A stretch of DNA of 64,000 nucleotides from Polynucleobacter meluiroseus (lineage in GTDB: Bacteria; Pseudomonadota; Gammaproteobacteria; Burkholderiales; Burkholderiaceae). The notes below the pieces were generated by a model that saw only the letters and a list, made by a program, of their open reading frames with translations, was not told the DNA's origin and did no database searches. How positions within the stretch are numbered: position 1 is the first letter of the stretch; each line of letters opens with the position of its first letter. The position numbers and the translations under genes were made by a program. Below, piece after piece: positions 1 to 64,000 of this stretch. The stretch covers positions 18,911 through 82,910 of the forward strand of contig CAMDKY010000003.1 of the NCBI GenBank assembly GCA_945901245.1. Direction: 5' to 3'.

Positions 1-57
1 AAGTCGCTGATCAATGCGGCCTTTGCCAAACTAAAAGGATATGTCGTTACTAAATAG
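1..57 (+). CDS. sucA: 2-oxoglutarate dehydrogenase E1 component, C-terminal end (partial)
   Basis: Only the last 18 codons and the TAG stop are in the window; the reading frame is open to the left edge. The peptide ends in [12 protein letters not shown], which fits the tail of a 2-oxoglutarate dehydrogenase E1 subunit. The identity rests mainly on position: the E2 (sucB) and E3 (lpdA) subunit genes of the same complex follow directly on the same strand, 41 bases downstream. E1 decarboxylates 2-oxoglutarate with thiamine diphosphate in the TCA cycle. Too little is present to judge the protein itself. Confidence 0.72.
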
Positions 58-98
58 GTAGCGGCAAATTCAAATCACATTATTTATTAGGAAGAATC

Positions 99-1328
99 AT
101 GGCTATTTTTGAAGTTAAAGTTCCCCAGTTGTCTGAGTCGGTTGCTGAAGCAACCTTATTACAGTGGAAGAAAAAAGTAGGTCAAGCGGTTGGTCAGGAT
201 GAAATCCTGATTGAGATTGAAACGGATAAAGTGGTGTTGGAGGTGCCATCTCCATCTGCTGGCGTACTGGTTGAGTTAGTGGTTGGCGATGGCGGTACCG
301 TTGTTGCTGACCAAGTGATTGCCAAGATTGATAGCACGGCTACCGCATCTGCGACAGCGGCGCCAGCCATCGCGGTCGCTCCTGCACCTGCCGCGGCGAG
401 CGCAGGGCCTGCTACCAAACCTGCCGCTGCTCCGATTGCGGGCGCCAGTGCAGCGCCTTCTGCCGCCAAAATGATGGCAGAAAATAATATGAGTGCAGCC
501 CAGGTTGCTGGTACAGGACGCGATGGCCGCATCACTAAAGGGGATGTCATTAGCGCTGTTGCGGGGGGCTCAAAGCCTCCAAAAGTAGCCTCACCCGCTT
601 TGCCCGGAATTGCAGTGCCCATGGGCGAGCGTCCAGAAGAGCGCGTACCGATGAGTCGGTTGCGTGCGCGGATTGCGGAGCGCCTACTTGAGTCCCAGGC
701 AAACAATGCCATTCTGACGACCTTCAATGAGGTCAATATGGGCCCTGTGATTGCGATGCGCAACAAGTACAAAGATGTATTTGAGAAGACCCATGGCGTC
801 AAGCTGGGTTTCATGTCCTTCTTTGTTAAAGCAGCCACCCATGCTTTAAAGAAATTTCCCTTGCTGAACGCATCGGTCGATGGCAATGACATTGTGTATC
901 ACGGCTACTTTGATATTGGTATTGCGGTTAGCTCGCCGCGCGGTTTAGTGGTTCCGATTCTGCGTGACGTGGATCAAATGAACTTAGCTGATATTGAAAA
1001 GAAGATTGCGGAGTATGGCGCGAAAGCCCGTGACGGCAAGCTGTCGATCGAGGAATTAACAGGCGGCACATTCTCGATCTCCAATGGCGGCGTGTTCGGG
1101 TCGATGTTATCGACGCCAATCATTAATCCACCGCAGTCAGCAATCTTGGGTATACATGCAACCAAAGAGCGTCCTGTAGTCGAGGATGGTCAGATTGTGA
1201 TTCGCCCAATCAATTACTTAGCCCTATCGTATGACCACCGCATTATTGATGGTCGTGAAGCGGTACTTGGTTTGGTTGCTATGAAGGAAGCATTAGAAGA
1301 TCCTTCACGTCTCCTGCTTGATCTGTAA
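99..1328 (+). CDS. sucB: Dihydrolipoamide succinyltransferase, E2 of 2-oxoglutarate dehydrogenase
   Basis: The protein (409 residues) is the E2 core that moves the succinyl group from lipoamide to CoA in the TCA cycle. An N-terminal lipoyl domain spans about residues 1-77, with the lipoylated lysine in [10 protein letters not shown] at K44. An Ala/Pro-rich flexible linker covers about 80-120, a peripheral subunit-binding domain about 121-158, and the catalytic acyltransferase domain the rest, ending with the [13 protein letters not shown] motif (H380, D384). Length is normal for the family. AGGAAG lies about six bases before the ATG. It stands between sucA and lpdA, the usual order of this operon. 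Confidence 0.96.
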
Positions 1329-1339
1329 GGGGCGAACAC

Positions 1340-2776
1340 ATGAGTCAAGTATTTGATGTGCTGGTTATTGGTGCGGGTCCTGGTGGTTATATTGCTGCGA
1401 TACGGGCTGCTCAGCTGGGTTTTAAAGTGGCTTGCGCAGAATCCAATGCCTACGATGATCCCAAGGGCGAGCCACGCTTAGGCGGCACCTGTTTGAATGT
1501 CGGCTGTATTCCCTCGAAGGCTTTACTTGCCTCCTCAGAGGAGTTCGAAAAGATCAGCCACCATGTCGCTGATCATGGCATTACCGTCGGTTCGGTTAAG
1601 CTCGATTCGAACAAAATGCTCGCACGCAAAGATTTGATTGTGACGAAGATGACTGCAGGCATTCAGTTTTTGTTCCGCAAGAATAAAATCACGACCCTCA
1701 AAGGCCATGCCTCTTTTGTTGGTAAAACTGCCGATGGGTATCAAGTACAGATTGATGGCAAAGATGCCGGTACTGTCACGGCGAAAAACGTGATCATTGC
1801 AACCGGATCGAAGGCGCGCCATCTGCCCAATATCCCAGTTGATAACGTCCTGGTTTGCGACAATATCGGTGGACTCAAGTTTGATTCCATTCCCAAGCGT
1901 TTAGGAGTGATTGGCGCTGGTGTCATTGGACTGGAGCTAGGATCGGTTTGGCGCCGAGTGGGCTCTGAAGTGACAGTCTTAGAGGGCCTGCCTACATTTT
2001 TAGGTGCGGTTGATGAAGGACTCGCTAAAGAAGCCCATAAGATTTTTGTGAAGCAGGGCCTCAAGATCAATATGGGCGTCAAGATTGGTGAAGTCAAGGC
2101 CGATAAAAAAGGCGTTGTGGTTCACTATGAAGATGCTGAAGGCAAGGCACAAAAGCTGGAATGCGATCGGTTGATTGTGTCGGTTGGCCGGGTTCCCAAT
2201 ACCGATAAACTCAATCTGGAGTCCATCGGACTCAAAGTGGATGAGCGTGGTTTCATTCCAATTGATGACCATACTTGCGCTACTGCAGCCCCAGGAGTCT
2301 ATGCAGTGGGTGATGTGGTGCGCGGTCCGATGCTTGCCCATAAGGCGGAAGACGAGGGCGTCCTGGTCGCAGAAATCATTGCAGGCCAAAAACCCCACAT
2401 TGACTACAACTGCATTCCGTGGGTGATTTACACCGACCCCGAAATTGCTTGGGTAGGTAAAACCGAGCAGCAGTTAAAGGCCGAAGGTATTACCTACAAA
2501 GCAGGTCAATTCCCATTTGCTGCGAACGGACGTGCCCTTGGCATGGCTAGAGCCGAGGGATTTGTCAAGTTTTTAGCGGATGCAAAGACCGATGAAATTC
2601 TCGGTGTGCATATTATTGGGCCTAATGCCTCTGATTTGATTGCTGAGGCTGCGGTTGCAATGGAGTTTAAGGCGGCTGCCGAAGACATCGCGCGCATTTG
2701 CCATCCACATCCTAGCCTATCGGAAGTAATGCGTGAAGCAGCATTAGCTACGGATCAACGCGCATTAAATATGTAA
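1340..2776 (+). CDS. lpdA: Dihydrolipoyl dehydrogenase (E3)
   Basis: This 478-residue flavoprotein reoxidises dihydrolipoamide on E2 and passes electrons to NAD+. The FAD-binding GAGPGG motif is at residues 11-16, the redox disulfide in GGTCLNVGCIPSK is C51/C56, a second Rossmann motif GAGVIGLELG near residue 193 binds NAD, and the C-terminal HPHPSLSE gives the catalytic pair H457/E462. Full length. The gene starts 11 bases after sucB, so it is probably co-transcribed with sucA-sucB and dedicated to the 2-oxoglutarate complex, although E3 can be shared with other complexes. Confidence 0.96.
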   Translation: MSQVFDVLVIGAGPGGYIAAIRAAQLGFKVACAESNAYDDPKGEPRLGGTCLNVGCIPSKALLASSEEFEKISHHVADHGITVGSVKLDSNKMLARKDLIVTKMTAGIQFLFRKNKITTLKGHASFVGKTADGYQVQIDGKDAGTVTAKNVIIATGSKARHLPNIPVDNVLVCDNIGGLKFDSIPKRLGVIGAGVIGLELGSVWRRVGSEVTVLEGLPTFLGAVDEGLAKEAHKIFVKQGLKINMGVKIGEVKADKKGVVVHYEDAEGKAQKLECDRLIVSVGRVPNTDKLNLESIGLKVDERGFIPIDDHTCATAAPGVYAVGDVVRGPMLAHKAEDEGVLVAEIIAGQKPHIDYNCIPWVIYTDPEIAWVGKTEQQLKAEGITYKAGQFPFAANGRALGMARAEGFVKFLADAKTDEILGVHIIGPNASDLIAEAAVAMEFKAAAEDIARICHPHPSLSEVMREAALATDQRALNM

Positions 2777-2777
2777 G

Positions 2778-3881
2778 TTGAGCACACTCGCGTTTTACCG
2801 CAAAGAGCTGGAGACGCGCGGGTATCATTCCGACCCCGCGCAGGAGCGTGCAGTGGAGCGTCTGCAACGTTGTGAGGATGAGTGGGTTGCTTATAAGGAT
2901 GTTCGTAGCAACGCCCTCACCAAAAAATTATTTCACCCGGCCCTCCCCAGGGGGGTCTACCTCTGGGGCGGAGTCGGTCGCGGTAAATCCTTTTTGATGG
3001 ACTGCTTTTATGCGGCCTCGCCACTCGAAAAAAAGATTCGCATTCATTTTCATGAGTTTATGCGCGAGGTACATCGTGAGTTGCATGAGCTATCCGGTAT
3101 GGCTGATCCCTTAGATGAATTGTCTAAGCGCATTGCCCAGCGCTATCGCCTCATTTGCTTTGATGAGTTTCACATTAACGATATTGCGGATGCGATGATT
3201 CTGTATCGGCTGTTGAGTGCACTGTTTGAAGATCGGGTGCAGTTCATCATGACCTCGAATTACAAACCCGATCAGCTCTATCCCAATGGCCTGCATCGGG
3301 ATCGACTGTTGCCGGCGATTGCCTTACTTGAGAGTAAATTGGATGTTCTGAACGTGGATGCGGGCAGTGACTACCGCCAAATGCAAATGGCGCAGGTGCA
3401 AGCCTACTTTCAGCCACTCACATCGGTGAATGATGTGCTGATGATGCAAACCTTTCGCTCGGTAGTGGGCAAAGAGCCGGAAGAAAAGAATCCTGTCTTG
3501 CGGATTGAATCGCGCGAAATCAGACCCATGCATCGTGCCGCTGGGGTGGTGTGGTTTGACTTTAAAACTCTGTGCATGGGGCCGCGCTCACAGAACGATT
3601 ATTTAGAGATCGCCAATCTCTTTCATACGGTCTTTTTATCTGGGGTACCGTATATGCCACCGCGCATGACCAACGAGGCAAGGCGATTTATCTGGCTGAT
3701 TGATGTGCTGTATGACCATAAAATCAAGTTGATTATGACCGCAGAACTGCCCGCAGACCAGCTTTATACCGAAGGGCAAATTGTGGGTGAGTTTGCCCGA
3801 ACCGTCTCCCGCTTGGTTGAAATGCAGTCCCGTGACTATTTAGATGCGCCGCGCCGTGTGGTTCACGCTGGCTTGACCTAA
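2778..3881 (+). CDS. zapE: Cell division protein ZapE (AFG1-family ATPase)
   Basis: A 367-residue P-loop ATPase of the AFG1/ZapE family. Walker A GGVGRGKS is at residues 64-71 and Walker B LICFDEF ends in D129/E130. In E. coli ZapE acts on the FtsZ ring under stress or low oxygen, while mitochondrial Afg1/LACE1 helps turn over respiratory subunits; which role applies here is not visible. The likely start is TTG at 2778, one base after the lpdA stop, giving MSTLAFYRKEL as expected at the family N terminus. The tight junction implies translation coupled to lpdA. Confidence 0.9.
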   Translation: MSTLAFYRKELETRGYHSDPAQERAVERLQRCEDEWVAYKDVRSNALTKKLFHPALPRGVYLWGGVGRGKSFLMDCFYAASPLEKKIRIHFHEFMREVHRELHELSGMADPLDELSKRIAQRYRLICFDEFHINDIADAMILYRLLSALFEDRVQFIMTSNYKPDQLYPNGLHRDRLLPAIALLESKLDVLNVDAGSDYRQMQMAQVQAYFQPLTSVNDVLMMQTFRSVVGKEPEEKNPVLRIESREIRPMHRAAGVVWFDFKTLCMGPRSQNDYLEIANLFHTVFLSGVPYMPPRMTNEARRFIWLIDVLYDHKIKLIMTAELPADQLYTEGQIVGEFARTVSRLVEMQSRDYLDAPRRVVHAGLT

Positions 3882-3884
3882 AAT
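3879..3884 (+). promoter_or_regulatory. -10-like element TAAAAT just before the PHP gene
   Basis: TAAAAT ends six bases before the ATG at 3891, so a transcript from it would begin at or beside the start codon. No good -35 is seen at 17 bases spacing and there is no usable Shine-Dalgarno sequence. It overlaps the end of zapE. Confidence 0.35.
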
Positions 3885-3890
3885 AGGGCT

Positions 3891-4739
3891 ATGTCTACCT
3901 CTTTTACTCTGAATGCCGATTTGCACTGCCATTCCGTGGTCTCGGATGGCACACTCACGCCAGAGACCTTAGCCTTACGTGCATTTGAGAATGGTGTTCA
4001 CTTATGGGCACTGACCGACCACGATGAGTTGGGTGGCCAAGCACGGGCTCAGCGCGCTGCCCGGGATTTAGGAATGGATTACCTCTCGGGCGTTGAGATT
4101 TCAGTCACGTGGATGGGCCATACGATTCACATTGTGGGTCTTGGTATCGATGCCGAGCACATGGGGATTTTGGAGGGCCTGCGCCGCACCCGGGATGGTC
4201 GTCAGAATCGCGCCAAGATGATGGCTGAACAACTGGCGAAAGTCGGCATTGCCGGTAGCTTTGAAGGCGCACTGATGTATGCCGGTAACCCCGAGCTGAT
4301 CTCGCGTACCCACTTTGCACGCTTTCTAGTCGAGCAGGGCGTTTGTCGCGATACCGAACAGGTGTTCAAGAATTATTTAGTTGAGCATAAACCAGGCTAT
4401 GTTCCGCACCAATGGGCTAGCCTAGATGACGCGGTAGCGTGGATCAAAGCGGCAGGCGGTGTTGCCGTGATTGCGCATCCAGGGCGTTATAAATTAACGG
4501 CCATGCAGCTCGATGAACTGTTCAAGCACTTTAAAGAGCTGGGCGGGTTGGCAATCGAGGTAGTGACTGGCAGCCACAGCGCCGCACAATATCAAATCTA
4601 TTCAAAGGCTGCCGTGCATTATGGTTTCATGGCTTCGCGCGGCTCCGATTTTCATGATCCGCAAGAAAGTTACATCGACCTTGGTAAGTTACCCCACCTG
4701 CCGGAGCACTTAACCCCGGTATGGTCGGTCTTCCATTAG
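3891..4739 (+). CDS. PHP-domain phosphoesterase (RNase AM / TrpH / YciV type)
   Basis: The 282-residue protein has the metal-binding motifs of the PHP superfamily: DLHCHSVVSDG (H12, H14, D19), ALTDHDE (D43, H44), VIAHPGRY and ASRGSDFHDP near the C terminus. This fits the YciV/TrpH subfamily, whose E. coli member (Rnm) trims 5' ends of rRNA and short RNAs and whose Chromobacterium homologue dephosphorylates 3',5'-nucleoside bisphosphates. Its position beside trpS is the usual setting that gave the family its TrpH name. It starts nine bases after zapE, with a -10-like TAAAAT but no ribosome binding site in front. Confidence 0.87.
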   Translation: MSTSFTLNADLHCHSVVSDGTLTPETLALRAFENGVHLWALTDHDELGGQARAQRAARDLGMDYLSGVEISVTWMGHTIHIVGLGIDAEHMGILEGLRRTRDGRQNRAKMMAEQLAKVGIAGSFEGALMYAGNPELISRTHFARFLVEQGVCRDTEQVFKNYLVEHKPGYVPHQWASLDDAVAWIKAAGGVAVIAHPGRYKLTAMQLDELFKHFKELGGLAIEVVTGSHSAAQYQIYSKAAVHYGFMASRGSDFHDPQESYIDLGKLPHLPEHLTPVWSVFH

Positions 4740-4785
4740 ACTGCATCTTGCTAATGACTACCATGCCGAAGAAGGCCACTTAATT

Positions 4786-5988
4786 ATGTTTGCAGAGCGC
4801 GTACTTTCTGGAATGAGACCAACCGGCCATTTGCATTTAGGTCATTACCATGGGGTTTTAAAAAATTGGGTGCAATTACAGTCCCAATACCCTTGTTTTT
4901 TCTTTGTAGCTGATTGGCACGCGCTTACCACCCATTATGAAACCCCGGATGTGATTGAGGCATCGGTGTGGGAGATGGTGATCGACTGGTTAGCTGCTGG
5001 TGTTGATCCAAAGCAAGCAACCCTATTTATTCAGAGCCGTGTGCCAGAGCATGCGGAACTGTTTTTGCTCCTGTCGATGGGAACCCCGCTGGGGTGGTTA
5101 GAGCGTGTGCCTACCTACAAAGACCAAATTGAAAAGCTCAAGGAAAAGGATTTGCAGACCTACGGATTTTTAGGTTATCCCTTACTGCAATCAGCCGATA
5201 TTCTGATTTACCGTGCGCAGCATGTTCCTGTTGGAGAGGATCAGGTCCCGCATGTGGAGATGACGCGTGAGGTGGCGCGCCGTTTTAATAATTTATACGG
5301 GCGTGAGCCTGGCTTTGAAGCCAAAGCCCAAGAGTCCATCAAGAAACTTGGCGGCAAAGCTGCCAAACTGTATACCGAGTGCCGCGTGGCTTACCAGGAG
5401 CGTGGAGAGGTTGACGCGCTGGAGCGGGCCAGGGAACTGCTGCAGCAGGCCCAAAGCATTTCTAATAGCGATCGGGAGCGTCTCTTTGGTTATTTAGAGG
5501 GGTCGCGTAAAGTCATTCTGCCCGAGCCGCATGCTTTGCTCACTGCGGCCTCGCGTATGCCAGGTTTGGATGGGCAAAAGATGTCCAAGTCCTATGGAAA
5601 TACCATTGGTATTCGGGAGGAGCCGGCGGTAGTTGAACGCTCGATTAAAACCATGCCTACGGATCCAGCGCGCATTCGCAGAACCGATGCGGGTGATCCA
5701 GCGCGCTGCCCTCTATGGCAACTGCATTTGGTGTATTCGGATAAAGCAACGCAAGAATGGGCTGAAAAAGGCTGCAAATCAGCAGGTATTGGCTGCTTAG
5801 AGTGCAAGCAGCCCGTAATTGATAGCATTTTGCGAGAGCAGCAACCGATGTTTGAGCGTGCCCAGCAATACTTGGATGACCCGAGCTTGCTCAGAGCCAT
5901 CATTGCCGATGGCGGCGATAAGGCGCGTGCGGTTGCACAAGAAACCATGCGCGATGTTCGCGAGGCCATGGGTCTTGTCTACACATAA
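4786..5988 (+). CDS. trpS: Tryptophanyl-tRNA synthetase
   Basis: A class I aminoacyl-tRNA synthetase of 400 residues that charges tRNA-Trp in the cytoplasm. The HIGH-type signature PTGHLHLGHYHG lies at about residues 12-23 and the KMSKS loop at residues 265-269. The protein is longer than the roughly 335-residue E. coli type and has the longer C-terminal half with GIGCLECKQP, as in many betaproteobacterial enzymes. GAAGAAGG upstream of the ATG may serve as the ribosome binding site. It lies between the PHP gene and a methyltransferase gene that starts five bases after its stop. Confidence 0.95.
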   Translation: MFAERVLSGMRPTGHLHLGHYHGVLKNWVQLQSQYPCFFFVADWHALTTHYETPDVIEASVWEMVIDWLAAGVDPKQATLFIQSRVPEHAELFLLLSMGTPLGWLERVPTYKDQIEKLKEKDLQTYGFLGYPLLQSADILIYRAQHVPVGEDQVPHVEMTREVARRFNNLYGREPGFEAKAQESIKKLGGKAAKLYTECRVAYQERGEVDALERARELLQQAQSISNSDRERLFGYLEGSRKVILPEPHALLTAASRMPGLDGQKMSKSYGNTIGIREEPAVVERSIKTMPTDPARIRRTDAGDPARCPLWQLHLVYSDKATQEWAEKGCKSAGIGCLECKQPVIDSILREQQPMFERAQQYLDDPSLLRAIIADGGDKARAVAQETMRDVREAMGLVYT

Positions 5989-5993
5989 GGCGT

Positions 5994-6599
5994 ATGCCCA
6001 ATTTAAAGTCAGATCTTAGTTTGCCAAGCCATTCGGCGATTGCTCATCCATCGGAATGGGTGAGGCGCTTTAGCTCTTTGATTGCGAATGGGGGTAGGGT
6101 ATTGGATTTGGCTGCAGGATCCGGTCGTCACAGCCTGTATTTAGCTAGTCAGGACTTTTCGGTGTTGGCAGTGGATCGGGATGTGGCAGCGCTTGAGATC
6201 CTTTTGCAATCAAAAACAGACCTCGATATTGAAATCGAGCAACTCGACTTAGAGGGACCCACGTGGCCCTTGGTAAATAGAGTAGGGCTTTTTGATGCTG
6301 TGGTGGTGGCCAACTACCTTTATCGACCTTATCTGCAATGTCTCCCTGATTTGCTCGCTGAGGGCGGTATTTTGATGTACGAGACCTTTGCTATCGGCAA
6401 TGCCGCCTTTGGCAAGCCCAGCAACCCCGATTTCCTTCTGCAAACAGGGGAATTACTCGATTTTGCAGCGCGCCACAGTCTTCATATTCTTGCTTACGAG
6501 GATTTATACGAAGCGCAGCCCAAGCCCGCTATGGTACAACGTCTTTGCGCCGTAAAGGGTAAGCTAAAAGAGCGCCATCCGTTACAATTTCAGGGATGA
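5994..6599 (+). CDS. Class I SAM-dependent methyltransferase (TehB-like), substrate unknown
   Basis: A 201-residue protein with a Rossmann-type SAM-binding fold: motif [17 protein letters not shown] at about residues 35-50, an acidic residue after the second strand in LAVDRD, and motif IV/post-I in [25 protein letters not shown] follows as in TehB-like methyltransferases. The substrate cannot be told from sequence. The gene sits five bases after trpS and its TGA stop overlaps the dapA ATG (ATGA), so it belongs at least physically to the dapA-bamC unit. Confidence 0.78.
6583..6588 (+). promoter_or_regulatory. -10-like element TACAAT before dapA
   Basis: TACAAT ends seven bases before the dapA ATG at 6596, inside the last codons of the methyltransferase gene. 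If used, it would make a dapA-bamC transcript with almost no leader. The -35 region at 17 bases spacing is weak. Confidence 0.35.
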
Positions 6600-7540
6600 G
6601 TACGACCCAATCCCAGCCCCATTCCGTAGCTAGCCTAAAGCCTAAATCCAAGCCGATGCACGGCAGCATGGTGGCGATTGTCACGCCCATGTTGGAGGAT
6701 GGCAGTTTGGATTACCCTGGTTTAAGAAACTTACTGGATTGGCATGTTGCTGAAGGAACCGATGGCATTGTCATCGTAGGCACTAGCGGAGAGTCGCCTA
6801 CGGTTTCGGTCGCAGAGCATTGTGAGCTGATTCGAGTTACGGTTGAGCACATTCATGGTCGTATCCCGGTGATTGCGGGCACTGGTGGTAACTCTACCTT
6901 GGAGGCCATTGAACTTACCGAGTTTGCTAAAAAGGTCGGCGCTGATGCGAGCCTGCAGGTCGTGCCGTATTACAACAAGCCGACCCAAGAAGGCATGTAC
7001 CTGCATTTCAAAACCATTGCTGAAAAAGTCGACTTACCCGTTATTTTGTACAACGTACCCGGCCGGACGGTAGCCGATTTGGCGGGCGAGACCACGGTGC
7101 GATTGGCTGCTGTACCGGGAATTATTGGCATTAAAGACGCTACTGGTAATTTAGAGCGCGGCAGTATGTTAATAGCAGACTTAAAAGCAGCAGGCCGAGC
7201 GGACTTTGCAGTCCTTTCCGGTGATGATTTGAGTGCTATTTTATTAATGTTCATGGGTGGAAATGGCAATATTTCCGTTACTGCTAACGTGGCTCCGCGC
7301 CTGATGAGCGAACTCTGTGCTGCAGCAATGGCCGACGATGTTGCAAAAGCCAGGGCAATTCAATATCAGTTACTCGGGGTACATAAGGCCATGTTTACCG
7401 AGGCCAACCCAATTCCAGTTAAATGGGCTCTGCATCAAATGGGTAAGATTACGGCCGGTATCCGCTTGCCATTAACCCCACTCAGTCCCGCCTTGCGCGA
7501 GCCGCTCAAACACGCATTAATACACGCCGGACTATTATGA
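6596..7540 (+). CDS. dapA: 4-hydroxy-tetrahydrodipicolinate synthase
   Basis: A TIM-barrel aldolase that condenses pyruvate with aspartate semialdehyde, the first step specific to lysine and meso-diaminopimelate. The [10 protein letters not shown] motif near residue 63 holds the substrate-binding threonines, LYNVPGRT supplies the catalytic tyrosine, and K180 in GIKDATGN is the Schiff-base lysine. The chosen start gives 314 residues, about 20 longer at the N terminus than E. coli DapA; the ATG at 6656 would give a more typical length. The gene overlaps bamC by ATGA, the dapA-bamC (nlpB) order known in many proteobacteria. Confidence 0.94.
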
Positions 7541-8676
7541 AAAACGCATTTCTTATCGTACGCCGTGCCCTGATTGCTGCCAGCATTACTAGTCTGCTTG
7601 CCTGTACTTCGGTGACAACAAATGATACGGTTGACTACAAAGCGGCCGGTGCAGTGCGCGGACCCAACCTAACCCTGCCTCCCGATTTAATTACGGCGCA
7701 GGCCGACCGTCGTTATATTGTGCAAGATGGCTCCGCAACCATGTCGGAGTTCAGTGCTGCGTCCAAAAAAATCAGTCAGACACGTCAAAACGTGCTCACC
7801 GGAATAGCGGGAATGCGCATTGCGCGCGATGGTGAAAAGCGTTGGCTTGTGGTTGAGCGGCCAGCCCCAGAACTGTATCCCCTCATTAAAGATTTTTGGC
7901 AAGAGAATGGCTTTTTATTGGTGATTGATTCGCCATCCACCGGCATTATGGAAACCGATTGGGCAGAAAATCGCTCGAAGATCCCCCAAGATATTATTCG
8001 GAGAACCTTGGGTAAGATGATGGATTCACTGTATGACACGGGGGAGCGTGACAAATATAAAACCCGCCTAGAAGTACCAAGGCCTGGAGAGACTGAGGTC
8101 TACATTACGCAGCGTGGCGCATTAGAGAAGTGCGTTTCTGATAGTACAGGCTCCTGTATTTCTACGGTATGGACGCCACGCCCGAATGATCCGCAATTAG
8201 AGGCAGTTTTCTTAGCCCGCTTAATGGAGCGCCTGGGCGTTTCACAAGAATCAGCCCGTGCTCAGGTGGCCGCCGCGACTTTGGCACCCCCAAAAACACC
8301 CAAAGCGAAGTTTGTACAAGAAGGCAATAACACCGGCCGCATTGATATGAGCTCTAGTTTTGACCGGGCCTGGCGTGATGTTGGTCTTGCGTTAGACCGC
8401 TCCAACTTCACAGTAGAAGATCGTGATCGTTCCAAGGGGATTTACTTTGTGCGTTACGTCAATCCGAAAGAGGTTGGTGAGTCCAAAGGATTCTTTTCAA
8501 AACTATTTGGTAGTAAGGATGACTCTAGCCTAAAAGCAAAACGCTATCGTGTGGTCCTCAAGTCGAGCGGTGAAAACCTAACTCAGGTAACTGTTCAGGA
8601 CGACGCAGGTAAACCAGAAAACACACCCGCCGGTTTTAGATTGCTTACTTTATTAGATGAGCAGTTGATTAAATAA
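7537..8676 (+). CDS. bamC: Outer membrane assembly lipoprotein BamC (NlpB)
   Basis: A 379-residue lipoprotein of the BAM complex, which inserts beta-barrel proteins into the outer membrane. The N terminus is a lipoprotein signal peptide with lipobox LLAC, acylated cysteine C23. Two helix-grip-like domains follow, the second around residues 270-360 ([20 protein letters not shown]), as in BamC. Sequence conservation in this family is low, so the call leans partly on the dapA-bamC junction (ATGA overlap). A hairpin terminator follows 15 bases after the stop. Confidence 0.86.
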
Positions 8677-8691
8677 ATCAACTGCGCCAAT

Positions 8692-8720
8692 AAAAAAAGC
8701 CGCTATGAAGCGGCTTTTTT
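8692..8720. terminator. Bidirectional rho-independent terminator between bamC and the small lipoprotein gene
   Basis: The stem AGCCGCT / AGCGGCT closes a four-base ATGA loop. An A-run lies on the left and a T-run on the right, so the hairpin has a U-tract in both directions. It lies between two convergent genes, 15 bases after bamC and 15 bases after the lipoprotein stop. Confidence 0.9.
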
Positions 8721-8735
8721 CTCTTCAGAGGAAGA

Positions 8736-8960
8736 TTACTTGCCGGCAGGTGCTGGAGCAGCAGCTGGAGCAGCAGGAGCAGCGCCAGCAGCAGGAGCAG
8801 CTGGTGCAGCGGCAGGAGCGGCATCAGCTGGAGCAGCTGCAGGAGCAGGTGCTGGGGCAGCGGCAGGAGCAGGTGCTGGCTTTGCTTCTTCTTTTTTACC
8901 GCAAGCAGCCAAAGAAACTGCGAACAATGCTGCGAGTACGAGCGAGAGTGATTTTTTCAT
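8736..8960 (-). CDS. Small Ala/Pro-rich lipoprotein
   Basis: A 74-residue protein with a clear lipoprotein signal peptide (LAAC lipobox, C20), then a GKKEEAKP stretch and about 45 residues of almost pure Ala/Pro built of APAAAP-like units. It should be exported and lipid-anchored, with an extended flexible tail; its function is unknown. AAGGATT stands about nine bases before the ATG, and a shared terminator follows. The repetitive GCAGGAGCAG-type DNA keeps other frames open on both strands, but only this frame has a signal peptide and ribosome binding site. Repeat number may vary between strains. Confidence 0.85.
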   Translation of the reverse strand: MKKSLSLVLAALFAVSLAACGKKEEAKPAPAPAAAPAPAPAAAPADAAPAAAPAAPAAGAAPAAPAAAPAPAGK

Positions 8961-9053
8961 TTGAATAATCCTTAAATAAAGAACAACAAGTAGTATTAAC
9001 CAGAATATGGCTTTAAAACGCTACGGGTTTCCCCGTAAAACATTCCTCCGCAA

Positions 9054-10328
9054 TTATAACGATCCTTCGGTTTTATCTGCCAGTAATAACCAGCCGGAGC
9101 AGTAGGCGTCATAAAGGGAATTGCTATCCTTGCCAATATCCTTCAAATACCCTGTATTTTTATTGCCGAGGGCGGGCAAGCGATGTTGCTCAGAAAGTAC
9201 GTTCCAGCACAGTCTGACGGCTAGGGACTCGCCTTCCGTTTGATTTTCACCATTGCAAAAGACGGTATTTTCCAGGCGCATGAGCCGTGTCAACGGGTGC
9301 AATCGGAGTGACTTGGCTTCAAGGTAGCGAGCAAAAGCCCTGATGGAAAGGGGCTTATCTGGGCCGTTAAAAAAGGCGTGGGGCTTGGGTTCGCTGAGGT
9401 AAGCTGCGATCCCTGGCAACAGCGTTGCGCCGGATTCTAGCTTGAGGTCCTTTAGGTGGCCCTTCAGCTGGCGTATTAGCTCCATAGGTAAAGTATCTGG
9501 GCTTGCGCTTGCAGTCTGTTGCGGATCCTGATAGTGCTCGGCCAGGCTGGGTTTGCTATCCAGCGATTCTGCTAAGTGCCATAAACCCTCTTGAATAAGC
9601 TCCCGATAGGAGGCTGCCCGAAAGCCAACCGACCACGTTTGGCAGCCTGCATCGAGTGATACCCCCTCATGCGCAATGTGGGGCGGTAAGTAGAGCATGT
9701 CACCAGGCTCTAAGACCCATTCTTCGGTCGCCTTAAAGTGAGCCAGGATTTTTAATGGCAAGTGGGGTTTTAGGCTTAAATCCCCTTGGCTGGAGATCCT
9801 CCATCGGCGCCTACCTGACATCTGAATTAAAAACACATCGTAGGAATCAACATGAGGGCCGACGCCGCCGCCAATGCCTGCAATGCTGATCATCACATCA
9901 TCTAGGCGCGCGTCCGGAATGAAGCGAAACCAGGATAAAACCGTTTTAGCTGCCGGATGAAGTGCATCTGCGCCCTGTAGCAAGAGGGTCCAATCCGGTT
10001 TGCTAATGGAAGGGATGGTTTTGGATGAAAAAGGCCCTGTACTTAGCTTCCACGGTTTGCGTTGAATTAAGCGGCATTCGCTATCGGGGTGACCAGCAAG
10101 TACCCGTAACTCTGCGGCAGAGATTGGGCTATCGAGGGCCTTACCAGCAGCCTTAGCAAGCTGAAAAGCCGGTATAGCCGCGCGTACCAGTAAGGGCTTT
10201 TTATGCCAGTATTGACGCATAAATTGCTCAGGACTAATCCCTCCCAAGAGGGCCCAGGGGGCCTTGATCGGCAGGGGTTGCGGGGGTGTTGGAGGCACGT
10301 ATGGCGTGCTCAAGTAAAATGGCTTCAT
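9054..10328 (-). CDS. roxA: JmjC/cupin 2-oxoglutarate oxygenase, ribosomal oxygenase RoxA (YcfD) type
   Basis: A 424-residue Fe(II)/2-oxoglutarate-dependent dioxygenase. The iron triad is visible: H159 and D161 in GPHVDSYDVF and H220 in PPHIAHEG, spaced as in E. coli YcfD, which hydroxylates an arginine of ribosomal protein L16. The N terminus LLGGISPEQFMRQYWHKKP is typical for the family. The ATG at 10328 is chosen: an upstream in-frame extension would run into the divergent slyD gene and has no similarity. L16 as substrate is inference from the family. Expression starts from the 47-base divergent region shared with slyD. Confidence 0.88.
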   Translation of the reverse strand: MKPFYLSTPYVPPTPPQPLPIKAPWALLGGISPEQFMRQYWHKKPLLVRAAIPAFQLAKAAGKALDSPISAAELRVLAGHPDSECRLIQRKPWKLSTGPFSSKTIPSISKPDWTLLLQGADALHPAAKTVLSWFRFIPDARLDDVMISIAGIGGGVGPHVDSYDVFLIQMSGRRRWRISSQGDLSLKPHLPLKILAHFKATEEWVLEPGDMLYLPPHIAHEGVSLDAGCQTWSVGFRAASYRELIQEGLWHLAESLDSKPSLAEHYQDPQQTASASPDTLPMELIRQLKGHLKDLKLESGATLLPGIAAYLSEPKPHAFFNGPDKPLSIRAFARYLEAKSLRLHPLTRLMRLENTVFCNGENQTEGESLAVRLCWNVLSEQHRLPALGNKNTGYLKDIGKDSNSLYDAYCSGWLLLADKTEGSL

Positions 10329-10375
10329 CTGCAGTTCGTAATTAATCTGAAAATAGGCTTTTGGCACACACGCGC

Positions 10376-11005
10376 ATGAAGATCGAAAAAAATACCGTCG
10401 TATCGCTTCGTTACAAATTAACCGACGCGCAAAACAATGTGATTGAAGAGCCCGATTCCCCGATGGTATACCTTCACGGTGGATACGATGGTACTTTTCC
10501 GAAAATAGAAGCTCTACTAGATGGTCGTGAGTTAGGTTTTGAGACCGCCATTCAATTGGAGCCGGGCGATGCTTTTGGTGAGTACGATCCTGACCTATTA
10601 AAAATCGAGCCCCGTGCACGCTTTCCGGAGCCAATTGAAATTGGTATGCAGTTCGAAGGCATTCCGGAAGCGCTTGATGAGCATGGCGCGATTATTGAAA
10701 GTGAAAACGATGCGGATGAGGATGAGGATGACTTGCAGCCCTTGATTTATACCGTGACGGATGTCGCTGATAGCCAAGTTGTACTCGATGGAAATCACCC
10801 TCTAGCAGGCATGGCCCTTCGCTTCACGCTGCAGGTTACTGATGTGCGCGCAGCAAGCGAAGAAGAAATTCAGAATCGCCACCCCGATGGCGTCGATAAC
10901 ATTACCTTTGGCATGCCCAACGATGATGAAGATGATGTGGATTTAGATCAGTTGATTGATGCGGCAGTCGATACCGGAAAAAATAATCCGCGCACCTTGC
11001 ACTGA
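10376..11005 (+). CDS. slyD: FKBP-type peptidyl-prolyl isomerase (SlyD-like)
   Basis: The 209-residue protein begins MKIEKNTVVSLRYKL, the classic SlyD start, with the FKBP active-site strands (ELGFETAIQLEPGDAFGEYD) split by an insert-in-flap region. An acidic segment near residues 108-118 and an acidic tail (NDDEDDVDLDQL) follow, but the metal-binding His-rich tail of E. coli SlyD is missing. It catalyses proline isomerisation and acts as a folding helper in the cytoplasm. The ATG at 10376 matches the family start; an in-frame TTG at 10361 would add five residues. Divergent from roxA. Confidence 0.9.
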   Translation: MKIEKNTVVSLRYKLTDAQNNVIEEPDSPMVYLHGGYDGTFPKIEALLDGRELGFETAIQLEPGDAFGEYDPDLLKIEPRARFPEPIEIGMQFEGIPEALDEHGAIIESENDADEDEDDLQPLIYTVTDVADSQVVLDGNHPLAGMALRFTLQVTDVRAASEEEIQNRHPDGVDNITFGMPNDDEDDVDLDQLIDAAVDTGKNNPRTLH

Positions 11006-11012
11006 ATTAAAC

Positions 11013-11804
11013 CTACTCTTTAAGCCATTGTTTAATGGTGTCCAGATCATGTCTGGTCTCTTGGCCGCTAGGCTGTAGGGATGGGGCATTTGAATCGTCA
11101 GTTGGAGCACCACTCAGCTTGGCAAGCTTCGCCTCGAGTTGCTTAATCTTAGCCTCTTGCTCTAGTGTCGCGTCAATCAGTCCTTTGAGCGCCATGGATA
11201 CCGGGTCGTCGACATTCGGTGTGATGCCGTAGGCTGAAAAGTAAGCCTTCTTATCATTGACATCGCTGCCATGTTCGCTCGATGGTAAATCGGGATGCAA
11301 GATGCGTGCCGGTACGCCCACCGCAGTAGCACCTGCAGGAATTTCTTTTAGAACAACGGCATTCGAGCCAACGCGCGCACCATCGCCTACCGTAAAGCCG
11401 CCCAACACTTTTGCCCCCGCACTAATCACCACCCCTTTACCTAAGGTTGGGTGGCGCTTCACGCCTTTGTAGAGTGAGGTACCACCAAGGGTAACGCCCT
11501 GATAGATGGTGCAATCATCGCCAATCTCAGTAGTCTCACCAATCACAATGCCAAGGCCATGATCTAAAAAAACACGGCGCCCGATTTTTGCCCCCGGATG
11601 AATCTCAATGCCGGTTAACAGCCGAGCCAACATCGACCAAAAGCGGGCGACCCACTGCAAGCCACTATTCCACAAAAAGTGTGCTACCCGATGCAGCCAA
11701 ACGGCGTGCAAACCGGGGTAGCAGGTAATGACCTCCCAGCGATGACGTGCCGCAGGGTCACGAACAATAATGGAATCAACTTCATCAAAAAGGGCTTTAA
11801 ACAT
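11013..11804 (-). CDS. cysE: Serine O-acetyltransferase
   Basis: A 263-residue enzyme that acetylates serine with acetyl-CoA, the first step of cysteine synthesis. An N-terminal helical part precedes the left-handed beta-helix made of hexapeptide repeats ([32 protein letters not shown]), ending in VGVPARIL at about residue 185. A C-terminal tail of about 75 residues is predicted to be helical and polar, longer than the short feedback tail of E. coli CysE. ATG at 11804 is chosen; a GTG two codons upstream is possible. It lies 23 bases after trmJ on the same strand, so the two may be co-transcribed. Confidence 0.92.
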
Positions 11805-11827
11805 AGTCACAGTTTAAAGCGAACTGC

Positions 11828-12628
11828 CTACTTTCTCAGAAGCATCTGTTTTGCTATGCCGCGAAGCAGGTCAATTTCTTCGGTTTGCAGCTCTGCCCGC
11901 GCAAAAAGGGCGCCGAGCCGAGCCATGAGTTTTTTTGGATTTTCAGGGTTCAAATAGCCGATGGACTCGAGCCCTAAACGCAAATGCGCTAGCATCGCTG
12001 CAACCGCAGCTGGATCGGCCAGACCATTCACGTCAGGTGGGGGCGTCGAATCAGTATTGGGGGCGTTTAAACCTTCGATTAAGGCTTCCCGTAGGCCATA
12101 GGCACACACCATGACTGCTTGCGCCAAATTAAGCGATGGGTACTCTGGGTTTGCCTCGAGCCATACCCGATGCGTGCAAAGCGCCAGGTGGGCGTTATCA
12201 AGACCAGTACGTTCTGGGCCAAACATTAATGCAACGCGCTTTCCTGCCGCTAATTGCGCTGTAATGCGAGCGCGCGCCTGGGACCAATTCAGGCCCGGCG
12301 GCCCAAACTCACGGTTGCGGCTGGTTAATCCCAGTACCAAGGTGCAGCCAGTCACCGCTTCGTTGAGGTCGTTTTCTTCATGGCTGGTTTGTAAGATATC
12401 CAAGGCCCCGCTGGCTAAGGCCACTGCCTCTGGTGCTTGTGCCATCCCTGGCGTTTTTGGATTGACCAAACAAAGGTCATGAAAGCCCATGGTTTTTAAT
12501 GCCCGCGCCGTTGAGCCAACATTGCCAGGGTGACTGGTTTCTACCAAGATAGTACGAAGCTGGGTAAAAGCGGCTGCACTAGATTGATCTTGGGCTTGTG
12601 CTTGGGATAAGGCGGCGTTGTTTTTCAT
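11828..12628 (-). CDS. trmJ: tRNA (cytidine/uridine-2'-O-)-methyltransferase TrmJ
   Basis: A 266-residue SpoU/TrmH-superfamily enzyme. The N-terminal motif [20 protein letters not shown], motif [10 protein letters not shown] and motif [11 protein letters not shown] form the knotted SAM site. E. coli TrmJ methylates the 2'-OH of residue 32 in several tRNAs. The C-terminal extension after residue 180 ([13 protein letters not shown]) is typical of TrmJ and separates it from TrmH or RlmB. It is transcribed away from suhB, another frequent neighbour of trmJ/suhB loci in proteobacteria. Confidence 0.9.
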
Positions 12629-12715
12629 AGGGCGGTCATCGGATCGTTTAGAATCAAGCCGTTAGCTCGGTATTGGCTTCGAGCTTGTTCTTATTTAATT
12701 TGTTCACCACTATAT

Positions 12716-13504
12716 ATGCACCCCATGTTAAATGTGGCCATCAAGGCTGCCCGTCGTGCTGGAAACGTGATAAACCGTGCCTCCCTCAATTTGGAGCGGC
12801 TGCAGGTTGACCGTAAGCAGCACAATGATTTCGTGACCGAGGTGGATAAGGCGGCAGAGGTAGCCATCATTGAAATGCTCAGTGATGCGTATCCCACGCA
12901 TGGTTTTTTAGCAGAAGAAACCGGTGAACACAATTCAGGTGCGGAGTCTATATGGATCATTGATCCACTCGATGGCACCACCAATTTCATTCATGGTTTT
13001 CCACAGTATGCGGTGTCGATTGCCCTCTCGGTTGCGGGCGTTACGCAACAAGCAGTGGTGTATGACCCCAGTCGCGATGAACTCTTTACGGCAACGCGCG
13101 GTAGCGGCACCTACTTGGATCGCCGCCGCTTACGAGTCGCTAGTCAAACTCGCTTAAGCAATTGCTTGCTCGGCACGGGCTTTCCGTATCGGGAAGACCA
13201 AGATCTACAGACCTACTTAAAGATGTTTGCCGAGATGACAGCGCAGTGCGCTGGATTGCGCCGGCCTGGGGCAGCTTCCTTGGATTTGGCCTACGTTGCC
13301 GCAGGTCGATACGATGGCTTTTTTGAGAGTGGCTTAAAGCCGTGGGATATGGCAGCAGGCGCCTTGCTCATCAGCGAAGCGGGCGGCTTAGTAGGTACTT
13401 ATCGCGGCGAGGAAAATTACCTTCATAGCGGAGAGATCATGGCAGGTAATCCCCGCATTTTTGCCCAGCTTGCACAGAGCCTGGCGAAGTACAGTAAAGC
13501 CTAA
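12716..13504 (+). CDS. suhB: Inositol-1-monophosphatase SuhB
   Basis: A 262-residue metal-dependent phosphatase. It opens [17 protein letters not shown], nearly as E. coli SuhB, which supports the ATG at 12716. The lithium-sensitive phosphatase motifs are present: [20 protein letters not shown] (metal-binding aspartates) and [17 protein letters not shown]. In E. coli SuhB also binds RNA polymerase and helps the Nus complex on rRNA operons; whether it does so here is not visible. Divergent from trmJ with an 87-base gap. Confidence 0.93.
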
Positions 13505-13532
13505 GCTCAAGCCCAATCGCTTAATTCTTGAA

Positions 13533-14321
13533 TTACTTTTTTACTAAATCTAAATAGCGTACTCCGCTTTGATCAATGCATAGGGCGCTGGCTTTAGGTA
13601 AATACGTTTCGGGGTGATCGAGGTCCCAGTCTGACAAAACCCAGCGTTGCCATTCCTGTGTATTGTGGTTTTCATGGTGCTGCGCTGGTAAATGCGTATG
13701 CCCATGAATTAATTTACCGATTGATTGGGATTGAACGAGGTCAGCACAGGCCTCTAGGGTGACATTGCCTTTTAGATTTGCGCCCTCAAGGCTAAACCGC
13801 GTATCGCGGCGATACTGCGCCTTGCTATTTTGTCGAAGATGATCCGCAATTGCATGACGCCAGGGAAGCGGTAAGCGCAAAAACGTTATTTGAATCCACG
13901 GCTTACGTGTCCAAGTTCGATATAACTGATAGCCAGGATCGGCAGTACATAAACCATCACCATGACTAAGTATGTACTGATCACCAGCAATTTCTACTGG
14001 GGAGGGATCAGATAAAAGCGTCATCCCCGTTCTTTTTAGAAAAGCACTGCCTACTAAAAAATCGCGGTTGCCATGCATGTAATACGTTTTAGTACGTCCA
14101 GAAAGCCCAGTTAGGGCATTCTTCACTTCGCTATGAAATGGCGACTGTGCATTGGCATCATCGCCCACCCAATACTCAAATAAATCACCCAGAATGAAAA
14201 CGGCTTCGACTTCACGTGCTTCTTTTTCACAAAAGTCAAAAAAGCGTTGCGCCGTCAAAGGCATTGACGGCGTTAGGTGCAAATCCGAAATCAGAAAGGC
14301 GCTGGCGTGATTGGGTGGCAT
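13533..14321 (-). CDS. lpxH: UDP-2,3-diacylglucosamine diphosphatase LpxH
   Basis: A 262-residue calcineurin-like metallophosphatase that makes lipid X in lipid A synthesis at the inner membrane. The motifs ISDLHLT, ILGDLFEYWVGDD, HGNRDFLVG, LSHGDGLC and HGHTHLPA form the di-manganese site and identify LpxH. Length agrees with the family. ATG at 14321 is preferred; a TTG one codon upstream is possible. It follows ppiB on the same strand after 36 bases, a common arrangement in betaproteobacteria. Confidence 0.94.
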   Translation of the reverse strand: MPPNHASAFLISDLHLTPSMPLTAQRFFDFCEKEAREVEAVFILGDLFEYWVGDDANAQSPFHSEVKNALTGLSGRTKTYYMHGNRDFLVGSAFLKRTGMTLLSDPSPVEIAGDQYILSHGDGLCTADPGYQLYRTWTRKPWIQITFLRLPLPWRHAIADHLRQNSKAQYRRDTRFSLEGANLKGNVTLEACADLVQSQSIGKLIHGHTHLPAQHHENHNTQEWQRWVLSDWDLDHPETYLPKASALCIDQSGVRYLDLVKK

Positions 14322-14357
14322 CAAGCAATGGCATCCAGGATCGATTGATGATCTTGA

Positions 14358-14861
14358 TTACTCAGCAAGAATACTTGCTTTCTCAATCACCACATCTTCG
14401 GTTGGTACGTCTTGATGAAATCCGGAACTTCCCGTTTTGACTTTGCGAATCGCATTGACTACATCCATACCGTCGCTAACGGCTCCAAACACAGCGTAAC
14501 CCCAGCCTTGCGAGGTGGGTGCGGTGTGGTTCAAAAAATCATTGTCATTGACATTAATAAAAAACTGGGAGCTTGCCGAATGGGGTTCGTTGGTACGCGC
14601 CATCGCCACAGATCCGTTGACATTTTTCAGGCCATTGTTGGCTTCATTTTCAATCTCGGCTTGGGTTGGCTTTTGTTTCATGCCAGGCGCCATGCCGCCA
14701 CCTTGAATCATGAAGTTATCAATTACGCGATGAAAGATTGTGCCATCGTAGTGGCCGCTTTTGACGTAGTCTAAAAAACTAGCGACGGTCTTGGGTGCTT
14801 TTGCAGCATCCAGTGTGAGGGTGATGTCGCCTTTATTGGTTTTGAGGAGTACTTGTGCCAT
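14358..14861 (-). CDS. ppiB: Peptidyl-prolyl cis-trans isomerase B (cyclophilin)
   Basis: A 167-residue cytoplasmic cyclophilin without signal peptide. The catalytic arginine lies in [15 protein letters not shown], followed by SASSQFFIN and the substrate pocket motif [15 protein letters not shown]. Length fits PpiB. The first 29 bases overlap the end of the TPR gene upstream, so the two are translationally linked, and lpxH follows. Confidence 0.95.
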
Positions 14862-15684
14862 TGCTTGGTTTACTTTCTTGAGGGTTGGGAATGGGTTTGG
14901 GTGTGCTGGGTGAGTTGGGTGCAGATGCGTTGTTACTGGCCTGAGGCGTTTTCAAAATACCAAGCAGGGCGGTGGCACGGCGTTGGTATTCGCGCTGGTT
15001 AGTACGTTGCTTGGCTGCATCGATGTAGGATTTTGCAGCTAGGCGGGTATAGACCTCGCCCAAATTAGCAGACGCAATCGCGTAATTTGGTTTGAGTTTG
15101 AGTGCGAGCTCCAAATAATCGCGCGCTTCAATCCACTGGCCTTGATTAGCGGCAAGCGCTGCTAAATTATTGTAGGGCTCAGCCAACTCCGGAAACTGTT
15201 GGGTAATTTCAATCAAGGTTTTCTGTGCTGCTGCGTATTGCTTTAACTCAATCTGAAGGCGCGCTTGCACAAAACGCAGTTGTACATTGCGGGGATTTTT
15301 GAGGAGCAACTCATCAATCCGCTTAATTGCTTCAGGATATTTTTTGGCCTTGACGAGCTTTTCAATTTCGCTGGGAATGCCATTACGCACCACGGGATCC
15401 GGTTCAATAATCAGAAAAGATAAAAAGGGTAGGGCCACCGTTTCAGAGAGCTCTGGCGGCAAAGGATCAAATCCAGCATTGGGGGAGAGCCTGGGCGGCT
15501 CATTCGGGCCAAAACCACCCAAAAAGGGGGCTAATATTGGACTGGGTTGCTCTTGCACAGCAGCTGGATTACCAAAGGCTTGGGCGTTCGCATTATTGGA
15601 TTGTGCGAGTGTAAATAAAAGAAGGAAGAGGGACGCCGTTACTGACCAAAGCGCCATAGCGGATGCACTTGTTTTTGAGGGCAT
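14833..15684 (-). CDS. Exported TPR-repeat protein of unknown function
   Basis: With the start at 15684 the protein has 283 residues and an N-terminal signal peptide ([16 protein letters not shown] followed by NANAQA). Longer starts at 15708 and 15744 exist but spoil the signal peptide. After a Pro-rich stretch come at least two to three tetratricopeptide repeats at about residues 110-225 ([20 protein letters not shown], then [15 protein letters not shown], then [15 protein letters not shown]), and a Ser/Pro/Asn-rich tail. It is probably a periplasmic protein-interaction module. The overlap with ppiB by 29 bases suggests an operon. Confidence 0.78.
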
Positions 15685-15813
15685 CTGCAGAGAGGGGCAA
15701 AAGGGCATGGTGGTCGGGGGTAAAGGGGGGAAGGAGGGGCGCATTCGATATACTCAGCGCTCAGTCTAACAAATCAGGATTGTTTTATCCGACTTGCCCT
15801 TCCTTTAGTCCCT

Positions 15814-17250
15814 ATGCTGCAAATTTACAATACCCTCAATCGCTCAAAACAGATCTTCACCCCTTTAATTCCGGGGCAGGTGAAAATGTATGTCTGCGGC
15901 ATGACGGTGTACGATTTCTGCCATATAGGGCATGCCCGCGTCATGATTGTGTTTGATATGGTGGCCCGCTGGCTCAGAGCTAGCGGCTATGCGGTGGTGT
16001 ATGTCCGCAATATTACGGATATTGACGATAAGATTATTCAGCGAGCTATTGAGAATGGCGAGCCCATTGCGACCCTGACACAGCGCTTTATTGATGCCAT
16101 GCATGTCGACTCGGATGCGCTGGGCCTCATGCGCCCTGACCAAGAGCCACGCGCTACCGCTTACATTGAACAAATGCAGGGCATGATTGGTCGGCTAATG
16201 GAGCGCGAAATTGCATACCAAGCAGAGGATGGCGATGTCAATTACGCTGTTCGACTCTTCCCAGGTTACGGCCGCCTTTCTGGTAAGTCCCTTGACGATC
16301 TCCATGCGGGCGAACGGGTTGCCGTCGGTAGCGGCAAGCGTGATCCACTGGATTTCGTTTTATGGAAAAGCGCAAAAGAAGATGAGCCTAGCGATACTCG
16401 CTGGAATTCCCCATGGGGCGAGGGCAGGCCGGGTTGGCACATCGAATGCTCGGCGATGTCCTGTGAGCTCCTGGGTCAGCACTTTGATATTCATGGGGGC
16501 GGTGCTGATTTGCAGTTTCCGCACCATGAAAATGAGATCGCGCAAACCGAAGGCGCGCTCTATGGTCAAGAGCGCAGTGATAGCGATGCCCCTTGGGTCA
16601 ATTACTGGATGCACAATGGCCACATCCGGGTCAATCAAGAAAAGATGTCCAAGTCTTTGGGCAATTTCTTTTTGATTCGGGATGTATTAAAACTATATGA
16701 TCCCGAAGTCATTCGCTTCTTTATGTTGCGCGCCCACTACCGCAGCCCCATTAATTACAGCGATGCTCAGCTAGATGAGTCTCGCTCCGGACTCGTGCGC
16801 CTCTACACTGCCTTGGCCCAAGCGAATGCAATAACAGCACCTGCCAATCAGAGTCCGGTATTAACCGAGCCCTGGGCTGAGCGCTTTAATGCGGCGATGG
16901 ACGATGACTTTAATACGCCAGAGGCCATTGCCGTTTTATTTGATCTTGCAACGGAACTGAATCGTAAACATGCCGCAGGTGAGCAGGGTAGTGTTAACGC
17001 CCATGCTGACCTCATGCGCCGTCTTGCTGGTGTGCTGGGTTTTCTGGGGCGTGATCCTTCCGCATTTTTGCAAGGCGGAAACCCAGATGAACTTGGCGCA
17101 TCTGCGATCGAAGAATGCATTGTTGCTCGGGCGCAAGCAAAGCAAAGTAAAGCTTTTGCAAAGGCCGATCAAATTCGGGCCGACTTGCTTAAACAAGGTG
17201 TAGTGCTGGAAGACAAGCCAGGAGGGATCACTGAATGGCGACGAGCGTAA
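15814..17250 (+). CDS. cysS: Cysteinyl-tRNA synthetase
   Basis: A class I synthetase of 478 residues. The zinc-binding cysteine and HIGH signature are in [15 protein letters not shown] near residues 28-42, a further zinc ligand region is [14 protein letters not shown], and the KMSKS loop is [10 protein letters not shown]. The C-terminal DALR-type helical domain is complete. The gene is divergent from the TPR gene and its last 16 bases overlap the start of the glycosylase gene. Confidence 0.96.
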
Positions 17251-17999
17251 AAAAACCAGCAGTTAAAAAAGTAGTAGCTAGTAAGGCTGCGGCGACGAAA
17301 AATCCCCCATTACCCGCAATTATAAAAGCAGCAGAGGGTAAGTTAAAGCCCGATACAGGCGAGCCCAACTTAACCGTGATTGCACCGGATTATTGGGATC
17401 AGGCGTGTCAAGAGCTCATGAAGCAAGACCGCATCCTTAAGAAACTGATTCCAAGCTATGGCACCGGGTTTTTAGTGACGCGCGGCGATCCGTTTACAAC
17501 CCTCGCTAGAGCGATTGTGGGTCAGCAAATTTCCGTATCGGCTGCTCAGGCAGTATGGGATCGAATGGTGATTGCCGTTGGAAAAAAAGTGAACCCTAGC
17601 CGTGTTTTGGCGGCCACACCCGAATCCCTGCGGGCCGCAGGTCTCTCAGGACGCAAGGTGGAATACATCCGTGACCTAGCCGACCACTTTGCTTCGGGCC
17701 GTTTGCATGCAAACCAATGGCAGGATATGGACGACGAAAGCGTGATTCGGGAGCTCAGCGCAATTCGGGGTATTGGTCGCTGGACTGCAGAAATGTTCTT
17801 AATATTCAATATGATCCGGCCCGACATTCTGCCCTTGGATGACATTGGGCTGATTAAGGCCATTTCCCTTAATTACTTTAGCGGCGAGCCGGTGAGTCGC
17901 CATGAAGCGCGCGAAGTGGCCGCCAATTGGGCCCCTTGGCGCACGGTTGCGACCTGGTATATGTGGCGAAGTATCGACCCCATTCCCGTGGAATACTAA
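17235..17999 (+). CDS. DNA-3-methyladenine glycosylase, AlkA/HhH-GPD family
   Basis: A 254-residue base-excision repair glycosylase. The helix-hairpin-helix is in [16 protein letters not shown] and the catalytic aspartate is D203 in [10 protein letters not shown], matching D238 of E. coli AlkA. The first 45 residues are a Lys/Ala-rich basic tail without the AlkA N-terminal domain, so this is the short form that removes alkylated purines. The start overlaps cysS by 16 bases. The cysS-glycosylase-accA-tilS row on one strand suggests a shared transcript, although accA has its own promoter-like sequence. Confidence 0.9.
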
Positions 18000-18002
18000 A
18001 AT
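17974..18002 (+). promoter_or_regulatory. Promoter candidate for accA (TCGACC, 17 bases, TAAAAT)
   Basis: The -35-like TCGACC matches TTGACA at four of six positions and stands exactly 17 bases from TAAAAT. The -10 ends six bases before the accA ATG at 18009, which predicts a transcript starting at the start codon. It is the best -35/-10 pair among the group of start-proximal -10 elements in this window. Confidence 0.45.
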
Positions 18003-18008
18003 CAAGCC

Positions 18009-18980
18009 ATGAAGACCACTTTTTTGGATTTTGAACAATCCATCGCTGAATTAGAGGCGAAGATTGACGAGCTGCGTTTTGTGCAAGATGAGTCCTCGGT
18101 TGATATCTCCGATGAAATTAAGACGCTCTCTGAAAAAAGCCAACAGCTGATTAAAGACATTTATGCCAACCTTACCCCTTGGCAAGTTTCTCAAGTAGCG
18201 CGCCATCCACAGCGTCCTTACACCTTAGATTACGTCAGCGGTCTGTTTACGGATTTTCATGAGTTGCATGGCGATCGCACCTTTGCTGATGATCAGTCGA
18301 TTATTGGCGGCTTAGCCCGTTTTAATGATGTACCGTGCATGGTCATTGGCCATCAAAAGGGGCGCGATACCAAAGAGCGCGCCTTGCGTAATTTTGGTAT
18401 GAGCAGGCCCGAGGGCTATCGCAAAGCGATGCGCCTCATGCGCCTCGCTGAGAAGTTTCAGATCCCTGTTTTTACCTTTGTGGATACCCCAGGCGCATTC
18501 CCTGGTATTGATGCCGAAGAGCGCAACCAGTCGGAAGCCATTGGCCATAATCTGTATACCCAAGCCGAACTCACTGTACCAATCATTGCCACCATTATTG
18601 GTGAGGGTGGGTCTGGCGGCGCCTTGGCGATTGCAATGGGGGATGCGGTATTGATGCTGCAAAACTCAACCTACTCCGTTATTTCGCCCGAGGGCTGCGC
18701 CTCTATTTTATGGAAGACGGCTGCAAAGGCACCCGAGGCCGCTGAGCAATTGGCGCTGACGGCGCAACGCTTAAAGGGTCTTGGCTTGATTGATAAGATC
18801 GTGGCAGAGCCTACGGGTGGAGCCCACCGTGATTATGCTGGCATGATGGACAATATGCGCAAAGCTTTGACCGACTCGCTGAAACCATTTCAGTCGATGG
18901 ATGTAGATGCATTACTAGAGCGCCGTCATGAGCGGTTAATGAGCTATGGCAAGTTTAAGGAAATCAGTCCCAAAGCCTAA
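18009..18980 (+). CDS. accA: Acetyl-CoA carboxylase carboxyltransferase subunit alpha
   Basis: A 323-residue subunit that, with AccD, transfers carboxyl from carboxybiotin to acetyl-CoA for fatty acid synthesis. Family signatures include [43 protein letters not shown] and the oxyanion-forming [12 protein letters not shown]. Length is normal. The last 35 bases overlap tilS in another frame; accA-tilS adjacency is common in proteobacteria. Confidence 0.96.
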
Positions 18981-20367
18981 GTCCGCAGCAGGGCGGACGC
19001 CATCCAAGCGCAGCCCTTTGCATTTGGAAGCGGAAAGTTATCTTAATAAAGCACCACGCATTGCAATTGCCTTGAGTGGCGGTTTGGATTCAGTGGTATT
19101 GCTGGATTCGATTTGCAGGGCTATTAACAAAGCAAATCCCTCTCCCACTATTTTTGCATTTCACATTCACCATGGCCTACAAAAAGCAGCCGATGAGTGG
19201 CTTCTATTTTGTGAGGCGCTAGCCAAAAAATACCGGGTTGCATTTGATTTTCGCTTGCTTCATATCGATACTGCACAGAATGCAGGAAACATCGAGGCGA
19301 GAGCGCGTAGCGCTCGGTATGAGGCGCTCACTGAGCTGTGTGCATACCACGGCATCGAAGACCTCTTGCTTGCACACCATCAAAACGATCAGGCTGAAAC
19401 CATTTTGCTGCAATTGCTGCGTGGCGCTGGAGTAGCTGGCTTATCCAGCATGCCCGAAAGCAGAATCCGAGCGTCAACTACTAAGCAGGTGACCAGCATT
19501 ACGCTGTGGCGACCCTTATTGCAATTAAGCCGGGCCGAGCTAGAGGCCTATGCCCGCGCACACAAGCTTAAATGGATTGAAGATCCCAGCAATCGTAGCA
19601 GTAAGTACCGGCGCAATGCCATTCGGAAGACGGTATTGCCGAAGCTTGAGATCATTCAGCCAGGTGCTACTGCTAATTTAGCGCGCAGCGCTGAATTACT
19701 CGCGCAGGCACAGCATTTACTAGACCGTCTTGCCCTGCACGATGGTAAAAAAATTCACAACCTAAAGCGTAATTCCTTAAGCGCGCAGCCGTTACTTGAC
19801 TTAAATGCAAGTGATCCCGCAGCAGCAAACAATCTACTGCGGTATTGGCTAAAGGCTGCTGGCCTAGCCATGCCCTCGCAGGAACGTCAACAAGCGTGGT
19901 GGGCAGATTTAGTGAAAGCACGCAGTGATGCCAAACTGGAATTGCTTCACGATGGGTACAGTATTCGATTATGGCGCGGGCAACTCCAGATCAGTGCATC
20001 GGTACAGTCAGAAGAAAGCGAGCAGGGTGAGTGGACTTTTGTATCGATACCAGCAAAGAGTGATCACGGGGGCTTGCCGGCCGCATGGCTCACGAAGGCG
20101 AAGAAAACGGGTGCCATTGAGTTTCGTGAGCGCAGAGGTGCTGAACGTTTGCAAGTCACTGCCACTGGGCCACGCAAGACCCTGAAAAACCTTTACCAAG
20201 AAAATGCAGTACCACCTTGGCAACGGCATACTCCGCTTCTCTACATTGAGGATGAGCTGATTGCAGTAGCTGGGGTGGGGGTGAGTTACCCCCATTTGGT
20301 CTTCACGGGCAGGCGGATGTTGCCGGAGTGGAAGCCAACATCCGATGCGAGGGGCACTGCCTCCTAG
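18946..20367 (+). CDS. tilS: tRNA(Ile)-lysidine synthase
   Basis: A 473-residue N-type ATP pyrophosphatase that modifies C34 of tRNA-Ile(CAU) to lysidine so that it reads AUA. The PP-loop SGGLDS is at residues 44-49, with HIHHGLQ and [17 protein letters not shown] as further family motifs, and the C-terminal TilS domain [23 protein letters not shown]. The first 35 residues are a basic extension encoded inside the accA end; a later start is possible but no good alternative ATG is seen before the PP-loop. The 3' end overlaps the toxin gene on the other strand by four bases. Confidence 0.93.
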
Positions 20368-20669
20368 AGCGTTATGCCAGCCTCACGTTGGTGCCGGATT
20401 GTCAAAATCCAAACCTGCGCATCATCTTCAATGCTGTACAAAGCCACGTAGCCTGTTTTGCCATACGAAATAACCAGCTCGCGCAAATCGCCTTCGATTA
20501 TCTGATCGCTTTGTACTAGCCTGCCAATAAATGGATGCTGTTTTAGGATCAGTAGGCCATCTTCAATGAGGTCGATTGCCTTGCTTGCCGCAATTTTGTC
20601 AAATTCAAGTAAAAAGTCAGTTAGGCGGATAAGGTCGTTGTAGGCGCGTTCTGTGAGGGCGACCTTCAC
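20364..20669 (-). CDS. RelE/ParE-superfamily toxin
   Basis: A 101-residue protein with the ParE/RelE layout: an N-terminal helical pair (ERAYNDLIRLTDFLLEFD), a central helix and a C-terminal sheet with IEGDLRELVISYGKTGYVALY and a final WILTIRHQREAG, which matches the conserved IRHQRE-type ending of ParE toxins. Such toxins cleave ribosome-bound mRNA or poison gyrase; which applies is unknown. It overlaps the antitoxin gene by ATGA, the usual order antitoxin then toxin. The stop overlaps the tilS end. Confidence 0.83.
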   Translation of the reverse strand: MKVALTERAYNDLIRLTDFLLEFDKIAASKAIDLIEDGLLILKQHPFIGRLVQSDQIIEGDLRELVISYGKTGYVALYSIEDDAQVWILTIRHQREAGITL

Positions 20670-20971
20670 CCTTGCTTCACCTTCGGCGTTTTTTTGCTTG
20701 TTATTTGTGATCGTAGCCGTTCAAACGCATCGCCCAACTGAATTACTTTGCCAGTCTTGATTGTGGATTTGCGCGATTCAATTGCATCCTTGATAAAACT
20801 ATGACGCATCGATTGCTGCTCGGTTGCGCGCTTAATGGCCTCGACCATGAAGGCATGGGTTGTCATACCCAGTTCCTTCGCTGCCGTTGCAGAATGCTTC
20901 CTTAGCGTCTCGCTCAGCTTGATCGAGGTTGTGCTGGATTTGTTATTTGTTTTGCTGCTGATTTTGCTCAT
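20666..20971 (-). CDS. Ribbon-helix-helix antitoxin
   Basis: A 101-residue protein whose middle part, SIKLSETLRKHSATAAKELG followed by MTTHAFMVEAIKRATE, has the strand-helix-helix pattern of RHH DNA-binding antitoxins. The N terminus is Ser/Thr/Lys-rich and the C-terminal 45 residues should wrap the toxin. It probably represses its own promoter; a perfect palindrome 66 bases upstream is a candidate operator. It is translationally coupled to the downstream toxin. Confidence 0.8.
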   Translation of the reverse strand: MSKISSKTNNKSSTTSIKLSETLRKHSATAAKELGMTTHAFMVEAIKRATEQQSMRHSFIKDAIESRKSTIKTGKVIQLGDAFERLRSQITSKKTPKVKQG

Positions 20972-21036
20972 GGATACTTTCTGCGGTATTAAACGATCGA
21001 TAAGAGCAGGTGTGAGTGCAAAATGATTGCCTCAAA

Positions 21037-21054
21037 GTGTTACTTTAGTAACAC
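21037..21054. promoter_or_regulatory. Palindrome GTGTTAC-TTTA-GTAACAC, candidate antitoxin operator
   Basis: A perfect seven-base inverted repeat with four-base spacer lies in the divergent region between the antitoxin gene and lysC. RHH antitoxins bind short palindromes near their own promoter, so autoregulation is the first guess; an effect on lysC is possible. There is no U-tract, so a terminator is less likely. Confidence 0.45.
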
Positions 21055-21164
21055 CTATTCTAATTAGTCAGTAGGCTGTCGTCAAGCCATCAAGGCGAGT
21101 TGCGATAAGAAGACTGTAAAATAGCCTTTTAGGCAATTCGCCCCCTTTTTTAACTGCATACCCT

Positions 21165-22415
21165 ATGGCATTAATTGTTCACAAATACGGCGGCACCTCG
21201 ATGGGCTCAGTTGAGCGCATTCAGAATGTGGCCAAACGCGTCGCTAAATGGATGCGCGCCGGTCACCAGGTCGTGGTTGTGCCATCGGCAATGTCCGGTG
21301 AAACCAATCGCTTACTTGGCCTTGCTCGCGAAATCGAACCGAACGCTAACCCCAGGGAACTCGATCAAATCGCCTCGACGGGCGAGCAGGTCAGTTCGGG
21401 TTTATTGGCCCTAGCACTCCATAAAGAAGGCATTGATGCAGTCAGCTACGCAGGTTGGCAGGTGACTATTCGTACGGACTCTGCTTTTACCAAAGCGCGC
21501 ATCATGGGAATCGATGATCAAAAGATCATGGCTGATCTCAACGCGGGTAGGGCAGTGGTCGTAACGGGTTTTCAGGGGGTTGATCCCGAGGGCAATATTA
21601 CGACCCTGGGCCGCGGCGGCTCAGATACCTCGGCAGTGGCCATGGCGGCTGCACTCAAGGCAGATGAATGTTTAATCTATACCGATGTGGATGGGGTCTA
21701 CACCACAGATCCACGGGTATGTGAAGATGCTCGCCGCCTAGATCAGATTACGTTTGAAGAGATGTTGGAAATGGCTAGCCTCGGCTCTAAAGTATTGCAA
21801 ATTCGTTCGGTTGAATTTGCGGGAAAGTACAAAGTTAAAACTCGGGTTCTGTCTTCCCTGACAGACCCGCTGATACCCCTCGACATGGAGATGAAGTCGG
21901 GTACCTTGATTACATTTGAAGAGGACAGCACCATGGAAGCCGCCGTTATTTCAGGCATTGCCTTTGCACGTGACGAAGCCAAGATTACCGTACTTAGCGT
22001 GCCGGATCGCCCCGGCATCGCTTATCAAATTCTGGGACCCATAGCCGATGCCAATATTGATGTTGATATGATTATTCAGAATCAGTCTGTCGATGGCAAA
22101 ACCGACTTTACATTTACTGTACCCAGAGCCGATTACCAAAAGTCCATGGATCTATTGAAGAATACGGTTCAAACGCACATTGATGCAAAAGAAATTGCTG
22201 GAGACCCGAAGGTCTCAAAAGTCTCCGTGGTTGGTGTAGGTATGCGCTCCCACGTGGGTGTCGCGAGCAAGATGTTCCGCACCTTATCGGAAGAGGGCAT
22301 CAATATTTTGATGATTTCGACGAGCGAGATCAAGATTTCAGTGGTGATTGATGAAAAGTACATGGAGCTTGCCGTACGTGCCCTGCACAAGGCGTTTGAG
22401 CTTGATCAACAGTAA
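21165..22415 (+). CDS. lysC: Aspartate kinase
   Basis: A 416-residue enzyme that phosphorylates aspartate for lysine, threonine, methionine and diaminopimelate synthesis. It starts MALIVHKYGGTSMGS, with the nucleotide and aspartate sites in FQGVDPEGNITTLGRGGSDT and YTDVDGVYTTDPR. Two ACT domains at about residues 265-415 (VLSVPDRPGIAYQIL, VVGVGMRSHVGVA) imply feedback control by lysine and/or threonine. No lysine riboswitch is seen upstream. A nested hairpin and tRNA-Ser follow directly. Confidence 0.96.
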   Translation: MALIVHKYGGTSMGSVERIQNVAKRVAKWMRAGHQVVVVPSAMSGETNRLLGLAREIEPNANPRELDQIASTGEQVSSGLLALALHKEGIDAVSYAGWQVTIRTDSAFTKARIMGIDDQKIMADLNAGRAVVVTGFQGVDPEGNITTLGRGGSDTSAVAMAAALKADECLIYTDVDGVYTTDPRVCEDARRLDQITFEEMLEMASLGSKVLQIRSVEFAGKYKVKTRVLSSLTDPLIPLDMEMKSGTLITFEEDSTMEAAVISGIAFARDEAKITVLSVPDRPGIAYQILGPIADANIDVDMIIQNQSVDGKTDFTFTVPRADYQKSMDLLKNTVQTHIDAKEIAGDPKVSKVSVVGVGMRSHVGVASKMFRTLSEEGINILMISTSEIKISVVIDEKYMELAVRALHKAFELDQQ

Positions 22416-22421
22416 GAAAAT

Positions 22422-22454
22422 CCCACAGAAACGGCGCATCCGTTAAACTGTGGG
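22422..22454 (+). other. Nested inverted repeat between lysC and tRNA-Ser
   Basis: CCCACAG pairs with CTGTGGG, and inside it AACGG pairs with CCGTT around a CGCAT loop. On the plus strand no U-run follows, so it is not a standard terminator; it may protect the lysC 3' end or mark processing of a lysC-tRNA transcript. Confidence 0.5.
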
Positions 22455-22467
22455 CTGTTAGAAATAC

Positions 22468-22562
22468 GGAGACGTGGCCGAGCTGGTCGAAGGCACGCCC
22501 CTGCTAAGGGAGCATCGGGGCTAAAACTCTGATCGGAGGTTCGAATCCTCTCGTCTCCGCCA
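22468..22562 (+). tRNA. serT: tRNA-Ser (anticodon GCU)
   Basis: The acceptor arm GGAGACG pairs with CGTCTCC, followed by G and an encoded CCA. The anticodon loop CTGCTAA gives GCU. A long variable arm, as in class II tRNAs, explains the 95-base length, and GGTTCGAATCC is the T loop region. It lies 52 bases after lysC and ends in a terminator. Confidence 0.95.
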
Positions 22563-22574
22563 GATTGTGCATAT

Positions 22575-22604
22575 GAGCCCCTGTATTGGGGCTCTTTGTT
22601 TTTA
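22575..22604 (+). terminator. Terminator after tRNA-Ser
   Basis: GAGCCCC and GGGGCTC form a seven-base stem with a six-base loop, followed by a T-rich run. It is 12 bases after the tRNA CCA and argues against any start of the next gene upstream of it. Confidence 0.85.
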
Positions 22605-22669
22605 TTGGTTTTTGTGGCTTAACCGCAGTTGTCGCAATTGATGAGAGCAAAACCCTGATCGTGAATCCA

Positions 22670-23713
22670 ATGATTACCAACCGTCTTGCTGTACTGCTCG
22701 CCTTAATTGGCCTTGGGCTGGGTTGCATATTGGTGATTTGGCCTTTCTTGACCTCATTGGCCTGGGCAGCTATTTTGGTCACCAGTACTTGGGGTATTTT
22801 TAAGCGCTTGGATCGCTTGTTGGGCAATCGCCGCCTTCTGACTGCAACGCTGATGACCTTGCTAGTCACGGTAGTCTTACTTGGCCCAATATCAACGGTT
22901 GCATTGGCGATCTCAGGCAACATCAGCGACCTGAATGCCAATATTGTTGCTAGCTTTCAAGATGGTTTACCAGAACAGGTATTGACGTGGACTCAATACG
23001 TGCCTGTATTAGGCGGCGCAATTGAAAACTACCTTCAGCAATTTGTTCATGACAAAGCGCGACTCAAAGCAGAGTTACAGACCTTAGTGGCTCCTTTACA
23101 TGGGTTTGCATTGGCTAGCGGCCGGGCGGCATTGCAAGGTGTAATCGACATGGCTCTGTCTGTTTTTTTCACCTTCTTTTTCTTTTTGCATGGCAGTAGC
23201 CTTGTGACAAAACTCTCTGTTTTTGCCAAGCGACTCAGTGGCGAGCGCGGCGATAATTTGATTGCCGTTGCCGGAGAAACAGTACACGGCGTTATTTATG
23301 GGGTCCTCGGCACTGCAATGGCGCAAGGCGTTTTGGCCGCGATTGGATTTGCGATTGCCGGCGTGCCGTCATCGGTATTGCTGGGCTTGATTACGTTTTT
23401 CCTGTCAGTCGTGCCAGTAGGGCCTCCATTAGTCTGGGGTGGTGTTGCTTTCTGGCTCTTTCAGCAAAATGAAATGGGCTGGGCCATTTTTGTTTTGATC
23501 TGGGGTTTTTTATTGGTGAGTACGGTTGACAACATTATCAAACCCTTCATTATTAGCCGCGGTTCGCGCCTGCCTTTCGTGGTGGTGTTCTTGGGTGTGC
23601 TGGGTGGCGTGCTTGCTTTTGGTGTGATCGGGGCATTCTTGGGTCCCGTGTTACTGGCGGTTACTTACCAACTCGTTATCGAGTGGACTTCCGATCCAGG
23701 TGAGGGGCGCTAA
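22670..23713 (+). CDS. AI-2E/PerM-family membrane permease
   Basis: A 347-residue polytopic protein. Hydrophobic segments at about residues 4-35, 55-85 and 120-325 give about eight membrane spans, and the signature region VPSSVLLGLITFFLSVVPVG and STVDNIIKPFII identify the AI-2E transporter (PerM/UPF0118) family, of which few members have a known substrate. The start at ATG 22670 is preferred over the frame-extending TTG at 22586, which falls inside the tRNA terminator; GTG 22661 is an alternative. A terminator-like hairpin follows. Confidence 0.85.
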   Translation: MITNRLAVLLALIGLGLGCILVIWPFLTSLAWAAILVTSTWGIFKRLDRLLGNRRLLTATLMTLLVTVVLLGPISTVALAISGNISDLNANIVASFQDGLPEQVLTWTQYVPVLGGAIENYLQQFVHDKARLKAELQTLVAPLHGFALASGRAALQGVIDMALSVFFTFFFFLHGSSLVTKLSVFAKRLSGERGDNLIAVAGETVHGVIYGVLGTAMAQGVLAAIGFAIAGVPSSVLLGLITFFLSVVPVGPPLVWGGVAFWLFQQNEMGWAIFVLIWGFLLVSTVDNIIKPFIISRGSRLPFVVVFLGVLGGVLAFGVIGAFLGPVLLAVTYQLVIEWTSDPGEGR

Positions 23714-23722
23714 CTTAAGCGC

Positions 23723-23766
23723 AATTGATACCCCCATGCATTTCTGGGTATAGCAATTTAATTTTC
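23723..23766 (+). terminator. Probable terminator after the PerM-family gene
   Basis: AATTG-ATACCC pairs with GGGTAT-AG-CAATT with a two-base bulge, followed by TAATTTT. It starts ten bases after the stop codon. Confidence 0.6.
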
Positions 23767-23935
23767 CAGTGTGGCAGTCGTTTTTGATGTACGCACGCCC
23801 CAAATGATTGATTTGCTTACTTGAGACTGGATTTAGGTGCTGTATGAGACATCACGATTGAATTTTTGTGGTGCGCCGAAATCATGCACGCCTAAAATAC
23901 ACAGATAAATGAATGACGTTTGGAAATGAACTGCC

Positions 23936-25129
23936 ATGAGCAATAGAAGCAAACACACCTCCTTCTTTGAATTCTTTTCCAAGGAATCGTCTGGCGGCAT
24001 TATTTTGGCATTGGCTGCCGTTGCTGCCCTCATCATCAGCAACTCATCCTATGGCGATTTATACCAAGCCTTTTTATCGATTCCAGGGCAAGTCATCGTT
24101 GGCGATGCTGGCTTGGTTTTAAATAAGCCCCTGATCGTTTGGGTAAATGACTTATGGATGGCTGCCTTTTTCTTTTTAGTCGGCCTTGAGATAAAGCGGG
24201 AGTTCTTAGCAGGGGAGTTATCGGGTCCAGGTCAATTGACCTTGCCGGCATTATCAGCTCTAGGTGGTATGGCGGTGCCTGCTTTAATCTACGTCGCCCT
24301 CAATCAGGGTGACTCTGCAGCTTTGCAAGGCTGGGCCATTCCAGCGGCAACCGACATTGCTTTTGCGCTCGGCATTGTGGTTTTGTTGGGCAGTAAAGTC
24401 CCGCTGTCGCTTAAAGTATTTTTGACTGCAGTGGCGATTATTGATGACTTATTGGCCATTGTCATCATTGCATTGTTCTATACCTCTTCCTTATCCCTAA
24501 CCATGCTATTAGGTGCTTTTGGCGCCGGATTCGTTTTGTTTATTTTGAATCGCCTCAAAATTACGCGAGTGGATGTATATATCGTCGTGGGCATCGTGAT
24601 GTGGCTCTTTGTATTGAAGTCAGGCGTGCATGCCACCTTGGCTGGGGTGGCTACTGCGCTGGCTATCCCGATGCGCGATAGTCGTGGTAACTCCCCGCTT
24701 GAAACGGTCGAGCATGGCCTGCATCCTTGGGTGGCATTCTTAGTGTTACCTGTCTTTGCATTTTCCAATGCGGGGGTAGTTTTGAGTGGGGTGACACTCG
24801 ATACCCTGCTGGCACCGATTCCGCTGGGCATTATTTTGGGCCTCTTTGTCGGTAAAACCATTGGGGTCTTCGGTGTGAGTTATTTACTCATCCGCTTAGG
24901 CTGGGTGAAAGCACCCGCGGGTGCCAATACCCTGCAATTATTGGGTATTAGTATTTTGTGCGGCATTGGCTTTACGATGAGCCTGTTTGTGGGCGGCTTG
25001 GCTTTTATTGGGCTAGATCCCAGTTACACATTGCAACTCAAAATTGGTGTGCTGGGGGGTTCTTTAATATCTGGCGTCGTTGGTACCGTACTTCTGCTGA
25101 TTGCAGCAAAGCGTAAGAAATCAGTCTAA
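23936..25129 (+). CDS. nhaA: Na+/H+ antiporter NhaA
   Basis: A 397-residue inner-membrane antiporter that exports sodium in exchange for protons. The family motif IPAATDIAFALG is followed by the ion-binding aspartate pair in AIIDDLLAIV, equivalent to D163/D164 of E. coli NhaA. About 12 hydrophobic segments are visible and the length matches. TAAAAT 38 bases upstream of the ATG could be a -10, but I found no good -35. It converges on the esterase gene with four bases between them. Confidence 0.95.
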   Translation: MSNRSKHTSFFEFFSKESSGGIILALAAVAALIISNSSYGDLYQAFLSIPGQVIVGDAGLVLNKPLIVWVNDLWMAAFFFLVGLEIKREFLAGELSGPGQLTLPALSALGGMAVPALIYVALNQGDSAALQGWAIPAATDIAFALGIVVLLGSKVPLSLKVFLTAVAIIDDLLAIVIIALFYTSSLSLTMLLGAFGAGFVLFILNRLKITRVDVYIVVGIVMWLFVLKSGVHATLAGVATALAIPMRDSRGNSPLETVEHGLHPWVAFLVLPVFAFSNAGVVLSGVTLDTLLAPIPLGIILGLFVGKTIGVFGVSYLLIRLGWVKAPAGANTLQLLGISILCGIGFTMSLFVGGLAFIGLDPSYTLQLKIGVLGGSLISGVVGTVLLLIAAKRKKSV

Positions 25130-25133
25130 ACAA

Positions 25134-25799
25134 TTACGCCAGTACGCGCCGTAAAAAATGGCCAATGTCGATCACTTCAATCGGGTGCAGCGAGTGCTCC
25201 ATGGGGTAGTTTTTCCACTGCACATCATAGCCATTGGCTTGCAGGAAGTCGCGCGAGCGTTCACTGCGTTCTGGAATAATTACGGCATCCCAATCGCCAT
25301 GCGCCAAAAAGATAGGGGTATCTTGATTGGCTGGATTGCGCTCTGCCAGCAATGTCGAGGCCAGAGGCAGATAGCCAGAGAGAGCCATAATGCCGCCTAA
25401 GCGCTCCTTAAAACGCAGACCCGTATGCAATACCATCGCACAACCTTGCGAAAAGCCAGCCAACACAATGTGTTTGTATGCAATACCGCGGCTCGCCTCA
25501 CGCTCTATCAATGCATTGATCGCTTTAGCCGAGTTCTGAATGCCCTTTGCATCTTCAAGATCGTTATCGCTTCTACCGATGATGTCATACCAGGCTGGCA
25601 TCACATAGCCGCCATTGACAGTAACTGGCATACTTGGAGCGCTCGGAAACACAAAGCGAATACCAGGTAGGCCATTGAGGTCCAATTGGGGAACAAGGGA
25701 GGCAAAATCATTGCCATCGGCGCCCAGACCATGGAGCCAAATAATGGCGGCAGTAGGCTTGTCGGCGGTCTCAATTTCAATACAGGGCAGCAGTTCCAT
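25134..25799 (-). CDS. Alpha/beta-hydrolase, carboxylesterase/phospholipase family (YpfH/EstB type)
   Basis: A 221-residue serine hydrolase with the oxyanion motif WLHGLGADG near residue 21, the nucleophile S117 in AGFSQG, an aspartate in HGDWDAVI and a histidine in MEHSLHP. This matches the short carboxylesterase/acyl-protein-thioesterase-like family (Abhydrolase_2). Natural substrate unknown. No signal peptide, so cytoplasmic. A promoter with a perfect TTGACA lies just upstream. Confidence 0.9.
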   Translation of the reverse strand: MELLPCIEIETADKPTAAIIWLHGLGADGNDFASLVPQLDLNGLPGIRFVFPSAPSMPVTVNGGYVMPAWYDIIGRSDNDLEDAKGIQNSAKAINALIEREASRGIAYKHIVLAGFSQGCAMVLHTGLRFKERLGGIMALSGYLPLASTLLAERNPANQDTPIFLAHGDWDAVIIPERSERSRDFLQANGYDVQWKNYPMEHSLHPIEVIDIGHFLRRVLA

Positions 25800-25826
25800 G
25801 GAATTCTCGATAAAAGTGAAAAGGGT

Positions 25827-25853
25827 ATTTTAAGTCGAGTATGCTGATGTCAA
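25827..25853 (-). promoter_or_regulatory. Promoter candidate for the esterase gene (TTGACA, 15 bases, TAAAAT)
   Basis: On the minus strand TTGACA is a full -35 consensus and TAAAAT matches five of six -10 positions. The 15-base spacer is short. The -10 lies 27 bases before the ATG at 25799. Confidence 0.55.
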
Positions 25854-25877
25854 CTTAACTCACTGGATTCATCCTTC

Positions 25878-26384
25878 ATGACTATTTCTATGTACCAGGC
25901 CAGCGCGCCACGCCTCATAAACAGTATGCGTAATTTATCCGCCATTTTGGATAAAACCCAAATCTACATCGATATTAAAAAAATCGATCCAGCAGCCTTA
26001 CTGCAATTTAGACTCTTCCCAGACATGCTGAATTTGACCCGGCAAATACAAATCGCCAGCGATACCGCAAAAGGGGTAGTGGCCCGTTTAGCAGGAGTCG
26101 ACATTCCAGCCTTCGAAGACAATGAAACGAGCGTGGCGGAATTGCAGGCACGGATCGCGAAAACCATCGCGTTTATTGAAGGCTTTACACCAGCCCAGAT
26201 CGATGGAACCGAGGATAAGGCGATTGTGACCAAACGGGGCGATAAAGAAACCCATTACACCGGCATGCAGTTTTTGCTGGGTCATGCCATTCCGAACGTG
26301 TACTTTCATGTATCGATTGCCTTTGCCATATTGCGCCATAACGGGGTGGAGATTGGCAAACGGGATTACTTGGGTAATCCATAA
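25878..26384 (+). CDS. DUF1993 family protein
   Basis: A 168-residue protein matching the DUF1993 family as I remember it: start MTISMYQASAPRLINSMRNL, conserved FRLFPDMLNLTRQIQIASDT and the closing YLGNP. The fold is predicted as a DinB-like four-helix bundle that may bind a metal (H at about 149 and 157). Function is not established. No signal peptide. It stands divergent from the esterase gene with a 78-base gap. Confidence 0.82.
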   Translation: MTISMYQASAPRLINSMRNLSAILDKTQIYIDIKKIDPAALLQFRLFPDMLNLTRQIQIASDTAKGVVARLAGVDIPAFEDNETSVAELQARIAKTIAFIEGFTPAQIDGTEDKAIVTKRGDKETHYTGMQFLLGHAIPNVYFHVSIAFAILRHNGVEIGKRDYLGNP

Positions 26385-26404
26385 GACGGACTCCGCAGGA
26401 TACG

Positions 26405-26905
26405 ATGCTGGGTCGCATTTACCGTTTTCTATCTGGCCAACATATTGCAGCCCTTGGTTTTGTTCGTAACGACGGCGGCAGACTGGCTGCAGGATTTCAG
26501 GGAGGAGCGGGGGATTGTGTGGTGAGGGCCATTGCGATTGCTGCTGAGCGGCCGTACATCGAGGTCTATGAGGCCCTGCGCAATGCCAATGCACACTACG
26601 CAGAGCGTAGTACCAGTCGCCTTGCGAAACATATTGCTGCGCGTGGTTCAAGCCCTCGCAATGGTAACCACCGTTCCGTCTTCCACGATTACATTTTGAG
26701 TTTAGGATTTGATTGGGTGCCAACCATGGCAGTGGGACAGGGTTGCCAAGTACACCTGCGCCAAAATGAAATACCAGCAGGCAGGCTCATTGTCAAAGTA
26801 TCCAAACACCTGAGTGCCGTGATTGATGGGGTAATTCACGATACGCATAATCCGGCGCGCGGCGGTAGGCGCTGCGTGTATGGCTATTACATTCAGAAGC
26901 GATAA
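26405..26905 (+). CDS. Small papain-like (cysteine peptidase fold) protein of unknown function
   Basis: I do not recognise a named family. The 166-residue protein has a core GGAGDCVVRAIAIA with C38, then SKHLSAVIDGVIHDT with H135 and D146, in the order Cys-His-Asp expected of a papain-like or transglutaminase-like fold. Similar GDCVVRA proteins occur in phages, from memory. The family usually starts close to NDGGR (residue 22), so the first 20 residues may be untranslated; no better ATG is seen. No signal peptide. It follows the DUF1993 gene by 20 bases and overlaps the thermonuclease gene end by 13. Confidence 0.6.
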   Translation: MLGRIYRFLSGQHIAALGFVRNDGGRLAAGFQGGAGDCVVRAIAIAAERPYIEVYEALRNANAHYAERSTSRLAKHIAARGSSPRNGNHRSVFHDYILSLGFDWVPTMAVGQGCQVHLRQNEIPAGRLIVKVSKHLSAVIDGVIHDTHNPARGGRRCVYGYYIQKR

Positions 26906-27429
26906 CTGTTGGTTGCTTTGGCTGCGCGAGCCTGCTCTTTAGTTTCTTTACGAAAATCCCACGGTGGCACCGGATTGGGATCGGCCCACAATCCTTTTTG
27001 TTTTGCGCGCGCATCCTGCTCAGCTTTTGCATAGCGCAGCGCTTCTTCCTTGGGCTGCTCTTTTGCGTAGTGCTTATAAAACCAAGCATAACCATCCTGA
27101 ATCATCAGTTGATTGATGTCGACACCGCTAAGGTAAATCACGCCGAGGTGGCGTCCATATTGGTCTTTCTTGCGCAGATCCACTTCCACATCTTGTTTAA
27201 AGATGCGGCTCGCTAAATGCTCCCGCGCTTTCGAGCCATAGGCCTGCTTTTTTTCAGGTGTATCAATTCCCACTAAACGAATTTTGAGCTGCTGCTTATC
27301 TTGGGTTAGCAGAGTAATGGTGTCACCGTCACTAATGGCCACAATCAGACCTGGGGTTAGGGGCGCTGCACCAATAGTCGCAGAAGCGAACAGAACAAGG
27401 CTAATCAGCAGGGAGCGAATGGCGATCAT
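26893..27429 (-). CDS. Secreted thermonuclease (staphylococcal nuclease homologue)
   Basis: A 178-residue SNase-family nuclease. A signal peptide (SLLISLVLFASATIGA, cut near residue 22) should export it. The catalytic region has RLVGIDTPEKKQAYG, ending with the Glu-Arg pair, and KDQYGRHLGVIYLSG, then the conserved DINQLMIQDGYAWFYKHY. Such enzymes cut DNA and RNA with calcium and serve nutrient scavenging or defence. The 3' end overlaps the papain-like gene on the other strand. Confidence 0.9.
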   Translation of the reverse strand: MIAIRSLLISLVLFASATIGAAPLTPGLIVAISDGDTITLLTQDKQQLKIRLVGIDTPEKKQAYGSKAREHLASRIFKQDVEVDLRKKDQYGRHLGVIYLSGVDINQLMIQDGYAWFYKHYAKEQPKEEALRYAKAEQDARAKQKGLWADPNPVPPWDFRKETKEQARAAKATNSYRF

Positions 27430-27465
27430 CCGATTATTGTTACATTTTTGGTGATTATTGCCGAA

Positions 27466-27491
27466 TTATTTTGGGTAATTTACCAAAATAA
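27466..27491. promoter_or_regulatory. Long imperfect palindrome in the divergent region upstream of the thermonuclease gene
   Basis: TTATTTTGGGTAA and TTACCAAAATAA form a 12-pair inverted repeat around one T, with a single bulged G. It lies 37 bases upstream of the nuclease ATG and 86 bases before the DUF6352 start, and could be an operator for one or both genes. Confidence 0.5.
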
Positions 27492-27494
27492 ACA

Positions 27495-27512
27495 CCCCTA
27501 ATTTAGTAGGGG
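27495..27512. repeat. Inverted repeat CCCCTA / TAGGGG
   Basis: A perfect six-base stem with a six-base spacer, three bases after the longer palindrome. No U-run follows on either strand, so termination is doubtful. Confidence 0.45.
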
Positions 27513-27576
27513 CTGCAATTTAGGTGACAATTGTGAATACCGTTTTTTTACTGTTTTTATGCAGAGTGAGTTAGAT

Positions 27577-28593
27577 ATGCCCTCCTATTGGTCCAGTAGC
27601 CCGTATCGCCACCTTATCGTTAGCCCCGATCGCCAGCTGATCGTAACGGATGATTTTTTGCGTACCTATTTGGATCGACCCGAGCTTGCCTTGATTCCGG
27701 AGTCATGCCAAGCGGAACAGGCCCTTCATCAGCGCTTGGTCGACAACCCCAAAGCAGATATCAGTGAGGCAGAAATTGCACAAATGCAGGATGCTGATAT
27801 TCAGGTGAACTACGGCATTTGGCTCCGCTACCGCAGCAAGCTGCTGAAGGCGCCGTCATTAGAGGCCTTCTACATGAGCCTGTTTGAAGGTGAGGGGGTT
27901 GATGTGCCACCCCTATTTATTAGTCAACTGACTCAGGTCTTTATTCAGCATATATTGGGTGAGGATGCGCCGCCACTCGAGCTCCGCATGGCTGAACTCT
28001 TTTTTAGAACCCAGGCAATCTCGATTCAGGAGGGCGGCGTCGTAATGGCTGCTGATGCCCAAACCATTGAGCAAAGCTCGAAAGCCGATGAATTTGGTAG
28101 CATCGTCGACCTACTGAAGCAAGGCACTATGGCTTCGCAATCGGTTGATTTGGATGTATTGCATGAAGAAAATGCCACCAACTATTGGACGCGCGATGAG
28201 GATTTTGATTTTGCTGTTCAGCTCAACTACAGCCAGCCCACCACCCGGAGTTTTTGCACTGTGCTGCAAAAGTGGATTAATCACTTTTTAGGTGTCGATG
28301 TCAAAATTAAGCCCCTAAAAGAAGTCAGCGATCCGAACTGGGTATGGCATGTTGGATTAGATGCCGCCTCGACTGAAATTTTGAATGCGCTGTACAACAA
28401 AGAGCCTGTGGATGAATCGGATATGGCTCGCTTACTCTGTTTGTTCCGCTTGGAGTTCATCAATTCGACCGATACCCGTCCGGAGTTTGCTGGACGTAAT
28501 GTCTATATGGCTATTGCAATGAACGAGAAGAACGAGCTCAAGTTAAAGCCGCAAAACGTCCTTTTCAACCTACCCCTGGCAAAAGCATCTTAG
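27577..28593 (+). CDS. DUF6352-like protein of unknown function
   Basis: A 338-residue cytoplasmic protein. The start MPSYWSSSPYRHLIVSPDRQ, followed by LIVTDDFLRTYLDRPEL, resembles the betaproteobacterial DUF6352 family as I remember it. The middle contains EGEGVDVPPLFISQLTQVF and FFRTQAISIQEG; the C-terminal part DPNWVWHVGLDAASTEILNA is also typical. No catalytic motif, signal peptide or membrane segment is visible. ATG 27577 is preferred over 27559 because it matches the family start and has GAGTGAG eight bases upstream. Confidence 0.72.
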   Translation: MPSYWSSSPYRHLIVSPDRQLIVTDDFLRTYLDRPELALIPESCQAEQALHQRLVDNPKADISEAEIAQMQDADIQVNYGIWLRYRSKLLKAPSLEAFYMSLFEGEGVDVPPLFISQLTQVFIQHILGEDAPPLELRMAELFFRTQAISIQEGGVVMAADAQTIEQSSKADEFGSIVDLLKQGTMASQSVDLDVLHEENATNYWTRDEDFDFAVQLNYSQPTTRSFCTVLQKWINHFLGVDVKIKPLKEVSDPNWVWHVGLDAASTEILNALYNKEPVDESDMARLLCLFRLEFINSTDTRPEFAGRNVYMAIAMNEKNELKLKPQNVLFNLPLAKAS

Positions 28594-28595
28594 TT

Positions 28596-28625
28596 TAGGC
28601 ATACAACTCTGAATTCAGGTATGAT
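28596..28625 (+). promoter_or_regulatory. Promoter candidate of the 55-residue ORF (TAGGCA, 18 bases, TATGAT)
   Basis: TATGAT matches the -10 consensus at five of six positions and TAGGCA matches TTGACA at four of six with an 18-base spacer. Transcription would start near 28632, about 40 bases before the small ORF. Confidence 0.5.
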
Positions 28626-28645
28626 CTAAGTATTAACCCTTAGAT
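28624..28645. promoter_or_regulatory. Palindrome ATCTAAG / CTTAGAT over the expected start site
   Basis: A perfect seven-base inverted repeat with an eight-base spacer begins at the end of the -10 element and covers the expected transcription start. A bound repressor there would block transcription. Alternatively it is a 5' hairpin that stabilises the mRNA. Confidence 0.45.
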
Positions 28646-28670
28646 ATTTACCCTTAAATCGGAGCATTAT

Positions 28671-28838
28671 ATGAGCCAGACCATTGCAAGCCCAGCAGTA
28701 AAAATTGAATTAAACACATCATTTTTATCAGAAATGATCAATAAAATCAGTAATATAGCTAGAATCATCCATGAGTCTTCCGTCGAAGCAAAAGAGCAAT
28801 ACAAGAAGCACTCTGTTTTAGGTGGCGGCTGGGAATAA
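28671..28838 (+). CDS. 55-residue small protein of unknown function
   Basis: The ORF runs ATG to TAA with GGAG eight bases upstream. The product is mostly polar and helical: a stretch FLSEMINKISNIARIIH followed by ESSVEAKEQYKKHSVL, ending in GGGWE. There is no signal peptide, membrane segment or cysteine. I do not recognise a family. Support for a real gene comes from its own promoter, a palindrome over the start site, a good ribosome binding site and a strong terminator 42 bases after the stop. Its low GC relative to flanking genes would fit either a constrained small protein or later acquisition. Confidence 0.68.
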   Translation: MSQTIASPAVKIELNTSFLSEMINKISNIARIIHESSVEAKEQYKKHSVLGGGWE

Positions 28839-28880
28839 GTAGCAAATTGGTCTAATCTGGGCTAATTGGAAGGTTCTACG

Positions 28881-28920
28881 GAAGGGGTGAGTCAGCTTGG
28901 CTCACCCCTTCTTCTTTTCC
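28881..28920 (+). terminator. Strong rho-independent terminator after the 55-residue ORF
   Basis: GAAGGGGTGAG and CTCACCCCTTC form a perfect 11-base stem with a nine-base loop, followed by TTCTTTTCC. It closes the small-ORF unit before the Smr gene. Confidence 0.9.
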
Positions 28921-28942
28921 GCTTTAAGCCCGCTTCCTTCGA

Positions 28943-28948
28943 TATAGT
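28943..28948 (+). promoter_or_regulatory. -10-like element TATAGT before the Smr gene
   Basis: TATAGT ends six bases before the ATG at 28955. With the upstream terminator in place the Smr gene needs its own promoter, and no Shine-Dalgarno sequence is visible. Confidence 0.4.
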
Positions 28949-28954
28949 GCACAC

Positions 28955-29413
28955 ATGCCTAAACTTCAGCGAATGCTGCCTGCAGAGTGCCTTGAGTGCG
29001 GCAATCCACGCTACTTGCTCGGAAATTGCTTGAATTGCGGCAGTACGGATTTGCCGCAGGCCCTAACGGATACGGTAGTGCTCAATTTAGAGGCAGGCGG
29101 GCCATCAGCCGAAGCAGCCTTAGAGCGCCTAACGCTGCATGTGCGCGCCGCCAGTGAAGCAGGTATTCGGGCTTTAATCGTGATCCATGGCTACGGCTCG
29201 AGTGGCGCAGGCGGAAAAATTAAGTGGCTTGTGCGGGATGCTCTGGAAAACAACTTTTTCTCCGACCGAGTAGACGAGTACTATTTTGGAGAAGATCTCT
29301 CCGCGGGAAGCGCTGGATACCATGCTGTTATTAAGCGCCGTTCTTCTTTAAAGCAGCACTTAAGTCAGTTTAAGATAGGCAATGCTGGCATGACTGTACT
29401 TCTGATGCACTAA
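28955..29413 (+). CDS. Small zinc-ribbon/Smr-like domain protein
   Basis: A 152-residue protein with an N-terminal zinc-ribbon-like pattern (C12, C15, C25, C28) and then a domain resembling Smr (MutS2 C-terminal): VVLNLEAGGPSAEAALERL and the glycine loop IVIHGYGSSGAGGKIK near H79. The LDxH motif of active Smr nucleases is replaced by LNLE at residues 43-46, so nuclease activity is doubtful. It could bind nucleic acid only. It is followed after 17 bases by the DUF883 gene. Confidence 0.7.
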   Translation: MPKLQRMLPAECLECGNPRYLLGNCLNCGSTDLPQALTDTVVLNLEAGGPSAEAALERLTLHVRAASEAGIRALIVIHGYGSSGAGGKIKWLVRDALENNFFSDRVDEYYFGEDLSAGSAGYHAVIKRRSSLKQHLSQFKIGNAGMTVLLMH

Positions 29414-29430
29414 ATACGAAAGCGTAAACC

Positions 29431-29772
29431 ATGACAAGTAAGCATTCTCAGGACGGAATAAAGCCCACCCAATCTGCAGTGGATACCGATCAACTGTTGG
29501 CGGACTTTAAGGCCTTGGTCGCAGATGCAGAGGCGCTGATTGGCGCGACTGCCGATCAGGGCGGCGAAGGCATTGCGCAAATTCGGGCACAAGCACAAGA
29601 CTCACTGGCACAAGCCAAGGCCAACTTAGCAGATGTACAAGACGAAATTACCTCAAAAGCCAAAGCGGTTGCAGCCGATGCAGATGCGTTTGTGCATCAG
29701 AAGCCATGGCAGTCCGTCGGCATTGCGGCTGGCCTTGGGCTACTGATTGGTTTACTGATCAGTCGCCGCTAA
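29431..29772 (+). CDS. DUF883 family protein (ElaB/YqjD-like)
   Basis: A 113-residue protein with a long Ala/Asp/Gln-rich helical part that looks like a coiled coil and one C-terminal membrane segment, VGIAAGLGLLIGLLISRR. This is the layout of ElaB/YqjD/YgaM, tail-anchored inner-membrane proteins; E. coli YqjD binds ribosomes in stationary phase. It heads a three-gene set with the YqjE and YqjK-like genes, as in E. coli yqjD-yqjE-yqjK. Confidence 0.87.
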   Translation: MTSKHSQDGIKPTQSAVDTDQLLADFKALVADAEALIGATADQGGEGIAQIRAQAQDSLAQAKANLADVQDEITSKAKAVAADADAFVHQKPWQSVGIAAGLGLLIGLLISRR

Positions 29773-29783
29773 AAGGAATTGCC

Positions 29784-30149
29784 ATGTCAGTAGACGCCAT
29801 GCTCTCGTCCATCAAAAATCTAGGGTCCACTGCAGTTGAGATAATCCAAACCCGCTTAGAGCTTTTTTCAAGTGATATTCAGATTGGCTGGCAGCGCTTA
29901 CTCTCGGTACTAGTGCTAGTGATCATCACTCTTTTTAGCCTCTTGTTTGGTTTAGTACTGCTGGCAATCTTAATTGTGGTGTTGTATTGGGATAGCCATC
30001 GGGTATTTGTGCTCTCCTTGATGACGGGCAGTTTTTTATCCATCGGCATTTTGCTTGCACTATTCGTGCGCGCACAAATCAATGCGATTCCCAGATTATT
30101 TGAAGCCAGTTTAGGTGAGCTAGCAAAAGACCGTGACCATCTGACATGA
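29784..30149 (+). CDS. Phage-holin-like membrane protein, YqjE family
   Basis: A 121-residue protein with two hydrophobic spans (LLSVLVLVIITLFSLLFGLV and an adjoining one, then VFVLSLMTGSFLSIGILLAL), matching the YqjE (holin superfamily 6) family. Despite the name there is no phage context. The ATG at 29784 has AAAGGA about seven bases upstream. It lies 11 bases after the DUF883 gene and overlaps the next gene by ATGA. Confidence 0.85.
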   Translation: MSVDAMLSSIKNLGSTAVEIIQTRLELFSSDIQIGWQRLLSVLVLVIITLFSLLFGLVLLAILIVVLYWDSHRVFVLSLMTGSFLSIGILLALFVRAQINAIPRLFEASLGELAKDRDHLT

Positions 30150-30457
30150 ACACACGCCTAAAGCAATTGCTAGAGCGTCAGCAGCGCTTGATTGCTAAAT
30201 CAGCCGAGCAGCGCGCCAGTATGGCAGACGACATGCGCGTGTGGCAAAAGCCCATCGCATGGCTTGATCGTGGACTGGGAGTGATTGAGTTGATTCAAAA
30301 GAATCGCGTGTTGCTGTATGCCGCATTTGCGCTATTGGCGAGCTACAAGCCAGCTGGCGCACGCAAGGTAGTGGTCTATGCGGTGAGCGCCCTTAAGCTG
30401 GTGCATCATGTGCGTGATCTAATTTCATCAGGTTCATCGTCGAAGTCCAAAACGTAA
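30146..30457 (+). CDS. YqjK-like protein
   Basis: A 103-residue basic protein. It starts MNTRLKQLLERQQRLIAKSAEQR, like YqjK proteins, with one weak hydrophobic segment RVLLYAAFALLASYKPAG near residue 57 and a Ser/Lys tail. Function unknown. It is the last gene of the trio and overlaps the YqjE gene by four bases. Confidence 0.75.
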   Translation: MNTRLKQLLERQQRLIAKSAEQRASMADDMRVWQKPIAWLDRGLGVIELIQKNRVLLYAAFALLASYKPAGARKVVVYAVSALKLVHHVRDLISSGSSSKSKT

Positions 30458-30468
30458 TCGTTGGGCGG

Positions 30469-30497
30469 TCGAGGGTGAATGGAATTGCGACTAAAAT
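30469..30497 (+). promoter_or_regulatory. Promoter candidate for darP (TCGAGG, 17 bases, TAAAAT)
   Basis: TAAAAT ends seven bases before the ATG at 30505. The -35-like TCGAGG is a weak match at 17 bases spacing. There is no Shine-Dalgarno sequence before the ATG. Confidence 0.38.
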
Positions 30498-30504
30498 AGC
30501 CTGG

Positions 30505-31014
30505 ATGCCAATAAAACCCGACGAAGACGATTTAGGACCCAGTAAGTCCGAGCTGAAGCGTGAGATGACCGAACGCCAAAAATTGGCGGAGGTATTGTCA
30601 AAATTAAGTAGCGATGCACTGAAGAGCGTTCCGCTTGAAGACAATATTCGCGATGCCATAGCGCAAACCCAAAAGATTAAAACTTTCGAGGCCTTACGTC
30701 GCCATAAGCAATACCTTGGCAAATTGATGCGGGCACTCGATGCAGACGAAATTGCCGCAATTGAAAAGCGGCTCGAAATCATTGAAGGGCCTGGAAAAGT
30801 AGAAACTGCAAAGTTGCATCAGCTCGAAGCACTACGCGATCGACTCATCGCAGATGATGCTGCCTTTACAAAGCTCATCGAGCGATTCCCGGACTTGGAT
30901 GTTCAGTTAATTCGGACGCTGATACGCAATGCACGCAAAGAAAAAGAACTGAATAAGCCACCCAAGGCCTATCGTGAAATCTTTCAGTTGCTGCGCAATT
31001 TAGAACTCAATTAA
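30505..31014 (+). CDS. darP: Ribosome-associated protein DarP (YjgA, DUF615)
   Basis: A 169-residue helical protein. SKSELKREMTERQKLAEVL and DNIRDAIAQTQKIKTFEALR are hallmarks of YjgA/DUF615, which in E. coli associates with late 50S precursors and helps place 23S helices at the peptidyl-transferase centre. The start at ATG 30505 (MPIKPDEDD) is favoured over a start ten codons upstream. It is convergent with rhlE, three bases apart. Confidence 0.92.
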   Translation: MPIKPDEDDLGPSKSELKREMTERQKLAEVLSKLSSDALKSVPLEDNIRDAIAQTQKIKTFEALRRHKQYLGKLMRALDADEIAAIEKRLEIIEGPGKVETAKLHQLEALRDRLIADDAAFTKLIERFPDLDVQLIRTLIRNARKEKELNKPPKAYREIFQLLRNLELN

Positions 31015-31017
31015 TAC

Positions 31018-32304
31018 TCAGTTTGGTTTGCGTGCAGGCCTGGATTGCGGCCGGCGTGGAGCGTTACTCGGCTTTGCACCGCTAGGTGATCTGCCTTGGC
31101 GCGCCTGACCCTGACCTCGACCTTGCCCGCTGCGTAATTGAATTGGCTGTGGTTTTGCATGGGGATCTGGCTCAAAACCGGGCACCACTTCCTGCGGTAC
31201 CTTTTGCTTGATAAGGCGCTCAATGTCGCGCAGCATCTGATGCTCATCGACGCATACCAACGAAACGGCTACGCCATTTGAGCCGGCACGACCGGTACGG
31301 CCGATGCGGTGAACGTAATCTTCGGGCACGTTTGGCAAGTCATAATTAACCACGTGGGGCAACTGATCAATATCAATCCCGCGGGCCGCAATATCGGTAG
31401 CAATGAGCGCGGTTAGCTTGCCCGCCTTAAAGTCAGCCAATGCTTTGGTTCGGGCAGATTGGCTTTTATTGCCATGAATGGCCATGCAACTGATGCCGTC
31501 TTTTTCTAATTGCGTCACCAGCTTATTAGCGCCATGCTTCGTACGGGTAAAGACGAGCACTTGCTCCCAGTGATTCGATTTGATCAAATGCGCTAATAAA
31601 GGGTGTTTAGCAGTGCGGTCCACTGGATAGATCTTTTGGGCGATGGCCTCATTAGTACTATTGCTGCGCGCCACCTCGATTAAGGCAGGCGAGTTCAATA
31701 GGCCGTCGGCAAGGGATTTGATTTCAGTAGAGAAGGTGGCAGAAAACAGCAGATTTTGCCGTTGGGGTGGCAAGGCTGCTAGGATTTTTTTAATGTCGCG
31801 TAAAAAGCCCATGTCCAGCATGCGATCTGCCTCATCTAAGACGAGAATCTCGACTCCCTTGAGGGAGACGGCATTTTGACCCATAAAATCCAGCAAGCGG
31901 CCTGGTGTCGCTACCAAGATATCGAGACCACTCTGTATTGCTTTGAGTTGCGGATTGGGGCCGACGCCCCCAAAAATGACAGCAGACTTTAGTTTGGTGT
32001 ATTTGCCATAGGTCATGACGGATTCATGTACCTGCGCCGCCAATTCCCGGGTTGGCGTCAAGATTAGCGCACGAATAGCGCGGCGAGCACCTGCTACCGG
32101 CGGAGCGCCAGTAATGAGGCGTTGCAAGATGGGCAAGGTAAAGCCAGCGGTTTTGCCAGTGCCCGTTTGGGCTGCAGCCAACAAGTCGCCGCCCTTTAAT
32201 ACAGCTGGGATCGATTGACCTTGAATCGGAGTAGGGGTGGTATAGCCATGTTCTTTAATGGCTAGAAGGATGGGATCGGACAGGCCGAGATCAGTGAATA
32301 ACAT
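31018..32304 (-). CDS. rhlE: DEAD-box RNA helicase, RhlE type
   Basis: A 428-residue ATP-dependent RNA helicase. Motifs in order: Q motif [11 protein letters not shown], motif [10 protein letters not shown], Ia [11 protein letters not shown] and [25 protein letters not shown], then ARGIDI and [10 protein letters not shown]. The C-terminal 55 residues are Arg/Gln/Pro-rich and basic, typical of RhlE tails. These helicases act in ribosome assembly and mRNA decay, often in the cold. ATG 32304 gives the standard MLFTDLGLS start. The 5' region has no clear promoter that I can defend. Confidence 0.93.
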
Positions 32305-32491
32305 GAAAACCAATGCAAAAAAAGGAAAAACAAAAAAGCAGGAAGATGGGAAATGGCAATCCGAATGAAGGAGATGAAGCTAAACGCGCTAGGCATTTAG
32401 TGTGGATCCCTTGAATGCGTTTAGGCGATCTGGCTCTTCGAGCGCAAGAGGAAATAAAATCCTCACAACGAAGAATAGCACAACAGGCATG

Positions 32492-32517
32492 AAAAAAGCC
32501 GCTGTATTAGCGGCTTT
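32492..32517 (-). terminator. Terminator of the Bug receptor gene
   Basis: AAAGCCGCT and AGCGGCTTT form a nine-base stem with a five-base loop; on the minus strand six T follow. It lies 22 bases after the receptor stop codon. On the plus strand a shorter T-run also follows, but there is no plus-strand gene. Confidence 0.87.
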
Positions 32518-32538
32518 CTTCGTTAGCGTTGCCTCGAA

Positions 32539-33522
32539 TTAATCGAGTTTGGCACCGGATTTTGCAACGACAGCAGCCCAGCGCTTCACGTTTGCGCTTA
32601 CTTCTTTACCGAATTCTTCACCGTAAAGATTAGGAATCTCGGAGCCGTTCGCAGCCCAGATTGCTTTGAGCTTAGGCGTACTCAAGGCTTTTTTCACTTC
32701 AACAATCATCTTATCGATGATGGGCTGTGGTGTGCCGCGTGGAGCGAAGAGCGAATACCAGGTCGACACGATGTAGTCTGGCATGCCGGCTTCTACAAAG
32801 GTAGGTACATTCGGAATAGCTGGATTGCGATTCTTCGATGCAACTGCAATCGCAACCAATTTACCAGCATTGATTTGTGGTGCTGACGTTGCTAAGCCAT
32901 CAAACTCAAGATCAACCTGACCCGCTAACAAATCGCTCATTGCAGGACCTGCGCCGCGGTATGGGATGTGGGTAATAAAGGTACCCGTTTGAATCTTGTA
33001 AAGCTCACCAGCCAAATGGTGAACGGTTCCGCTTCCTGCGCTTGCAAAGTTATATTTGCCTGGATTCTTTTTCATCAGATCGACAAATTCTTTCGCGTTG
33101 CGGGCGCTGACTTTTTGTGGGTTTACAACCAAGACCTGAGGCACGTTCGCAAGCATTGCCACTGGAATAAAGCTCTTCTCAATGTCATAGTCTAAATTCT
33201 TATACATCGAAGGAGCAATGGTGTGGTGTGTAGCACCGACAAACCAGTTGTAACCGTCTGGGGCTGCCTTTGCAGCGGCAGACGCGCCTACTGTACCGCC
33301 AGCTCCGCCGCGGTTGTCAATGATCACTTGCCTACCCAATTGCTCTGTGAGTTGTGCGGCTAAAGGACGCGCAAAGGCATCGGTACCACCACCGGCTGGA
33401 AATGGGTTCAGGAATGTAATGGGCTTCACAGGCCATTCTTGCGCAACTGCTGCGGTTCCTGTTACCAATGAGACACAGAGAACAGACTTCAGTAGCTTCT
33501 CAATTAATGAGTTCTTAATCAT
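32539..33522 (-). CDS. Bug/TctC-family periplasmic solute-binding receptor
   Basis: A 327-residue exported protein with a signal peptide cut after TAAVA (about residue 27). The mature part has the TctC/Bug signatures ITFLNPFPAGGGTDAFARPL, VIIDNRGGAGGTVGA and FASAGSGTVHHLAGELYK. Such receptors bind carboxylates for tripartite TctABC transporters or act as orphan sensors. No TctA/TctB genes are nearby, so it is an orphan receptor here, as is frequent in Burkholderiales. Ligand unknown. Its own terminator follows. Confidence 0.9.
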   Translation of the reverse strand: MIKNSLIEKLLKSVLCVSLVTGTAAVAQEWPVKPITFLNPFPAGGGTDAFARPLAAQLTEQLGRQVIIDNRGGAGGTVGASAAAKAAPDGYNWFVGATHHTIAPSMYKNLDYDIEKSFIPVAMLANVPQVLVVNPQKVSARNAKEFVDLMKKNPGKYNFASAGSGTVHHLAGELYKIQTGTFITHIPYRGAGPAMSDLLAGQVDLEFDGLATSAPQINAGKLVAIAVASKNRNPAIPNVPTFVEAGMPDYIVSTWYSLFAPRGTPQPIIDKMIVEVKKALSTPKLKAIWAANGSEIPNLYGEEFGKEVSANVKRWAAVVAKSGAKLD

Positions 33523-33875
33523 TGTTTTTTTATCCTTCGTTAATAAAATCGGTTCATCTATTGCAATGCCTAAATCAAACGGATGCAGTCTAGCTGAGAA
33601 TAAACAATAAAAAAGTGACGAAGATCAACTTCAGCAGCTTCTTTAGGCTAACGGCTTGTGTCTCAATCTAGCGGTATTCCGCTTTATTCTTTTTGCAACA
33701 AAGGAACATTTTTAATGGATTTACGCATTAACCATATAGCGATTTACCCCTAGAATTGAATGATGGTGTTTTAGATCTCCTGTACCCCTTCCTATTGGGC
33801 TGGTACGCAATAGAGGCAGAACATGGCAAGGCTGGGAAGACGATAAAATGAGTTTACTAATTCGATAGCCTAAAC
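33523..33875. other. 353-base stretch without an accepted gene
   Basis: This is the upstream region of the Bug receptor gene (minus) and the downstream region of the enoyl-CoA hydratase gene (minus). It is AT-rich near the receptor. At 33715-33753 there is AAAGGA, eight bases, then a 12-codon frame MDLRINHIAIYP ending in TAG; it resembles the first strand of VOC-fold proteins but nothing in-frame continues. No tRNA, terminator or convincing promoter was found by eye. Confidence 0.6.
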
Positions 33876-34685
33876 CTATTTACCTTGCCAATTCGGGGGT
33901 ATTCCATCCAAAAAAGCATTGACCCCGGTTTTAAAGTCATTACTGCCATAACATTCCCGAATTAAGTTGTCGCAGTTGGGTAACTGACTGCGGAGAATGC
34001 GATGGATGGTCGCCTTGGATACCTTTTGCGTAACGGGCGCGAGGGAGCTGAGTTTGGTTGCTAGGGCTTGTGCAGCCGCATCCATTTCGTCTGGAGCATA
34101 GGTTTTAAGTACAAACCCATTGGCAACTAACTCGGTGGCATTGACTAGCTCGGCCAAGAGCAGCATACGCTTGACCATGCTAACCCCGAGGTGGTGGGTA
34201 AGCCAAGCCACGTTACCAACCGACAGGCAGTTGCCGAGTGTGCGGGCGATTGGGACACCAAAACGAGCATCGTGCGTGGCAATCCGAAAATCACAGCAGC
34301 TGGCAATCGCTAGGCCACCGCCTACTGCCAAGCCCTCAATCACTGCAATGGTCGGAATGGGCAGATCAATTAATGGCGCAAAGTAGGAATCAATCGAGGC
34401 TTCGTAGGCAATTCCATCGTCTCCACTCGTAAAGCCACTAAATTGTGCAATATCACTACCAGATACAAATGATTTGCCGCCGGCGCCGCGCAGTACAGCC
34501 GCCCGAATGCTCGACGTCTCGGCAATCTCCAGGCAAATGCTGCGCAAGCGTTCATACATCGCTACGGTCATGGCGTTGCGTGCCGCGACATGGTCAAAGG
34601 TGATGTGGGCAATGCCATTTTCTACTGAAAAGAGGACTTGAGCTACTTTGGGGCTAGGGGAAGGGGGCGGGGCAGATGGGCTCAT
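33876..34685 (-). CDS. Enoyl-CoA hydratase/isomerase family protein
   Basis: A 269-residue crotonase-fold protein. The oxyanion-hole segments are RGAGGKSFVSGSDIAQF (about residues 65-81) and AVGGGLAIASCCDFRIA (about 125-141). The usual catalytic glutamates of crotonase are not evident (position 1 is in a C-C-D context), so the reaction may be an isomerisation or hydrolysis rather than hydration. The N terminus carries a Pro/Ser-rich lead. It faces the CoA-transferase gene across 66 bases, suggesting joint acyl-CoA metabolism. Confidence 0.85.
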   Translation of the reverse strand: MSPSAPPPSPSPKVAQVLFSVENGIAHITFDHVAARNAMTVAMYERLRSICLEIAETSSIRAAVLRGAGGKSFVSGSDIAQFSGFTSGDDGIAYEASIDSYFAPLIDLPIPTIAVIEGLAVGGGLAIASCCDFRIATHDARFGVPIARTLGNCLSVGNVAWLTHHLGVSMVKRMLLLAELVNATELVANGFVLKTYAPDEMDAAAQALATKLSSLAPVTQKVSKATIHRILRSQLPNCDNLIRECYGSNDFKTGVNAFLDGIPPNWQGK

Positions 34686-34706
34686 AAATGATTTATATTA
34701 GGTGAT

Positions 34707-34733
34707 GGGTTCATTCTAATTACAAAAGAACCC
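34707..34733. promoter_or_regulatory. Inverted repeat GGGTTC / GAACCC between divergent acyl-CoA genes
   Basis: A perfect six-base repeat with a 15-base spacer, centred in the 66-base gap between the enoyl-CoA hydratase and CoA-transferase genes. It could be a shared operator. Confidence 0.35.
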
Positions 34734-34751
34734 GTTACAACCAAAGAGACC

Positions 34752-35996
34752 ATGACCAATTCCACGCAACGTGTAAATAAGCCATTGCAGGCTGCCAATC
34801 GACCCTTACCGCTAGCAGGCGTGCGCGTTTTGGATGTGAGTCAAGTGATGGCAGGTCCTTACTGCTGCATGTTGCTGGCTGATTTGGGTGCTGATGTGAT
34901 CAAGATTGAGCCTCCAGGTACGGGTGATCAAACCCGAGGCGCAATGGGGTTCAAGATGAAGGGTTCCGATAGCATGGGTTTTTTAAACATGAATCGCAAT
35001 AAACGCAGTGTTGCCTTGAACCTTAAAAGTAAAGCCGGTAAAGAAGTTTTTTTTGAGCTCGTAAAAACAGCCGACATCTTAGTTGAAAACTACCGACCCG
35101 GCGTTATGAAAAAACTCGGCATCGACTACGCCGTTTTAAAAGACATCAACCCCGGTTTGGTCTACGCGAGTATTTCTGGGTTTGGTCAAACAGGCCCCTG
35201 GGCCGAGCGTCCCGGTTTTGATTTGATGGCCCAAGCCATGTCGGGTGTAATGAGTGTGACGGGCTACCCTGATGGACCGCCTGTAAAAGCAGGTGTCCCC
35301 GTTGCCGATATTGGCTGCGCGCTCTTTGCCGTCTATGCCATTTTGGCAGCGCACATTGGTAAGAAAAATACCGGGGAAGGGCAGTTCATTGATGCTTCTT
35401 TGTTTGACGCGGCCTTGGCATTTTCCATTTGGGACACTTCGCAGTATTGGGGAACTGGCGTTGAGCCATACAAGCTCGGTACTGCCAACCACATGAGTGC
35501 ACCCTACCAAGCCATGAAAGCATCCGACGGCTACTTTGTCATGGGCGCCACCAATCAAAAGCTATGGGCTTTGCTGTGTGACAAGATTCATCGACCTGAC
35601 CTTCTCAGCGATGCGCGTTTCATGACAAATCCATTACGGCTTGCGAACCGTGAGGAACTCGTTAACGAATTAGAAAAAACCTTTGTGACTAAAACCGGAA
35701 CAGAGTGGGTCGATCTATTGCTCGCTGAGGGTATTCCGGCAGGACCAATTAATACCTATCCAGAGGCATTTGAGAGCGAGCATGGCAAGCACCGCCAAAT
35801 GCGCATGGAAATCGATCACCCAATTGAAGGCAAAGTCCCCAACATTGGTTTTGCAGTGAAGTTATCCGGCACACCGCAACAAGTGCGCATGCATCCCCCA
35901 TTATTAGGCGAGCACACCGAATCGGTCCTCGCAGAAATTGGCATTACGGGTGACGCATTAAAAACCTTTGAATCAGGCGGCGCTTTTTTGCCTTAA
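34752..35996 (+). CDS. CaiB/BaiF family CoA-transferase
   Basis: A 414-residue class III CoA-transferase, which moves CoA between carboxylic acids through an aspartyl-CoA intermediate. The N-terminal signature LDVSQVMAGPYCCMLLADLG (residues 25-44 or so) and NRNKRSVALNL are clear; the catalytic aspartate is D157 in RPGFDLMAQ. Substrate cannot be told. The VOC-protein gene follows after 25 bases and the enoyl-CoA hydratase gene is divergent. Confidence 0.92.
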   Translation: MTNSTQRVNKPLQAANRPLPLAGVRVLDVSQVMAGPYCCMLLADLGADVIKIEPPGTGDQTRGAMGFKMKGSDSMGFLNMNRNKRSVALNLKSKAGKEVFFELVKTADILVENYRPGVMKKLGIDYAVLKDINPGLVYASISGFGQTGPWAERPGFDLMAQAMSGVMSVTGYPDGPPVKAGVPVADIGCALFAVYAILAAHIGKKNTGEGQFIDASLFDAALAFSIWDTSQYWGTGVEPYKLGTANHMSAPYQAMKASDGYFVMGATNQKLWALLCDKIHRPDLLSDARFMTNPLRLANREELVNELEKTFVTKTGTEWVDLLLAEGIPAGPINTYPEAFESEHGKHRQMRMEIDHPIEGKVPNIGFAVKLSGTPQQVRMHPPLLGEHTESVLAEIGITGDALKTFESGGAFLP

Positions 35997-36021
35997 TTAA
36001 ATAACAGCACAGGAACTCCCC

Positions 36022-36420
36022 TTGAATACCTTAATCGATCGCATTGACCACATTGTTTTAACCGTCACCGACATTGAAGTGACCACGCAGTTTTATGAAA
36101 AAGCCTTTGGCTTTGAGCGTGAGTTTTTTAGAGGACCTGAAGGTCAACCTCGCCACGCTTTATTGTTTGGTCAATTGAAAATCAATTTACAAGATCGCGA
36201 TACGGAAACGCCGACGAAGGCCCGCATTCCGACGATTGGTTCGGGCGATTTTTGCTTGATCGCTTCGGTACCGCTAGATGACTTTATCAAGCACCTCGAA
36301 GCACACCAAATCCCAATCGATGTGGGTCCGGTATCGCGCAGAGGCGCTTTGGGTCCAATACGCTCAGTCTACCTTCGCGATCCCGACGGTAACTTGGTTG
36401 AAGTTGCTGAATACGTTTAA
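36022..36420 (+). CDS. VOC-family (glyoxalase/dioxygenase fold) protein
   Basis: A 132-residue protein with two beta-alpha-beta-beta-beta modules. Metal-ligand candidates are the histidine in IDRIDHIVLTV near residue 10, one in PRHALLFG, and the glutamate in DPDGNLVEVAEY at the end. The likely start is TTG at 36022 with AGGAAC about six bases upstream. Substrate unknown; the neighbours suggest a role in acyl-CoA or aldehyde metabolism, but that is only context. Confidence 0.84.
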   Translation: MNTLIDRIDHIVLTVTDIEVTTQFYEKAFGFEREFFRGPEGQPRHALLFGQLKINLQDRDTETPTKARIPTIGSGDFCLIASVPLDDFIKHLEAHQIPIDVGPVSRRGALGPIRSVYLRDPDGNLVEVAEYV

Positions 36421-36426
36421 GTCAAG

Positions 36427-36915
36427 ATGAGTACGCCAAGTAAAGCAAGCACAAAAGGCAGTGGAGTTGGCTTTGTTGTAGTGCAAGCCATCTTATTGGG
36501 GCTACTTTTCTTTGGCCCGGTTCGTCTCAATGCGGGCGAGGCTTGCGGTATTCAAAATGTGCTGCTTCAATGGTTTGGCTATGCTGTTTTTGTTATTGGC
36601 AGCAGCATTGCAATCATTGCAGCATTTCATTTGGGCAAAAATCTCACGCCACTACCCAAGCCAAAAGACAATGCCGAGTTCGTGCAAACTGGCTTATACC
36701 GCTGGGTGCGCCACCCGATTTATTTCGGGGTGATTGTCTTGTGCCTTGGTTGGGGATTGATTCAGCAATCGACCTTGGTTTGGCTGTATGTGTTGATTAT
36801 TGCCATCTTCTTTGACATCAAATCACGCAAAGAAGAGCTGTGGTTGTGCGAGCGTTTTTCTGAATATCCAGAATACCAAGGACGCGTTCGAAAACTCGTG
36901 CCTTGGATTTATTAA
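36427..36915 (+). CDS. Isoprenylcysteine carboxyl methyltransferase-like membrane protein
   Basis: A 162-residue membrane protein with about four spans. The C-terminal signature RWVRHPIYFGVIVLCLGW and SRKEELWLCERFSEYPEYQ is that of the ICMT/PEMT/NnrU-like family, whose C-terminal part binds S-adenosylmethionine. Bacterial members methylate small molecules or lipids; the substrate here is unknown. It begins six bases after the VOC gene, so the CoA-transferase, VOC and this gene probably form an operon. Confidence 0.83.
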   Translation: MSTPSKASTKGSGVGFVVVQAILLGLLFFGPVRLNAGEACGIQNVLLQWFGYAVFVIGSSIAIIAAFHLGKNLTPLPKPKDNAEFVQTGLYRWVRHPIYFGVIVLCLGWGLIQQSTLVWLYVLIIAIFFDIKSRKEELWLCERFSEYPEYQGRVRKLVPWIY

Positions 36916-36935
36916 AAGCGTTCACGGCGAAGTAC

Positions 36936-38534
36936 TTAGAACGCAGCAACAGCCCCATCACTTCGTGGATCCCAGCCGCCACGCAGCACGCCTGAAGGTT
37001 CACGAATGATGCAGCCCGCATGGCCAACGGTCTCATCAAAATCAGCGAGCATTTCAATATCATGACCCATGGCGGCAAGCTGAGACACTACTTTGCTATC
37101 AAAGCGGGACTCCAGTTTTAGACTGTCACTGGTTTGCCCCCAGGTTCTACCGAGCAACCAGCGTGGTCTACTAATTGCATCCTGTGGGTTAAGTCCATAG
37201 GTCGCGGTTCGCGTAAATACGGCGCACTGGGTTTGCGGTTGACCATCGCCGCCCATGGTGCCGTAGACCATCGAGCGGCCATCCTTAAATAATGCCATGG
37301 CCGGATTAAGCGTATGAAACGGTTTGCGATGAGGCTCTAAGGTGTTTAAGTTATGCGGGTCTAGTGAAAAACTACAGCCCCTGTTTTGCCAATTCACACC
37401 GGACTTGGGCAACACAATGCCAGCGCCAAACTCGTGATAAATACTTTGAATAAAGGATACGCAACGGCCTTCGCCATCCACAACGCCCATCCAAATGGTA
37501 TCGGCGGGTCCGCGGCCGGCGCCCCAAGGTAGGGCCTTTTGACTATCCACTTTGTTAGCCAAGCCCTTTAAAAAGTCAGGGGTTAAAAAGTGCTGTGCGT
37601 GATGGGACATATAGGCAGGATCAGTTACGTGCTGGTCACGTACTCTAAAAGCCTGCTTGGTTGCTTCAACGCAGTGGTGGATGTATTCAGCGCTATCCAC
37701 ATCAAAGCGTTTTAAGTTGAGTTGATCCAGAATGCCTAAGATCATCAAAGAGACAACGCCTTGTGTTGGTGGCGTCATGTTATAGACATTGCCTAAGCTG
37801 TGTTTGAGTTCAAGTGGGTCAATTAGTTTTGCCCGATGGCGCTGCAAGTCCGCTAAGCGCAATGGACTACCAATGGCAGTTAACTCTTTTGCAAGTAACT
37901 CAGCTAGTTCACCGCGGTAATAGTCGTCGGTTCCTTTTTTTGCAATCTGCCGGAGGGTGGCTGCAAGCCTTCCTTGCTTAAAAATACTACCGACTTCTGG
38001 ACTTTTGCCATTAACTAAAAAGGTTTCAGCAAAGCCGGGGATGGGTGTTAACTCGGCCCGTTTTTTTTCGGTTAGGCTGGATTGACTTAATGTAACTGGA
38101 ACGCCGCTTTCAGCGTAATGAATTGCATCTTGTAGCAGCCGGGATAAAGGCAATTTGCCACCCAAGCCTTTTTTGGAGAGGGCGTGCGCTGCTCCCCAGC
38201 CCGAAATCGTTCCGGCAACCGTATTAGCTGCGATGGGGCCGCGAAACGGGATGGATTTGGTAACGCCTTGATCTGCGTACCACTGTTTGGTTGCCAGGCC
38301 AGCAGAGGCGCCACAGGCATCAATGCCCCCCATCGCTTTGCCTGGAGCATGAATAACCCAGAAAGAGTCGCCACCAATCGAGTTCATGTGGGGATAAACC
38401 ACTGCGATGGTTGCGGCTGCTGAAATCATGGCTTCCAACGCATTGCCACCTTCACGCAACACCGCAAGCGCTGACTCCGATGCGAGTGAGTGTGGCGCTA
38501 CCGCCATTCCTTGAATACCCCATTTTGCTTGCAT
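36936..38534 (-). CDS. Gamma-glutamyltransferase-like Ntn hydrolase without signal peptide
   Basis: A 532-residue member of the gamma-glutamyltranspeptidase family. The proenzyme should cleave itself before T346 (in GPADTIWMGVVD), giving a 345-residue large and a 187-residue small subunit. PTQGVVSLM and GTMGGDGQPQTQCAV are further family motifs. Unlike E. coli Ggt the N terminus MQAKWGIQGMAVAPH has no signal peptide, so the enzyme is probably cytoplasmic, as in YwrD-like acylases. ATG 38534 with AGAGAG eight bases upstream is preferred over a start ten codons earlier. Divergent from the TRAP genes. Confidence 0.89.
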   Translation of the reverse strand: MQAKWGIQGMAVAPHSLASESALAVLREGGNALEAMISAAATIAVVYPHMNSIGGDSFWVIHAPGKAMGGIDACGASAGLATKQWYADQGVTKSIPFRGPIAANTVAGTISGWGAAHALSKKGLGGKLPLSRLLQDAIHYAESGVPVTLSQSSLTEKKRAELTPIPGFAETFLVNGKSPEVGSIFKQGRLAATLRQIAKKGTDDYYRGELAELLAKELTAIGSPLRLADLQRHRAKLIDPLELKHSLGNVYNMTPPTQGVVSLMILGILDQLNLKRFDVDSAEYIHHCVEATKQAFRVRDQHVTDPAYMSHHAQHFLTPDFLKGLANKVDSQKALPWGAGRGPADTIWMGVVDGEGRCVSFIQSIYHEFGAGIVLPKSGVNWQNRGCSFSLDPHNLNTLEPHRKPFHTLNPAMALFKDGRSMVYGTMGGDGQPQTQCAVFTRTATYGLNPQDAISRPRWLLGRTWGQTSDSLKLESRFDSKVVSQLAAMGHDIEMLADFDETVGHAGCIIREPSGVLRGGWDPRSDGAVAAF

Positions 38535-38631
38535 TGTTTTTTGCTCTCTGCTGTTGCCACACAATAAAAGACACAGTTTAAATTGATGGATTCACCAAAT
38601 TGAAGCATGAACACCATCTGCCCCCAAAATA

Positions 38632-38646
38632 GTGCAATAAATGCAC
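38632..38646. promoter_or_regulatory. Inverted repeat GTGCA-ATAAA-TGCAC between the GGT-like gene and the TRAP operon
   Basis: A perfect five-base repeat with a five-base spacer lies mid-way in the 253-base divergent gap. It resembles short operator half-sites, but no regulator gene is adjacent. Confidence 0.3.
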
Positions 38647-38787
38647 CTAACTAGGGAATGTCCCGATTAGAACAAGTTGGGTTTGTACTAAATTGAATTG
38701 CAATCATTTAATTTTGATATTTTAGTTGCACCGCACAATATTAATCACAATTTTTTAATTAAGTTCAACTTCTTAGGAGATTTAAAT

Positions 38788-39888
38788 ATGGAATCAAACC
38801 GCCGCAAGTTTTTAAGTACCGGTATTGGTGCAGGCGTTGCCGGTGTTGCTCTTGGAGCACCAGCCATCGTGCAAGCCCAATCAGCACAAACGTTTAACTG
38901 GAAAATGACCAGCGCCTATCCGAAAGGCTCACCTTTCTATATGGACGGTCCTGGAAGTGCAACGGACCTTGCCAAGCGCATCAGCGATATGTCTAATGGC
39001 CGTTTGAAGATTCAGGTTTTCGGCGCTGGCGAGTTAATTCCAGCGTTTGAGGGTTTTGATGCGGTGCGTTCAGGCACGGTCGAAATGAATCACGCTAATA
39101 GTTATTTCTGGACTGGCAAAACCTTTGCTGCACAGTATTTCACGGCAGTGCCATTTGGCCTTAACTTTCAAGGCATGAATGGCTGGTTGTATGACGGCGG
39201 TGGTATTGATCTGTGGAATGAGACCTATGCCCCATTTGGTATGGTGGCTATGCCGTGCGGTAATACTGGTGTGCAAATGACCGGTTGGTTTAAAAAGAAA
39301 ATCAATACCGTTGCCGACCTCAAGGGTCTAAAGATGCGCATTCCTGGTCTAGCTGGTAAGGTGTATGCGAGTTTGGGTGTGGATGTGAAGGTATTACCAG
39401 GCGGCGAGATTTTCCCGGCGCTAGAGCGTGGTGTGATTGATGCGGCTGAATTCGTTGGGCCATTTCAGGATCGTCGCCTTGGTCTGCAAAAAGCGGCCAA
39501 GTTTTACTACACCACCGGCTGGCACGAGCCTGCAACTACCTCTGAGCTCCTCATTAATAAAGCAGCATGGGAAAAATTGCCAAAAGACCTGCAAGCCGTC
39601 GTCCAAAATGCGTCTGCAGCGTGTAATGTTATTGGAGAGGCATGGTGTCAGCGAAACAATGCGGAAGCCATGGAGGATTTGGTCAAGAAACAGGGCGTCA
39701 CGGCTTTGCCATTGCCTGATTCCATTGTTGCTGCAATGCGTACCGAAACCAAGAAAATTTTGGATGCTGCCGCAGCGGCTGACCCAATGACTAAGAAGGT
39801 GCATGATTCGTATTTTGCTTTTAAGCGTAACTACGATACGTGGGCTTCTTATAGCGAGGCAACGTATCACAGCAAAGTTCGCGGCTAA
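38788..39888 (+). CDS. dctP: TRAP transporter substrate-binding protein DctP (TakP/lactate type)
   Basis: A 366-residue periplasmic receptor. A Tat-type signal (NRRKFLSTGIGAGVAGVALG, cut after VQAQ) exports it folded. The ligand region MRIPGLAGKVYASLGVDV then PGGEIFPALERGVIDAAEFV and GPFQDRRLGLQKAAKFYY resembles Rhodobacter TakP and the Thermus lactate receptor, which bind 2-oxo or hydroxy acids. ATG 38788 with TAGGAGA seven bases upstream is clear; an in-frame extension upstream is not translated. Followed by dctQ and dctM. Confidence 0.93.
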   Translation: MESNRRKFLSTGIGAGVAGVALGAPAIVQAQSAQTFNWKMTSAYPKGSPFYMDGPGSATDLAKRISDMSNGRLKIQVFGAGELIPAFEGFDAVRSGTVEMNHANSYFWTGKTFAAQYFTAVPFGLNFQGMNGWLYDGGGIDLWNETYAPFGMVAMPCGNTGVQMTGWFKKKINTVADLKGLKMRIPGLAGKVYASLGVDVKVLPGGEIFPALERGVIDAAEFVGPFQDRRLGLQKAAKFYYTTGWHEPATTSELLINKAAWEKLPKDLQAVVQNASAACNVIGEAWCQRNNAEAMEDLVKKQGVTALPLPDSIVAAMRTETKKILDAAAAADPMTKKVHDSYFAFKRNYDTWASYSEATYHSKVRG

Positions 39889-39921
39889 TCTACTTTTTTA
39901 TTTTTTTGAGTTAGGAATTAA

Positions 39922-40446
39922 ATGCAGAAGTCCTTGAATACAATCGCAGTTCGTATTGAAGGCTTACTCGATCACATTGGCAGGGCCACGTCATATGTGG
40001 CCCTTGCCATTGTGGGCTTGATAGTCGTCAACGTAACACTGAGATACAGCATGAGTGTGGGATCCGTTTGGGCGCAGGAGCTTGAATGGCATTTGTTAGC
40101 TGCATTAATCTTATTTGGGATGAGCTACGCATTACTCCGAGGCGACAATGTCCGGGTTGATTTGTTTTATGCCAACTACACACCTAAAACAAAGTTTTAT
40201 GTTGACCTTTTATCGGCTTCATTAACCGTGGTAGTTGCAATCTTTTTTATATTGCTCTCCATTAAGTATGTCAATCAATCCTTTTCGATTGGGGAAATGT
40301 CACCCGATCCAGGCGGAATTCCATATCGTTGGATCGTGAAAGGGCTCATTCCAATTGGATTCTCTCTTTTAGCGTTACAAGGAATTGGTGAGTTTTGTCG
40401 GGTAGTCGTGAACTACCAAATAAAAGCCGGGAGCAATCATGTTTGA
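39922..40446 (+). CDS. dctQ: TRAP transporter small permease DctQ
   Basis: A 174-residue inner-membrane protein with four predicted spans and the DctQ signature VTLRYSMSVGSVWAQELEWH plus GDNVRVDLFYANYT. It links the receptor to the large permease in sodium- or proton-driven TRAP uptake. It follows dctP by 33 bases with TTAGGAA in front, and overlaps dctM by eight bases. Confidence 0.92.
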   Translation: MQKSLNTIAVRIEGLLDHIGRATSYVALAIVGLIVVNVTLRYSMSVGSVWAQELEWHLLAALILFGMSYALLRGDNVRVDLFYANYTPKTKFYVDLLSASLTVVVAIFFILLSIKYVNQSFSIGEMSPDPGGIPYRWIVKGLIPIGFSLLALQGIGEFCRVVVNYQIKAGSNHV

Positions 40447-41764
40447 GATGCAAACCATGGCTATTTTTATGCTCATTGGCTTTTTTATATTGTTGATGAT
40501 CGGTGTACCTGTAGCCATTTCCTTGGCTACGGTTGGTTTCGTATTTGGGTACTTGGGCTTTGGAGCAACGCTATTTAATCTATTGCCGGCTCGAGTATTT
40601 GGTGTAGTAGCAGGTTACCAGTGGCTTGCCATACCCTTATTTATCTTTATGGGCATCACACTTGAAAAATCGGGATTAGCGGATGATTTATTGGATGTAA
40701 TCGGACACGTTGCCGGCGGTGTTAAGGGCGGTATGGCGGTTGGCATTATTCTATTTGGGGCCTTAATGGGGGCCACCACCGGTATTGTCGGTGCAACGGT
40801 TATTACCTTGGGACTGTTGACCTTGCCAACCTTGATTCGGCGCGGCTATGACAAAAGTATTGCGTGTGGGGCAATTTGTGCATCCGGTACCCTTGGGCAA
40901 ATTATTCCGCCGAGCCTCATTCTGATCTTGCTCTCCGACATCATGCAATTATCGGTTGGTACTTTATTTGCTGCTGCGGTTGGCCCGGGCATGATGTTGG
41001 TTGTTGTATATATCGTATTCATTTTAATTTTGGGCTGGATTAAGCCTGACTTAATGCCACCCATTCCCAAGGAAGAGCGTAGCCGAGTTTCTGGTAAGGA
41101 ATTAACAATCCGCTTTTGGAAGGTGGTCGTACCGCCGATCATGCTAGTCGTTGCGGTGCTCGGGTCGATTGTGGGTGGTGTTGCTGCACCTACAGAGGCT
41201 GCAGCTATGGGGGCAATTGGCGGCGTGATAGTGACTATTTTTTCAGGGCGCTTTAGCTGGGCTAAGTTGAAATTAGTTGCGCTGGATACGACCAAAATCA
41301 GTGCCATCATGATGTTTATTTTGATCTGCGCACAAGTTTTTGCGCTGTCATTCCGTGGCCTGAATGGCGAAGAGCTAATCGCTGGCATGTTTGAGGTTAT
41401 TCCAGGCGGTATTAATAGTGATATTTGGTTTATGTTGCTACTTATATTCATACTGGGCTTCTTTATCGAATGGATTGAGATCAGCTATATTGCAGTCCCA
41501 TTGTTTTTGCCGGTCTTGTTAGCGCAAGGTGCTGACCCGGTCTGGGTGGCCATGATGATTACAGTGTGTTTGCAATCGTCCTTTTTAACGCCTCCCTTTG
41601 GTTGGGCTCTCTTCTATTTAAAAGGAGTTGCGCCGCCTGAGGTGAAAATTAATCATTTATACAAGGGCGTTATTCCATTTTTATTTATGCAAGGCGTTGC
41701 CTTATTCTTGGTTTTCTATTACCCACAGATTTCGCTCTGGTTACCAAAGGCGATTGGTTGGTAA
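40439..41764 (+). CDS. dctM: TRAP transporter large permease DctM
   Basis: A 441-residue membrane protein with about 12 spans and the DctM motifs IPLFIFMGITLEKSGLADDL, GALMGATTGIVGATVITLG, CGAICASGTLGQIIPPSLI and PTEAAAMGAIG. It carries the substrate and coupling-ion path. GGGAG precedes the ATG. A bidirectional terminator lies 33 bases after the stop. Confidence 0.95.
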   Translation: MFEMQTMAIFMLIGFFILLMIGVPVAISLATVGFVFGYLGFGATLFNLLPARVFGVVAGYQWLAIPLFIFMGITLEKSGLADDLLDVIGHVAGGVKGGMAVGIILFGALMGATTGIVGATVITLGLLTLPTLIRRGYDKSIACGAICASGTLGQIIPPSLILILLSDIMQLSVGTLFAAAVGPGMMLVVVYIVFILILGWIKPDLMPPIPKEERSRVSGKELTIRFWKVVVPPIMLVVAVLGSIVGGVAAPTEAAAMGAIGGVIVTIFSGRFSWAKLKLVALDTTKISAIMMFILICAQVFALSFRGLNGEELIAGMFEVIPGGINSDIWFMLLLIFILGFFIEWIEISYIAVPLFLPVLLAQGADPVWVAMMITVCLQSSFLTPPFGWALFYLKGVAPPEVKINHLYKGVIPFLFMQGVALFLVFYYPQISLWLPKAIGW

Positions 41765-41796
41765 GCTAACCTGCTCAAATCTACTGTCTGCAAATG

Positions 41797-41823
41797 AATC
41801 AGGACCGCATTGCGGTCCTGATT
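41797..41823. terminator. Bidirectional terminator between dctM and the 178-residue membrane protein gene
   Basis: AATCAGGACCGC and GCGGTCCTGATT make a perfect 12-base stem with a three-base loop. TTCTTTA follows on the plus strand; on the minus strand a weaker CATTTG follows. Confidence 0.85.
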
Positions 41824-41827
41824 TTCT

Positions 41828-42364
41828 TTACGTTTTGGTTTGAGATCCAAACAAAATAGTATGGACTGCCTCATCTCCCATGGATTGTTGCAAGCCAAGC
41901 AAAATGAGGTAGGGCCAAAGAATAAGCCAATACATAATGGCTATAGAGGTAATATAGATTGGATCACCACGGCCGAATGAAGCAAGGGATTCAAGAAATG
42001 ATTTCCCGTGGAGCAGGCCATCGATGCCGGACTCAACAAGGCTTAGCGCAATCACAATAAGTAAGTAAGCAATCGAGTGCCAAAAGATTGATTTAATCAG
42101 GCCGCGATTGGTATCTAGTTTTAATGGATAGATCGCTTTTCCTATCATCATAAATTTGGCACATAAGCCCGCTTTAATAAGTGCTAAACCAAATGGGGTA
42201 ATGGAAATTGCAGCCTCTCGTAATACAGCAAGCGTAAAAAATGCGATGGCACAAAACCACGCCGCAAAATACAGGGCCAAGAGTGAGGCCTGGATAAATT
42301 CGTCTTTAATCCGGTGGCGCAGACTTGGTTTTAGATTGTGTGCTGGGGCGTTTTGGTCTGTCAT
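41828..42364 (-). CDS. Membrane protein of unknown function (four spans)
   Basis: A 178-residue protein I cannot name. Hydrophobic segments lie at about residues 25-50 (ASLLALYFAAWFCAIAFFTL), 58-75, 90-112 (SIAYLLIVIALSLVESGIDG) and 135-158 (ITSIAIMYWLILWPYLILLG); the N terminus is polar. The stop abuts the dctM terminator, and the gene faces the cupin gene across 55 bases. No domain motif, no catalytic residues. Codon composition looks like the rest of the window. Confidence 0.78.
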   Translation of the reverse strand: MTDQNAPAHNLKPSLRHRIKDEFIQASLLALYFAAWFCAIAFFTLAVLREAAISITPFGLALIKAGLCAKFMMIGKAIYPLKLDTNRGLIKSIFWHSIAYLLIVIALSLVESGIDGLLHGKSFLESLASFGRGDPIYITSIAIMYWLILWPYLILLGLQQSMGDEAVHTILFGSQTKT

Positions 42365-42407
42365 CGCTAAATTGTAGCGATCTTCGTGTGGATGACTGGC
42401 TTTGATT

Positions 42408-42413
42408 TATGCT
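42408..42413 (+). promoter_or_regulatory. -10-like element TATGCT before the cupin gene
   Basis: TATGCT ends six bases before the ATG at 42420; no Shine-Dalgarno sequence or clear -35 is present. Confidence 0.3.
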
Positions 42414-42419
42414 TGAGTT

Positions 42420-43076
42420 ATGGATATCAATACTGACTTTAAACAGCGCGTGGTTTTGCATGCTGATCAATTAGCATGGCAAGCTTCTCCTGTTGCTGGA
42501 ATTGACCGTAAATTGCTCGATCGCGTAGGGGGTGAAGTGGCCCGCGCTAGTTCGATTGTGCGATATGCCCCCAATACCGTGTTTACTCCGCACCTCCACG
42601 ACGGCGGTGAAGAGATTTTGGTGCTCGATGGTTGCTTTTCAGACGAAAGGGGTGATTACTTCGCCGGAATGTATTTACGTAATCCACCCGGCAGTAAGCA
42701 TGCCCCATTTTCAAATGATGGCTGCACTCTATTTGTAAAACTGCGGCAATTTGCCCAAACGGATAATCAAGAACTACGCATCAATACTAAAACCAAGGAT
42801 TGGTATCCAGGTCTGGTACCAGGCTTATCCGTGATGCCACTGCATGAACACGATGGCATTAGTACAGCATTGGTTCGCTGGGCCCCCAATACGGTGTTTA
42901 ACCCCCATGTGCATCCTGGCGGCGAGGAGATCTTTGTTCTGGAAGGTATTTTTCATGATGAGTTTGGCGCCTACCCCAAGGGAAGCTGGATACGCAGTCC
43001 CCGTTACAGTAAACACGCACCGTTTACCAAGGAAGAGGGTGCGCTGATCTTCGTTAAGGTAGGCCACTTAATATAG
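42420..43076 (+). CDS. Double-cupin protein (ChrR cupin-like)
   Basis: A 218-residue protein made of two repeated cupin units: YAPNTVFTPHLHDGGEEILV at about residue 49 and WAPNTVFNPHVHPGGEEIFV at about residue 158, each with the HxHxxGxE metal-binding motif and a later SKHAPF segment. This fits the ChrR-like cupin family (Cupin_7). ChrR proteins are anti-sigma factors, but the zinc-binding N-terminal anti-sigma domain is missing and no ECF sigma gene is adjacent, so an enzymatic or sensory role is more likely. Substrate unknown. Confidence 0.84.
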   Translation: MDINTDFKQRVVLHADQLAWQASPVAGIDRKLLDRVGGEVARASSIVRYAPNTVFTPHLHDGGEEILVLDGCFSDERGDYFAGMYLRNPPGSKHAPFSNDGCTLFVKLRQFAQTDNQELRINTKTKDWYPGLVPGLSVMPLHEHDGISTALVRWAPNTVFNPHVHPGGEEIFVLEGIFHDEFGAYPKGSWIRSPRYSKHAPFTKEEGALIFVKVGHLI

Positions 43077-43143
43077 GTTCAAATAGCACTCAGTAAGCCA
43101 GCCGTTTGTGCTCCAAATAACGGGCTCCAGTACCCTCCAAGTG

Positions 43144-43149
43144 TATGAT
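43144..43149 (+). promoter_or_regulatory. -10-like element TATGAT before the glycosyltransferase gene
   Basis: TATGAT ends seven bases before the ATG at 43157. No Shine-Dalgarno sequence lies between them and no good -35 is seen. Confidence 0.35.
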
Positions 43150-43156
43150 TTGAGCC

Positions 43157-44284
43157 ATGCAAGAAGGCCCTAATTTCACCCAGCCAAAACAAGATGGGCA
43201 GCACATTGTTCAGCTTGTCCGCAACTGGGGCCCAGTCGGAGGCATGGAATCCTATGTTTGGCATTTAAGCCATGCGTTAGCAGAGCGCAATTGCCGCATC
43301 ACGATAGTCTGTGAAAAAGCCCATGCGCAGCCACTTACTGGCACTATTAAAGTGATCGAAATTGGGGTGTTGCCGCCTAAGCCACGTTGGGTTCTGTATT
43401 GGCGTTTTGCGAATCAGGTTGAAGCGGTAGTGCAATCGATTCGGCGTCAAGGCGAATGCCTTGTGCATTGCCACGAGCGTTCCATTAGCCATGACCTAAC
43501 GACTTTCCATTCCATGCCATTTGCTTCAATTAAAGACAAATCCATTTGGCGGCGTTTATCAGTTCGGGTTTGGGCTTACTTGCGCATGGAAGCTCGTGAA
43601 TTGGGTGAGCCGCCATACCCTAGCGTTTGCGTTGTCCCGGTATCTGCCGTAATTGCCAATGCAATTGCCCGTTATTACCCATCGGTTGTAAGGCAAATAG
43701 CAGCCCCCATTTCTCCAGGTGTAATGGCGATGGCGATTCGGCCTCTACGCATTGTTACCGATGACGGCGGCACCATTGGGTTTATTGGAAAAGAGTGGGG
43801 CCGCAAGGGCTTTGCTCTTTTTATGCAAATAGCGAAGCAGTTGCAATTACAGCGCCCTCATTTACGGGTTCTGGTATTGGGACCAGAAGAAGTAAAAGTG
43901 GCACACCTCTGTCAAGATTACCCGGGAGAAATCGAGTTTCTCGGTTGGCAAGCGAGCGAACCATTTTTTCAGCAACTGGATTTATTGATACATCCTGCTG
44001 GGAGCGAGGCCTATGGCATGGTGATTGCAGAGGCAATGGCCTGTCAAGTACCCGTACTGGTATCGGATGCTTGTGGCGCTGCTGTAGACGTATCCGTCAG
44101 CCACGGCCGAGTCTTATCCCTCAACGAGTCGGTCAGTCAATGGGCGCAAGCAGGGGATGCATTGCTCTCCAATACACAGTCCATGGCGGGATATCTGCGG
44201 CCATGGGCGCAAGTTGCCGCAGAATACGAAACGCAATATCAAGCAATTTCATTCAAAAAATACAAAACCATCACAAAACCATAA
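43157..44284 (+). CDS. Family 4 glycosyltransferase, probably lipopolysaccharide core
   Basis: A 375-residue GT-B enzyme. The N-terminal acceptor domain contains GPVGGMESYVWHLSHALAER; the C-terminal donor domain has IGFIGKEWGRKGFALFMQIA and the EX7E motif in GSEAYGMVIAEAMA. It resembles WaaG-like glucosyltransferases of the LPS inner core, but neither donor nor acceptor can be read from sequence. The spermidine-synthase-like gene begins four bases after its stop. Confidence 0.82.
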   Translation: MQEGPNFTQPKQDGQHIVQLVRNWGPVGGMESYVWHLSHALAERNCRITIVCEKAHAQPLTGTIKVIEIGVLPPKPRWVLYWRFANQVEAVVQSIRRQGECLVHCHERSISHDLTTFHSMPFASIKDKSIWRRLSVRVWAYLRMEARELGEPPYPSVCVVPVSAVIANAIARYYPSVVRQIAAPISPGVMAMAIRPLRIVTDDGGTIGFIGKEWGRKGFALFMQIAKQLQLQRPHLRVLVLGPEEVKVAHLCQDYPGEIEFLGWQASEPFFQQLDLLIHPAGSEAYGMVIAEAMACQVPVLVSDACGAAVDVSVSHGRVLSLNESVSQWAQAGDALLSNTQSMAGYLRPWAQVAAEYETQYQAISFKKYKTITKP

Positions 44285-44288
44285 CAAG

Positions 44289-46328
44289 ATGAAATACAAC
44301 CTACAGCTGACATTTCAATACGGCCTTACTATTTTTCTGAGTGCCTTTTTATTGTTTCAAGTACAACCCCTGATTGGCAAAATGATCTTGCCGTGGTTTG
44401 GCGGCTCGGCATCGGTTTGGACAACCTGCATGCTATTTTTTCAAGCGACCTTGTTGTTTGGTTACGTTTATTCCCACTGGATTGTGAAGGCCCTGAGCCC
44501 CTATCGGCAAAGTATCTTGCACATTGCCTTGCTGCTGATTAGTTTGTCTTTATTGCCATTGGCTGCGAGTGAGCTATGGAAGCCTATGGGTAGTGAAAAT
44601 CCCACCTTGCAAATTCTGGGGCTTTTATTTGCTTCCATTGGCTTACCTTATTTTGTACTGTCGACTACAGGCCCCCTAATTCAGGCATGGTTTGCGCGTG
44701 AGCGTACTGGTGGCATTCCATACCGTCTGTTTGCCTTATCAAATTTTGGTTCGATGCTGGCCTTATTGGCTTATCCGATTGCATTTGAGCCGATGTTACC
44801 AACCCAGTGGCAATCCTATTGCTGGTCGGCCCTGTATGCCGTATTTGTAGTGACCTGCGGTATCTTGGCATGGCGCAACCGCAATAGCGTCGCCTTTTTG
44901 GAAACAGACCACGATAACGCGCCGGCACCATCCGCCTCCAACTTAACCACTTGGATTTTATTGGCAGCCTGCCCATCGATCTTGATGGTAGCTGATACCA
45001 GTTTCTTGACCGAGAACATAGCACCGGTTCCGATGATTTGGGTAGCCCCTTTGGCGCTCTACCTCCTTTCCTTCATTATTTGCTTTGAGGGTAGTGGCTG
45101 GTACAAACGCAAGCTCTTTCTGCCCTTGCTACTCGCATCTTTATTTATTCTGGCTTATTTGCCGACCCTTGGCTTAAATGAATTACCGGTGATGATTTCT
45201 ACCGGCATCAATTTATTTTCATTCTTTGTGGTGTGTATGGTCTGCCATGGCGAGTTGGCAGCGCAGCAGCCAAATGCACGCTACTTGACCACGTATTATT
45301 TGATGTTAGCGGTTGGCGGCGTGATGGGCGGCTTCTTTGTAGGTATCGTTGCCCCCTATTGGTTTACGGAAAACTACGAGCTATCGATTGGAATAGTGTT
45401 GTCTGGGATTGTGGTCGCATTGGTATTTTTATCCAATACGCGCTTTAAAACGAAGCAATTTAAGGCAGTAACAGCCACCGGAATACTTTCTTTCTTAATT
45501 CTGATCAGTGTGATTCGTATTAATGATCACTCGCATGATATTGCCGGTATTGAGTTGAGTCAGCGTAATTTTTACGGCACCCTCAAGGTATATGTTGATG
45601 AGTCGCGTGGCTATAAAACCATGCAGCATGGCCAGATTAGCCATGGCAGTCAGTTTATTGATCCTGCGAAGGCGCAAGAACCCACTACGTATTACGTGCG
45701 CGAGAGTGGCGTTGGTCAGGCCATCTTGGTTAAGTCCCAATCCAATCAGCCTATCAAAGTCGGGGTAGTGGGCTTGGGGGTTGGGACTCTGGCTGGGTAC
45801 GCGAATAAAGGGGATATTTACCGTTTTTATGAAATCAATCCTGAAGTCATTGAGGCAGCAAAAAAACACTTTAGCTTTTTATCGAATAGTGCCGCAAGCA
45901 TTGAACATGTCTTGGGTGATGCACGCCTGCAATTAGAGCAAGAGCCCAATCAGCAATTTGATGTTTTGGTAATTGATGCCTTCTCAGGTGATTCGGTGCC
46001 GATTCATTTACTGACCAAAGAAGCCTTTGCCCAATACTTTAGGCATTTAAAAAGCGATGGCATTCTTGCGCTGCACATTACAAACCGCTTTTTAAACCTG
46101 AGACCAGTGGTTAAAACGGCTGCTAACGCATTTGATCAAGACATCAAGGTCATTAGCTTTACTGCCTCAGAAACAAAGGTAGGCTATCGCTCGGAATGGG
46201 CTCTAGTAAGTAAAGATAAAAAAGCGTTTAGGGATATTCAATTCATCAATGCTCAAGAAATTGAAACCCCCAAACACTTTTCCTTATGGCGGGATGATTA
46301 CAGTAGCCTCTTATCCATACTTAAGTAA
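44289..46328 (+). CDS. Membrane-anchored spermidine-synthase-like protein
   Basis: A 679-residue protein. The first two thirds are hydrophobic with about 10-12 spans (from LTIFLSAFLLFQVQPLIGKM on); the last third, from about residue 480, is a class I methyltransferase-like/SpeE domain with VVGLGVGTLAGYA, YEINPEVIEAAKKHF and VLVIDAFSGDSVPIHLLTKE. Proteins with this layout are annotated as fused MFS/spermidine synthase; polyamine synthesis has not been shown for most. ATG 44289 is used because the longer frame runs through the glycosyltransferase end. It is likely co-transcribed with that gene. Confidence 0.85.
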   Translation: MKYNLQLTFQYGLTIFLSAFLLFQVQPLIGKMILPWFGGSASVWTTCMLFFQATLLFGYVYSHWIVKALSPYRQSILHIALLLISLSLLPLAASELWKPMGSENPTLQILGLLFASIGLPYFVLSTTGPLIQAWFARERTGGIPYRLFALSNFGSMLALLAYPIAFEPMLPTQWQSYCWSALYAVFVVTCGILAWRNRNSVAFLETDHDNAPAPSASNLTTWILLAACPSILMVADTSFLTENIAPVPMIWVAPLALYLLSFIICFEGSGWYKRKLFLPLLLASLFILAYLPTLGLNELPVMISTGINLFSFFVVCMVCHGELAAQQPNARYLTTYYLMLAVGGVMGGFFVGIVAPYWFTENYELSIGIVLSGIVVALVFLSNTRFKTKQFKAVTATGILSFLILISVIRINDHSHDIAGIELSQRNFYGTLKVYVDESRGYKTMQHGQISHGSQFIDPAKAQEPTTYYVRESGVGQAILVKSQSNQPIKVGVVGLGVGTLAGYANKGDIYRFYEINPEVIEAAKKHFSFLSNSAASIEHVLGDARLQLEQEPNQQFDVLVIDAFSGDSVPIHLLTKEAFAQYFRHLKSDGILALHITNRFLNLRPVVKTAANAFDQDIKVISFTASETKVGYRSEWALVSKDKKAFRDIQFINAQEIETPKHFSLWRDDYSSLLSILK

Positions 46329-46340
46329 GCCAGTTATTTC

Positions 46341-48071
46341 ATGAGCATTCAGTCCTATCTTGAACAAACCATGAGCTTACCTGCCTCATCCCTTAATTTT
46401 GACACCATTATTGTTGGGGCCGGTAGTGCCGGTTGCCTTTTGGCTAATCGCCTATCGACCGATCCTAAACACCGTGTACTCTTACTGGAGGCTGGGGGAG
46501 AAGATGATTGGTTTTGGATCAAAGTACCAGTAGGTTATTTATTTACGATTAACAATAAGCGTACGGATTGGTGTTTTAAAACCGAGGCCGATCCGGGGTT
46601 GAACCAACGTTCCATTCATTACGCCAGAGGGAAGGGCATTGGCGGATCATCGTCGATTAATGCCATGATTTACATGCGGGGGCAGGCCAGTGACTATTCG
46701 CGCTGGTCAGAACTGACTGGTGATCCAATATGGCAATGGGATACCAGCCTTGAGACCTATAAAGCATTGGAAGATTACTATGCAGGTTCCAATCCATGGC
46801 ACGGCGATTCCGGAGAGATGCGAATTGAGCGGCCCCGCGTGCAATGGGACATTCTGGATGCGTGGCGCGAGGCGGCCGACGAGCAAGGAATACCTAAGAT
46901 TGAGGAATTTAATCGCGGCGATAACGAAGGCTGCGCCTACTTTCAGATGACGCAAAAGCGCGGTGAGCGTTGGTCGATGGCCGATGCCTATTTGCATCCT
47001 ATTCGGCATCGCCCCAATCTCACCATATTGACTAAAGCCCAGGTTTTGCAGTTAAAACTGCGTTCCATTACTTCCGCAACCTTGAATCAGAGTCGCTACT
47101 CTGCATCGGCATGGCACGGTGCCCAAACCGAAGGCTATGGTTTGGATTTTTTACACGATGGCGTTCGCAAAACAGCCCTAGCTCAAGACCAGGTCATCCT
47201 CTCTACTGGATCCATTGGATCGCCGCACTTGATGCAGATTTCTGGGATAGGATCCAAGATCCATCTCGATAGTATTGGCGTCAAAACCCAGGTAGAGCTA
47301 CCCGGCGTTGGTGAAAATCTGCAAGATCACTTGCAAATTCGGACGGTGTATCAGGTTGAAAACTGTAAAACAGTCAATACCCTGTATAAGAATTGGCTAA
47401 CCCGAATGGGTATGGGCCTTGAGTATATTATTAAGCGCACTGGGCCTTTAACCATGCCACCATCTACTTTGGGTGCATTTGCAAAAAGTGACCCGAATCA
47501 AGTTAGTGCCAATATTGAATGGCATGTGCAGCCACTCTCGCTACCTAAATTTGGCGAGCCCTTGCATCCGTTTAATGCCATCACACCGAGTGTCTGTAAT
47601 TTACGCCCCAGCTCTCGTGGCTGGGTGAAGGCGGTATCAGCTGACCCCTTTCACGATCCCAAGATTAGCTGCAATTACTTATCTACCGCGGATGATTTGG
47701 CAGTCGCTGTTGCCAGCCTAAAACGTACCCGTGAGATTATGGCGAGCCCGGCACTGCAGCCATTTAAGCCAAAAGAGTTACTGCCAGGGGCAAACATTCA
47801 AAGCGATGCCGATCTGGAGGAGGCAGCCAGAAATTTAGGCACTACCATCTTTCATCCGGTAAGTACATGTGCCATGGGGAAGGTGGATCAACATGGCAAA
47901 GCAGAAAATCCCCATACCGTCCTAGACTCGGAATGCCGAGTTAGGGGCGTTGCAAGGTTGCGTGTGATCGATGCATCCGCTATGCCCTGCATTACCTCAG
48001 GCAACACCAATGCCCCGGTTATGTTGATTGCGGAGACGGTAGCTCGTAAGATGGTCTCTGAGCGAAATTAA
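46341..48071 (+). CDS. GMC-family FAD oxidoreductase (choline dehydrogenase-like)
   Basis: A 576-residue flavoenzyme. The FAD-binding VGAGSAGCLLANRLS is near residue 27, GGSSSINAMIYMRG and STGSIGSPHLMQISGIG are the two GMC signatures, and the C-terminal active site is FHPVSTCAMG and CITSGNTNAPVMLIAE. It oxidises an alcohol; choline, glycol or aliphatic alcohols are possible, and no betB or betT is nearby. ATG 46341 starts 12 bases after the previous gene; ATG 46371 is an alternative. Confidence 0.88.
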   Translation: MSIQSYLEQTMSLPASSLNFDTIIVGAGSAGCLLANRLSTDPKHRVLLLEAGGEDDWFWIKVPVGYLFTINNKRTDWCFKTEADPGLNQRSIHYARGKGIGGSSSINAMIYMRGQASDYSRWSELTGDPIWQWDTSLETYKALEDYYAGSNPWHGDSGEMRIERPRVQWDILDAWREAADEQGIPKIEEFNRGDNEGCAYFQMTQKRGERWSMADAYLHPIRHRPNLTILTKAQVLQLKLRSITSATLNQSRYSASAWHGAQTEGYGLDFLHDGVRKTALAQDQVILSTGSIGSPHLMQISGIGSKIHLDSIGVKTQVELPGVGENLQDHLQIRTVYQVENCKTVNTLYKNWLTRMGMGLEYIIKRTGPLTMPPSTLGAFAKSDPNQVSANIEWHVQPLSLPKFGEPLHPFNAITPSVCNLRPSSRGWVKAVSADPFHDPKISCNYLSTADDLAVAVASLKRTREIMASPALQPFKPKELLPGANIQSDADLEEAARNLGTTIFHPVSTCAMGKVDQHGKAENPHTVLDSECRVRGVARLRVIDASAMPCITSGNTNAPVMLIAETVARKMVSERN

Positions 48072-48077
48072 ATAATG

Positions 48078-48105
48078 AAAAAAGGCCTAGAAGTATCTAG
48101 ACCTT
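48078..48105 (-). terminator. Terminator of tRNA-Asn (minus strand)
   Basis: AAGGCCTAGA and TCTAGACCTT pair with a single mismatch around a four-base loop; read on the minus strand the stem is followed by six T. It lies 19 bases after the tRNA 3' end and also just after the GMC gene. Confidence 0.68.
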
Positions 48106-48124
48106 ACATGATTTTCAGTGTTTT

Positions 48125-48200
48125 TGGCTCCTCGACCTGGGCTCGAACCAGGGACCTACGGATTAACAGTCCGGCGCTCTACCGACTGAGCTATCGAGGA
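48125..48200 (-). tRNA. asnT: tRNA-Asn (anticodon GUU)
   Basis: Read on the minus strand, TCCTCGA at the 5' end pairs with TCGAGGA before G and an encoded CCA. The anticodon loop CTGTTAA gives GUU, the D arm is AGCTCAGTCGGTAGAGC and the T arm is CTGGTTCGAGCCCAG. Length 76 bases including CCA. Confidence 0.96.
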
Positions 48201-48247
48201 ATTGCGTAAGCCAATATCATACAACATCTTTCTAAATAAGCTCAAAT

Positions 48248-49168
48248 ATGGCTCCCCTCGACCTGCGTGTCATGCTGTACCTGATGTTGGCTGCTTTGCT
48301 GTGGGCAGGCAATGCCGTAGTCGGTCGTATGCTGGTGGGTGAGATCTCACCGCTCCTATTAAGTACCATTCGTTGCATTGTTGCGGCGCTGGTATTGATG
48401 CCACTGGGCTACTCGGTTTTGCGTGCCAATTGCGATCTCTGGAAAAACAAAAAGCGCTTCATGCTTTTGGGTTTGCTTGGTGTTGGCGGCTACAACATGC
48501 TTCTTTACTTAGCGATTCAGACATCCACTCCAATTAATGTCACCCTCATTGGGGCTAGCATGCCCATTATGATGCTGTTGATTGGGGCCGCATTTTTTTC
48601 GACCAAACCCAATTGGTTTCAGGTGATTGGTGCGTTGATTTCGATAACGGGTGTTTGCGTTGTATTGTCCAGAGGCGAGCTTCAAGCGCTTTTGCAGGTA
48701 CAACTAGTCTTCGGCGATTTGCTCATGGTTCTCGCGACTGTATTGTGGGCATTTTATAGTTGGATGCTCGCCCGTCCTGGAAAAAGTACCGAGCGCCAAT
48801 GGCCTTGGAGTGGTTTTTTACTGGCTCAGGTATTAGTCGGTTTGCTGTGGTCATCGGCGTTTACCGTTGCGGAGTGGCAGGGCGGCTATCTGCATTTTGA
48901 GCCCAGTATTATTGTGATATTACTTATTTTGTATGTGGCCATCGGACCGTCACTGATTGCATATCGGTGTTGGGGCTTAGGCGTCATGAAAGCAGGGCCT
49001 ACGATTGCTGCTTTTTTTGCCAACTTCATTCCCCTATTTACCGCTATCTTATCTACAGTGATTTTGGGTGAAGCGCCTCAAGGTTTTCATGGTTTGGCTT
49101 TTCTATTGATCGTTATTGGCATAGTTATGTCTGCTATCTTTACACCCAAATTAGCCAAGACGAATTAA
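48248..49168 (+). CDS. DMT-superfamily transporter (EamA)
   Basis: A 306-residue membrane protein with ten predicted spans in two EamA repeats ([20 protein letters not shown] and, in the second half, [20 protein letters not shown] with [18 protein letters not shown]). Such proteins export metabolites or amino acids; substrate unknown. thiD starts nine bases after its stop, but thiD has its own -10-like element. Confidence 0.9.
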
Positions 49169-49171
49169 GAT
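49166..49171 (+). promoter_or_regulatory. -10-like element TAAGAT before thiD
   Basis: TAAGAT overlaps the EamA stop codon and ends six bases before the thiD ATG at 49178. TTTACA is present upstream but the 21-base spacing is too long for a standard promoter. Confidence 0.3.
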
Positions 49172-49177
49172 AGAAAT

Positions 49178-50071
49178 ATGAAATCATCAAAACATACCGC
49201 CGTGCGCATACCAAAGGTTCTAACGATTGCTGGATCGGATAGTGGCGGCGGCGCTGGTTTACAAGCAGACCTCAAGGTGATGACATCCTTGGGTGTATAT
49301 GGCATGACCGTGGTGACTGCTATCACTGCGCAAAATACCCTAGGTGTGAGCAAAATTCAGGGAATTGATTTGGATGTGATTGACGCTCAAATCGATGCGG
49401 TAGTGAATGATATTGGGGTGGATGTAATCAAGATTGGCATGCTTTCCAGCCCCGAGATCGTGCACTGCGTTGCAGCGGCATTGCGCCGGCATGCCATAAA
49501 AATCATTGTGCTTGACCCGGTTTTGCGCGCCACATCGGGTGCAAGCTTAGGCGGTGATACAACGGCGCATTCGATGCGCGAAGTCCTTTTCCCGCTGGCA
49601 ACCATCATTACGCCCAATATGGAAGAGGCATCGATTTTGCTTGGCCGCTCCGTTGAAGAGCCAGACGACTTTGCGCAAGCAGCCCAGGATCTTCTCCAAA
49701 TGGGCCCAGCAGCCGTTTTAATTAAGGGCGGTCACCTCGATCATAAGCACACCCAACTGATTGATTACTTGTTATGGCGTGCAGCCGATGAAGACGGTAA
49801 AGCCATTACTGAGGAGCAGAAGTTACTGCATTACCGCGTTAATACTGCCAATACGCATGGTACTGGCTGCTCTTTATCGTCTGCAATTGCTTGCTATTTA
49901 GCGCAGGGCCATCAGCTCAAACATGCGGTCGCAAAAGCCATTGCCTATGTTGAGGCAGGCTTAGAGGCGGGTATTTATTTAAGTATTGGTGCAGGCTCTG
50001 GACCACTTTGGCATATGCACGCGTTTTACCCTACTGCGTTGCCTGACGACATCAATCCCTCAGTTGCTTAG
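49178..50071 (+). CDS. thiD: Hydroxymethylpyrimidine/phosphomethylpyrimidine kinase
   Basis: A 297-residue ribokinase-fold enzyme that phosphorylates hydroxymethylpyrimidine twice for thiamine synthesis. Motifs: [17 protein letters not shown] near residue 19, [30 protein letters not shown] and the anion-hole [14 protein letters not shown]. It converges with thiE, overlapping it by four bases, and completes the pathway encoded on the opposite strand. No TPP riboswitch precedes it. Confidence 0.95.
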
Positions 50072-51027
50072 GCAGGAATTGATTGGGATGCTGCTTGTTT
50101 CATGAGTTGAGTTAGGTTCTTGACTGCGGCCTCCGGATCATCCGATCCCGTAATTGCGCGTACCACTGCAACTGATCCGACGCCGGTCTGAGCAACTGCT
50201 TGTATGGTGGATTCATCGATGCCGCCGATTCCAACGAGGGGATAGTGCTGCATTAACTTCGCATACTGGCGCAAGCGCCCAAGGCCTTGCGGTGCGGTTG
50301 GCATCTTTTTCAATTGAGTTGGAAAGACAGCGCCCATCGCAATGTAACTGGGTAAGAAGGTATCGGCATAGACCATTTCGGCATAGCCATGGCTGCTCAG
50401 ACCTAAACGCAAACCGGCCTCACGAATCGCAGCGATATCCGCAAGTGCGAGGTCTTCTTGGCCGAGGTGAACACCATAAGCGCCCGCATCGATTGCTTCG
50501 CGCCAATAATCATTGATAAAGAGCAGGGTCTTGCTGCCCTTGACGGCCAAAATAGCCGCGGTGATCTCCATCATCAGGTGATCGCGGTTAAGGGGCGCCT
50601 CTGTCTTATAACGCAACTGCACAGTAGGCACTTCTGCGTCGACCATGCGCTTTACCCACTCGGCGCTCGGTAATACGGCATACAGCCCGAGCGCATGAGG
50701 GCACTCAGGAAAGGCATTGAGGTTAGCTTGGCGTGGCCTTGGCAATAAATCAAAGTCCTCTGGCAGGGTAGGCCAGCTCGCCGGGTTAAAACCGCCGGCT
50801 TGGTGTGCCATGCGCGACCATGCTTTACCTAATACCTGTGCATCCGTTTCAATAAAGCCCATCTGAATCGCCGCCAAGGCACCAGCCAATTCATAGTGAT
50901 CTCCTGCGTGGGTGTTATCCAAGGCAGGTGGTAGACGCGTAATGTTCGATTCTGGAACGGGTATAGCCAAGTCATCTTGCTGATGGCAGGCAACAATTTG
51001 CTCCGCAAGATCCCGAATTAAACTCAT
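50068..51027 (-). CDS. thiE: Thiamine phosphate synthase with N-terminal extension
   Basis: A 319-residue enzyme that joins HMP-PP and thiazole phosphate. The catalytic TIM barrel occupies about residues 110-319 (LGLYAVLPSAEWVKRM, VPTVQLRYK, GVHLGQEDL, GAVFPTQLKKMPTAPQG, VGIGGIDESTI, GVGSVAVVRAI). The first 105 residues form an extra helical domain (AALAAIQMGFIETDAQVL) that I recall from Burkholderiales ThiE proteins; its role is unknown. ATG 51027 overlaps the thiG stop (ATGA). Last gene of the thi operon. Confidence 0.93.
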   Translation of the reverse strand: MSLIRDLAEQIVACHQQDDLAIPVPESNITRLPPALDNTHAGDHYELAGALAAIQMGFIETDAQVLGKAWSRMAHQAGGFNPASWPTLPEDFDLLPRPRQANLNAFPECPHALGLYAVLPSAEWVKRMVDAEVPTVQLRYKTEAPLNRDHLMMEITAAILAVKGSKTLLFINDYWREAIDAGAYGVHLGQEDLALADIAAIREAGLRLGLSSHGYAEMVYADTFLPSYIAMGAVFPTQLKKMPTAPQGLGRLRQYAKLMQHYPLVGIGGIDESTIQAVAQTGVGSVAVVRAITGSDDPEAAVKNLTQLMKQAASQSIPA

Positions 51028-51839
51028 GAGGCTTGATGCCAAAATGGCGTGCCAACCAAGGGCGTACTGGCCTGAGCTGAAGTCTGCGCCTGCATTGCTC
51101 CCGATAGATAGGCAGTCCTACCCGCATCAACTGCTTTAGCAAAGGCATTGGCCATGGCAACTGGATCATCTGCGAGTGCAACTGCAGTATTCAGCAAGAC
51201 CCCATCAAAACCCCATTCCATGACAGTGCAGGCATGGGATGGTAAGCCAAGACCGGCATCCACTAAGAGCGGCACCTGCAAGCGTTCACGCAAGAGTTTC
51301 ATGGCATAGGGATTAAGCGGTCCTTGTCCTGTTCCAATGGGAGCCGCCCAAGGCATCACCGCTTGGCAGCCGACGTCCACTAGGCGCTGGCACACAATTA
51401 AATCTTCGGTGCAGTAGGGCAACACCTTAAAGCCATCTTTAATCAGGGTTTCGGCAGTTTGCACTAAGCGCAAAGTATCGGGATGCAGGGTGTAATCATC
51501 GCCAATTAATTCCAGCTTTATCCAATCGGTTTCGAATACTTCGCGGGCCATTTGGGCTGTTGTAATGGCTTCCTGTGGGCTGTGGCAACCTGCTGTATTA
51601 GGTAAGACCGGCACTGCCATTTTTTTGAGTAAATCCCAAAAGCCCGTATGCGCTTCTGCGGTTGATGTACCTTGGCGCCGCAAGCTCACCGTAATCATGC
51701 CAGGGCGAGATAATGCAACCGCGTTTTCTAAAATTTGCGGCGATGGATAACGCGAGGTACCAAGTAAGAGCCGGCTAGCAAAGGTTTCGCCATACAGCAT
51801 GAATGCATCATTTGAATTAAATGGGAGTGGGGCTGTCAT
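51024..51839 (-). CDS. thiG: Thiazole synthase
   Basis: A 271-residue TIM-barrel enzyme that builds the thiazole ring from dehydroglycine, DXP and ThiS thiocarboxylate. Family motifs: LLLGTSRYPSPQ, LPNTAGCHSPQEA, KLELIGDDYTL, VLPYCTEDL, PWAAPIGTGQG and DAGLGLPSHA. ATG 51839 (MTAPLPFNSND) fits the family start; a GTG at 51872 that overlaps the thiS stop would add 11 residues and couple translation. Confidence 0.95.
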   Translation of the reverse strand: MTAPLPFNSNDAFMLYGETFASRLLLGTSRYPSPQILENAVALSRPGMITVSLRRQGTSTAEAHTGFWDLLKKMAVPVLPNTAGCHSPQEAITTAQMAREVFETDWIKLELIGDDYTLHPDTLRLVQTAETLIKDGFKVLPYCTEDLIVCQRLVDVGCQAVMPWAAPIGTGQGPLNPYAMKLLRERLQVPLLVDAGLGLPSHACTVMEWGFDGVLLNTAVALADDPVAMANAFAKAVDAGRTAYLSGAMQAQTSAQASTPLVGTPFWHQAS

Positions 51840-51864
51840 GGCTTGAATAAGATTGATGACAGCA

Positions 51865-52062
51865 TCAGCCACCGGTTACCGGGGCAATGATCTCCACCTG
51901 ATCGTTCTCATGCAGGATATATTCTGCATGACGGGTCTTTGGCACAAATTGTAAATTGACGGCAACGGCGTAGGGCGGCACTGCCTCGATCATTGCTAGC
52001 AGATCAGTAAGGCAGCTATTGCTTGGCAGCTCGCGCGGAATTTGATTGGCTAGGATGCGCAT
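51865..52062 (-). CDS. thiS: Sulfur carrier protein ThiS
   Basis: A 65-residue ubiquitin-like protein that ends in the Gly-Gly tail (PVTGG) activated as thiocarboxylate to donate sulfur to ThiG. AVAVNLQFVPKTRHAEYIL and NDQVEIIAPVTGG are typical. It overlaps thiO by 13 bases. No thiF gene is in the window, so the activating adenylyltransferase must lie elsewhere (often MoeB-like). Confidence 0.94.
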   Translation of the reverse strand: MRILANQIPRELPSNSCLTDLLAMIEAVPPYAVAVNLQFVPKTRHAEYILHENDQVEIIAPVTGG

Positions 52063-53228
52063 GCAATTAACTCACTTAGTGATACTTGCGCAATACGTAG
52101 ATCCAGACGCTGGGCTAATGGACTTGTTGCAGTTGCTCCATCGTTTTCTGCACTTTGGATCAGCTCGATTGCACTATCCATTACCGCCGGTGCGATTAAG
52201 AAACCATGCCGGTACAAACCATTAATCAACATCAATCCCGGTTTGCTGATTCGGATCTCAGGCAAATTATCTTTTAGGGTAGGACGACACTGGGTGCTCA
52301 TTTCTAAAATGCGGGCTTCTGCAAAACCACTGTGCACGGTATAGACCGCACTGAGTAATTCCATGGCAGAGCGAACGCTGGTTGGTGAAAGATCATCCGA
52401 TTCAATTTCGGTAGCGCCAACCACGTACATATCATCCTCTTTGGGTGCACTATAAATGGGGTAACGCGGGTGAATGAGCCGAGTTGGGCGTTTGAGTTTG
52501 ACTTCGGGTGCATGCAGCCTCAGCACTTCCCCCCGAATACCACGCAGGGGATTCGATTCCCAGGCAGCTTTTGCACCGAGGCCGCGGCAGTCAATCACCC
52601 AATCATGCTTTTCTTGGCGATGTAGCTCGTCGGGATCAACAGACTGATTCCAATGCAGTGAAACCCCCATAGCATCCAGCGCATGCAGTACGGAAACTAA
52701 CAACTGCCGGTTATCCAATTGCCCTTCATGCGCCAAAAATAAACCCTGCTGAAAGCGATCGGCTAGGCTTGGTTCGAGCATTTGCAAGGCGGTGCGGTCA
52801 AGTTGCTCTGGCTGTTGTAGCGGGAAGGCAGAAGTACTTATCTGCTGACTCTCTCGGCAATTGCGCTCAAGATGGGCAGTCAGACGCTTGGCTTCAGTCG
52901 CGTCTTGTTGATGCCAAACAAAGACCGTTCCTGCTTGCTGAAAAAACACGGGCAGACTGAGCTCCGCAATCAATTCTTTCCAGCGCGGCAAGCTATAGAT
53001 GCCCATTTGCACGACATTGGCTTCAGTAATAGCCGATTCAGCCAGTGGTGCCAGCATGGCCGCCGCAATCGTTGCAGCGGCATGCTCGCCATCCGGTCCG
53101 CCGCGATCATAAAGCGTTACCTCTGCACCACCTTTTGCGAGGGCGTAGGCCATCATCCGGCCCATGAGGCCAGCCCCGACAATGGCTATTCGCTTGCCAG
53201 AAAAAGATGGGCTGTGTTCAACGAGCAT
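52050..53228 (-). CDS. thiO: Glycine oxidase ThiO
   Basis: A 392-residue FAD oxidase that makes iminoglycine (dehydroglycine) for the thiazole ring. The FAD motif RIAIVGAGLMGRMMAYALAK is at the N terminus, with WVIDCRGLGAKA and INGLYRHGFLIAPAV as DAO-family signatures. ATG 53228 is chosen since the frame upstream enters thiC. Use of ThiO rather than the radical-SAM ThiH implies aerobic thiamine synthesis. Confidence 0.93.
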   Translation of the reverse strand: MLVEHSPSFSGKRIAIVGAGLMGRMMAYALAKGGAEVTLYDRGGPDGEHAAATIAAAMLAPLAESAITEANVVQMGIYSLPRWKELIAELSLPVFFQQAGTVFVWHQQDATEAKRLTAHLERNCRESQQISTSAFPLQQPEQLDRTALQMLEPSLADRFQQGLFLAHEGQLDNRQLLVSVLHALDAMGVSLHWNQSVDPDELHRQEKHDWVIDCRGLGAKAAWESNPLRGIRGEVLRLHAPEVKLKRPTRLIHPRYPIYSAPKEDDMYVVGATEIESDDLSPTSVRSAMELLSAVYTVHSGFAEARILEMSTQCRPTLKDNLPEIRISKPGLMLINGLYRHGFLIAPAVMDSAIELIQSAENDGATATSPLAQRLDLRIAQVSLSELIACAS

Positions 53229-53247
53229 GGTGTGAACAGCCAATACC

Positions 53248-55170
<1,923 letters not shown>

Positions 55171-55210
55171 CTAACTGATTATTAGATGGACGAAACCGGG
55201 TACCGGTTTT

Positions 55211-55298
55211 GATGACACTCCCCACGCCAGCATTATCTGGATCGGGTAATAGGGTCTTTCTCAGCGCCACCAATTACGGAGGGCACCCCTGTTTCATC
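55211..55298 (-). promoter_or_regulatory. TPP riboswitch (THI element) of the thiC operon
   Basis: Read on the minus strand, the aptamer has AGGGGTGCCC, GGCGCTGAGA, AGACCCT, ACCCGATCCAGATAATGC and TGGCGTGGGGAGTG in the right order, the conserved core of the thi box. GATG...ACA at the start pairs with TGT-CATC at the end as P1. After it, AAACCGG-TAC-CCGGTTT (55193-55209) forms a perfect hairpin without a U-run, and AGGAG of thiC follows 19 bases later, which points to control of translation rather than termination. High TPP should lower thiC-thiE expression. Confidence 0.93.
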
Positions 55299-55384
55299 CT
55301 TGCAAGCATTTAACCACGAAACGCTGACGGGTATGCTGACTCAAATCAATAATGGTTAATTCATGTGTTCTGACGTGATTCTGC

Positions 55385-56227
55385 TTAGCTAATGTTGCGT
55401 CGCAAAATAAAATCAGCCGTTACCAAGGCGGCATCTGCCGTGAATTCATCGGCCAAAATACGGGCGGCTGCTTCACCGTGGGTAACCGCTATAAAACCAG
55501 CCACTTCACCATCGCGGTTCGTAGGCAAGAGGTTGCTGGGAATTAAGAGGTCATAAATAAACAGGGATTCGGCATGAAAGCCCAGCGGCGGTGTGGGTCT
55601 GCGCATCTCCATTCGGCCAGCCGGCTGAATACCCGCTGCAATCGCCTGCGGAATACCTGCCTCTTCCCACAATTCACGGCGGGCGCAAACCCAGGGTGTT
55701 TCATCGGCGGAAATGCCCCCAGCGCTCAGGTTATCGAGCTTACCCGGGTCAATGTGTTTGTTTTCACTGCGGCGACCCAACCAGATTCGACGATCTTCGG
55801 TAAAGCCATTCATGTGACTGGCCATGCTTTTGAGACCAAAGGTCCGAAACGCAGCCCGCTCGAGCTGAAATAGGGCGTGTCCTTGCTGATCTAAAAAGGC
55901 AAATTCCTCATTTCGCCAGCCGGGTATAAATCCCCCTTCGCGCATCCGCCTGGCTAAGGCATTCCAGGTTTGACTGAGCAGGGCAGGACGCTCCCCGCTA
56001 ACGAGCAGCCGCTGCGGCTCAAGATGAATGCCAGTAATGGGACTAGCCTGAAGCGATTGCTTGATGAAGGCAAAAAAATCGCCTTGTAAATAACCGACTG
56101 TTTGACCTAATTTACTCGCAGTTGGAATGGCCAGGTAAATCGGTACATAGTCAGCAGGCACGGAGCGTGCTGTGTTCTGGAGCATTTCCTCTAGGGCTGC
56201 CAAGGTGCTGGGTGTGAGTGCATTCAT
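55385..56227 (-). CDS. Nudix hydrolase with DUF4743 domain (thiamine-pyrophosphate-damage type)
   Basis: A 280-residue protein. The N-terminal half is a DUF4743 domain (to about residue 125); the C-terminal half is a Nudix domain with a complete box from G162 or so: GGISADETPWVCARRELWEE followed by AGI, fitting GX5EX7REUXEEXGU. Relatives (yeast Tnr3 and plant/bacterial homologues) remove phosphate from oxidised, toxic thiamine diphosphates. Placement just upstream of the thiC riboswitch supports a thiamine link. TACACT ends eight bases before the ATG. It has no riboswitch of its own. Confidence 0.84.
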   Translation of the reverse strand: MNALTPSTLAALEEMLQNTARSVPADYVPIYLAIPTASKLGQTVGYLQGDFFAFIKQSLQASPITGIHLEPQRLLVSGERPALLSQTWNALARRMREGGFIPGWRNEEFAFLDQQGHALFQLERAAFRTFGLKSMASHMNGFTEDRRIWLGRRSENKHIDPGKLDNLSAGGISADETPWVCARRELWEEAGIPQAIAAGIQPAGRMEMRRPTPPLGFHAESLFIYDLLIPSNLLPTNRDGEVAGFIAVTHGEAAARILADEFTADAALVTADFILRRNIS

Positions 56228-56559
56228 GTGACTTTAGTGTACGAGAAAATCAACTCTACTTGGTAGATAGCAGTGCCCGATAACTAAGACTACTTTCGTA
56301 TTTATCGATCACTTGATCGAATAAAAAATAACTTACAGCATGATTAAAAAATAAAAAGTCAATGGCTAAATAAAATAAAAAAGGGGAATAAAAGATTGCT
56401 TATTTTTTAAGCAAGCCAGCTCATCCTATAAAAATTCAATACTTAGGAACACTTTTAATAATTTATCCACATCCGCTGTGGATAACTTTAGGTGAAATAA
56501 ATTGATTGACTTTTAAAATCATTTTGGAATGCAGCAACACTCACTTTTAAATAATACGG
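56228..56559. other. 332-base AT-rich gap with three inverted repeats
   Basis: No ORF of note. It holds a palindrome TTTATCGATCA-CT-TGATCGAATAAA (56301-56325, one bulge), an A/T-dominated run at about 56320-56395, a hairpin TTGCTTA/TAAGCAA (56396-56414) and the inverted DnaA boxes (56463-56485). It is the upstream region of the Nudix gene and lies downstream of the start of tRNA-Arg. Confidence 0.7.
56463..56485. promoter_or_regulatory. Pair of perfect DnaA boxes in inverted orientation
   Basis: TTATCCACA, five bases (TCCGC), then TGTGGATAA: two copies of the full DnaA-box consensus facing each other. They lie next to an AT-rich run. No dnaA, dnaN or rpmH gene is close, so a DnaA-titration, reactivation or regulatory site is more likely than the chromosomal origin. 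Confidence 0.6.
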
Positions 56560-56634
56560 TGGTCCCGCCGACAGGAATCGAACCTGTATCCCACGCTTAG
56601 GAGGCATGTGCACTATCCATTGTGCTACGGCGAG
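56560..56634 (-). tRNA. argW: tRNA-Arg (anticodon CCU)
   Basis: Read on the minus strand, CTCGCCG pairs with CGGCGGG (one G-U), followed by A and an encoded CCA. The anticodon stem CATGC/GCGTG closes the loop CTCCTAA, giving CCU, and the T arm is ACAGGTTCGATTCCTGT. The 75-base length and all four arms are normal. Confidence 0.95.
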
Positions 56635-56656
56635 TAATGGCGTTAAAAGCAGACTG

Positions 56657-56818
56657 TTAAAAACCGCACAGCGCCCAAACTGTATTCGTTAAAGCAACCA
56701 TCATGTCTGGCCTAAAGTAAGCCATAAATGTAAGGGCAAGTACAGCAAGAACGAGAGTGAATAAAGCAAGCTCTTGCCATCGTCGTTTTCGAGGGGGTTG
56801 CGTAAATAGGTAGCGCAT
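56657..56818 (-). CDS. Small single-span membrane protein (53 residues), candidate
   Basis: The frame runs from ATG 56818 to TAA. It has a basic N terminus (PPRKRRWQE), one hydrophobic span LALFTLVLAVLALTFMAYF and a short tail with TVWALCGF, a positive-inside layout. It lies between the MFS gene and tRNA-Arg on the same strand, 43 bases after the MFS stop and 22 bases before the tRNA. No Shine-Dalgarno sequence is visible, so it is a candidate only; I have a vague memory of similar small proteins in Burkholderiales. Confidence 0.5.
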   Translation of the reverse strand: MRYLFTQPPRKRRWQELALFTLVLAVLALTFMAYFRPDMMVALTNTVWALCGF

Positions 56819-56861
56819 ACTGAATTGTAACCAGCCATCGCATGTTTGCCAGGAGGCCTAA

Positions 56862-58094
56862 TTAAATTGACTGAGGGCGCCCAATAGCACGCTCTTGAAT
56901 CGGCAAATTAATCAACGCAGCAAAAATACCCAGGCCAATTGCAATCATCCATACCAAATCATAAGTTCCAGTGCGATCATATAAAAGGCCGCCGAAATAA
57001 GCACCGCAAAAACTCCCCAGCTGATGCGAAAAAAAAACCAAACCTGAGAGCATGCTCAGGTACTTCACGCCAAAAATTTGAGCGACAATAGCGTTGGTAA
57101 GGGGTACCGTAGAGAGCCATAAAAAGCCCATTACCGCAGCAAAGAGGTAAGTTGAAAAGGGCGTGATTGGCATCAATACAAAGAGTGCGATGGCAATGGC
57201 GCGGCTCGCGTAGATACCCGAGAGTAAATAACGCTTTGGAAAACGCTGGCCCAAGACGCCTGCATAAAATGTGCCGAACACATTAAAGAGACCAATCAAG
57301 GCGAGAGCAGTGCTGGCGACTGCGGGTGAGCCAATCGACGGGACTGCCTTAGATAGATCGCTGAGGTAAGGCGCCAGATGCACTGAAATAAATACCACCT
57401 GAAAGCCGCAAACAAAATAACCCATGGTGAGCAACTGAAAGCTACGGTTATGCATAGCCTCACGCAGCGCCTCTGCAATGGTTTGATTGCCCAATTGCAA
57501 ATGGGGTGACCCCGCAGGCTCCCTAAGCTTAAGGGCAATCGGCAGCATAAATGTAGCCATTAAACCCAGCAGCAGTAATGCGTCTGCAGCACCAAAATAC
57601 GTTATCAAGCCCTGCTCCACCGGAATCATCAGAAACTGACCAAAGGATCCCGCTGCCGCAGCAATGCCCATCGCCCAAACTCGTTTGTCCGCGGTGACGT
57701 TACGACCCAAAATACCATAGACCACGCTATAGGTGGTTGCCGTTTGCGCTAAACCAATCAAGAGGCCGCCAGCCAATGTAAAGTTCAGGGCATCGCTTGA
57801 GAGTGCCATTCCCACCAGCCCTGCGGCATAGAGAATACCGCCCATCACGATGATCCGAAAGGCACCAAAGCGATCCGCTAAGGCGCCAGTAACTGGCTGA
57901 AGTGCGCCCCAGATTAAATTTTGCAGGGCAATAGTAAGGGCAAAGGTCTCGCGATCCCATCCATTGGCAACGGTGATGGGTAAATTAAATAATCCAAAGC
58001 CATGGCGAATACCCATCGATAGGGTAACGAGCAGACCGCCATAAATCAGAACCTGTTTGAGCGGCAGTGACCCGCTGTGAAATTGGCCTGGCAT
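56862..58094 (-). CDS. MFS transporter (oxalate/monocarboxylate-like)
   Basis: A 410-residue permease with 12 predicted spans. GLFNLPITVANGWDRETFAL, ALQPVTGALADRFGAFR and the mid-loop fit the OFA/MCT-like branch of the major facilitator superfamily, often annotated only as MFS. Substrate unknown; the CoA-transferase gene 12 bases upstream on the same strand suggests a carboxylate that is activated after uptake. Confidence 0.86.
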   Translation of the reverse strand: MPGQFHSGSLPLKQVLIYGGLLVTLSMGIRHGFGLFNLPITVANGWDRETFALTIALQNLIWGALQPVTGALADRFGAFRIIVMGGILYAAGLVGMALSSDALNFTLAGGLLIGLAQTATTYSVVYGILGRNVTADKRVWAMGIAAAAGSFGQFLMIPVEQGLITYFGAADALLLLGLMATFMLPIALKLREPAGSPHLQLGNQTIAEALREAMHNRSFQLLTMGYFVCGFQVVFISVHLAPYLSDLSKAVPSIGSPAVASTALALIGLFNVFGTFYAGVLGQRFPKRYLLSGIYASRAIAIALFVLMPITPFSTYLFAAVMGFLWLSTVPLTNAIVAQIFGVKYLSMLSGLVFFSHQLGSFCGAYFGGLLYDRTGTYDLVWMIAIGLGIFAALINLPIQERAIGRPQSI

Positions 58095-58106
58095 GCGATG
58101 AAGTGC

Positions 58107-59327
58107 CTAAATAGCCTGCTTGTTTCGTAATGCGGCGATTTGTTCTGTACTCAGGCCTAGGCGCTCGCGCAGTACTTCATCGGTGTGTTGCCCTAATGTG
58201 GGTGGTGCCATGCGCACTTCGACGGGGGTTGCGGATAATCTCATGGGGCTGTTAACCAATTTCATGGTGCCGGCAGTGGGGTGTGGCAGTTGCATTTCAA
58301 TTTGGCGCGAGACGACTTGCTCGTTTGCAAACACTTCTTCTAAATCATTGATCGGTCCACAGGGTACGTTAACTTTTTCTAAAGTAGCAATCCAATCGGC
58401 TTTGCTTTTGCGCTTGGTCATTTCAGATAGAAGCGGGACTAGGATTGAGCGATGTGCAACGCGTGATGGGTTATCGGCGAAGCGAGTATCGTCTGCTAAA
58501 TCTTCTTCGCCACCAGCCTTTACAAATTGACGAAATTGCTTATCGTTGCCAACCGCAATAATCATCCAGCCATCCGAGGTTGGAAAAGTTTGGTACGGCA
58601 CAATGTTGGGGTGGGCATTGCCCCAGCGTCGCGGTGCAACGCCAGTACACAAATAATTACTCGAGATATTGGCCATCATCGCAATTTGGGTATCCAGCAG
58701 AGCCATATCAATGTATTGACCCTCGCCAGATCGATCGCGATGAATGACCGCGGCCAAAATAGCAGAGCTGGCGTACATCCCGGTAAATAAATCCACAATC
58801 GCAACCCCGGCCTTTTGTGGGCCGCCGCCCGGCAAATCATCTGCCTCACCAGTCACGCTCATAAAGCCGCCAAGGCCTTGAATAATAAAATCATAGCCAG
58901 GACGCTGGGCATAGGGCCCTGTCTGGCCAAAGCCGGTCACCGAGCAGTAAATCAGATCGGGTTTTTGTAACTTCAGGCTGTCGTAGTCGAGCCCGTATTT
59001 TTTTAATTGACCCACTTTGTAGTTTTCGATCACTACATCGGACTCTCGGGCGAGCTCGCGGATGATGTCTTGACCCTCAGGGGCGCTGATATCCACGGTA
59101 ATCGAGCGTTTATTGCGGTTAATCGAGATGAAGTAGGCTGCCTCTGCCGTGTCTTCGCCTTGCGGGTTTTTTGCGAAAGGAGGCCCCCAGTGGCGAGTAT
59201 CGTCCCCTACGTGTGGGCGCTCGACTTTGATGACGTCTGCACCTAAATCCGCTAAATTTTGCGCGCACCATGGTCCAGCAAGAACCCGACTGAGGTCTAA
59301 AACTCGAATATGACTAAGTGCACCCAT
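58107..59327 (-). CDS. CaiB/BaiF family CoA-transferase
   Basis: A 406-residue class III CoA-transferase. LDLSRVLAGPWCAQNLADLG near the N terminus, RNKRSITVDIS and the catalytic D146 in RPGYDFIIQG are present. It differs clearly from the copy at 34752, so the two are paralogues with separate substrates. ATG 59327 (MGALSHIRVLDLSR) is the family-type start; 24 more codons upstream are open but unlike the family. Probable operon with the MFS gene; divergent from parE. Confidence 0.92.
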   Translation of the reverse strand: MGALSHIRVLDLSRVLAGPWCAQNLADLGADVIKVERPHVGDDTRHWGPPFAKNPQGEDTAEAAYFISINRNKRSITVDISAPEGQDIIRELARESDVVIENYKVGQLKKYGLDYDSLKLQKPDLIYCSVTGFGQTGPYAQRPGYDFIIQGLGGFMSVTGEADDLPGGGPQKAGVAIVDLFTGMYASSAILAAVIHRDRSGEGQYIDMALLDTQIAMMANISSNYLCTGVAPRRWGNAHPNIVPYQTFPTSDGWMIIAVGNDKQFRQFVKAGGEEDLADDTRFADNPSRVAHRSILVPLLSEMTKRKSKADWIATLEKVNVPCGPINDLEEVFANEQVVSRQIEMQLPHPTAGTMKLVNSPMRLSATPVEVRMAPPTLGQHTDEVLRERLGLSTEQIAALRNKQAI

Positions 59328-59443
59328 ATCGCAATTTTGGCATGGATGAGCCAAAAATCCGTCGCAGGGGCCAAAGAGGGTCTTTAAATACGCAAGCAAA
59401 GCCTATGTAGCGGTAAAAAAAAGAGGCTAATCCCAGACATGAC

Positions 59444-59449
59444 TACAAT
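59444..59449 (+). promoter_or_regulatory. -10-like element TACAAT before parE
   Basis: TACAAT ends eight bases before the parE ATG at 59458. There is no Shine-Dalgarno sequence and no clear -35 at normal spacing. Confidence 0.35.
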
Positions 59450-59457
59450 TTCTGCGC

Positions 59458-61446
59458 ATGGCAACCCGTAAAACCTCCGAATACAGCGAATCGTCGATTC
59501 AGGTCCTCAAAGGACTCGAGCCAGTCCGACAGCGTCCTGGCATGTATACCAGGACCGACAACCCCCTTCACATCATCCAGGAAGTGCTTGATAACGCTTC
59601 CGATGAGGCTCTGGGTGGCTTTGGCAAGCAAATCATGGTCACCTTGCATGCTGACGGTAGCGTCAGTGTTGAGGACGATGGCCGTGGTATTCCGGTGGGG
59701 ATGCATCCCACTGAAAAACTACCGGTAGTGCAAATTGTCTTCACTCAGTTGCATGCAGGCGGTAAGTTTGAAAAAGGCAGCGGCGGAGCGTATGCCTTCT
59801 CCGGTGGATTGCACGGTGTCGGCGTCTCGGTCACAAATGCCTTATCCAAACGCTTAGACGTTACTGTGTGGCGTGAGGGCCAAATATCTACCTTGAGCTT
59901 TGCCGACGGCAATGTGATTGAGAAACTCAAAACCAAGCCGGCTGATAAAGGCGATAAGGCCCATGGTACACGTGTGCGCACGTGGCCTGATAGTAAATAT
60001 TTCGATAGCGGCGCTATTCCGGTGGCCGATCTAATTCGCTTACTGCGTTCCAAGGCAGTCTTGTTGCCAGGGGTCAAAGTGACCTTGATTCAAGAAAAAA
60101 GCGGCGAGACCCAAACTTGGCAATACGCGCAAGGCTTGCGCGGCTACCTTAATGAGGCCCTAGCTCAAGCTGGCCACAGCGCCGAAGTGATTCCTGCATT
60201 TGAGTCTGAGCAATACGCCACTGGGAACGCCGATGAAGATACGTTTGCGGAAGGCGAGGGCGCTGCCTGGGTCGTGACTTGGACCGAAGATGGCGCACCC
60301 GTGCGCGAAAGTTATGTGAATTTAATTCCGACGCCGGCTGGCGGTACGCATGAGAGTGGCTTACGCGAAGGCTTATTCAATGCCGTTAAAGGCTTTATTG
60401 AAATGCATGCCTTGCAACCGAAGGGCGTGAAGTTGATGCCCGAGGATGTTTTTGCCCGTGCTTCGTTCATTTTGTCCGCTAAGGTACTTGATCCCCAGTT
60501 CCAGGGGCAAATTAAAGAGCGTTTGAATTCACGCGACGCAGTCCGCTTAGTGTCTAGCTTTTCTAAATCCGCCTTAGAGCTTTGGCTGAATCAGCACGTG
60601 GACTATGGCCGCAAATTAGCCGAGCTCGTTATCAAACAAGCCCAAGCTAGAACCCGCGCCGGACAAAAGGTAGAGAAGAAAAAATCATCTGGGGTTGCCG
60701 TATTGCCAGGCAAGTTAACGGATTGCGAGAGCCAAGACATTGCACTGAACGAACTCTTTTTAGTCGAAGGTGACTCTGCAGGCGGTTCAGCCAAAATGGG
60801 TCGCAACAAAGAGTACCAGGCTATATTACCGCTACGCGGCAAAGTCCTTAATACCTGGGAGGCAGAGCGCGATCGCTTGTTTGCGAACAATGAAGTGCAC
60901 GACATTGCGGTTGCGATCGGCGTCGATCCCCACGGCCTAAATGATGCGCCTGATTTATCCAATTTACGCTACGGTAAGATTTGCATTCTGTCGGATGCCG
61001 ATGTAGATGGCTCCCATATTCAGGTTTTATTACTCACCTTGTTTTACAAACACTTTCCAAAGCTGCTGGATGCCGGACATGTGTACATTGCAAGACCACC
61101 CCTGTTTCGGGTGGATGCGCCAGCACGCGGCAAAAAACCGGCACAAAAAATATACGCCTTGGATGCCAGTGAACTCAATGCGATCGAGGACAAATTGCGT
61201 AAAGATGGTGTTCGCGATAACGCATGGCAAATTTCGCGCTTCAAAGGCCTTGGCGAGATGAGTGCGGAGCAGCTATGGGACACCACCTTGAATCCCGATA
61301 CTCGCCGCTTACTCCCCGTTACTTTAGGCGTCATGAGCGAGCAAGACACTTATAAAACCATGGACATGCTGATGGGTAAATCCGAATCGGGCGCCAGGCG
61401 GGATTGGCTAGAAGAGCGTGGCAATGAAGTGGAGGCAGATATTTAA
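59458..61446 (+). CDS. parE: DNA topoisomerase IV subunit B
   Basis: A 662-residue ATPase subunit that with ParC unlinks daughter chromosomes. GHKL ATPase motifs [23 protein letters not shown] and [14 protein letters not shown] are at the N terminus; the TOPRIM domain has [16 protein letters not shown] and [11 protein letters not shown]. ParE rather than GyrB is indicated by length (GyrB is about 150 residues longer in proteobacteria) and by the adjacent parC. Its TAA overlaps the parC ATG by one base. Confidence 0.95.
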
Positions 61447-63863
61447 TGGCAACGCGCAAACCCAATAAAGCCCCTAGCATGCAAGAGCAAGCGGATTTGT
61501 TTGCTATCGAAGCCATTGGCTCAAATTCTAATTTACCTCCCACTCCACCACGTGGATCATCCGACAGTATGGATGGCGACGGAAGCGATGGATTAACGCT
61601 GGCGGTCTATGCCGAGCGGGCATATTTGGATTACGCCATTAGTGTGGTGAAGGGCCGCGCCTTGCCAGAAGTAGCCGATGGTCAAAAGCCAGTGCAGCGC
61701 CGCATTCTGTTTTCGATGAGTGAAATGGGTTTACGCTCCGACGCCAAGCCAGTCAAAAGTGCCCGCGTAGTTGGTGATGTGCTCGGTAAGTTTCATCCGC
61801 ATGGCGATCAATCGGCTTACGATGCCTTGGTTCGATTGGCTCAAAGTTTCTCCCTGCGTTATCCCCTGATGGATGGGCAAGGTAACTTTGGCTCACGCGA
61901 TGGCGATGGGGCTGCCGCAATGCGTTACACCGAGGCGCGCCTAACCAAGATTGCAACGCATTTACTCCTCAGTGAAATCGATGAGGGTACGGTTGAATTT
62001 GCGCCTAACTATGATGGCTCGTTTCAGGAGCCTAAGTTGTTACCGGCGCGTTTGCCCTTTGTTTTACTGAATGGTGCCTCAGGCATTGCTGTGGGCATGG
62101 CCACTGAAATTCCATCGCATAATTTGCGCGAAGTGGCTGCTGCTGCAATAGCCCTAATGAAATCTCCCAATATGAGCATGGCTGATTTATTGGCGATTGT
62201 TCAGGGCCCTGATTTTCCTGGCGGCGGACAGATCATTTCATCGGCAAGCGATATTGCCCAGATTTACGAAGGTGGTCGCGGCAGCCTTAAGGTGCGGGCA
62301 CGTTGGTCGGTAGAGGAATTGGCGCGGGGCCAATGGCAGATTGTGGTGAATGAATTACCGCCTGCGACATCAACCCAGCGGGTGCTGCAAGAAATTGAAG
62401 AGCTGACCAATCCCAAAATTAAATTAGGGAAAAAATCATTAACGCCGGATCAAAGTAACGTCAAAGCCAGTATTTTGAACGTACTCGATTGCGTGCGCGA
62501 CGAATCCAGCAAAGACGCTGCAGTGCGTTTGGTATTTGAGCCCAAGAGTAAAAATGTGGAAGTCAATGATTTCGTTAATTTACTGCTAGCCCATACCTCG
62601 CTTGAGTCTAATGCACCGATTAATCTGGTGATGATTGGTAATGATGGTCGGCCGCGGCAAAAGAATTTAAAAGACATTATTTCCGAGTGGGTCGCTTTCC
62701 GGGTGGCAACGGTAACGCGTCGCACGGAACATCGCCTGGCGAAGGTGAATGCCCGTATTCATATTCTGGAAGGTCGTCAGATCATTCTGCTGAATATCGA
62801 CAAGGTAATTAAGATCATTCGCAATAGCGATGAGCCAAAAGCGGATCTGATTACGGCATTTAAGCTGAGCGATCGCCAAGCCGAAGACATTTTAGAGATT
62901 CGCTTACGTCAATTAGCTCGCCTTGAAGCAATCAAGATCGAGCAAGAATTGGCCGAGTTGCAGGCGGAAAAAGCGGATTTAGATGGCCTCTTACAGAATG
63001 ATTCGACCTTACGTAAACGCATCATTAAAGAGATTGAATCCGATGCGAAAGAATTCGGTGATGAGCGCCGTACCATAGTTCAAGAGGACAAGCGCGCAAT
63101 TGCCGAAACGAAAGTGATTGATGAACCGGTAACGGTGATTGTGTCGCAAAAAGGCTGGGTGCGGGTACGCCAAGGGCATGAACACGATGCCCAGCAATTC
63201 TCCTTTAAATCCGGCGATGCGCTGTATGCGACCTACGAATGCCGCACCGTAGATGTGATGCAGGGATTTGGTAGTGATGGCCGCGTTTATACCGTCCCAG
63301 TGAGTGACCTGCCTGGCGCGCGTGGCGATGGCGCCCCTCTTACCAGTTTTATTAATCTTGCGGCCGGTTCACAAATGGCAGCCTATTACGCAGGTCAAGT
63401 AGATGATTTGGTTTTGATTTCAACGCGGGCAGGCAATGGATTTTTGGCAAATGTGGCCGATATGCTCACGCGCAACAAAGCAGGTAAGTCGTTTATTGGC
63501 GTCGACAGTTCGTTTAGTGCTGGCGACGCGCCATTGGGTGTAAGTAAGGTGCGCCCCGGCATGAAACAGGTTGCCTGCCTCTCTGAAAGTGCCCGTTTAT
63601 TAGTGTTCCCCCTGACTGAGCTCAAACGATTACCTACAGGTGGTAAGGGCGTTATTTTGATGGGTCTCGAAGACAAAGAACGTCTTTCAGCCGCCATTGC
63701 AGTTGGCCCCGATGGCGCAACGTATTTTGGCGCTGGCCGAGCAGGGAAGCCGTCGCAATTAAGTTTGGATAGCAAAACTTTGAAATCGTTTGCTGGCAAT
63801 CGCGCGCGCAAGGGACATTACTTAGAGCCCCGCTTAAAAGATGGAAAGCTGAGCTCGAATTAA
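61446..63863 (+). CDS. parC: DNA topoisomerase IV subunit A
   Basis: An 805-residue cleavage subunit. The N-terminal 50 residues are a polar extension; the winged-helix core follows with the catalytic tyrosine Y161 in [10 protein letters not shown] and [18 protein letters not shown] around residues 117-134. The position that is serine in E. coli ParC (S80) is Q122 here. A C-terminal domain with blade-like repeats ([48 protein letters not shown]) matches the DNA-wrapping part. Full length. Coupled to parE by TAATG. Confidence 0.95.
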
Positions 63864-63884
63864 GTTGCCGCTTTCTGCTGGGCC

Positions 63885-64000
63885 TTACTCAATCTCGGCG
63901 ATGAGTTCAATTTCAACACAGGCGCCGAGCGGTATCTGAATTACCCCAAATGCACTGCGGGCATGTTTACCGGCTTCGCCAAATACTTCAAATAAAAGCT
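63885..64000 (-). CDS. RidA/YjgF family protein (C-terminal part, cut by the window edge)
   Basis: The minus strand is open from the right edge to TAA at 63885. The 37 visible residues contain [18 protein letters not shown] and end with [14 protein letters not shown], matching the end of RidA-like enamine/imine deaminases, including the conserved arginine and the closing VEIE. The rest lies beyond the window. It converges with parC, 21 bases apart. Confidence 0.85.

Follow-up and report, generated by a model that had tools for sequence, protein, structure and literature searches.

Among freshwater bacteria with small genomes, Polynucleobacter species belong to the most abundant. The stretch of DNA analysed here (64,000 nucleotides from Polynucleobacter meluiroseus, hereafter the window) contains, between positions 28596 and 28920, a compact region which raises the question of whether it is a gene for a regulated small protein, as a sequence-only reading had proposed, or the source of a non-coding RNA, as the same reading allowed, and what such a protein might do. 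The reading frame in this region codes for a protein and has evolved under purifying selection. It has a promoter and, in one of two groups of relatives, a terminator of its own, and that this previously undescribed gene is real is near certain. Its regulation and function are discussed here with the strength that the evidence gives to each.

Parts and conservation of the small gene

The small-protein gene (smORF) occupies positions 28671 to 28838 of the forward strand, on which all the other parts of the unit also lie, and its 55 codons are translated into MSQTIASPAVKIELNTSFLSEMINKISNIARIIHESSVEAKEQYKKHSVLGGGWE, ending with LGGGWE. A ribosome binding site, GGAG, is found at 28661-28664, 6 nt before the ATG. 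The sigma-70-like promoter (28596-28625) consists of a -35-like TAGGCA at 28596-28601 and, after 18 nt, a -10 TATGAT at 28620-28625, and the predicted +1 is spanned by an operator-like perfect palindrome, ATCTAAG-TATTAACC-CTTAGAT, at 28624-28645 (arms 28624-28630 and 28639-28645, loop of 8). These are the promoter pair, inverted repeat, ribosome binding site and 55-residue frame ending in GGGWE that had been read from the sequence, and each was located. The promoter is much better backed by conservation than by consensus: the pair agrees with 9 of 12 consensus positions and is no commoner than expected by chance alone (1 found against 1.9 expected in shuffles), while the -10 is kept as TATGAT, TATTAT or TATACT in all 18 orthologues, in which the palindrome core and the ribosome binding site are conserved as well. 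An intrinsic terminator with a T-rich tail lies at 28880-28919. Here the earlier reading was right about the element and too modest about its stem, given as 11 bases: the arms at 28881-28894 and 28898-28911 match over 14 nt at 93%, or 15 pairs counting 28880-28912, and the fold (-26.5 kcal/mol, z -5.6) is equalled by no shuffle. Across the eight relatives that have this terminator, 5 of the 15 pairs are changed on both sides (0-2 in slid controls), and 94.8% of the cells are paired, much more than in the slid controls.

A peptide search recovered smORF orthologues without stops in 18 of 186 Polynucleobacter genomes, about one tenth of the species, and they are always preceded by a DUF6352 gene, which in the window lies immediately upstream (27559-28593, forward strand; Pfam PF19879, 3.2e-65) and on which a literature search found no paper. 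By sequence and context the orthologues split into two groups. In group A (8 genomes including that of the window) the order is DUF6352 gene, smORF, terminator and Smr-domain gene, and in group B (10 genomes) it is DUF6352 gene, smORF and a DsbA/FrnE-like gene (PF01323, 6.7e-28), with no terminator at the end of smORF, and the unit runs on into the DsbA-like gene. In the other Polynucleobacter genomes inspected, the DUF6352 gene has different neighbours and no smORF-like frame was seen near it. Stops and frameshifts combined with kept hairpins, which would have refuted the proposed small protein, were looked for in the 18 orthologues and none was found. Within groups, dN/dS is 0.10 (A) and 0.16 (B), falling to 0.05 and 0.08 over the last 22 codons, and the variable columns are distributed over codon positions 1, 2 and 3 as 11/8/33 in group A and 12/11/35 in group B. 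Open frames, low dN/dS and third-position variation thus settle that smORF is a coding gene under purifying selection and support the proposed small protein. Since it is the protein that is conserved, they lend no support to a purely non-coding RNA.

None of the family libraries searched contains the gene. Its protein had no match in Pfam, NCBIfam or PHROGs, nor in phages, plasmids and viral contigs; a PDB profile search with the smORF family gave no usable relative (best E 0.4); and outside Polynucleobacter no smORF was found in a family sample of 299 genomes spanning 25 genera. A scan of 84,980 species matched only records of Burkholderiaceae/Betaproteobacteria, several of which were the same genomes. 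Two weak short-profile matches in other genera (E 0.01-0.02) were not accepted.

Downstream, a block TTCGGTATAGTGC (TTCGATATAGTGC in the window, 28939-28957) is kept just before the ATG of the Smr-domain gene (28955-29413) in 8/8 group-A loci, which suggests a promoter of that gene whose transcript has at most a very short leader.

A PhaR-type site at the -35 in relatives and a predicted amphipathic product

When the 18 upstream regions are aligned, three kept blocks appear: TGCAnTGCA at the -35, the -10, and the palindrome at the predicted +1. The first is also found upstream of the phasin genes in these genomes and resembles YTKNTGCRNYGCANMAR, the published PhaR palindrome of Ralstonia eutropha (PMC12849132). 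Repression of phasin genes by PhaR, and its release when polyhydroxybutyrate (PHB) is made, are established (PMC4873508); that work used lacZ fusions in E. coli, with and without PhaR, for the phasins of Herbaspirillum. PhaR (PF07879) is encoded in 15/15 genomes tested, the window's included, and the phaR genes carry the same type of site in their own promoter regions; in most of its orthologues smORF is like this autoregulated unit in having the TGCAnTGCA palindrome in its promoter region, and differs from it in that phaR is a regulator gene whose site is close to the start codon.

The published palindrome is matched in all ten group-B smORF promoters with 0-3 mismatches (0-1 in eight of them) and, in a weaker version with 2 mismatches, in 7/8 group-A promoters, compared with a background in which, of 581 stretches each 110 bp long, none matched at one mismatch or fewer and 12 at 2 mismatches. 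A scoring matrix that drew on phasin and phaR promoters only gave 12.2-20.2 bits for the 110-bp upstream stretches of group B, where the 99th percentile of the background is 11.7, and 8.7-9.8 bits for those of group A, where its 95th percentile is 7.9. At the exact expected place, group A scores 6.1-9.5 bits and the window genome -3.8. The group-A sites are weak, and one alone would not convince. The promoter in the window has no PhaR-type site: the best match has 5 mismatches and lies elsewhere, none with 2 or fewer occurs within 28400-28700, and at the position where relatives carry the site, 26 nt before the -10, a decayed remnant is left (28594-28610).

The spacing is also informative. From the start of the PhaR-type site to the -10 there are 26 nt in 6/6 phasin promoters and in nine of the ten group-B smORF promoters, with 25 in the tenth; the smORF promoter of G096 also has 26 nt, and six group-A promoters have 24. 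An exact 15-base pattern occurs in the complete genome G063 at four places, two of them in phasin promoters, one in the smORF promoter and one upstream of a gene with an SLT (transglycosylase) domain; because this pattern was drawn up with both promoter sets in view, a fairer test is given by the published motif and by the independent matrix. Moreover, YTKNTGCRNYGCANMAR is met at one mismatch in 23-48 places per genome, compared with 7-14 for a reversed control, and therefore a match alone does not prove regulation. Taken as a whole, site sequence and spacing make it probable that PhaR controls smORF in the relatives. A conserved PhaR-type site, TGTTGCAnTGCAATA, was seen in both groups about 50-65 nt before the start of a transglycosylase SLT-domain gene (L139:1501-2390; also L134, L135, L140, L144 and L148), which is divergent from an aldehyde dehydrogenase-like gene.

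The N-terminus of the smORF protein is variable, and the C-terminus, YKK-x2-[IV]LGGGWE, is nearly invariant (in the window protein, EQYKKHSVLGGGWE). AlphaFold2, given 11 sequences, predicts, at a mean pLDDT of 74, a single helix over residues 8-50 and a loose tail. This helix is amphipathic, with a hydrophobic moment of 0.45-0.61 that does not stand out from shuffled sequences in every orthologue, and its mean hydrophobicity of 0.14-0.30 is not transmembrane-like. In phasins, binding to the granule is proposed to rest with amphipathic helices (review PMC5658603). smORF resembles the phasins (PhaP, PF09361 Phasin_2) in its helical, amphipathic product, in group B also in its PhaR-type palindrome, which lies at the -35 with the phasin spacing of 26 nt to the -10, and in group A in forming a single-gene unit. 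It differs from them in size, with 55-59 residues against about 180-200, and in its extra palindrome at +1, and the window genome has no PhaR site. No phasin model of Pfam was matched by the protein of the window (E up to 1) or by a group-B orthologue and three proteins of the short family described below (E up to 10).

The best reading of these data is that the smORF product is a small helix protein active at surfaces and that its production in the ancestor went along with that of phasins while PHB was being made; it may bind the PHB granule. The explanation that we prefer, though with middling confidence, is that an amphipathic-helix gene was ancestrally shut by PhaR in the manner of phasin genes, with a second regulator at +1 and a product acting on a hydrophobic surface, and that the PhaR site has decayed in the window. 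According to this explanation PhaR, bound over the -35, would have shut the ancestral smORF promoter and would still shut that of most living relatives, and PHB chains would pull it off the DNA and open the promoter, as the site sequence, the spacing and the established biology of PhaR lead us to infer. The helix would settle on a hydrophobic surface, either the PHB granule or a membrane, and the invariant YKKHxILGGGWE tail may hold a partner. If the granule link is true, smORF would be a granule-surface protein far smaller than the known phasins.

The +1 palindrome and a family of short helix proteins

In the palindrome at +1 the centre TAT[AT]AACCC is retained (with one TAC) while the arms change together, being ATCTAAG/CTTAGAT in group A and ATTAGG/CCTAAT in G054. 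In group A only, its 3' half is duplicated 14 bp downstream, giving in the window a tandem 14-bp repeat, TATTAACCCTTAGA and TATTTACCCTTAAA, at 28631-28658. The motif has a single match in the 64-kb window, at 28627, and seven in 341 kb of other loci, of which six are smORF promoters and about one is stray. A literature search on GGGTTAACCC gave no bacterial operator among the top matches.

Weak profile matches in other Polynucleobacter genomes proved to be genuine-looking tiny genes of 30-38 aa with the pattern MKK..W.AWYEARLAYAKRY..HRLGS. With a profile made from smORF and this short family, members were found in 36 of the 398 family genomes; of these 36, 34 are Polynucleobacter, and some have several copies. 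A profile-profile comparison (hhalign) of smORF with the short family gave, for the helix core, a probability of 82.6% and an E of 9.7e-6. Both have the single-helix core xxAWxEARxxYxKR in the same register. The short proteins, which are absent from Pfam and NCBIfam, differ in having no N-terminal extension and in ending with LGS instead of LGGGWE, and their genes have neighbours different from those of smORF. Like smORF, 9 of the 27 short-family genes tested are preceded by the +1 palindrome (TWAGG..TWAACCCTWA), which lies 29-67 nt before the start of the gene or of its two-gene unit, in at least five separate loci (G166; the set G063/G157/G101/G129/G068; G012; G047; G060). Many others (12/27) have instead, without the palindrome, Pho-box-like GTCAT repeats, which we take to resemble PhoB sites. 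Loose pattern counts of the palindrome show no genome-wide excess over control, and the link holds only among the small-helix genes. The earlier expectation that the small protein is regulated thus gains from two candidate sites, the +1 palindrome common to other small genes and the PhaR-type site present in most orthologues. In addition, the +1 operator picks out a set of tiny genes that have it in common, and their regulator can be sought directly.

Two further arrangements may be recorded. Short AWYEAR genes (L203-L224) lie between MgtC-like and low-molecular-weight phosphatase/arsenate-reductase-like genes and have the upstream Pho-box-like repeats GTCATAAAAGCG..TTCACCTTGTCAT. At L242:1259-2121, on the reverse strand, two consecutive tiny frames (53 and 33 aa; the former without a Pfam match) and a GNAT-acetyltransferase-like gene form one unit behind the same +1 palindrome.

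These observations also feed the strongest rival, in which smORF encodes a small regulatory protein linked to stress or nutrients and not to PHB. Control would then lie mainly with the +1 operator, the set of tiny AWxEAR-helix proteins sharing it would act on a common cytoplasmic target, and the PhaR-type site would be incidental or an addition made in some lineages. The promoter of the window keeps the palindrome and not the PhaR site, the palindrome recurs before members of a family that the profile comparison joins to smORF, and other members stand under Pho-box-like repeats beside MgtC-like and phosphatase-like genes; against it, the PhaR-type site of all ten group-B orthologues sits at phasin geometry and is conserved while the surrounding spacer diverges, and we regard this rival as possible but doubtful. 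Equally tentative is a broader proposal, namely that Polynucleobacter has a class of unannotated AWxEAR helix proteins of 30-60 residues, distributed over PHB/PhaR, phosphate-like and TTAGGGTTAACCCTAA-operator regulons and serving as mini-phasins or surface adaptors, of which the window gene would be the PHB branch, having switched regulon by loss of its PhaR site.

To return to the preferred explanation of an ancestrally PhaR-controlled surface protein, a second repressor or activator would act on the +1 palindrome. Because the PhaR site has decayed in the species of the window, control has probably shifted there to the +1 operator, tandem-duplicated in group A, which would be the only one likely to act. 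Provided that the granule link is true, this would show cleanly, in nature, how a gene passes from one regulon to another. The links to PHB storage and to the wider set of tiny helix genes are the least certain parts of the account.

Less probable explanations

That the smORF product is an accessory subunit of the adjoining DsbA/FrnE-like protein in group B is suggested by the start of the DsbA-like gene directly at the smORF stop codon in 10/10 group-B loci, but it is improbable, as smORF in group A stands alone and has its own terminator before the Smr-domain gene. Still less likely is a small membrane toxin of a type I toxin-antitoxin system, or the precursor of a secreted or modified peptide, with which the small size and the conserved C-terminal motif would agree: the hydrophobicity of the helix is below transmembrane grade, an antisense promoter and an RNA family match were looked for at the locus and neither was found, among the immediate neighbours examined no gene for a maturation enzyme or exporter was recognised, and the gene is fixed in chromosomal synteny behind the DUF6352 gene and absent from phages and plasmids. 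A regulatory RNA with an incidental or minor reading frame, to which the compact promoter-to-terminator unit of about 290 nt and its whole-transcript fold (75.5 kcal/mol, z -2.4) might point, is very unlikely in view of the third-position-biased change and low dN/dS, of the terminator hairpin, which contributes 26.5 of the 75.5 kcal/mol and departs most strongly from shuffles, and of group B, in which that terminator is missing and the unit continues into the DsbA-like gene.

At the Rfam gathering threshold, only tRNAs and a TPP riboswitch were matched in the 64-kb window; the riboswitch lies at 55202-55300 on the reverse strand, above its gathering score.
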